In this document: positions 1 to 33,424 of the stretch, one piece after another
Position numbering within the stretch: position 1 is the first letter of the stretch
Layout: the number at the start of each line of letters is the position of its first letter
Source of the DNA: Bacillota bacterium
Lineage (GTDB): Bacteria; Bacillota; Clostridia; Clostridiales; Clostridiaceae
Length of the DNA: 33,424 nt
Assembly (NCBI GenBank): GCA_021781655.1
Contig: JAJXWJ010000037.1
Location: 1-33,424, forward strand
Reading direction: 5' to 3'
Made by a program: the position numbers and the translations under genes
The notes under the pieces: generated by a model
What the model saw: the letters and a program-made list of their open reading frames with translations, nothing else
Told to the model about the DNA's origin: nothing
The model's database searches: none

Positions 1-44
1 TTACTTTTAAAAATCGTTATAAAGAAAACCGCAGTAAGATTTAA

Positions 45-61
45 TTGACAATGGACAATTG
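45..61 (+). repeat. Left arm of an intergenic inverted repeat
   Basis: The 17-nt sequence TTGACAATGGACAATTG is found here on the plus strand and perfectly, in inverted orientation, at 2041-2057. With the group II intron (187-2040) removed, the two arms bound an element of about 170 bp (roughly 43-186 joined to 2041-2066), with AATTGACA at both ends. Related GACAATTGACAATG units lie beside both arms. This looks like a MITE-like or clostridial intergenic repeat. No transposase is present. Confidence 0.6.
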
Positions 62-145
62 AGAATTGACAATGAAGGACATTTTTCTTCCTTTCAGTCA
101 GAAAAACTACAAATTATTATTTTTAGGCAATTACAATTGTTTAAA

Positions 146-174
146 GATTTTCCGTAGCTAAGCGTAGGAAAATC
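146..174. repeat. Internal inverted repeat in the intergenic element
   Basis: GATTTTCC (146-153) and GGAAAATC (167-174) form perfect 8-bp arms around a 13-nt spacer. The structure lies inside the MITE-like element, in the 3' exon next to the intron. There is no T-tract typical of a terminator. It may be a structural part of the repeat. Confidence 0.45.
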
Positions 175-225
175 CACCATCATTGTGTCGAGTAGAATAA
201 GCTCTTACGAGTTTATTCCCTCACA

Positions 226-258
226 GAACCGTACTTGCGGTTTTCCCGCATACGGCTC
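226..258 (-). ncRNA. Group II intron domain V
   Basis: On the minus strand the segment begins GAGCCGTATGCGGG and ends AAGTACGGTTC, folding into the canonical domain V hairpin with a GAAA-type tetraloop region (GGGAAAACC). It is followed by GTGAGG and a domain VI stem, GAATAA...TTATTC (about 196-219). Domain V is the catalytic core of the ribozyme, so its intactness suggests that splicing is possible. Confidence 0.88.
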
Positions 259-371
259 TTCTTAATAATCATTTACTACCATAATTTAAAGTATATTTTA
301 GGATAAACAATTGGATTATATTCTAAGATTCTATTAAACTTTTCATAGGTCATTTTATGTCTTTGACCTCT

Positions 372-1544
372 TCACCTTAAATGCTTGAAGAGTTGATACT
401 TTATATATTCGACAAAACTCCTCATCCGTTTATAGTTATCTGAAATCCCATAATATCTATAGTGACCTGCTAATTTCCTATTAAGTTGTTCTATTATCAA
501 GCCTATCGGCTTATGCATATTTTCTTTAATCCATTGTTTTGCTACAGCTCTTTTGGCTTTTAATTTCTTTTGACTCGTAGAGTGTAAAACTTTATAGAAA
601 CCTCTTTTCCCTTTGCTGTCTTTATGCGTAAATCCTAGAAAATCAAAGGTTTCTTCATTTCCTTCTGTGTTTCTCCCGAAGGGTATTATTTTTGTTTTAT
701 CTTCTGCAAGTTCAAGATTAAATTTTCTCAGTCTTTCCTTAAGGTCCGCATAGTATTCATTTGCGTCTTCTTCATATTCAAAACAGCAAACTATATCATC
801 TGCGTATCTCACCATATACGCTTCGCCTTTGCTTCTTACTTTTACATCAAATTTAAACCATACATCTATCACATAGTGCAAATATACATTTGCTAATATC
901 GGAGATATAACTCCACCTTGTATTGTTCCTTTGTCACTTTCATGGAATGTACCTTCTTCCATTATGCCACTTCTAAGGAACCTTTTAATATATCTTATGA
1001 AGTTTACATCTTCAATTGTATGTTCCAAAAATTTTATTAACCATTCATGATTTACATTATCAAAGAAACTCTTAATGTCAGCATCTACTATAAAATTTAC
1101 TTTCTTCCTCATAATTATATTATCTAATTCTTTAATTGCTTTATGACAATCCCTATTAGGTCTAAATCCATATGAGCAATCTAGAAATATTTTCTCATAA
1201 ACTTCTTGCAGTACTTCCGCAAATGCACCTTGTACTAGCTTATCTTCATACGACATTATTCCTAGCGGTCTACCTTTTTCACTATTTTCTTTCGGAATAT
1301 ATGTTCTTTTTACTGGTTGAGGTTTATATGCAAATTTCTTTAAATCTGTAATTAGTTTCTCAATATTCTTATCAAGATTTTCTTCGTACACTTCTTTGGT
1401 TACCTTGTCAATACCTACGGCTTTGTTCTTATTTTGATTATTGTGATACTCTTTTATGGTTTCCTTATTGATGAATTTCATTAATCCTTGTACTGTCCTA
1501 TACTTATCATATTGTTTAGCTATCCCTGTATAATCATTTGCCAT
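372..1544 (-). CDS. ltrA: Group II intron reverse transcriptase/maturase
   Basis: This intron-encoded protein of 390 aa assists splicing and copies the intron RNA into DNA during retrohoming. The reverse transcriptase domain occupies roughly residues 40-330. Visible motifs are GRPLGI (about 91-96), DADIKSFFDNVNH (about 154-166), GTIQGGVISPILAN and the catalytic YADD at 247-250. A maturase (domain X) region follows at about 340-390, with GHYRYYGI. The protein ends there with no HNH endonuclease, so mobility would use the endonuclease-free route. The start is placed at ATG 1544 (MANDY), because AGGAGAG lies about 8 nt upstream. An in-frame extension to 1619 has no comparable ribosome site. The reading frame is intact. 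Confidence 0.9.
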   Translation of the reverse strand: MANDYTGIAKQYDKYRTVQGLMKFINKETIKEYHNNQNKNKAVGIDKVTKEVYEENLDKNIEKLITDLKKFAYKPQPVKRTYIPKENSEKGRPLGIMSYEDKLVQGAFAEVLQEVYEKIFLDCSYGFRPNRDCHKAIKELDNIIMRKKVNFIVDADIKSFFDNVNHEWLIKFLEHTIEDVNFIRYIKRFLRSGIMEEGTFHESDKGTIQGGVISPILANVYLHYVIDVWFKFDVKVRSKGEAYMVRYADDIVCCFEYEEDANEYYADLKERLRKFNLELAEDKTKIIPFGRNTEGNEETFDFLGFTHKDSKGKRGFYKVLHSTSQKKLKAKRAVAKQWIKENMHKPIGLIIEQLNRKLAGHYRYYGISDNYKRMRSFVEYIKYQLFKHLR

Positions 1545-2040
1545 TTTTTTCTCTCTCCTCTCGTGAGTAAAATGTTTATTTACAGAGTCAATTATTAAGT
1601 AAGTCCCTTCCCTCCGCAATCATTCCTTGTTTCATCAGTACTATGAACTTATCCGACTTCCTATATATCATTTGCCTATCTTGATGGTTTATTATCTTGT
1701 GAAGACATTACCCTACGGGAATATATAGGACCTCCCTGGTATGATTTATATAACAGTGTAAAACTCGCCATGCCCTAAGACCCCGATAGAATTTATGCAT
1801 ACTTTGCCATTATCGTCTACATAATTATTATCTGCTACTCAATTGATAGTATCGACTTCTATATTTACAATTTAACGAGGCTCCACAGCTTCACGCTTTC
1901 GCATTACGGCTCGAATTCTTCTTTGTCTACGCTTAAACCTAATGTTACCACTTCGGCTCCAAGACTAAGTACTGGCTGTTGGCTAGACATTACCAGATGG
2001 GATTCCCACCCATTATATATAAATCACCGAACAGGCGCAC
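1545..2040 (-). other. Group II intron RNA domains I-IV, non-coding
   Basis: This non-coding stretch of about 500 nt is the 5' part of the ribozyme upstream of the reverse transcriptase ORF. It begins GTGCGCC at 2040 and includes the candidate EBS1 CAATTG at 1840-1845. I see no additional gene here. Confidence 0.7.
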
Positions 2041-2066
2041 CAATTGTCCATTGTCAAATGTCAATT
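2041..2066 (-). repeat. Right arm of inverted repeat, 5' exon of the intron
   Basis: Read on the minus strand, 2057-2041 is TTGACAATGGACAATTG, identical to 45-61 on the plus strand. The arm ends in AATTGACA at 2059-2066. The group II intron is inserted directly at its end, with the terminal CAATTG serving as the putative IBS1. Confidence 0.6.
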
Positions 2067-2200
2067 AATATATAATGCGTTTCACTTTTTATCTATTTAA
2101 GCTTAAGAGTTAGTGCGTAATATTATTTATGTGCGACAGCTCCTTTTATAAATACCTTGTGAATTGTGCAATATAGTAAGATTTCTTCAGTAAAGGTTTT

Positions 2201-2548
2201 TTAATTCCACTTTTTTATATATTCAACTTCTTTTAATGTTTCTTCTAACTTTTTAAATTGTTCCTCTAATTGTTCACCTCTATATTTCCAAGGTTTAATA
2301 TCATTATCTTTAGTCTGAGCTTGCATTTTATATGATATCATATCTAATCCAAGCTTATAGGCTGACTTGTCACTTCCCTCAACAGTTATTCCTTCCAGAG
2401 ATTTTTTTATAAATAAAAATTCTCTCTCTATATCGTCAATTCTTCCATCTAGTTTTCCATCTAATTTTATATTTTTATCTAAAAGCACCTCTAATTCCTT
2501 CGATAACTTTTCCAATTCATTAACCGCTTCATAGCAATTTTTTATCAA
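2201..2548 (-). CDS. Hypothetical small coiled-coil protein
   Basis: I do not recognise this 115-aa protein. It is highly charged and helical. The N-terminal part (about 8-55) and the C-terminal part (about 85-112) are rich in E, K and L with heptad-like spacing, suggesting coiled coil. There is no signal peptide or membrane segment, and only one cysteine. Translation appears to start at TTG (2546-2548), with AAGGAG about 10 nt upstream. An ATG at 2556-2558 lies in another frame. The gene stands alone between the intron-bearing repeat and the divergent histidine kinase gene. A perfect 17-bp palindrome sits upstream at 2611-2627. Its function is unknown. Confidence 0.6.
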   Translation of the reverse strand: MIKNCYEAVNELEKLSKELEVLLDKNIKLDGKLDGRIDDIEREFLFIKKSLEGITVEGSDKSAYKLGLDMISYKMQAQTKDNDIKPWKYRGEQLEEQFKKLEETLKEVEYIKKWN

Positions 2549-2986
2549 TTTTAAACATCTCCTTAATTAGATATTTTAAATTTATAACATATTGAGAAAA
2601 AGAAATTTTGTTGAAGTTCAACTTCAATACGTTACTAATAACTACTTTTTAATATACCGACTATTGCTATTTTTTTCTTTTCCCATATTCAATATTATAA
2701 CAAATATGCAATTTAAAAACAAATTAACGTTTTTTTAAATCTCTCCATAAATAGTTTGCATCAAAAGAATAATTAAATCTAATAATTTTATAAATATGAT
2801 AAAAGACGTTGAATTTATAATTTATAAAGACATTGAAAGAAGAAGATAACTTAATAGTATATTACACTTTAAAATATCCCTATGTTAAATATATCTAACA
2901 ATTATCATTTTAAGTCCAATTTAATTGATAAATGTGGAATCTATAATTATAATATAATTATTAAACACTTAAAGGGGCTAATTTTT
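2549..2986. other. Intergenic region between divergent genes
   Basis: This AT-rich stretch of about 440 bp separates the minus-strand 115-aa gene and the plus-strand kinase gene. The clearest structure is the palindrome at 2611-2627. An in-frame ATG at 2882 could extend the kinase, but no ribosome site precedes it. I see no other gene and no clearly convincing -35/-10 pair. Confidence 0.5.
2611..2627. promoter_or_regulatory. Perfect 17-bp palindrome, candidate operator
   Basis: TTGAAGTTCAACTTCAA has perfect 8-bp arms around a central C. It lies in the divergent region, about 63 bp upstream of the 115-aa gene start. There is no T-tract, so it is more likely a protein-binding site than a terminator. 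The binding protein is unknown. Confidence 0.45.
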
Positions 2987-5900
2987 TTGAATAAAAGGTT
3001 TAACAATGAGAATTTATTTATTGCTATTGTAGTTTTTCTTTCTTTATTAATTTTATTTTTTTTATATCATTTTTATCCATACGATAACGGCTCCTCTGTG
3101 CCTAGAGCTGTAAACGGTGTTTTAGACCTAACAAATTGGAATTTCAAAAAGGACGGAGTAGTCAAACTAGATGGCGATTGGGATTTTTATTGGCACAAGC
3201 TTCTAACGCCAAAGGATTTTAATAAAAAGCAAGTAAAGTCTGGTGAGTTATCATTTCCTAACATATGGGATGGATATATTGTTAATGGTAAGCCTTTAAC
3301 TGAAGATGGTTATGCAACCTTCAGATTAAGAATAAAGGTTTCTGATTTATCATCTATAAAATCTATTTATCTTCCCTCAACAGATTCATCCTCAAAACTT
3401 TGGATTAATGGTAAGCTTATATTAACTTGTGGGACAGTAGGAACTAGTAAAGCTACAATGGTACCTAATTTTGCAGCTGAATATGGAGACTTTGATTCAA
3501 ATTCAAATATATTAGATTTAGTATTACAAGTGTCTAATTTTAATTATTATCATGGTGGAATATCTGACAGCATTTCTATAGGTGACAACTCACAAATGAG
3601 ACAAATCGAAAATAACAGGCTTTGTTTTGATATAATTTGTTTTATGAGTGCCCTTATTTGTGGAATTTATAGTGCTGGCATATTTTTAATTAGGCCAAAA
3701 AATCGTTCTGCTCTCTACATTGCTTTATTATCCTTATTAATGACCTTACGTCCTTTATTTTATGATGAATTTCTTATATATAATGTATTTCCTAACTTCA
3801 ATTTCGAAATATTATGCGATTTTTTTATAATTTTAGTTTTTGGTTCTCAATTATTTTTAATGTATTTGTATTTAAAATTTCCTAAACAATCTTTTAAAAA
3901 ATTTGTTTTTATTTCAGGTATTATACAAACATCAATTATTATTATGAAAATTTTCACAAATGCAAAATTTCTAACCTTTGCTGTCCCACTATACCAATCA
4001 GTGCTAGTGGTTGATGTAATTTATGCATTTATCGTAATGCTTCGGGCAGTTAAAAATAAAGAACCTCAAGCAAAAATACTTCTATCTGGAGCATTAATCC
4101 TTTTTGTATTAACGATTAATGATACTTTATATCAAAGTAAAATAATAAATACTGGCTTTTACACACCAATAGGCTTTATAGTTTTTATAGTTGCCTTAGC
4201 ACTTATTCAGTCTATAAAATTATCACTTTCTTATTTAAACGAAGAAAAGCTTTCTGCAAGATTAATTTCATTAGATAAGCTTAAAGATGAGTTTTTATCT
4301 AATACTTCACACGAACTAAAAACGCCTTTAACAGGAATTATTGGACTTGCTCAAGCTATGTTAAATGGTTCTTCTGGAAAAATAAATGACCTTCAACAAA
4401 CAAACCTATCCTTAATAGTTTCTAGCAGCAAAAGGTTAAGTAATTTAGTTAATGATATTTTAGACTTTTCCAAAATAAAAAATAGTGAAATTACTCTTCA
4501 AAAGAAACAAGTAGATATAAAACAAGTAGTTGAAACAGTAATATTTATTTTAAAACCTCTTACTAAAGCAAATGTTACAATAAAAAACAAAATTGATAAC
4601 AGTATTTCTTTAATCGATGGTGACGAAAATAGAATTCAGCAAATCATGTATAACTTAATTGGAAATGCTTTAAAGTTTACTGAACAAGGCTCTATTGAAA
4701 TTTCTGCCATTGAAAAAAAAGATTTTGTATTCATTAATGTAGCTGATTCTGGAATAGGAATATCGGAAGATAAATTACCTTATATATTTGAATCCTTTGA
4801 GCAAGCAGATGCTTCTATTTCTAGAAGCTATGGTGGTACTGGTTTAGGGCTAAGCATATCTAAATCTTTAGCACATCTTCATGGTGGCGACATAACAGTT
4901 TTATCAAAATTAGGAGTTGGCTCAACCTTTACAGTTTCTTTTCCACTGTATAAAGGACAAGTTAAAGATATAGTAAAGCAACAAACTGGACTTCCTACTG
5001 AAGAAAAGCATGAAGAGCTTTTACCTTTGATTACAAAAAAATTATTTGAAAATAATAAGAAAAGCAATCGTTACAAAATTCTTTTAGTAGACGATGAATA
5101 TATAAATCTTTATGTTCTTTCAGGAATTTTAATGCCTGAAAATTACAATATTGAAATAGCAACTAACGGTATAGAGGCATTAGAAAAAATCAATAGTAAA
5201 ATGAAGCCAGATCTAGTTATACTAGACATAATGATGCCTAAAATGTCTGGATATGAGGTTTGCATTAATATTAGAAAACGATATTCCTTATATGACTTGC
5301 CAATATTAATGATTACTTCTAAGGACGATGTTAAAAGCATTACTTCAGCTTTTAATGCAGGAACTAATGATTACTTATCAAAACCTTTTGAGGATACTGA
5401 ACTAAAGGCAAGAGTAAAAACACTTTTAGAATTGAAATCAAAAGCCTTATATGCTCTTTCTGCAGAAATGCAGTTACTTCAATCTCAAATAAAGCCACAT
5501 TTTATATTTAATACTTTAAATATAATCATATATTTATGCACTACAGACTCAGAAAAAGCAAAGGAACTATTGATAAACTTTAGCGATTATCTTAGAAATA
5601 GCTTTAACTTTAAAAATCTTGATGAATTGATACCGCTTGATAAAGAAATAGAATTAGTAAAAGCATATTTATATATACAACAAACTCGCTTTATAGATAA
5701 AATAAACGTAATATATAACATAGATGAAACTATATACATTAAAATTCCCCCATTGATTTTACAGCCACTTGTAGAAAACTCTATCAAACATGGCTTTTTC
5801 AAAAGCAATTCGAAAGGAACAATTAAATTAATTGCTAGTCAAAATTCAGAAGGTGTTATTTTAATTGTTCAAGATGATGGCGATGGCATTGAAGAAGAAA

Positions 5901-6055
5901 AAATACCTCTACTTTTAGAAGGTTTAATTTCTAACTCAGGAATAGGCTTATACAATGTAAATAAAAGGCTAAAGTCATTTTATGGTCGCGGACTCAATAT
6001 TGAAAGTCAACTTGGTAAAGGCACTAAGATAACTATATTTATACCTAATTGCTAA
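2987..6055 (+). CDS. Membrane hybrid histidine kinase with two transmitter modules
   Basis: This is a large sensor kinase (1022 aa). An N-terminal membrane anchor is followed by an extracellular galactose-binding-like region (LDLTNWNF...LDGDWDFYW) of the 7TMR-DISM type, and then about seven membrane segments (about 215-395). Next comes a HisKA module with phospho-acceptor His in HELKTPL (codon 4310-4312), and an ATPase domain with N-box NLIGNALKF and DSGIGI/GGTGLGLS. A receiver domain carries Asp in LDIMMP (codon 5225-5227). Finally there is a LytS-type kinase module (KPHFIFNTLN, His codon 5498-5500) with a second ATPase domain (VENSIKHG, DDGDGI, GIGLYNV). The start is taken as TTG 2987, because AAAGGGG lies 9 nt upstream. 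ATG 2882, 35 codons earlier, has no ribosome site. No separate response regulator is adjacent. The ligand is unknown. Confidence 0.88.
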   Translation: MNKRFNNENLFIAIVVFLSLLILFFLYHFYPYDNGSSVPRAVNGVLDLTNWNFKKDGVVKLDGDWDFYWHKLLTPKDFNKKQVKSGELSFPNIWDGYIVNGKPLTEDGYATFRLRIKVSDLSSIKSIYLPSTDSSSKLWINGKLILTCGTVGTSKATMVPNFAAEYGDFDSNSNILDLVLQVSNFNYYHGGISDSISIGDNSQMRQIENNRLCFDIICFMSALICGIYSAGIFLIRPKNRSALYIALLSLLMTLRPLFYDEFLIYNVFPNFNFEILCDFFIILVFGSQLFLMYLYLKFPKQSFKKFVFISGIIQTSIIIMKIFTNAKFLTFAVPLYQSVLVVDVIYAFIVMLRAVKNKEPQAKILLSGALILFVLTINDTLYQSKIINTGFYTPIGFIVFIVALALIQSIKLSLSYLNEEKLSARLISLDKLKDEFLSNTSHELKTPLTGIIGLAQAMLNGSSGKINDLQQTNLSLIVSSSKRLSNLVNDILDFSKIKNSEITLQKKQVDIKQVVETVIFILKPLTKANVTIKNKIDNSISLIDGDENRIQQIMYNLIGNALKFTEQGSIEISAIEKKDFVFINVADSGIGISEDKLPYIFESFEQADASISRSYGGTGLGLSISKSLAHLHGGDITVLSKLGVGSTFTVSFPLYKGQVKDIVKQQTGLPTEEKHEELLPLITKKLFENNKKSNRYKILLVDDEYINLYVLSGILMPENYNIEIATNGIEALEKINSKMKPDLVILDIMMPKMSGYEVCINIRKRYSLYDLPILMITSKDDVKSITSAFNAGTNDYLSKPFEDTELKARVKTLLELKSKALYALSAEMQLLQSQIKPHFIFNTLNIIIYLCTTDSEKAKELLINFSDYLRNSFNFKNLDELIPLDKEIELVKAYLYIQQTRFIDKINVIYNIDETIYIKIPPLILQPLVENSIKHGFFKSNSKGTIKLIASQNSEGVILIVQDDGDGIEEEKIPLLLEGLISNSGIGLYNVNKRLKSFYGRGLNIESQLGKGTKITIFIPNC

Positions 6056-6086
6056 AATAATAAGCTTTTATTCCACTAAATCATCA

Positions 6087-6115
6087 TTGAGAAATAACGT
6101 AACTTATAGTATTAT
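6087..6115 (+). promoter_or_regulatory. Candidate sigma-A promoter of proA
   Basis: TTGAGA (6087-6092) and TATTAT (6110-6115) are separated by 17 bp and lie about 40 bp upstream of the proA start. The preceding kinase gene ends at 6055, so proA can be transcribed independently. Confidence 0.5.
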
Positions 6116-6153
6116 TATTAATAACTAATTATTAAATGAAATGAGGAGTAAAA

Positions 6154-7434
6154 ATGGATATTAAGCAAAGTGCGACACTGGCAAAAAATGCATCTATAAA
6201 GCTTGGAAGTTGCGATTCAGCTTTAAAAAACAAGGCACTACTTGAAATTTCCAAAAATTTAATTGCTAGAAAAGCTGAAATTATAAATGCAAATAAATTA
6301 GATTTAGAAAATGGTAAGAAAGAAAAGCTTTCTGAACCTATTTTAAAAAGACTCAATTTTGATGAAAACAAAATCGAAGATGTTATTAACGGAATAGATA
6401 GTCTCATAAACTTAAATGACCCAGTTGGCAAAACCTTAGCTGCCACAGAACTAGATGAAGGTCTTGAACTTTACAAAATCAGCTCACCACTTGGTGTTAT
6501 AGGTGTAATATTTGAATCAAGACCAGACGCTTTAGTTCAAATATCTACTCTTTGTTTAAAAAGCGGAAATTCTGCCCTATTAAAAGGTGGTAGAGAGGCT
6601 ATAAACACTAATAGAATTTTATTTGAAGTTATAAAAGCAGCTACAGAAGCCGTTGGAATTCCAAAAGGTTGGCTTCAGCTTTTAGAAACTAGAGATGATG
6701 TAAATGAAATGCTAAAGCTAGATAAGTATATAGACCTTGTTATTCCAAGAGGCTCCAATGAATTTGTTCAATATATAATGAATAATTCTAAAATCCCTGT
6801 AATGGGTCATGCAGATGGTATTTGTCACTGCTATGTTGATAAAGATGCAAATTTAGATATGGCAGTTAATATAGTCGTTGATTCCAAAACTCAATACGTT
6901 TCTGTGTGCAACGCTTGTGAAACGCTTTTGGTCCACAAAGCTATTGCATCAGCTTTTCTTCCAAAGCTTAAAGCTGAGATGGACAAAAAAAATGTTGAAC
7001 TTATAGGCTGTGAAAATACAAAAAAAATAATTGAAGTTAAAATGGCTACTGAGGAAGATTGGAAAACTGAATATCTTGATTATAAGCTTTCAATAAAAAT
7101 AGTCGATGATTTGGCTTCTGCAATCGATCATATAAATAACTATAGTTCTGGCCATACTGAAACAATTGTAACAGAAGACAAAGCTGCCGCAGAACAATTT
7201 ATGGATTTAGTAGACTCTTCAAATGTATTTTTAAATTGCTCTACTCGTTTTAGTGACGGCTTTAGATATGGCTTTGGTGCTGAAGTTGGGATAAGTACTT
7301 CAAAACTTCATGCAAGAGGTCCTGTAGGACTAGAGGGGCTTTTGATTTACAAATACAAATTATTTGGAAATGGTCATATTGTGGCAGATTACGCTAGTAA
7401 AAAGAAGACCTTTAAACATAAAAAACTTTTATAA
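6154..7434 (+). CDS. proA: Glutamate-5-semialdehyde dehydrogenase (gamma-glutamyl phosphate reductase)
   Basis: ProA reduces gamma-glutamyl phosphate to glutamate-5-semialdehyde with NADPH, the second step of proline synthesis in the cytosol. The 426-aa length is normal for the family. The aldehyde dehydrogenase fold is recognisable from GVIGVIFESRPDALVQI (about 114-130) and LLKGGREA (142-149). Further motifs are the catalytic cysteine in NACETLLVH (C255), NCSTRFSDGFRYGFGAEVGIST, and the terminal RGPVGLEGLL motif. GAGGAG lies just upstream of the ATG. The usual partner proB (glutamate 5-kinase) is not adjacent. The gene ends at a bidirectional terminator shared with the convergent vnf operon, and has no obvious functional tie to nitrogenase. 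Confidence 0.95.
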   Translation: MDIKQSATLAKNASIKLGSCDSALKNKALLEISKNLIARKAEIINANKLDLENGKKEKLSEPILKRLNFDENKIEDVINGIDSLINLNDPVGKTLAATELDEGLELYKISSPLGVIGVIFESRPDALVQISTLCLKSGNSALLKGGREAINTNRILFEVIKAATEAVGIPKGWLQLLETRDDVNEMLKLDKYIDLVIPRGSNEFVQYIMNNSKIPVMGHADGICHCYVDKDANLDMAVNIVVDSKTQYVSVCNACETLLVHKAIASAFLPKLKAEMDKKNVELIGCENTKKIIEVKMATEEDWKTEYLDYKLSIKIVDDLASAIDHINNYSSGHTETIVTEDKAAAEQFMDLVDSSNVFLNCSTRFSDGFRYGFGAEVGISTSKLHARGPVGLEGLLIYKYKLFGNGHIVADYASKKKTFKHKKLL

Positions 7435-7445
7435 TATTTTCATTT

Positions 7446-7489
7446 AAAAACGGAAAAGCTTATTTAGTAAATGCTCTTTTTCCGTTTTT
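7446..7489. terminator. Bidirectional rho-independent terminator
   Basis: AAAAACGGAAAAGC and GCTCTTTTTCCGTTTTT form a long hairpin with T-tracts on both strands. It lies between the convergent proA gene (ends 7434) and the last ORF of the vnf operon (ends 7499), and so closes both transcripts. Confidence 0.85.
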
Positions 7490-7498
7490 ATTTATTAT

Positions 7499-7678
7499 TC
7501 ATATGGTTTTATCTTCAGAAATCATTTTATTATCTAAATAATTTTCTATAATTTTTTTTATTTCACTTCTGCTCAAATTCATTTCTAAACAAATTTCATT
7601 AATAAATTTCCCCTCTCTAAATTTATTAATTATACATGTATTTATTTCTTGGGATAATAATAAATTTTTATTTTCCAT
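7499..7678 (-). CDS. Small HTH-like protein, last gene of the vnf operon
   Basis: This is a 59-residue ORF with ATG at 7676-7678 and TGA at 7499-7501. AAAGGGTG lies about 6 nt upstream, closely resembling the ribosome site of anfO. It starts 14 nt after the anfO stop, so it is probably co-transcribed. The middle (about residues 18-48) has the pattern of a helix-turn-helix: KFREGKFINEICLEMNLSRS, then EIKKIIENYL. I do not recognise a family. It could be a small DNA-binding or protein-binding accessory factor, or a fragment of a larger regulator. The operon terminator follows directly. Confidence 0.55.
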   Translation of the reverse strand: MENKNLLLSQEINTCIINKFREGKFINEICLEMNLSRSEIKKIIENYLDNKMISEDKTI

Positions 7679-7692
7679 CTTTTCACCCTTTC

Positions 7693-8295
7693 TTAATTTT
7701 TATATATTGTAACTTGATAATCACCTTTAGCAATTGGTTTGCTTTTATAATTTATATTTAAGTCATCAAACCAAGGTGGAACATGTCCACAAATTACTTT
7801 TAGTTCATTAAAATTTTTGTTCTCTAAAAACGGCAACAATACCTTTTTAGTAGTTAAGTTTTTATATTCTAAAAGAACCGCCTTTAAATCTATATGAAAC
7901 TTTCCCTCTTCATTTGATTCAATAGGTTCTGGTAAAATAGTTGGAACTTTTTTCATTGTTTCTTTTTTAACATGTAATTCCTTTTCTGAAATATAATCAA
8001 GAAAATCTTCTGGCCTTCCTTTTACTTTCCATATTTTAAATAGCATTCCTTCTAAAATAGTAAATGAAATTCCTTTTATATTCTCTGCAACAAATATATT
8101 GCAATCCTCAAGAAGCAATATCATACTCTTAATTTCGTTTCTTATTGAAATTGAGTCCATTTCCTCATTGAGTTTTAAATCAATTTGTTTTACTACTATC
8201 CAATTATTATCTTCTTTATAATAAACTTTTACAATTCCATCATTACTTATTGGAATCGTTATGCCTTCTTTATTAACAAATACTGCAATTTTCAT
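7693..8295 (-). CDS. anfO: AnfO-family nitrogenase accessory protein
   Basis: This 200-aa protein is similar to AnfO, an accessory protein first named in the iron-only nitrogenase operon. Recognisable family features are the N-terminal MKIAVFVN strand and the central DCNIFVAENIKGISF segment. FKIWKVKGRPEDFLDYI follows, and the C-terminal VLLPFLENKNFNELKVICGH runs into VPPWFDDL. No signal peptide or membrane segment is seen. The biochemical role is not established; it is thought to support assembly or activity of alternative nitrogenase. AAAGGGTGAATTATA precedes the ATG, and the gene starts 14 nt after the ferredoxin gene. Its presence in a vnf rather than an anf operon is notable. Confidence 0.82.
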   Translation of the reverse strand: MKIAVFVNKEGITIPISNDGIVKVYYKEDNNWIVVKQIDLKLNEEMDSISIRNEIKSMILLLEDCNIFVAENIKGISFTILEGMLFKIWKVKGRPEDFLDYISEKELHVKKETMKKVPTILPEPIESNEEGKFHIDLKAVLLEYKNLTTKKVLLPFLENKNFNELKVICGHVPPWFDDLNINYKSKPIAKGDYQVTIYKN

Positions 8296-8309
8296 TATAA
8301 TTCACCCTT

Positions 8310-8633
8310 TCAATCAATTAATAAATACTTATCTACAACCTTCCCATACATAAAATGCGATTTAACTATCTCTTCTAAAGCTAACAAAGTAACTCCGCCA
8401 TACCAAGTTCCTTCAGGATATATAACCATATTTGGTCCTCTTTCACTAATGTGATTTCTAAAACAACCACAGCTGCTTATTAAAACATATTCCGAAAGAT
8501 TATTGCTAATTATAAGTTGTTCTAACTTATCAAAAATATTTTTACTACCTCTATTAGCGCATATTCCTTCTTTCTTACCATTGCATTTTGTTCCATCACA
8601 TATAAATACATGATATTTAGGTTTTATCATCAT
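8310..8633 (-). CDS. Thioredoxin-like [2Fe-2S] ferredoxin with altered ligands
   Basis: This 107-aa protein is related to the C. pasteurianum 2Fe ferredoxin, a thioredoxin-fold dimer known to interact with nitrogenase. Matching features are KYHVFICDGTKCNGK at the N-terminus, the conserved GP...VIYPEGTWYGGV segment and the EIVKSHFMYGKVV tail. Cysteines are C12, C17, C25, C55 and C57. C12 and C25 keep the 13-residue spacing of ligands 11 and 24 of the C. pasteurianum protein, and C57 matches ligand 56. The fourth ligand position (C60) has no cysteine: it is H61 or S63 depending on the gap, and an extra cysteine, C55, is nearby. The likely role is electron transfer or cluster handling for the V-nitrogenase. 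AAGGAG precedes the ATG. Confidence 0.85.
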   Translation of the reverse strand: MMIKPKYHVFICDGTKCNGKKEGICANRGSKNIFDKLEQLIISNNLSEYVLISSCGCFRNHISERGPNMVIYPEGTWYGGVTLLALEEIVKSHFMYGKVVDKYLLID

Positions 8634-8652
8634 TCCTAACTCCTTAATTTTA

Positions 8653-9579
8653 TTAAGTTTCAGCTACAATTTTACCTAATCCTTTAATATTATATTCACT
8701 TAAGTTCTCTAGTTCTTTTTTGAATTGTTCAGAATTAATTATTTTGAGTACTTCTTGAAATTTAGGATTATCTATATCCTCCTTTTTAATTACAAGATCA
8801 AATTTTTCTATTTGAATCGGTATAAAGTCTACACCTTTTACTTCTCTTACGACTTTTTCATTGCTTACAGCAAAATCCCCTCCACCTCGTGCTACTGTGT
8901 TTACTACAAGTAAATCAGAAATACATTCTCTTTCATAACCACGTATTCTTTTAGAAGATATTTTAAACTTTTTTAAATATTCATCTAGAAATACTCTGCT
9001 ACTATTTCCTTTTTCTATATTAACAATTGAAATATCTTTTCGTTTCAAATCTCGCATACCTTTTATACCTTTAGGGTTTCCTTTAGCAACGCACAGCCCC
9101 TGCATTCTATCTGCCAAATGTATTACAACTGTCGGGATTCCTGGAAGCATTTTTTTAACATATGGCACATTATATTCTCCAGTTTCCGCATCCCACAAAT
9201 GAATTGCAGCCAACTGAACATTTCCTTTATACATATCGAATAGGGCAAAATAACTTCCTGTAAAGGATCTTAGTACTATATTATTATCTATCCTTCTTTG
9301 CAAATGGCATGAAAGTATATCTAAAATAAAATCTTCCCCACTTATTACAAATCCATACTTTCTTTTTAAGGCTTCAAGTTCACAAACTGAATCATTGCTT
9401 ATATTTATGCTCATTGTTCTACTTTTATATTCTTCAATGTCACTCTTATCTATTCTAACTTTATTACCTACTCTATAGGAAGCTATTTCCCCTTTTTTAG
9501 CCATTTCATATACAGTATATTTGGAAACTTTCAGTATTTCAGCAACTTCTTTTGGGGTTAACGCAGTTACCTCTTTCAT
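8653..9579 (-). CDS. HTH regulator with solute-binding-like sensor domain (operon-internal copy)
   Basis: This is a 308-aa one-component regulator. Residues 6-52 form an excisionase/MerR-like HTH (LTPKEVAEILKVSKYTVYEM...YRVGNKVRIDKSDIEEY). Residues about 80-305 form a cytosolic type 2 periplasmic-binding-protein-like domain (PBP_like), with GSYFALFDMYKG, H127-L-W-D130 and YNVPYVKKMLPG. Related domains bind oxyanions or small ligands, so sensing of molybdate or vanadate is an inference. Pocket segments that are conserved in the paralogue at 19724-20695 have changed here: NIEKGNSSR (187-195) and CISDLLVV. The start is ATG 9579, with AAGGAAGG 7 nt upstream; a TTG six codons earlier overlaps that site. 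It starts 26 nt after nifV-alpha, so it is probably expressed with the operon and could give feedback control. Confidence 0.8.
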   Translation of the reverse strand: MKEVTALTPKEVAEILKVSKYTVYEMAKKGEIASYRVGNKVRIDKSDIEEYKSRTMSINISNDSVCELEALKRKYGFVISGEDFILDILSCHLQRRIDNNIVLRSFTGSYFALFDMYKGNVQLAAIHLWDAETGEYNVPYVKKMLPGIPTVVIHLADRMQGLCVAKGNPKGIKGMRDLKRKDISIVNIEKGNSSRVFLDEYLKKFKISSKRIRGYERECISDLLVVNTVARGGGDFAVSNEKVVREVKGVDFIPIQIEKFDLVIKKEDIDNPKFQEVLKIINSEQFKKELENLSEYNIKGLGKIVAET

Positions 9580-9605
9580 ATTAAAACCTTCCTTCAAATT
9601 TTAGA

Positions 9606-10463
9606 TTATATACTTGATTTTTTATACATTGAACCAATTATAGGTTTATAGGGAAATACCTTTCTTCCGCTTGCCTCTTCTACTAGATCAGTTAATTTTT
9701 CAATTACTTCAAACCTTATACCACAATCATAGCCATACAAATGAAAAAGTGACTTTATTGTTTCTTCTAGCGACGCATTTCCAGCCCTTTCTCCTATTCC
9801 AACAGAAGTTACACTACAGAAGTTTACTTTAGCCTTAAATGCAGCTAAAGTATTGGCTGTAGCAAGACCAAAATCATTGTGTCCATGAAATTCTATTGGG
9901 AGAGGTGTTCGTTCCATTATATATTTCAATTTTTCGTATGTTAAAAACGGATCTAAACAACCAATGGTATCGGCATATCTTAGTCTTATAGCACCAAAGC
10001 TTGCAGCAACTTCGGCATATTGCAAAAAAAACTGTGGATCTGCTCTAGAAGCATCTTCTGCACCAACTATAATATCAACTCCATAACTTTTCATAAAACC
10101 AAGTATTTCTTTCAAACGATTAATTACCCAATTACGATTTTTCCTGAGTTTATAATTAATATGCAAATCAGACACTGGAAGAGATACATGTAAACATGAA
10201 AAGCCACAAGCTATAGATTGTTTAATATCTTCTTTAGATGCTCTGTTCCAGGCAATAAGATTTGCTTTAAGATTAAGCGATAGCATTTTTTTTAATGTGT
10301 ATTTTTCTTGTTCACCTATTGCAGGAATTCCAGCTTCTATCCACTTTATACCTGCTTCATCCATAGCTTTTAACATTCGTAGTTTTTCATCAGAAGAGAA
10401 TATTACTCCTGCCGTTTGTTCACCATCTCTTAGAGTTGTATCTATTATTTCAAATCTTTGCAT
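9606..10463 (-). CDS. nifV-alpha: Homocitrate synthase, alpha subunit
   Basis: This is the catalytic half of a two-gene homocitrate synthase (285 aa). NifV condenses acetyl-CoA with 2-oxoglutarate to homocitrate, the organic ligand of the nitrogenase cofactor. The TIM barrel has intact motifs: DTTLRDGEQTAGV (8-20) with the metal-binding Asp and catalytic Arg, and IEFHGHNDFGLATANT with the metal-binding His pair. SVGIGERAGNASLEE follows. The protein stops soon after (KPIIGSMYKKSSI), before the communication domain of one-piece NifV; that part is in the omega gene. The ATG overlaps the omega gene by 14 nt and has a weak ribosome site, suggesting translational coupling. The split arrangement is known from C. 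pasteurianum. Confidence 0.9.
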   Translation of the reverse strand: MQRFEIIDTTLRDGEQTAGVIFSSDEKLRMLKAMDEAGIKWIEAGIPAIGEQEKYTLKKMLSLNLKANLIAWNRASKEDIKQSIACGFSCLHVSLPVSDLHINYKLRKNRNWVINRLKEILGFMKSYGVDIIVGAEDASRADPQFFLQYAEVAASFGAIRLRYADTIGCLDPFLTYEKLKYIMERTPLPIEFHGHNDFGLATANTLAAFKAKVNFCSVTSVGIGERAGNASLEETIKSLFHLYGYDCGIRFEVIEKLTDLVEEASGRKVFPYKPIIGSMYKKSSI

Positions 10464-11538
10464 TTATTTCATTACCAACCCTTCTTATAATCTTTTCACA
10501 GTAAATCATTTTAAGCTGCTCATCTGATAAGGAGCTTTTTTGCAAAACAGCAAGTTTCTTGACCTCTTTCAGTATTTCTGACGCTTGATATTTATTTATT
10601 TCCATATCAAATTCGCTGAATTTTTTCTTTATTGCTGCAGTTCCTGAATGTTTTCCTATGATAAGCCTTCTCTTAAGCCCAACTTCTTCTGGACTAATAA
10701 CTTCATATAATGCTGGATTTTTTATAACTCCATCTACATGAATTCCAGATTCGTGTGCAAAAACATGACTGCCAATTACAGCTTTATCAATAGGTATATT
10801 TATATTCATTTTTTTCATAATTTCTTTACAATCTTCTGATATCGAATTGCATATATTACTATTGTTTTTATTAAAGAAATATTTGTCTGCCAATAATACC
10901 TCTTCCATTGAAGCTCCATTATTTATTCCGACTCCACATATAGATGTATATATTTTTTTTACACCTGCCCTAATAGCAGATAAGCTATTTGCCGTAGCTA
11001 GACCTAAGCTATTATTTCCCTTATACTCAATTTTATAAAACATTGATTCACTTATTTTTTTTAAACTTTCAAAGGTCGTAAATGGATCTAATATGCACTT
11101 TTTATCATTATATATTATTGCGTTTACCCTATTTCTTTTTAATAATTTAAAACATGGTTTCAAGTCTTCTTGTGTATACTCCGATGCATTTTCTATACTT
11201 ACATAAATTTCTTGTACAAAAGTTCTAGTGAAACCCAATAGCCTGCTCAGTTCATTTAAAAATAATACTTCCTTTTTATAATTTATACATAATACTAATT
11301 TTTTAACTTTAATTCTTTTAGCTTTTTTTAATTGTCCAAAGTTATTATATACTTTGCATCTTATGAGGTGCAGAAAAGACGGATTGTTTAATTTGCAAAA
11401 ATTATCAAAAGATATTTCAATTGCTTCCAATGGATATTTTTTTAGTTTTAAGACAATTTTCTCAATTTCTTCATTGCTTAATCCAATGTTAATTGCTTCA
11501 TTAACTGTTTGATCTATTATTTTTATGCATTCTTCCAT
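10450..11538 (-). CDS. nifV-omega: Homocitrate synthase, omega subunit
   Basis: This is the partner of the alpha subunit (362 aa). The N-terminal two thirds keep the outline of the TIM barrel, but catalytic motifs are degraded. The position of DTTLRDGEQ reads DQTVNEAIN, and that of HGHND reads KGNNS within YKGNNSLGLATANSLSAIRAG. The C-terminal part is well preserved: AVIGSHVFAHESGIHVDG, then LKRRLIIGKHSG, which is the subdomain and communication region missing from alpha. The two therefore look like complementary halves of one enzyme. AGGTGG precedes the ATG. The gene starts 21 nt after vnfN and overlaps alpha by 14 nt. The reading frame is intact, so it is a functional split and not a decaying copy. 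Confidence 0.88.
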   Translation of the reverse strand: MEECIKIIDQTVNEAINIGLSNEEIEKIVLKLKKYPLEAIEISFDNFCKLNNPSFLHLIRCKVYNNFGQLKKAKRIKVKKLVLCINYKKEVLFLNELSRLLGFTRTFVQEIYVSIENASEYTQEDLKPCFKLLKRNRVNAIIYNDKKCILDPFTTFESLKKISESMFYKIEYKGNNSLGLATANSLSAIRAGVKKIYTSICGVGINNGASMEEVLLADKYFFNKNNSNICNSISEDCKEIMKKMNINIPIDKAVIGSHVFAHESGIHVDGVIKNPALYEVISPEEVGLKRRLIIGKHSGTAAIKKKFSEFDMEINKYQASEILKEVKKLAVLQKSSLSDEQLKMIYCEKIIRRVGNEINAKI

Positions 11539-11559
11539 CCTTCTACACCACCTTTTATG

Positions 11560-12900
11560 CTACATTTTTAGTTCCAAATTCATTTTTTTTGAGCGAAATG
11601 CCTTTTCCCAGTCAGTTGCAAATATTTCTAGTAAATTTAGCATACCATTGTAACCAAAATATTGTTTATCCAAATATGTTTCTCTATTTGTTGGAGATAA
11701 AACATCAAAAGATATTTTAATTTTAAGCTCTTCTGCAATATACTTTTCCCAGGCGGAACCTATTAAGACATCTACATCTACATCTGATAAATCTTTTTTT
11801 ATTTGATATCCATCTATATCAAAAACAACCTTTGGGGAAATCTCCATTTCTAAAAGTTCTTTTGCTAAAAGTTCTTTTGCTTCTTTTGCATCACTTTTAA
11901 AGAGTAAAAGTTCAGGTATCATTTCCAATTCTTCAAAAAGCATTCTTAGCATTCCTATCCCAATAGTTGCATCAGAGGATAATGCTATTTGACAATTTCT
12001 GTATCTCGGAATAATCATTAACGCTCTTTTTCTAAGTATGCTTATAACCTCTTCTTCACCATATTTTATGAGTTTTTCTGCCATTTCTTCTGCTCCAAAA
12101 TATGATCCTAATGCTCTTATCCATCTATTTGTATTTTGTATTCCAATTGGCATAGGTATATTTGATAATATTAATGGAATTCCATGTATATCTTCCATTC
12201 GCTTTGCAAAAGCATACCCTGCGTCGTTACTTAATAAAATATTAGCTGTTGCAGTACCTGCTGATTCTATGTCAATAAATGAAGTATTATGAGAAAATAC
12301 AGTTTGAACTGCAACACCTAGTTTATCTAATACATTTTCAACCCATTTTAAATCTGACCACCAAGTTGGATTCAAATTTGCCTGTGGGGCAATAATATTA
12401 ACTGTATTACTTTTTTTTAAAGGTGTTTTCTTTATAAAAGGAAATAATGCATTAAGACCTAAATCTATCCCTGAATAACTATTGCCTCTAAAACCACCAG
12501 CTAATATTGGAATTAGCTTGGATGCAACCCTTGGCTGCATTTCTTTGCATATAGCCTCAATGTCTTCGCCAATTATATCTGCCGAACAAGTACCGACTAC
12601 GAAAGTTACATTTGTATTAAAAGTCTTGTCTGCTTCTAATATCATTTCATTTAACTTTTTTGTAGCACCCAAAATAATATCAGCTTCAAATAATCTTGTA
12701 CATCCAATTTTTCTTTTAGTAAAATCTATTTCATGGGCATCATAAGATGCTCTTACCGTTGATGCACAGCCTTGAGGGGAATGAATAATTATACTAACAT
12801 CCTTTATTCCAGCAACAACGCTTGCTACTCCCTCGAGAGCACAACCTAAAATAGGATCTTTACTGTATTGATCGCTTTCTAGCTCTAGCTGTTTATGCAT
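11560..12900 (-). CDS. vnfN: Nitrogenase cofactor scaffold subunit VnfN
   Basis: VnfN is the beta-like subunit of the VnfEN scaffold, on which the NifB-derived cluster is matured toward FeV cofactor. The 446-aa protein belongs to the nitrogenase component 1 family. Cluster-region cysteines are visible at GCALEG (C20), SPQGCAST (C45), KIGCTRLF (C67) and GTCSADIIGED (C105). Later family patterns include GIPLILSNIPMPIGIQNTNRW and the C-terminal YFGYNGMLNLLE. The start is ATG 12900 (MHKQLELES), with AGGAGG 7-8 nt upstream; an earlier in-frame start at 12933 would lie deep in vnfE. The gene overlaps vnfE by 16 nt. It could be labelled NifN from sequence alone; the operon context favours VnfN. Confidence 0.85.
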   Translation of the reverse strand: MHKQLELESDQYSKDPILGCALEGVASVVAGIKDVSIIIHSPQGCASTVRASYDAHEIDFTKRKIGCTRLFEADIILGATKKLNEMILEADKTFNTNVTFVVGTCSADIIGEDIEAICKEMQPRVASKLIPILAGGFRGNSYSGIDLGLNALFPFIKKTPLKKSNTVNIIAPQANLNPTWWSDLKWVENVLDKLGVAVQTVFSHNTSFIDIESAGTATANILLSNDAGYAFAKRMEDIHGIPLILSNIPMPIGIQNTNRWIRALGSYFGAEEMAEKLIKYGEEEVISILRKRALMIIPRYRNCQIALSSDATIGIGMLRMLFEELEMIPELLLFKSDAKEAKELLAKELLEMEISPKVVFDIDGYQIKKDLSDVDVDVLIGSAWEKYIAEELKIKISFDVLSPTNRETYLDKQYFGYNGMLNLLEIFATDWEKAFRSKKMNLELKM

Positions 12901-14411
12901 CTTCCACTCCTCCTCTTTGAATACATTGTGCAATCTGGAACATCTTGACTTAATTTATCAGTTAGTGAGCTAACTGATGTAATACCTGAAGCTTTATCTG
13001 GAAATATCATTTTCTTAGATAAGGAACTTCTTGGTCTAAATGAGTATTCTATAGCTTTATTTATTGCTTTTGCAACCTTAAGTGCTCCTCTATATCCAAA
13101 CCTTGGCCTGTTTAAAATTGCATTCAAATCTACTAACGGAATACTTGGGAAACTTAACGACGAACCAAAATAAATTACCGATTTTGAATCCATTGCCCCA
13201 AGAAACGCAAGTAATTCTTCTTCCGTCTGTTGCATAGATTCATACTTTCCAAAAGAAAGAGTTCCTTTTGTAATTAATATCTCAGGATCAATTCCCGCAA
13301 GTAATAAATAATCTATACTTGTTTCTCTAGCTCCTGTATTCCATGGGTGAAAGTTATATATTATTGGACGCATTCCGAAATCCTTTTCCAACATATAAGC
13401 TATAGATAAGCTTTTTACTGCATCATGTCCTTCGATTATTGCAACTTTATTAATAAGATTTTCTTTTGCTTTTTCAAATTCTTCTTTTATTTCATTGTAC
13501 TCTTTTTCCATAAACTCTTTTGTTTCTTTTTCCATATCTAAATACTTTGCTGCCCCCAAAAGCCATTTTTCTGTTGCACTTATGCCATATGGAAGTATAG
13601 TTGAGTTTAAAGGTGTTCCATATACATTTAACATTTCTTTTCCAACTACATAACCTATATCCATACATAATGTGCAATTTACTGCCACACTTGGTGCTTT
13701 TTTTAGTTGTTCTAGTGAACAATTTCCTGCAATCACAGAATTAATTTTTGCTCCCATTCCTTCAAGCATTCTAATAAGTTCTTTAACATCTGTATCTACT
13801 TCTGTTCTCTCTGGACCCATCTTTCCGCCAACAATATTTACATACTTAGCTAACTTTTTTTTGCTAGCTTCAGTAGGTGCCTCCATTAAATTGACAATTT
13901 CTTTAAATACTAAATCAAACCCTGTTCTATATTCTCCTGAAAAGCCCTCGCAATGAATAGTCATTAATTCAGCGTTAATATTCTTTTTTACTTTATCAAC
14001 AATTGAATCCACATTATCTCCAATTATACCTGTTGCACAACTTGTTGCTACTACTATTAAATCTGGCTTATATTTTTTATAAACTTCTAAAATAGCACCC
14101 CTTAACTCTTTTTCTCCTCCATAAACAATATTTTTTTCTCCAATATTTGTTGTTAGTACCGATTCATAAGGGGAGCCGCTATTACGACAATTTGTAAGTT
14201 TATAAGCATTTTTCACACCATAAGCACAGCCACTTGGTCCATGAGCAATAACTATTGCATTCTTTATTCCACTCAATATCTTCATAGCGGTCCAAAACTT
14301 ACAAGGTCTTGTATGACTCCCTTGAAGATTTGTTTTAATTTTACCTTCCTTGGTTAATTTATACAGTTCACTTAATTTTCCAGAAAATACTATACTTCCA
14401 TGAATGTCCAC
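12885..14411 (-). CDS. vnfE: Nitrogenase cofactor scaffold subunit VnfE
   Basis: VnfE is the alpha-like scaffold subunit that pairs with VnfN in cofactor assembly. The protein has 508 aa, somewhat long for the family. Conserved features are RPCKFWTAMKILSGI (C37), HGPSGCAYG (C62), TSCATGIIGDNVDSIV (C124) and CEGFSGEYRTGFD. GNCSLEQLKKAPSVAVNC and NRPRFGYRGALKVAKAI also match. After the usual end there is a polar tail of about 50 residues ending CTMYSKRRSGRC-INS, whose codons also carry the vnfN ribosome site. The start appears to be GTG (14409-14411), with AGGAGG about 10 nt upstream. It begins 67 nt after the ZIP transporter gene. Confidence 0.87.
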   Translation of the reverse strand: MDIHGSIVFSGKLSELYKLTKEGKIKTNLQGSHTRPCKFWTAMKILSGIKNAIVIAHGPSGCAYGVKNAYKLTNCRNSGSPYESVLTTNIGEKNIVYGGEKELRGAILEVYKKYKPDLIVVATSCATGIIGDNVDSIVDKVKKNINAELMTIHCEGFSGEYRTGFDLVFKEIVNLMEAPTEASKKKLAKYVNIVGGKMGPERTEVDTDVKELIRMLEGMGAKINSVIAGNCSLEQLKKAPSVAVNCTLCMDIGYVVGKEMLNVYGTPLNSTILPYGISATEKWLLGAAKYLDMEKETKEFMEKEYNEIKEEFEKAKENLINKVAIIEGHDAVKSLSIAYMLEKDFGMRPIIYNFHPWNTGARETSIDYLLLAGIDPEILITKGTLSFGKYESMQQTEEELLAFLGAMDSKSVIYFGSSLSFPSIPLVDLNAILNRPRFGYRGALKVAKAINKAIEYSFRPRSSLSKKMIFPDKASGITSVSSLTDKLSQDVPDCTMYSKRRSGRCINS

Positions 14412-14478
14412 TTAATTTACACCTCCTAAAATAAAATGTTAGATAAGAAGTAAAAGTTAAAACTTTTTTATTACCAAC

Positions 14479-15126
14479 TTAGCATAATAAGCAAGATACT
14501 GTACCTATTACCGCTCCAACTATTGCTATAGTTGCAATCTTAGATTTTATATTTACATCTTCTTTAATATTATCTGCTACAATTTTAAGTATTGAAGCAG
14601 AGACAACATATAAAATTACCCCAGCAACGAATGCACCAATTGGCTGTGCAATATATTCTGGTGTTGGGACTAAGGCACCTAGTGGAATTAATAAAGAAAT
14701 TAAGGCTGATATAGTAAATCTAGTTCTATCTTTCTTACCATCGAGAAGCGAAAATGTAACCATCCCTTCTGGCACTTTGTGAAGAACTAATCCAACTAAC
14801 ATTAACGGATTAACCGCCATAGCAGTTAAAACAATCCCTTCACAGAAATTATGAAACCCCATACCTGCAACTGCTGAATATTTTCCTGCAAAATTTCCCA
14901 ATTTATTAATTGCAAACATTGTTGCAATACCAAAGACAACAACTACGTATGCATACTTAAAATCCTTAGACGAATCCGGAATTATATCTGCAATTGCAAT
15001 TGCAAAAGCAAAGCCTAATCCTAAACAGGATAAAAACATTCTCTTTTTACTTTCTTTTGTTACTATAAATAATGTAGCTCCCAATAATTCTGCACATACA
15101 AACAATACTGTTGCAATTAAATTCAT
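14479..15126 (-). CDS. ZIP-family divalent metal transporter within the vnf operon
   Basis: This is an integral membrane protein of 215 aa with about seven to eight hydrophobic segments, in the ZIP (GufA/ZupT-like) family that imports Zn, Fe or Mn ions. Two signature helices are present: GMGFHNFCEGIVLTAMAV and LHKVPEGMVTFSLL. The first carries Cys in place of the usual Pro of HNxPEG, and the second has Lys after the His. By comparison with the BbZIP binuclear site, the M1 residues (His, His, Glu) are kept while one M2 position is Lys. The start is ATG 15126, with AGGAGG 7 nt upstream; an upstream in-frame ATG at 15153 overlaps vnfK and lacks a site. It lies 16 nt after vnfK and so is likely co-expressed with nitrogenase. 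The substrate is unknown; Fe(II) or an oxovanadium cation is conjecture. Confidence 0.85.
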   Translation of the reverse strand: MNLIATVLFVCAELLGATLFIVTKESKKRMFLSCLGLGFAFAIAIADIIPDSSKDFKYAYVVVVFGIATMFAINKLGNFAGKYSAVAGMGFHNFCEGIVLTAMAVNPLMLVGLVLHKVPEGMVTFSLLDGKKDRTRFTISALISLLIPLGALVPTPEYIAQPIGAFVAGVILYVVSASILKIVADNIKEDVNIKSKIATIAIVGAVIGTVSCLLC

Positions 15127-15142
15127 ATCGATTCCTCCTATT

Positions 15143-16528
15143 TTACCAAACATTTAATATATATTCTTTATTTTTTGTGTATTCCATATGAGTAAATAAT
15201 GCATTTGCAATTGTATTTGCAAGTTGCTCTGCTCCTCTATAACCTATCAATGGCTGTTTCCATAAACCTGCTCTATCAAATGTTGGAAATCCAACCCTAA
15301 CCATTGGTATTTTATTATCTATTGCAATAAACCTTCCTTTTGAATGTCCGAGTATTAAATCAACTTCAACTTCTTTGTTTTCAATTTTGCTTTGAAGTTC
15401 AAATAAATCTGCATTCGTTATTACTTCTAAATCATAATCAATTTGTTCTTCAATAGTTTTAAATCTGATATCTTTTTTATAAGCCTTATTATCATCTCCT
15501 AATAAAAGAAGTACTGGTTTTAACGAAACATCTATGCAAAACTGAGCTAAACCTATTACTAAATCTGGATCTCCATAAATTGCGACTTTCTTATCTGCAA
15601 AAAACATATGTCCTAAATCCGCAATCGCATCGATTGCTTTACCACGTTCAATAATCAAAGAATTTGGTATTTCTTTTCCTGTAAGCTTTTTAATGTTTTT
15701 TAAAAAAGCATCTGTATTTTTAATTCCAACCGGCATATCACCAATTATAGTAGGAATATCAAATTCTGTTTCTAAAAACTGAGCAGCTTTCCCACCTTCA
15801 TATTTACATAATGCTATGGTTCCTAAAGCATTTGCACTATCTTCGATATCTTCTATTGTTGTATTCCCATATGCAAATGCAGATTTATCAGGCATAGTTG
15901 GTGCATCAAAAGTTTCTGTATCAAGTAAAACATTCCCTTCAACCTTCATTTCACTTAACAAATGCTTTATCTCTGTTACATCTCCTGGATTTACCCATCC
16001 AGTTATAATATTTAACTTTCCATTTGGTTTACTTTGTTTTGCTAATTCACTAATAAAGGTTTCTAAAGCCACATCATATCCACTAACCTGACTACCCGTA
16101 TAACTAGGAGTGTGTAAAGGTATCAGCTTAACCTTTTTATCTGGATATTTTTCTTTAAGCTCTTTATTTAACTTATTAACAGTACCCTCAATGTCATCAC
16201 CTATTGTTTCTGTTGAACATGTGGTTATTATTGGTATAATCCTAACTTCTGGATATCTTTGAATTAAAGTTCTTACTCCATCTAATATTCTGTCAATTCC
16301 TCCGAAAACTGCTTCATCTTCATGTAGTGAAGATGAAGCTATGTCAAAATTTTCTTTAAAGTGTTGTGCAAATACTAATCTAACAAATGTACAACAACCT
16401 TGTCCTCCGTGAACAAGTGGAATACACTCCTTTATAGCTATTGCAGCAAATTGACCCCCAGCAGGTTGGCAGTCAAAAATTGGATTTATTACATTCAGCC
16501 TCTCTTTTTGTTTTATTTCAACCGACAT
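15143..16528 (-). CDS. vnfK: Vanadium nitrogenase beta subunit VnfK
   Basis: VnfK is the beta subunit of the VFe protein and shares the P-cluster with VnfD. It has 461 aa, or 462 from the preceding ATG. P-cluster cysteines lie in IFDCQPAGGQFA (C20), HGGQGCCTFVRLVFAQHFKE (C45, followed by a second Cys) and TTCSTETIGDDIEG (C104). Strong VnfK signatures include STSLHE-like SSSLHEDEAVFGG, GWVNPGDV, LGHSKGRFIAI and MVRVGFPTFDRAGL. The final HMEYTKNKEYILNVW closely matches the Azotobacter C-terminus. Two ATGs are adjacent (16531, 16528); GAGGTG sits only 2 nt from the first and 5 nt from the second, so the second is preferred. It is 42 nt downstream of vnfG. Confidence 0.95.
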   Translation of the reverse strand: MSVEIKQKERLNVINPIFDCQPAGGQFAAIAIKECIPLVHGGQGCCTFVRLVFAQHFKENFDIASSSLHEDEAVFGGIDRILDGVRTLIQRYPEVRIIPIITTCSTETIGDDIEGTVNKLNKELKEKYPDKKVKLIPLHTPSYTGSQVSGYDVALETFISELAKQSKPNGKLNIITGWVNPGDVTEIKHLLSEMKVEGNVLLDTETFDAPTMPDKSAFAYGNTTIEDIEDSANALGTIALCKYEGGKAAQFLETEFDIPTIIGDMPVGIKNTDAFLKNIKKLTGKEIPNSLIIERGKAIDAIADLGHMFFADKKVAIYGDPDLVIGLAQFCIDVSLKPVLLLLGDDNKAYKKDIRFKTIEEQIDYDLEVITNADLFELQSKIENKEVEVDLILGHSKGRFIAIDNKIPMVRVGFPTFDRAGLWKQPLIGYRGAEQLANTIANALFTHMEYTKNKEYILNVW

Positions 16529-16570
16529 CATATCACCTCTTCTTAGTTTTTACTTTTGAGTTCACTTCTT

Positions 16571-16909
16571 TTAATAAAAGTTCCATCTTATTTCTCCATT
16601 TAAGCATTTATCTATAAATACTCTAAATAATTCGTCTTTTGCCCCATCAAGTGCACTTGTTATTTCCTCATTTTTTGCTTCTTTAATCCATGCTATATGT
16701 TCTTTGAGCTGACTTACTAAAACCTTGGCATCAGCATAATATGCTTTTTCAAGAAGCGTATTATTAATTATTTCTTCATTAGTTAAAAGTGCCTTTACTC
16801 TATCCATAACGCCCTCTATATTATTCCTTCTATCCCATTCTCTCGAATGAGTTTGCCATAGGCATCGTTGCTGAATATAATCAAATATCTCTTTTGCCTT
16901 ATCTGTCAT
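16571..16909 (-). CDS. vnfG: Vanadium nitrogenase delta subunit VnfG
   Basis: VnfG is the small delta subunit (112 aa) found only in alternative nitrogenases, where it binds the alpha subunit near the cofactor. The family pattern is clear: IFDYIQQRCLWQTHSREWDR, then NIEGVMDRVKALLTNEE, and KAYYADAKVLVSQLKEH, with a helical C-terminal half. The length agrees with the family (about 110-115 aa). GGGAGG lies about 9 nt upstream of the ATG, within the end of vnfD, whose stop codon at 16911 nearly abuts the start. Its presence excludes a molybdenum nitrogenase identity for this operon. Confidence 0.95.
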   Translation of the reverse strand: MTDKAKEIFDYIQQRCLWQTHSREWDRRNNIEGVMDRVKALLTNEEIINNTLLEKAYYADAKVLVSQLKEHIAWIKEAKNEEITSALDGAKDELFRVFIDKCLNGEIRWNFY

Positions 16910-16910
16910 T

Positions 16911-18317
<1,407 letters not shown>

Positions 18318-18380
18318 CTATTTTTTATAATTTTTATTATAATAATTTGAATAATTTAGCCTAAAATGATATAATTAATT

Positions 18381-18434
18381 TGTAAATTTTTTTTACAAGG
18401 ATATATCTCATTTTTCGGATTTTGAGGTATATCC
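18381..18434. other. Tandem hairpins in the vnfH-vnfD spacer
   Basis: The 137-nt gap holds two inverted repeats: GGATATATCTCA/TGAGGTATATCC (18399-18410 and 18423-18434) and TGTAAA/TTTACA (18381-18397). On the transcribed minus strand no T-tract follows the hairpins, so they are not simple terminators. They may stabilise the 3' end of vnfH mRNA, or mark a processing or partial attenuation point giving more VnfH than VnfDGK. Confidence 0.5.
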
Positions 18435-18442
18435 GTTTTATT

Positions 18443-19288
<846 letters not shown>

Positions 19289-19386
19289 TTATTTATATAA
19301 AAAAAATGAATTTGTACTAATTTAATTCACTTTTTTTATCCAAGTAAATTTTTATGTCCTAAATATTTATTGTTTCTGTTATTTGT

Positions 19387-19415
19387 ATTATAGTATGAAT
19401 TTAATAATTATGCAA
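19387..19415 (-). promoter_or_regulatory. Sigma-A promoter of the vnf operon
   Basis: On the minus strand TTGCAT (19415-19410) and a perfect TATAAT (19392-19387) are separated by 17 bp. Transcription would begin near 19380, leaving a leader of about 115 nt before vnfH. Confidence 0.65.
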
Positions 19416-19432
19416 TGATTATTTTATTAATT

Positions 19433-19451
19433 CGTTATAATATAACGTTAT
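19433..19451. promoter_or_regulatory. CGTTAT/ATAACG operator candidate upstream of vnfH
   Basis: CGTTATA-A-TATAACG (19433-19447) is a perfect palindrome with 7-bp arms. It is followed by TTAT, which makes a third half-site CGTTAT (19446-19451) overlapping the second. It lies 18 bp upstream of the -35 box of the vnfH promoter, where an activator could sit. The half-site resembles those I recall for ModE operators, but that is memory and not a search. The HTH/solute-binding regulators are the natural candidates to bind it. Confidence 0.5.
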
Positions 19452-19649
19452 TTATTAATAAATATTCATTAAAAACGTATTTTTTTATAATATATGATTT
19501 CCGTTTTCAAATATGAATCATAATAAAACAATACTAAAATTGTTAAAAAGATTTTTTTTATATACCAATTCATACAATTTTATTTTGATATTTTTTTTTG
19601 ATTTTACCTACAATTATATTTTTTTATTCTATTGTTTTCATTCCAATTG

Positions 19650-19678
19650 TTGCTATTGATATTTTGATATAATATAAT
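19650..19678 (+). promoter_or_regulatory. Sigma-A promoter of the plus-strand regulator
   Basis: TTGCTA (19650-19655) and TATAAT (19673-19678) are separated by 17 bp, about 45 bp upstream of the regulator ATG at 19724. Confidence 0.55.
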
Positions 19679-19723
19679 AATAAAAATTATGGTTACATAA
19701 ATTTATTAAAAGGTAGTGATTAT

Positions 19724-20695
19724 ATGAATGGTAAAACATCGCTTTCCACACAAGAAGTAGCGGAAATCTTAGATATATCAAAAAATACTGTTTATGAATT
19801 AATAAAAAGAAAAGAACTTCCTTCTTATAGAGTTGGTAGAAAAATTAGAATAGATTATGATGATATTGAAAACTATAAAAATAAAAGCAGAACTAATTTA
19901 TGTGATACAAAAACTTCAATTATAAGTTCTAATTATGTTAATAAAGATAATACCTTAGCTAATTCTAATTCTGAATCAGGAAAAAATGATAAAAACATTA
20001 TTATTTGTGGCCAGGATTTAATTCTAGACATATTAACTAAATATTTAGAAAAGCATCCAAGTAAAATTCGTGCATTAAGAAGCTATATTGGTAGTTACAA
20101 TGGGCTTGTCGAATTATATAAAGGAACTGCAAATGTTACTTCTGTCCATCTATGGGATGGTGAGACAGGGATTTATAATATTCCTTATGTTCGCAGACTT
20201 CTCCCTGGATTTTCCTGCATCCTTGTCAACTTAGCATATAGAATGCAAGGATTTTATGTTTATAACGGCAATCCCAAAAATATTAACGATTGGTCTGATT
20301 TAACAAAATCAGATGTGGTGATGATCAATAGAGAACCTGGCTGTGGTGTTCGAGTGCTAATTGATGAGCACTTAAGAAAACTTGGTATATCTAGAAATTG
20401 TATCGCTGGCTATTATAGAGAAGAATATTCACATTTAGCAGTAGCTAGTGCTGTAGCACGAGGTGAAGCTGATGTTGCTGTTGGAAATGAAAAAACTGCT
20501 TTGCAAGTAAGTAATATCGATTTTATTCCTATTCAAAAAGAAAAATTAGATTTAGTAATAAGAAAAGAAGATCTTGAAAAGCCAGAATTTAAGGCAATTA
20601 TAGATATATTAAACTCAACTGAATTCCATAAGGAATTAGAAGGTATAAGCGGATACGATTTAAGCGAAACAGGTAAAATAATTTCCGAAACATAA
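19724..20695 (+). CDS. HTH regulator with solute-binding-like sensor domain (divergent copy)
   Basis: This is a 323-aa paralogue of the regulator at 8653-9579, transcribed away from vnfH. The HTH (about 7-52) reads LSTQEVAEILDISKNTVYEL...YRVGRKIRIDYDDIENY. A Ser/Asn-rich linker (about 55-88) follows, longer than in the paralogue. The sensor domain (about 90-320) has GSYNGLVELYKG, H142-L-W-D145, YNIPYVRRLLPG and NREPGCGVR (202-210). EEYSHLAVASAVARGEADVAVG (233 onward) is close to the family consensus for ligand contact. There is no signal peptide, so it senses in the cytosol. Its divergent position suggests it controls the vnf promoter. Molybdate, tungstate or vanadate as effector is inference. 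AAAAGG lies upstream of the ATG, and a bidirectional terminator follows. Confidence 0.82.
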   Translation: MNGKTSLSTQEVAEILDISKNTVYELIKRKELPSYRVGRKIRIDYDDIENYKNKSRTNLCDTKTSIISSNYVNKDNTLANSNSESGKNDKNIIICGQDLILDILTKYLEKHPSKIRALRSYIGSYNGLVELYKGTANVTSVHLWDGETGIYNIPYVRRLLPGFSCILVNLAYRMQGFYVYNGNPKNINDWSDLTKSDVVMINREPGCGVRVLIDEHLRKLGISRNCIAGYYREEYSHLAVASAVARGEADVAVGNEKTALQVSNIDFIPIQKEKLDLVIRKEDLEKPEFKAIIDILNSTEFHKELEGISGYDLSETGKIISET

Positions 20696-20714
20696 TTTTT
20701 AATATAAAAAACTA

Positions 20715-20751
20715 CGACTTACTGTTATTTTATTTATTAAACAGTAAGTCG
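20715..20751. terminator. Bidirectional terminator
   Basis: CGACTTACTGTT (20715-20726) and AACAGTAAGTCG (20740-20751) form a perfect 12-bp stem with a 13-nt loop. A run of six T follows on the minus strand, and a weaker T-rich stretch on the plus strand. It separates the convergent regulator and activase genes. Confidence 0.85.
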
Positions 20752-20769
20752 CTTTAATTATTTTTAAGT

Positions 20770-23700
20770 TTATTCAAGCACAGCATTTTGAGCTTCTTGT
20801 TTTTTATCTTCTACTTCTTCAGCAGTTTTTACAAATTGCTCTTTTTTATCTAAATTTTTAAACGCGGTAGAAAGCATAAGCTTAATTCTATTAAGCTGAT
20901 TTACTTCGCTAGCACCTGGATCATAATCAATGGCTGCTATATTTGCATAAGTATATCTTCTCTTTAATTCTTTAATCATTCCTTTACCGGTTACGTGGTT
21001 AGGAAGACAAGCAAAAGGCTGCATACAAACTATATTTTCTGCACCACCTTCTATAAGTTCTACCATTTCAGCAGTTAAAAACCATCCTTCACCAGTTTGA
21101 TTTCCAATAGATACAATATCATTTACTCCATTTGCAAGCTGATGAATAGTTTTTGGTGGTTCAAAGCGCTCACTTTTCTTTAAAGCTTTCTTCATTTCTT
21201 TTCTATAGAATTCCATAGCATTTATTAAAACGTTGCTTACTACTTTTGCTTTTCTTGTGCCAGCAAGATATTTATGCTTAAAGTTTGAATTATATGCACT
21301 ATAGAAAAGGAAATCCATTAAATCTGGCATAACAGCCTCAGCGCCTTCATTTTCTATAATATCTACAATATTATTGTTTGCTGTAGGATGGAACTTAACT
21401 AAAATTTCTCCCACAAGCCCAACCTTTGGCTTCTTAATATTGTTTATTGGCAAGGTATCAAAATCTCTAACTATTGACCATACATTCTTTTTAAACTCAT
21501 TAAGATTACCGCTTCTGCTAGACTTTTTGCATCTATCTACCCAAGATTCATAAAGTCTATTTGCAGCACCTGTTTCCTTTTCATATGGTCTTACCCTATA
21601 TAATACCCTCATCAACAAATCGCCATAAACAAGGGCTATGGCACATCTGTTTAACATAGGCAAAGAAATTTTAAAGCCAGGATTTGATTCTAAGCCTTGT
21701 GCACTTACTGCAATTACAGGAACATGTGAAAAACCTGCATCCTTCAAAGCTTTTCTAATAAATCCAATATAATTTGTTGCTCTGCAACCTCCACCAGTTT
21801 GTGAAATCATTACTGAAGTATTATCTAAATCATATTTACCAGATTTCAAAGCCTCTATCATTTGCCCAACAACTATAATAGATGGATAGCATGCATCATT
21901 ATTAACATATTTCAAGCCTTCCTCTACAGCATTTTTATCTACAGATGGGAGAACAACAATTTTGTAACCTGATTCTTCAATAGCTGCTTCTAAAAATTGA
22001 AAATGAATAGGTGACATCTGAGGGCAAAGAATAGTATGATTTTTTCTCATTTCTTCTGTAAATTGTTTTCTATTTTCAAGTTTAACTATCTTTTCCGGTT
22101 TTATTCCTATAGCATCTCTTTCTTCCATAGCAGCTTTTAATGATCTAACTCTAATCCTTATTGCACCTAAGTTGTTACCTTCATCTATTTTTATAGTAGT
22201 ATAAACTTTTTTGTTATTTTCAAGTATTTCCTGAACTTGATCTGTCGTTACTGCATCTAGTCCACAACCAAATGAATTAAGCTGAATGATTTCAAGGTTG
22301 TCCTCTTTTGCTACAAAGCTAGCAGCCGCATATAATCTTGAATGATAAACCCATTGGTCTACAACTCTAAGAGGTCTTTCAACAGTTCCAAGATGAGCTA
22401 CTGAATCTTCTGTTAATACAGCCATTTTAAAGCTAGTAATTAAATCTGGAATTCCATGATTAATTTCAGGATCGATATGATATGGTCTTCCGCTTAATAC
22501 TATACCTTTTATTCCAGTTTCCTTAATATATTCAAGTACCTCTTCACCTTTACTTCTTATATCATTTTTATATTTTGCTTCTTCAGCTTTAGCAAGATCT
22601 ACTGCATTATTAATTTCTCTTTTAGAAATATTAAAATGTATAAGTTCTTCATATAATCTATCCTTAAGTCTTTTAGGATCGTTTAAAGGTAAAAATGGAT
22701 TTTTGTATATTATATCCTTTGCTCTTAATTCATCCATATTATTTTTTAATACCTCTGGATAAGACGTAACAATAGGACAATTATAGTTATTTGTTGCCCC
22801 TTGTTGTTCTTTTGTTTCATATGGAATACAAGGATAAAAAATAAACTTTATTCCTTTATTAATTAAGCTTACTACATGTCCATGTGTTAGTTTGGCTGGG
22901 TAACAAGCTGATTCTGAAGGAATAGTTTCTATACCAAGCTCATAAATATCTTTAGTTGATCTCGGAGAAAGTTCAACTCTAAAGCCAAGGGTAGTAAAGA
23001 ATGTATGCCAAAAAGGATAATTCTCATAGATATTTAAAACCCTTGGAATACCAACAATCCCTCTTTTAGCTTCCTCTTTAGTCAAAGATTTATAATTAAA
23101 GGTTCTTTTATATTTATAATCATACAAGTTAGGTATTTCATTCTTTTTAATTGCGTGACCAGCACCTCTTTCACATCTGTTTCCAGTAATGTACTGTCTT
23201 CCATCTGAAAAGCCATTTACAGTAAGCATGCAATTATTATTGCAAAGTCCACATCTTCTCATATTTACTTCTACTCCAAAGCTATCTAGCTGATGGCTTT
23301 TTAAAAGAGTAGATTCATAAACTTCATCATATCTTTCCTTTGCTATAAGTGCTGCTCCAAATGCTCCCATAAGTCCTGCTATATCCGGTCTTATTACTTT
23401 TCTACCAGATATCATCTCAAAGCTTCTTAAAACTGCATCATTATAAAACGTTCCACCCTGTACAATTATGTTTTGTCCAAGTTCTTCTGGATTTCTTATT
23501 TTTATAACCTTATACAATGCATTTTTAACTACAGAATATGATAAACCAGCAGAAATATCTGCTACCTTAGCACCTTCCTTTTGTGCCTGCTTAACCTTTG
23601 AATTCATAAATACCGTACATCTTGAACCAAGATCTACTGGATTTACAGCATCTAGTGCTGCTACTGCAAAATCTTGTATATTCATTTGTAAGGATTTTGC

Positions 23701-25068
23701 AAAGGTTTCAAGAAAAGAACCACATCCAGCAGAACAAGCTTCATTTAAAAGTATACTGTTTATAACTCCATCTTTTATCCTTATGCACTTCATATCTTGT
23801 CCACCAATATCAAGAATAAAATCTACACCAGGAAGAAAGAAATCTGCTGCCTTATAATGTGCCACTGTTTCAACTTCACCTATATCAACCTTTAAGGCTG
23901 CTTTTATCAAACCTTCACCATATCCAGACACCGCAGAATTGGCGATTACAGCTTTCTTAGGTAAAACAGAATAAATATCCTTTAATATTTTGACTGCACT
24001 ATTTAACGGACTACCCGCATTACTTCCATAATAGGAATACAACAATTCACCGTCTTCTGAAACTAAAGCAGCTTTAGTAGTAGTGGAGCCTGCATCTATT
24101 CCTAAATAGCAATTTCCTTCATAACTAGCTAATTCTTTTTTCTTAACTTTATGAGCCGCATGTCTTTTATTGAACTCTTCAAACTCTTCTTTATCTTTAA
24201 AAAGTGGCTCTAAACTTAAAACTTCATGCATCGCATCATCTTTAAGCACAGACAATTTGTTTTTTAAGACATCAAATTGGATGCTCTTCTCATTTTTAGA
24301 TGTAAGAGCTGCACCAATAGCAACAAAAAGCTGAGAATTTTCAGGTATGATAATTTCATCTTCTGTAAGTTCTAAAGTTTCAATAAATCTTTTTCTAAGT
24401 TCAGGTAAGAAATATAATGGACCACCAAGAAAAGCTACCTTTCCTTTAATCGGTCTTCCGCAAGCAAGTCCACTTATAGTTTGATTTACAACTGCTTGAA
24501 AAATGGATGCTGCTATGTCTTCTTTTGCTGCACCTTCATTTAATAAAGGCTGCACATCTGTCTTAGCAAATACACCGCACCTAGCCGCTATTGGATAAAT
24601 ATTTTTATGTTTTTGTGCTAAACTGTTAAGTCCCATAGCATCTGTTTGTAAAAGTGTTGCCATTTGATCTATAAAAGCACCTGTTCCACCAGCACAGCTT
24701 CCATTCATTCTCTGGTCTATTCCACCTTTAAAATAGGTGATTTTAGCATCTTCTCCACCTAATTCAATAGCTACATCCGTTTCTTTTATAAACTTTTCTA
24801 TTGTATCTGTACAAGCTATTACTTCTTGAACAAAAGATATATTAAGCCACTTTGAAACAGACATTCCACCAGAACCAGTAACCATTACAGTAATCTCACT
24901 ATTTTTAAGTTTTTCATAAGCTTCATCTAGTAAGCTTACTATAGTTTTTTTAATATCTGAAAAATGTCTCTCATACTTACCATAAATAATATCATTGTTT
25001 TCATTTAAGACAACTAACTTTACTGTAGTAGATCCTACATCCAAGCCCAAATGTAATTTTTCTTTCAT
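20770..25068 (-). CDS. Large acyl-CoA dehydratase activase-type protein (double ASKHA domain plus DUF2229)
   Basis: This 1432-aa protein is built from two BcrAD/BadFG/HgdC-type ATPase domains followed by a DUF2229-like region. The first ATPase domain has [12 protein letters not shown] (7-18), with C125 in [11 protein letters not shown] and C164 in [10 protein letters not shown]. The second has [12 protein letters not shown] (322-333), with C445 in [11 protein letters not shown] and C484 in [13 protein letters not shown]2229 covers about 660-900, with [14 protein letters not shown]. The rest is a long C-terminal part with GGGCRATNY and conserved Cys. HgdC uses one such Cys pair per subunit to share a [4Fe-4S] cluster across a dimer, so this chain may hold the cluster as an internal pseudo-dimer. 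It would hydrolyse ATP to drive low-potential electron transfer, but the partner enzyme is not in the window. AGGAAGG precedes the ATG. Confidence 0.85.
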
Positions 25069-25138
25069 AGTAACCTTCCTATCAATAATATTTATTAGTT
25101 AATAATCTATATACTTTAAATTAACTTAACCAGTTATT

Positions 25139-25147
25139 ATTATATCA
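25139..25147 (-). promoter_or_regulatory. Extended -10 promoter of the activase gene
   Basis: TGATATAAT on the minus strand is an extended -10 element. The -35 region (TATATA, 17 bp upstream) is poor. It lies about 70 bp before the activase ATG, so the gene need not rely on read-through from the ATPase operon. Confidence 0.45.
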
Positions 25148-25175
25148 TAAAATTCGATTTGTATATATTTATTTT

Positions 25176-25763
25176 TTAACCTTTCTTTTTCTTTACCATT
25201 TTTAACCTAAAAAAATCTTCTCTATCCTTTTCCTCAAGTACACAGGTTATTTCTTTTACTATTTCAATAAACTTAGGTATTTGTATGTTTTCTAACGCAT
25301 TTGCTCTCCTTTGAGTTTTTTTTATTTCATTTGATAATTTGAATACATTGTTTTCTATTTGTGCTAATTCGTAAATTAAGAATTTAACTTCAATAAAATA
25401 TGAAGCTAAAGTTGGTATATTAGCATTATTTTTTAATGTTTTATCTATTACTATACTAGAAAGACTTACTCCCATAACTTTTTTAAATTTAATATTAAAG
25501 CTATCTTCTACCTTTAACTCCTTAGCATAATTATATACATTATAAAATCCAATTGAAACAGAACATTTTACAAGCTCCTCATAAGCTTTTATCATAGCGT
25601 CTTGCATTTCATGTTGAATATCCCTTGCTCTATTTGCATAATTCATAATTTCATTTATAAGCACATTTCTTTTTTTATCTAAAAGTTCAAAGCCTTTTTC
25701 TGTAAATTTAAGACTTCCTTTTGCACTAATAAGATTTGCTTTAGTTGGTGCCAATCTTTCCAT
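25176..25763 (-). CDS. ntpD: V-type ATPase subunit D
   Basis: Subunit D forms the central rotor stalk inside the A3B3 head. The 195-aa protein shows the family start [20 protein letters not shown], a long helical hairpin, and the C-terminal [16 protein letters not shown] motif. The end is Lys-rich (KMVKKKKG). The start is ATG 25763, with AGGTGG 6 nt upstream. It overlaps subunit B by 23 nt, so the two are probably translationally coupled. It is the last gene of the operon, and no clear terminator was seen after it. Confidence 0.92.
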
Positions 25764-27147
25764 CAAACTCCACCTTTTCATTATAGTACTTCTTTATTAT
25801 TTCCTCACTTATTCTGTTTAGTTCAGCTTTCGGCAAAATGCTTATAATCTTCCAGGCTAAATTTAAGGTTTCTTCTATAGTCCTGTCTTCATCATATTTC
25901 TGATTTAAAAGTTCTCTTTCAAAAGCCTCTCCAAAACTTAAATATATTTTATCTATTTCCGATAATTCATCTTCCCCTATTACACTAGCAAGAGCTTTAA
26001 CCTCCTCAACATGTGAATATGCAGAAAATATTTGATTTGCAATTTCAGCATGATCTTCTCTGGTATAGCCTTTACCTATACCATCTTTCATAAGTCTTGA
26101 AAGTGACGGTAATATATTAATTGGCGGATAAATTTCTTTTTGATGAATAGTTCTGTCTAAAACGATTTGCCCTTCTGTAATATAGCCTGTTAAATCCGGA
26201 ATAGGATGTGTTATATCGTCATTTGGCATCGACAATATTGGAATTTGCGTAATAGATCCCTTCATCTTTTTTATCATACCAGCTCTTTCATATAGTGCTG
26301 CTAAATCTGAATATAAATATCCTGGATAACCCTTTCTACTTGGAACCTCTTCTCTTTCAGAAGAAATTTCTCTTAATGCCCCGCAATAACTTGTCATATC
26401 AGTCATAACTACCAATATTTGCATTCCCTCTTCAAATGCTAAATATTCTGCAGCAGTTAAGGCACATCTTGGAGCTGAAATTCTCTCAACAATAGGCTCA
26501 TCAGCTAAATTTATATACATAACTACCTTTTCCATAACACCTGCCTCTAAAAAACACCTCTTAAAATATTCTGCCTCATCATGCTTTATTCCCATAGCTG
26601 CAAAAACAACTGCAAATTTTTCACTTTCTTCCCCAACTACTTTTGCTTGACGAACAATTTGTGTAGCTAATTTATTGTGAGGAAGTCCATTTCCAGAAAA
26701 TATAGGGAGCTTCTGACCTCTAATAAGTGTTGTCAATAAATCGATGGAAGAAATCCCAGTTTGAATAAAATTTCTCGGATAACTTCTTGCTATTGGGTTA
26801 ATTGGCCTTCCATTAATATTATATTTTGTCCCTATATAAATTTCTCCACCATTATCCCTTGCTTCCCCAAGCCCATTAAATTCTCTTCCTAAAATATCTT
26901 TAGACAACCTTATTGATAATGGCTCACCTGTAAAATCTATAGCAGTATTATATATTGATATTCCAGTGCTTCCCTCGAATATTTGTATAATCGCCTTATC
27001 TCCATCTATTTGAACTATTTTTCCTTTTTTCTTTTCATTGTTATTAACAGTTATATTCACAATCTCATCATAAGTAGCATCCTTAATTCCACTTATTACA
27101 ATAATAGGTCCTTGAACTTTATCTATAGAAAGATACTGAAGCTTCAT
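25741..27147 (-). CDS. ntpB: V-type ATPase subunit B
   Basis: Subunit B is the non-catalytic nucleotide-binding-fold subunit of the A3B3 head (468 aa). It has the [20 protein letters not shown] region, where the P-loop is replaced by GNGLPHNKL, as expected for B. Other family motifs are [41 protein letters not shown] and [18 protein letters not shown] lies upstream of the ATG, and the gap to subunit A is only 2 nt. The frame is intact and of normal length. Confidence 0.95.
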
Positions 27148-27149
27148 AG

Positions 27150-28895
27150 CTAATCCTCCTCTAGGCCATAAATATCCCTTATCTTTTGAAGCAATTTATC
27201 AAATTTATATAGTTCATTATTTGAAATGTTATATTTCATCTTAATTATTTCATCAAATATTTGTTCATTGTAGACAGACGTTAAATTAGCTCCCTTTTTA
27301 ATATTTTTTAAAGCTGTTTTATAAAAGGTTAATACTACCTTAAGCATTTTTGACTGTTTAATTATAGTAACAAAATTGTCATTTTTATGATAAGCATTTT
27401 GTTGTAAAATTCCTATTTTTATAAGCTTAGCTACAACTAAAACAAGCCTTTCTTCATCTGGAAGCACATCTTCACCAACAAGCTTAACAATTTCATTTAA
27501 CTTATTTTCCTCAAATAAAATTTTCAATATTTCTTTTCTTAAAATTGGCAGCTCTTTAGCGTCATTTTCTTCATACCATTCTTTTAAATCTTCCACATAA
27601 CTACTATAGCTTGAGAGCCAGTTGATTGCTGGATAGTGCCTGCCATAAGCTAAATTTTTATCTAAGCTAAAAAAGCAAGAAGTAAGCATTTTCGTATTTT
27701 GCGTTACAGGCTCTGAAAAATCTCCTCCTGCTGGCGATATTGCCCCTATAATAGTTATTGAGCCTTCTGTATCATTTAAATTTTGTACATATCCAGCCCT
27801 TTCATAAAACTGAGCTAATCTATATGGTAAATATGCAGGATAGCCTTCTTCTGCAGGCATTTCTTCAAGCCTCCCTGAAATTTCTCTTAAAGCTTCAGCC
27901 CACCTAGAGGTTGAGTCAGCCATTATAGCAACATGATATCCCATATCTCTATAATATTCAGCAATGGTGATTCCTGTATAAATGCTTGCTTCCCTAGCTG
28001 CTACAGGCATATTTGAAGTATTAGCAATCAATACCGTCCTTTCCATAAGAGATTTTCCTGTCCTTGGGTCTATTAGCTTTGGAAAATCTTCCAAAACCTC
28101 TGTCATCTCATTTCCTCTTTCTCCGCAACCTATATATACTATAATATCAGCATCACACCACATAGCTAAACTATGCTGCATCATAGTTTTACCAGTTCCA
28201 AAGCCTCCTGGAATTGCAGCAGTTCCACCTTTTGCTAAAGGAAAAAAAGAGTCTATTATTCTTTGTCCAGTTACTAAAAGTTTATCCGCTTTTTTTCTTT
28301 CCTTTATAGGCCTTGGTTTCCTAACAGGCCATTTATTGGCTATGGAAATTTTATGAACCTTATCTTTTTCTTTCAAAATCAATACCTTTTCGTAAAGATT
28401 ATATTTACCATCTTGTTTTACCGAAAAAACCTTACCAAAAGCTCCCTTAGGTACCATTAATTCATTAACTATTACATCCGTTTCTTTAACCTCTCCAAAA
28501 ATATCGCCTTCTTTTAAAATATCATCAGCTTTTACAAGAAACTTTACTTCCCAAAGCTTATTTTCATCTATGGAAACCAAGCCAACACCTTCTTTTATAA
28601 AGCCAACATTGCCTTCATCTATTTTCTTAAGCGGTCTTTCTATTCCATCAAATATTTGTCCTATTATTCCAGGACCAAGATTTACACATAGTGGATTTCC
28701 AGTTCCAATAACTTGTTCACCCTTACTTAAGCCTGAAGTTTCTTCATAAACCTGTATTGTTGCTAAATCTCCTTCTAATATGATAATTTCACCAATACAT
28801 TTTTTATCACCTACTAAAACCATTTCTCCCATTTTTATTCCTTGCATATCATAAGCCTTTACAACTGGTCCATTTATAGAAATTATTTTACCCAT
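27150..28895 (-). CDS. ntpA: V-type ATPase catalytic subunit A
   Basis: Subunit A carries the catalytic sites of the V1 head (581 aa). The Walker A motif is GGFGTGKT at 230-237, followed by [12 protein letters not shown] with the catalytic Glu near 259. [31 protein letters not shown] marks the family. The non-homologous insert typical of V/A-type A subunits is present before the P-loop (about 110-190). The enzyme couples ATP hydrolysis or synthesis to ion movement across the cell membrane. GGAGGGG lies upstream of the ATG. Confidence 0.96.
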
Positions 28896-28908
28896 AAAAG
28901 CCCCTCCA

Positions 28909-29478
28909 CTATAGCTTACCTACTTTATATCCAATGTAATCTTTCATATTTTCAAGCTTAAATATAAAGCTATTATTAATCCTCATTCTTGAACTACAAT
29001 CTTCCAAAATAAAACCTCCTATTATATCATTTTCAGGTTCTATGAGCTTAAACTTTTTATCATAAAGCATATGGTTAAATTTCTCTTTATTTTTAATATA
29101 TAAAATCAAATTTTCACCATTAAACTCCTTTTCTGCCTTTTCAATTTGCACTGCAATGTATTTTTCATATTCTAAGGAGTTTATAAAAACTTTTAAACTT
29201 TTTGTAAGTTCATTTTTGATATCTTCAATAAACTCTAATTTTACAGCTAAAACATCTTGTTTCGCTTTTACTGATGCTTGTGACACCAATTCATTTTTCT
29301 TTTTTTCACCTAATTTTTCAGCTTCTTTTATAGCTCTTTTAAGTTTCTCATTTAGTTTTTCTTCCTCAATTTTAATTTTCTCATTCATGCTTTTCTCTAT
29401 TGTTTTTAATTCTTCTTCCTTTTCTATTTGTAATTTATTAAAAAGTGCGCTAGAAAATTTATTTATATTTTGCTCCAT
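28909..29478 (-). CDS. ntpE: V-type ATPase subunit E
   Basis: Subunit E is the peripheral stalk protein pairing with subunit H/G (189 aa). The N-terminal half (about 15-85) is a highly charged helix rich in Glu and Lys. It is followed by a globular C-terminal half with ENDIIGGFILEDCSSRMRINNSF, a recognisable E-subunit motif. GAGGTG lies just upstream of the ATG. It is placed between F and A, while many clostridial operons have E upstream of C. Confidence 0.88.
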   Translation of the reverse strand: MEQNINKFSSALFNKLQIEKEEELKTIEKSMNEKIKIEEEKLNEKLKRAIKEAEKLGEKKKNELVSQASVKAKQDVLAVKLEFIEDIKNELTKSLKVFINSLEYEKYIAVQIEKAEKEFNGENLILYIKNKEKFNHMLYDKKFKLIEPENDIIGGFILEDCSSRMRINNSFIFKLENMKDYIGYKVGKL

Positions 29479-29486
29479 ACTTCACC

Positions 29487-29795
29487 TCATAAATTTATGC
29501 CGATACAACTCTTTATATATTTCAATATATAACCATCTTCCTTTGAAGTCCCAAATCTATCGGGAACCTCGATTATTAAAGGCAGCTTTTTATAAAGCCT
29601 AATTTTATCAATCTTATCTTTTGCGAGTTCTCCAATTTTTTCCGTAATTATAATAATACCAATACTTTTATCATTACAAAATCTATCCAAAAATTCTATA
29701 ATATCAGTTTTATTATGAACAACAACTCCATCTACACCTGCAAGCTGCATAGAAACTAAGGTATCCATATTATCGCTAATAATATATGCCTTCAT
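29487..29795 (-). CDS. ntpG: V-type ATPase subunit F
   Basis: Subunit F is a small rotor-stalk protein (102 aa). Motifs are MKAYIISDNMDTLVSMQLAGVDG at the N-terminus and IGIIIITEKIGELAKDKI in the middle. LPLIIEVPDRFG comes near the C-terminus, giving the expected Rossmann-like pattern. The start is ATG 29795, with AAAGGGAG 7 nt upstream; an in-frame start at 29813 overlaps the subunit K stop. Confidence 0.9.
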   Translation of the reverse strand: MKAYIISDNMDTLVSMQLAGVDGVVVHNKTDIIEFLDRFCNDKSIGIIIITEKIGELAKDKIDKIRLYKKLPLIIEVPDRFGTSKEDGYILKYIKSCIGINL

Positions 29796-29812
29796 TTTTA
29801 TTCTCCCTTTCA

Positions 29813-30232
29813 TTAAAGCTTCGATAAAATCATAAGAGAAATAATCAATCCATAAATTGCTATACCTTCTGCAAGACCTACAAATATTAAAGTTTTTCCT
29901 AATATTTTAGGCTCCTCAGAAATTGCACCTATTGCAGAGGCGCCTGTAGAAGCAACTGCATATCCAGAACCTAAAGATGCTATACCGGTAGAAAGGGCTG
30001 CTGCTAAATAGCCTAATCCATTATCGCTTGTAATATTTCCTTTGGTAGCAGCTTCTACTGTATTCGGAATCAAAAACATTATTGCCGTAGTCATAACAAA
30101 TATAAATAAAGAAATATTTATTTTTAAAACCTTCTTTGCATCTTTGTTTATTTCCTTTTTAAATAAATTTATTATGCCGTATGAAATAGTGATTACTACA
30201 ATTGTTATACAAGAAAATAATATTATTATCAT
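29813..30232 (-). CDS. ntpK: V-type ATPase membrane rotor subunit K
   Basis: Subunit K forms the membrane ring that carries ions (139 aa). Two N-terminal hydrophobic segments (about 1-24 and 38-58) precede a single c-type hairpin. Its first helix is YLAAALSTGIASLGSGYAVAS (about 75-104), and the second is TLIFVGLAEGIAIYGLIISL with ion-binding Glu122. There is no Gln in helix 1 and no Ser/Thr after the Glu, features common in sodium-binding rings. The duplicated 4-helix c-like repeat of Enterococcus NtpK is absent. AGGAGGG precedes the ATG. Confidence 0.9.
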   Translation of the reverse strand: MIIILFSCITIVVITISYGIINLFKKEINKDAKKVLKINISLFIFVMTTAIMFLIPNTVEAATKGNITSDNGLGYLAAALSTGIASLGSGYAVASTGASAIGAISEEPKILGKTLIFVGLAEGIAIYGLIISLMILSKL

Positions 30233-30242
30233 TTTATCCCTC

Positions 30243-32102
30243 CTAAGGATTTGACAAACTTATAGGATCATAATCAACTCCTGCTCCATCATAAAACTTT
30301 CCAAAGAGTTCATAGTATTCCAGTCTAAGTCCTTGAATAAATACAACTACACACTCCAAAGTTAAAATAACTATATTACCTAAAATATATATGCATATTG
30401 AAAAAAAAGTATTATTAATCATCAAGGCTAGAGTAGAAAACGCCATAAATAGCCCTACATGATTAATTGCAAAGGCACCTACTCTAATAAATGAAATGGT
30501 GTTTGAGAAAAAACCTATAAACGCTTCTATTAATGAGAAAAATGCTTCAATATAGTAGTCAACTATACTTTCATTATATAAATAATTTTTTCTTTTAATA
30601 AGGTTTGTCATAGGTTCTTTAAATAGAAGTGTTAATATCAAAGTAGCAATAATTACCATAAAAAACATATTGATATAAAAGCTATTTTTTGTTAACTTTT
30701 CGATTGCTAAGGCTAAAATTGAAAGGTATAACAAAAATCCACACGCACCCTCTTTTCCAAACAAACCTTCCTCAAGGTTATTATTTTTTATCTTGTTTAT
30801 AAAACTTAATATATAACTAATTGAAAGTAGAAATATACCGAAAATCACAGCAATTATGAGGGTCAAAATTATATTCCCCATTGGTCTTATTAAAAGTGCT
30901 GGAATTATATTTTCAAATCCAAAAAAGCTGCCATATAATATTCCAAAAATTGATGAAGTTATACCTAGCCTAATTAAAAGAGCACCTAATATAGGTCTTT
31001 TATTAATTCTTTTATTTTTTAGCAACAATCCAAATAACATAAGCACCAAACCTTGACCTAAATCTCCAAACATTGCAGCAAACAAAATCATATAAGTTAT
31101 TGCCAAAAAACTTGTAGGATCAATTTCTCCATAGGTTGGTAATCCATACATTTTAACTACCTTTTCAAAAGGCCTAAACAACCAGTTGTTTTTTAAAATT
31201 GTAGGTGGAACTATAGGCTTTTCAAAAGCATCAATATTCTTTTCTAAAATTATCAATAAGTTTTCTCTATTATATAAATTTTCTTTAAAGGTTTGAAGCT
31301 TGCCTTCTGGAACCCAGCCACATAAATAAGCTAAATTATTCCCTGCTATGCTATTTTCTTTAATTTTATTAGCCTTTACTTGAATTTCAAGACTTTTATA
31401 TAACCTTTGTATTTTATCAAAATTATGTTTAACGAACTGTTTTTCTTTTTCTTTTATCTTCAAAAGATTAGCTAATAAATACTCACAGTTTAACTCAGTA
31501 ACAATATTTAGCTTCTCACAATTAGGAAAAGAATTATTAGATTCAGATGGCTCTATAATCATTATAATTTTATATATTCCAATATTTTTTATATTTAGTA
31601 CAATGTAGTTACATTTGTCAAAGCTTTGATCTTTTAAACACTTATAAATACCAACTTTAAAATTTTTCATTTGGTTTAATTCATTATATTTTTCTTTTAT
31701 ACTTTCAATATAACTTCGCTTTTCAAGTTGTTCTTTAAAAAAGCTTAATTTATCTACTTCATTATAAATTCGTTCAAACTGTAAGTTAAATTGAAGCAGT
31801 TCTTTTTTTAACACTTCAAATTCAAATATTAAGTCTTTATTTTTTATTTTATACTTATTTTTAACTGGAATTCTCATTTGCATCTTTTTCACTATTTCCA
31901 TTAGCTCTTCTAAATCCTCAACCTCTATTTTCTTATCTAGCCAATCAAATAATCCTTTTGAGTTAATTCCTTTTGTCATGCTAATTTCCCTAATTGGATT
32001 TTCTAGCTGCATACTATGAGAAAACAATATATTTTCACTTAAATTCTCAAGTTTATCCTTGTGTGAAATTATATCTACCATAATCATTTTTTCAATGGAC
32101 AT
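30243..32102 (-). CDS. ntpI: V-type ATPase subunit I (a-like stator)
   Basis: Subunit I is the large stator that forms the ion path against the K ring (619 aa). A soluble helical N-terminal half (about 1-320) is followed by a membrane half with several hydrophobic segments. The essential Arg is visible in SFIRVGAFAINHVGLFMAF (R540). MFGDLGQGLVLMLFG is another family motif. The start is ATG 32102 (MSIEKMIMV), with GAGGTGG about 4-5 nt upstream; a GTG six codons earlier overlaps subunit C. It starts 10 nt after the subunit C stop. Confidence 0.93.
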   Translation of the reverse strand: MSIEKMIMVDIISHKDKLENLSENILFSHSMQLENPIREISMTKGINSKGLFDWLDKKIEVEDLEELMEIVKKMQMRIPVKNKYKIKNKDLIFEFEVLKKELLQFNLQFERIYNEVDKLSFFKEQLEKRSYIESIKEKYNELNQMKNFKVGIYKCLKDQSFDKCNYIVLNIKNIGIYKIIMIIEPSESNNSFPNCEKLNIVTELNCEYLLANLLKIKEKEKQFVKHNFDKIQRLYKSLEIQVKANKIKENSIAGNNLAYLCGWVPEGKLQTFKENLYNRENLLIILEKNIDAFEKPIVPPTILKNNWLFRPFEKVVKMYGLPTYGEIDPTSFLAITYMILFAAMFGDLGQGLVLMLFGLLLKNKRINKRPILGALLIRLGITSSIFGILYGSFFGFENIIPALLIRPMGNIILTLIIAVIFGIFLLSISYILSFINKIKNNNLEEGLFGKEGACGFLLYLSILALAIEKLTKNSFYINMFFMVIIATLILTLLFKEPMTNLIKRKNYLYNESIVDYYIEAFFSLIEAFIGFFSNTISFIRVGAFAINHVGLFMAFSTLALMINNTFFSICIYILGNIVILTLECVVVFIQGLRLEYYELFGKFYDGAGVDYDPISLSNP

Positions 32103-32112
32103 ATAACCACCT

Positions 32113-32742
32113 CTAACCACTTAAATCTATATATTGTTTTGAAGCATCCAAATCTAAACCATACCACTTAATTTCTAAAATAGTTATTATGCTTTTAATT
32201 TCAATTTTAAAAAGTTCAGAAAAGGCTACGATTACAATTATATTATCATCATAAAATCTAAAATAAGTTTCAAACAACTTTTTTACTTTTTTTATAATTA
32301 CAGCTTGGTTAAGATTATAAGTTTCTATTTCATTTGTAATTGTTTTAATTTGTTTTTCTAAAATCTCTTTTTCCTTATCCTTCAATAAAGGGAAAACTTG
32401 TTCTATACCTTTAAAATATTCTCTAGTAATAATTTCATTTTTTAATATAGGCTGCTTATATAAAAATTCTAACCTTTCATAATCATTTTTTATATAAAAA
32501 CTTAGTCTATTCATAACATTACAATATTGTTTTAGTAAAATTTCTTCTAATGATATTCTATCTAATTGCTCTAAATTATATTTATAAAGACATTCACTAT
32601 AGTTAGTATTAGTTTTTAAATAATTTACAGCACTAAAATAATCCTTAACAGCAAACAATTTTAAAAGCCCATCATTTTTTATTCTTTTTCCATACATTGC
32701 TTTAACTTTTGTGCATACGGTTAAAAGCTCATTTGAAAGCAT
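32113..32742 (-). CDS. ntpC: V-type ATPase subunit C, shortened
   Basis: Subunit C (AC39/d type) links the rotor stalk to the membrane ring. This protein has 209 aa, while the family is usually about 330. The N-terminal pattern LLTVCTKVKAMYGKRIKNDGLLKLFAVKDYFSAVNYLKT fits the family start. The C-terminal IIVIVAFSELFKIEIKSIITILEIKWYGLD fits the family end. The middle third appears missing, with no frame break or stop, so it looks like an in-frame shortened version. It is placed between H/G and I and not after E. AAAGGAG lies 6 nt upstream of the ATG. The assignment is moderate because the divergence is high. Confidence 0.7.
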   Translation of the reverse strand: MLSNELLTVCTKVKAMYGKRIKNDGLLKLFAVKDYFSAVNYLKTNTNYSECLYKYNLEQLDRISLEEILLKQYCNVMNRLSFYIKNDYERLEFLYKQPILKNEIITREYFKGIEQVFPLLKDKEKEILEKQIKTITNEIETYNLNQAVIIKKVKKLFETYFRFYDDNIIVIVAFSELFKIEIKSIITILEIKWYGLDLDASKQYIDLSG

Positions 32743-32745
32743 AGT

Positions 32746-33066
32746 TTACTCCTTTAAAATTAAAGATAAAATTTCTTTTAGTAATATTTCTTTACAATTA
32801 TCATATTTCTCCCTAAGTTCATCTATTTCAAACTTTTTATTTTTTTCAATTTCTTCAATATATACTTTAGCTTCTAAAATTTTCTCTTCGATAATTTTTT
32901 TTGATATAATTTTCATTTGTGTATCTTTTTCTTTCTGCATTTTTAAAATTATTTTTTTATAATTCTTTTTTAGTTCAAAAATTTCTTCGTTCTTTTTCTC
33001 CTTGTAATTTTCTAGTTCATTATCGATTTCAATTATTTTATTTAAAGTTTTCTCCAAAAGCTTCAC
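32746..33066 (-). CDS. ntpF: V-type ATPase subunit H/G (peripheral stalk)
   Basis: This 106-aa, almost wholly helical, Lys/Glu-rich protein fits the small peripheral-stalk subunit that pairs with E. It has one continuous coiled coil with no cysteine except one near residue 90 (YDNCKE). It is the first gene of the ATPase operon, the usual place for this subunit. The start is uncertain: GTG at 33064-33066 gives 106 aa, but AGGTGA overlaps that codon and is better placed for TTG at 33055-33057. Sequence similarity alone is weak; the position supports the call. Confidence 0.72.
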   Translation of the reverse strand: MKLLEKTLNKIIEIDNELENYKEKKNEEIFELKKNYKKIILKMQKEKDTQMKIISKKIIEEKILEAKVYIEEIEKNKKFEIDELREKYDNCKEILLKEILSLILKE

Positions 33067-33175
33067 CTGCCTTTATTGCATATTTTCTTTAAATATATAT
33101 GATATAAATTTATTTATTTATCACATAAAAAAAATTATATTTTATATAAATTTTAAAAGAATATAGTGAATATTT

Positions 33176-33190
33176 TCCCAATATATGGGA
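33176..33190. promoter_or_regulatory. Inverted repeat overlapping the TPR gene promoter
   Basis: TCCCA-ATATA-TGGGA is a perfect 5-bp dyad. It overlaps the weak -35 TTCCCA (33175-33180) and the spacer before a TATAAT -10 (33198-33203) on the plus strand. It could be an operator for the gene that follows, or for the divergent ATPase operon. Confidence 0.4.
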
Positions 33191-33240
33191 TAATAATTAT
33201 AATATGTTATTTTTACCTATTTACTACGAAAGGAGGTATA

Positions 33241-33424
33241 CTGGTTAAAAAAACTTATCTGTTTAGTGCCAGTACTAAAATGATGTATTTTAACAAAGCC
33301 AACGATTTATACAATAAAAAAGACTATAAAGAAGCTTTAAATTTATACAAAAAATCCATAGAATTAAAAGAAAATGAGGCTGCTTCACTTTATAATGCTG
33401 CCGTTTGTCTCATAAAGCTTAGAT
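33241..33424 (+). CDS. TPR-repeat protein, partial (cut by window end)
   Basis: An open frame runs to the window end with no stop. It encodes MMYFNKANDLYNKKDYKEAL, then NLYKKSIELKENEAASLYNA, a typical tetratricopeptide repeat unit beginning a second helix pair. A strong AAAGGAGG ends 4 nt before CTG (33241-33243), which is followed by GTT AAA AAA ACT. No ATG, GTG or TTG lies at the right distance. The nearest in-frame ATG pair (33280) has no ribosome site. The start may therefore be a non-standard codon. The function is unknown, but TPR proteins usually mediate protein contacts. Confidence 0.6.
   Translation, partial: MVKKTYLFSASTKMMYFNKANDLYNKKDYKEALNLYKKSIELKENEAASLYNAAVCLIKLR

Follow-up and report, generated by a model that had tools for sequence, protein, structure and literature searches.

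What is a ZIP-family cation carrier doing inside a vanadium nitrogenase operon? The vanadium uptake route of most bacteria with V-nitrogenase is an open question, and passages of a 2014 review name VupABC of Anabaena as the only vanadate transporter characterised by then, with no similar genes in A. vinelandii, R. palustris or M. barkeri (PMC4284476). The window analysed here is the whole stretch of 33,424 nucleotides from a clostridial genome, G000, that is 97.7% complete. In it a ZIP gene lies between vnfK and a vnfE-like gene, and comparison with related genomes confirms that this placement is real. Like VupABC of Anabaena variabilis, which passages of the same review place in the vnf gene cluster (PMC4284476), the product would be a transporter encoded among nitrogenase genes; unlike VupABC, a TupA-like ABC importer of an oxyanion, it belongs to an unrelated family of cation carriers.

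The ZIP reading frame runs on the minus strand from an ATG at 15126 to its stop at 14479 (Table 1). An alternative ATG at 15153 would give 224 residues and overlap vnfK, and the shorter form is favoured because AGGAGG stands directly 5′ of ATG 15126. The sequence-only reading had called the gene tightly packed in its operon, and so it is: 16 nt separate it from vnfK, whose stop codon ends at 15143, and 67 nt from the GTG (14411) of the vnfE-like gene. A simple scan found no promoter-like site on the minus strand from vnfK to the vnfE-like gene and a single weak terminator-like site within the ZIP frame (14803–14819), and neither class of site exceeded shuffled sequences in the same scan. ZIP is presumably cotranscribed with vnfHDGK. 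Two further genomes carry diverged orthologues (51–54% identity) at this junction, which rules out a chance insertion or a sequence error.

Table 1. Features of the vnf operon and its neighbours in the window, and importers near vnf genes in other loci
Feature	Position	Strand	Basis
AnfO-type accessory protein	7693..8295	-	TIGR02940, 136.2 bits, above cut-off 129.15
2Fe-2S ferredoxin	8310..8633	-	NF041612, 2e-27, under cut-off
HTH plus PBP-like regulator	8653..9597	-	Pfam HTH_17 and PBP_like
Homocitrate synthase, N-terminal-type part (presumed alpha)	9606..10463	-	TIGR02660, profile 4-276
Homocitrate synthase, C-terminal-type part (presumed omega)	10450..11538	-	TIGR02660, profile 109-365
vnfN-like cofactor scaffold subunit	11560..12933	-	Oxidored_nitro; vnfE-vnfN order same in other vnf loci
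vnfE-like cofactor scaffold subunit, GTG start	12885..14411	-	Oxidored_nitro; weak nifE match
ZIP-family transporter gene, 215 aa	14479..15126	-	ORF, Pfam Zip match, BbZIP alignment, orthologues in vnf loci
16-nt spacer with AGGAGG, vnfK stop to ZIP ATG	15127..15142	-	Sequence
vnfK, V-nitrogenase beta subunit	15143..16531	-	TIGR02932, 820.5 bits (cut-off 873.95), best match
vnfG, delta subunit	16571..16909	-	TIGR02930, 116 bits (cut-off 141.7); Pfam AnfG_VnfG above its cut-off
vnfD, alpha subunit	16911..18305	-	TIGR01860, 895.8 bits, above cut-off 823.1
vnfH/nifH, Fe protein	18443..19282	-	TIGR01287, 467.2 bits, above cut-off
Divergent regulator upstream of vnfH	19724..20695	+	Excisionase-type HTH domain above cut-off and PBP-like part
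Peripla_BP_2/FecCD-type importers near vnf	L043 15355-19575; L064 1749-7230; L042 12592-15616; L040 7031-8116; L051 12022-13104; L039 81-1908

Read along the minus strand, the operon comprises vnfH, vnfD, vnfG, vnfK, ZIP, the vnfE-like and vnfN-like genes, a homocitrate synthase in two parts, which we take to be omega and alpha, an HTH-PBP regulator, a 2Fe-2S ferredoxin and an AnfO-type gene. VnfG and VnfK score under their own cut-offs, yet Vnf models outscore Anf models for both. The vnfE and vnfN labels are looser, with weak nifE matches of 148 and 146 bits (cut-off 505); the vnfE-like product shares 69–78% identity across the 12 vnf loci other than that of genome G103. Two HTH-plus-PBP-like regulators lie in or beside the vnf operon, and a third is found near the nif cluster (L198 17242–18201). 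A second AnfO-type gene stands beside the nif cluster as well (L198 8043–8690), 39% identical to that of the vnf operon; despite the two AnfO-type genes, G000 has a single VnfG/AnfG match and therefore gives no sign of an Fe-only nitrogenase. A group II intron reverse transcriptase/maturase occupies 372–1619 of the window, close to the contig end.

Profile and alignment evidence that is weak but consistent supports the earlier assignment to the ZIP family and suggests a divergent member. Pfam Zip (PF02535) matches with E = 4.9e-8 and 33 bits, slightly below the gathering cut-off of 35.1, and two orthologues score 32.0 and 32.1 bits against it; no NCBIfam model matches the window ZIP. A phmmer search of the PDB with the single sequence returned no match, and a profile of six ZIPs, half of them ordinary, matched BbZIP of Bordetella bronchiseptica (PDB 5tsa, 5tsb, 8czj, 6pgi), to which the window ZIP is 20% identical over 187 aligned positions. 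The hydropathy peaks, which were left uncounted, are compatible with eight transmembrane helices, and eight helices appear in a low-confidence AlphaFold model of three sequences (pLDDT 44, pTM 0.33). The HNxxEG and xxxPEG helices of BbZIP have their counterparts in HNFCEG (residues 92–97) and HKVPEG (residues 116–121).

Alignment with BbZIP separates the fates of the two metal sites in the way that the sequence-only reading had described, with M1 retained and a lysine at the M2 position. All four M1 ligand positions hold usable ligands, H92, E96, H116 and E120 standing for H177, E181, Q207 and E211, so that the histidine and both glutamates are kept and the glutamine has become histidine. M2 is lost, D208 being replaced by Lys117 and E240 by Ile147, with N178 kept as Asn93. 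Further differences are Cys95 for P180, Ser for E276 (Ala in the orthologues) and shorter loops: relative to other ZIPs, the protein lacks two residues close to BbZIP A95 and some of the helix 4–5 and helix 6–7 loops. The metal-site residues are invariant across the diverged orthologues, which conserve an H-N-F-C-E / H-K-x-P-E site. Among 27 inspected rows, from which L131 was left out as its chosen ORF lacks a ZIP motif, HNFCEG together with HK[VL]PEG occurs in the three vnf-linked rows. Cys at 180 and Lys at 208 are both absent from the 23 other ZIPs, a non-random set of mostly those most similar to the window ZIP in the order and class searches, two of them nearly identical, so within this similarity-picked set the substitutions were not common outside vnf loci. 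The sister group in the 27-row tree (support 98) consists of clostridial ZIPs with HS[LF][IL]DG / HEF[AT]EG motifs (L008, L119–L122, L124); these are of similar size but only 21–24% identical, with Ser/Asp in helix 4 and Glu rather than Lys at 208.

Lysine at M2 is not unique to this protein. Human ZIP2 (SLC39A2), a eukaryotic ZIP that we liken to it through its published description alone, naturally has Lys-203 where the second metal ion of the binuclear site would sit; passages of that description predict single-site binding and present the protein as a divalent-metal carrier (PMC6527156). Several ordinary ZIPs in our comparison have Thr at the 240 position, and because M2 varies within the family in these ways, its loss is compatible with ZIP membership. 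In BbZIP, M1 binds Zn less tightly once D208K is introduced, at 35 versus 1.5 µM in the relevant passage of PMC11952358. The altered selectivity that had been read from the lysine does not follow, given the ZIP2 precedent and the effect of D208K; the residue points to a putative single-site transporter and by itself is no proof of new selectivity.

Within the genomes searched, the subclade is restricted to vnf loci, as had been proposed from the window. Six proteins match at E ≤ 1e-5 among 225 genomes of the order: the window's own, those of G103 (100%), G067 (54%) and G075 (53%), and two generic ZIPs at 30–31%. The close orthologues (4 of 225 genomes) all lie between vnfK and vnfE and represent at most three lineages, counting the G103 copy once. 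A scan of 84,980 genomes, which detects close relatives only, yielded 23 stretches with the peptide pattern, three of them confirmed, namely G103, G075 and G067, all vnf loci. The class sample (391 genomes) gave 21 matches at E ≤ 1e-4, the best besides the window's own at 8e-12, and the phylum sample (398 genomes) two at 1e-9, the window's own and a weak one to a generic HSLLDG/HEFAEG ZIP in G920; neither sample held a close orthologue besides the window's own. Viral contigs gave 74 pattern matches and no confirmed relative, plasmids one match, a Natrinema ZIP at 23%, and PHROGs no relative.

VnfG/AnfG matches occur in 20 of the 225 order genomes. Classified by synteny and identity, 14 genomes have a vnf-type locus, with vnfEN-like genes and a VnfD 73–79% identical to the window's (99.8% in G103), and ten loci are anf-type, with a VnfD homologue 57–58% identical and no vnfEN; four of these ten are in genomes that also have vnf, and L048, the only one put to the AnfD model, passes it. 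ZIP is present in 4 of the 14 vnf genomes (3 of 13 without G103) and in none of the ten anf-type loci, a contrast too small to exclude chance and not statistically strong. Absence from ten of the 14 rules out a core vnf gene, and on this comparative evidence ZIP appears to be an accessory, laterally mobile one.

The G103 copy calls for separate treatment. Its contig (L063 1–13108, 13,108 bases, corresponding to window 11693–24800) is 99.9% identical to the window, and the other alignments between G000 and G103, among about 20 sampled contigs each, number five and reach only 66–81% identity. We sought rpoB for the same comparison and found it in neither genome. The tetranucleotide composition of the window is closer to G000 than to G103. 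Judged by its other contigs, G103 appears to be a different organism, and a stray contig has probably ended up in one of the two bins.

The ZIP genes of G067 and G075 differ at 9% of synonymous sites, whereas vnfD, G, K, E and N differ at 31–51%; Fisher tests of ZIP against these five genes give p from 3e-8 to 3e-21, and dS is 0.10 versus 0.39–0.86. DNA identity is 95.3% for ZIP, 91.4% for vnfD, 89.8% for vnfK, 86.6% for vnfE and 81.8% for vnfN. G049 lacks ZIP and retains the upstream hairpin and the vnfE start, with vnfD, K, E and N 95–98% identical in DNA to those of G067. The synonymous contrast and the absence from G049 together indicate that the surrounding operon did not accompany ZIP when it moved or was exchanged. 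In a VnfD plus VnfK tree, G067, G049 and G075 form a clade with support 100; support is low for the groups that include G000, with 26, 70 and 79 at consecutive nodes, and the tree is compatible both with losses of an old gene and with repeated transfer. A VnfE plus VnfN tree was left out, its G103 row being wrongly assigned and very long.

The gene looks to be still under selection. By a simple Nei-Gojobori count its dN/dS is 0.36 (G067/G075) and 0.30 (G000/G067), its non-synonymous and synonymous fractions depart from neutral (Fisher p = 0.0095 and 1e-11, respectively), and none of the four copies has an interrupted frame. With 0.05–0.13 for the vnf genes, ZIP is the less constrained.

The vnfK/vnfE junction has features of its own. 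In nine ZIP-less vnf loci (L038–L040, L042–L045, L047, L051) the gap of 91–245 nt contains an inverted repeat, identified by eye and folded for G049, whose sequence varies between groups of vnf loci. G067 and G075 (L046, L050) have one inverted repeat between vnfK and ZIP and a second between ZIP and vnfE; the 16-nt gap of the window has none. The repeat may serve to stabilise the mRNA or act as an attenuator. In G117 a nifB gene (TIGR01290, above cut-off; L041 9917–11185) sits at the junction, which therefore accepts different genes.

Other vnf genomes offer a second candidate for metal uptake. In the 12 besides G000 and G103, a Peripla_BP_2/FecCD-type ABC importer lies near the vnf genes, with binding-protein matches 5–13 kb from vnfG in 11 of them and FecCD and ATPase genes on the vnf contig in G148. 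These importers are not one orthologous group: the binding proteins of G067, G049, G075, G117, G089 and G202 are 64–100% identical to the query, the vnf-near matches in the remaining genomes reach about 31–35%, and Pfam confirms parts of a FecCD-type system in G089, G148, G152, G165 and G166 only. The importer of these Clostridium relatives resembles the window ZIP as a vnf-linked candidate metal importer, here for vanadium or a metallophore, but belongs to an unrelated protein family and was not found in G000. In that genome two Peripla_BP_2 binding-protein queries gave no match, no FecCD permease scored above cut-off (one match was sub-threshold), and no TupA was seen, the sole PBP_like_2 gene being pstS, split over two contigs that overlap by 127 bases. 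At 97.7% completeness, the vanadium-importer gap in G000 looks real. In G166 and G049, TupA-like binding proteins that score under the family cut-off are encoded about 11 kb and about 19 kb from vnfG, respectively (L111 1402–2277, L112 1396–2277).

The suggestion that ZIP fills the gap left by a missing vanadate ABC transporter survives in part. It suits G000, which lacks a FecCD-type importer and in which no TupA was seen. As a simple replacement of the ABC importer the idea is cut back by G067 and G075, which carry both, and ten of the 14 vnf genomes do without ZIP.

We consider it probable, at roughly 0.65, that ZIP imports some metal cation for V-nitrogenase. Some clostridia would have captured a shortened single-site ZIP importer into the vnf operon, where it would be made together with the nitrogenase. 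One metal cation would be bound at M1 by H92, E96, H116 and E120 and moved by an elevator-type passage, the amine of K117 presumably standing in place of a second metal. In the most speculative step, this cation would be vanadium in its vanadyl form, the one to expect where conditions are reducing, and the vnfEN-like products would receive it to assemble the FeV cofactor.

That the cargo is vanadium itself, as a V(IV) oxocation, is a tentative reading, though we rank it first among the candidates, leaning slightly to vanadyl over Fe(II), then an ordinary Zn/Mn carrier and finally a protein that has lost transport. Two considerations tip us towards vanadium: ZIP was seen to accompany vnf but neither anf nor nif, and a metal importer encoded next to a nitrogenase can supply its heterometal, as VupABC of Anabaena does in passages of PMC4284476. 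G000 supplies such a precedent in its Mo-nitrogenase cluster on contig C44, where NifD and NifK, both above their cut-offs, are followed by modA (above cut-off), a permease and an ABC ATPase (above no cut-off among the matches listed). The vnf-only orthologues, the invariant site, the dN/dS values and the absent FecCD and TupA count on the same side, as does the analogy of ascidian Nramp, presented in part of PMC11043195 as a divalent-cation carrier of V(IV). Against vanadium stand the vnf genomes without ZIP, G049 among them, the two with both importers, and the weakening of cation binding in BbZIP by a positive charge at M2 (passage in PMC11952358); the sub-cut-off Pfam score, the empty PDB phmmer search, the pLDDT of 44 and the constraint looser than that of the vnf genes also count against. 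A light search of the open-licence PMC literature found no report of a ZIP carrying vanadyl.

Less probable than vanadium is Fe(II), which ZIP would supply when the vnf operon is on, V-nitrogenase and its cofactor using much iron. ZIPs carry Fe(II), and the M1 site is intact. The M2 site of E. coli ZupT is reported as Fe(II)-preferring, as cited in a passage of PMC11952358, yet that preference is credited to the very site that the window ZIP has lost. Mo- and Fe-only nitrogenases need iron equally, yet ZIP is in none of the ten anf-type loci, a small number, and the nif cluster of G000 also lacks one.

We consider it unlikely that the operon carries a Zn/Mn-type ZIP of the ordinary kind as a hitchhiker, one without any particular tie to V-nitrogenase. 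Movement independent of the flanks would suit it, as would a junction that takes other genes and a lysine shared with the divalent-metal carrier ZIP2 (passages of PMC6527156), but a hitchhiker would be expected elsewhere too, whereas the close orthologues, of two sequence types about 52% identical, were found at the vnfK/vnfE junction only, and G000 already has a standard ZIP (HNFPEG/HDIPEG) on contig C75. Least likely is a ZIP-derived non-transporter, either a gene in decay or a membrane protein that senses metal or works with the HTH-PBP regulators of the operon: the long branch in the ZIP tree, the lost E240 and E276 equivalents, the shortened loops and a dN/dS above that of the five vnf genes fit it, but M1 ligands kept in two diverged types, open frames and a dN/dS well below 1 speak against it.

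Vanadium import could be taken further: the single-site ZIP would be the first importer of vanadium cations dedicated to V-nitrogenase, used instead of or beside ABC uptake in strict anaerobes that meet V(IV), with the lysine hydrogen-bonding the oxo group of vanadyl (VO2+). We hold this fuller version to be rather improbable, and the hold of Lys117 on the oxo group is speculation. In the open-licence PMC literature, judged by titles and abstract openings, we found no ZIP in a vnf cluster and no joint treatment of vanadium nitrogenase, ZIP transporters and Clostridium. In the passages seen of one vnf paper 'zip' means leucine-zipper controls only (PMC9542535), and the text of an alternative-nitrogenase survey contains neither 'zip' nor 'transporter' (PMC5328986).

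Our best guess is a known transporter family in an unusual and functionally suggestive place, a putative cation importer dedicated to vnf. For vanadium uptake in V-nitrogenase bacteria, the vnf ZIP offers a small single-gene candidate, and the genome comparison yields a second in the FecCD-type ABC importers. If the proposed role is true, ZIP may be how a few clostridia obtain metal for V-nitrogenase, possibly vanadium.
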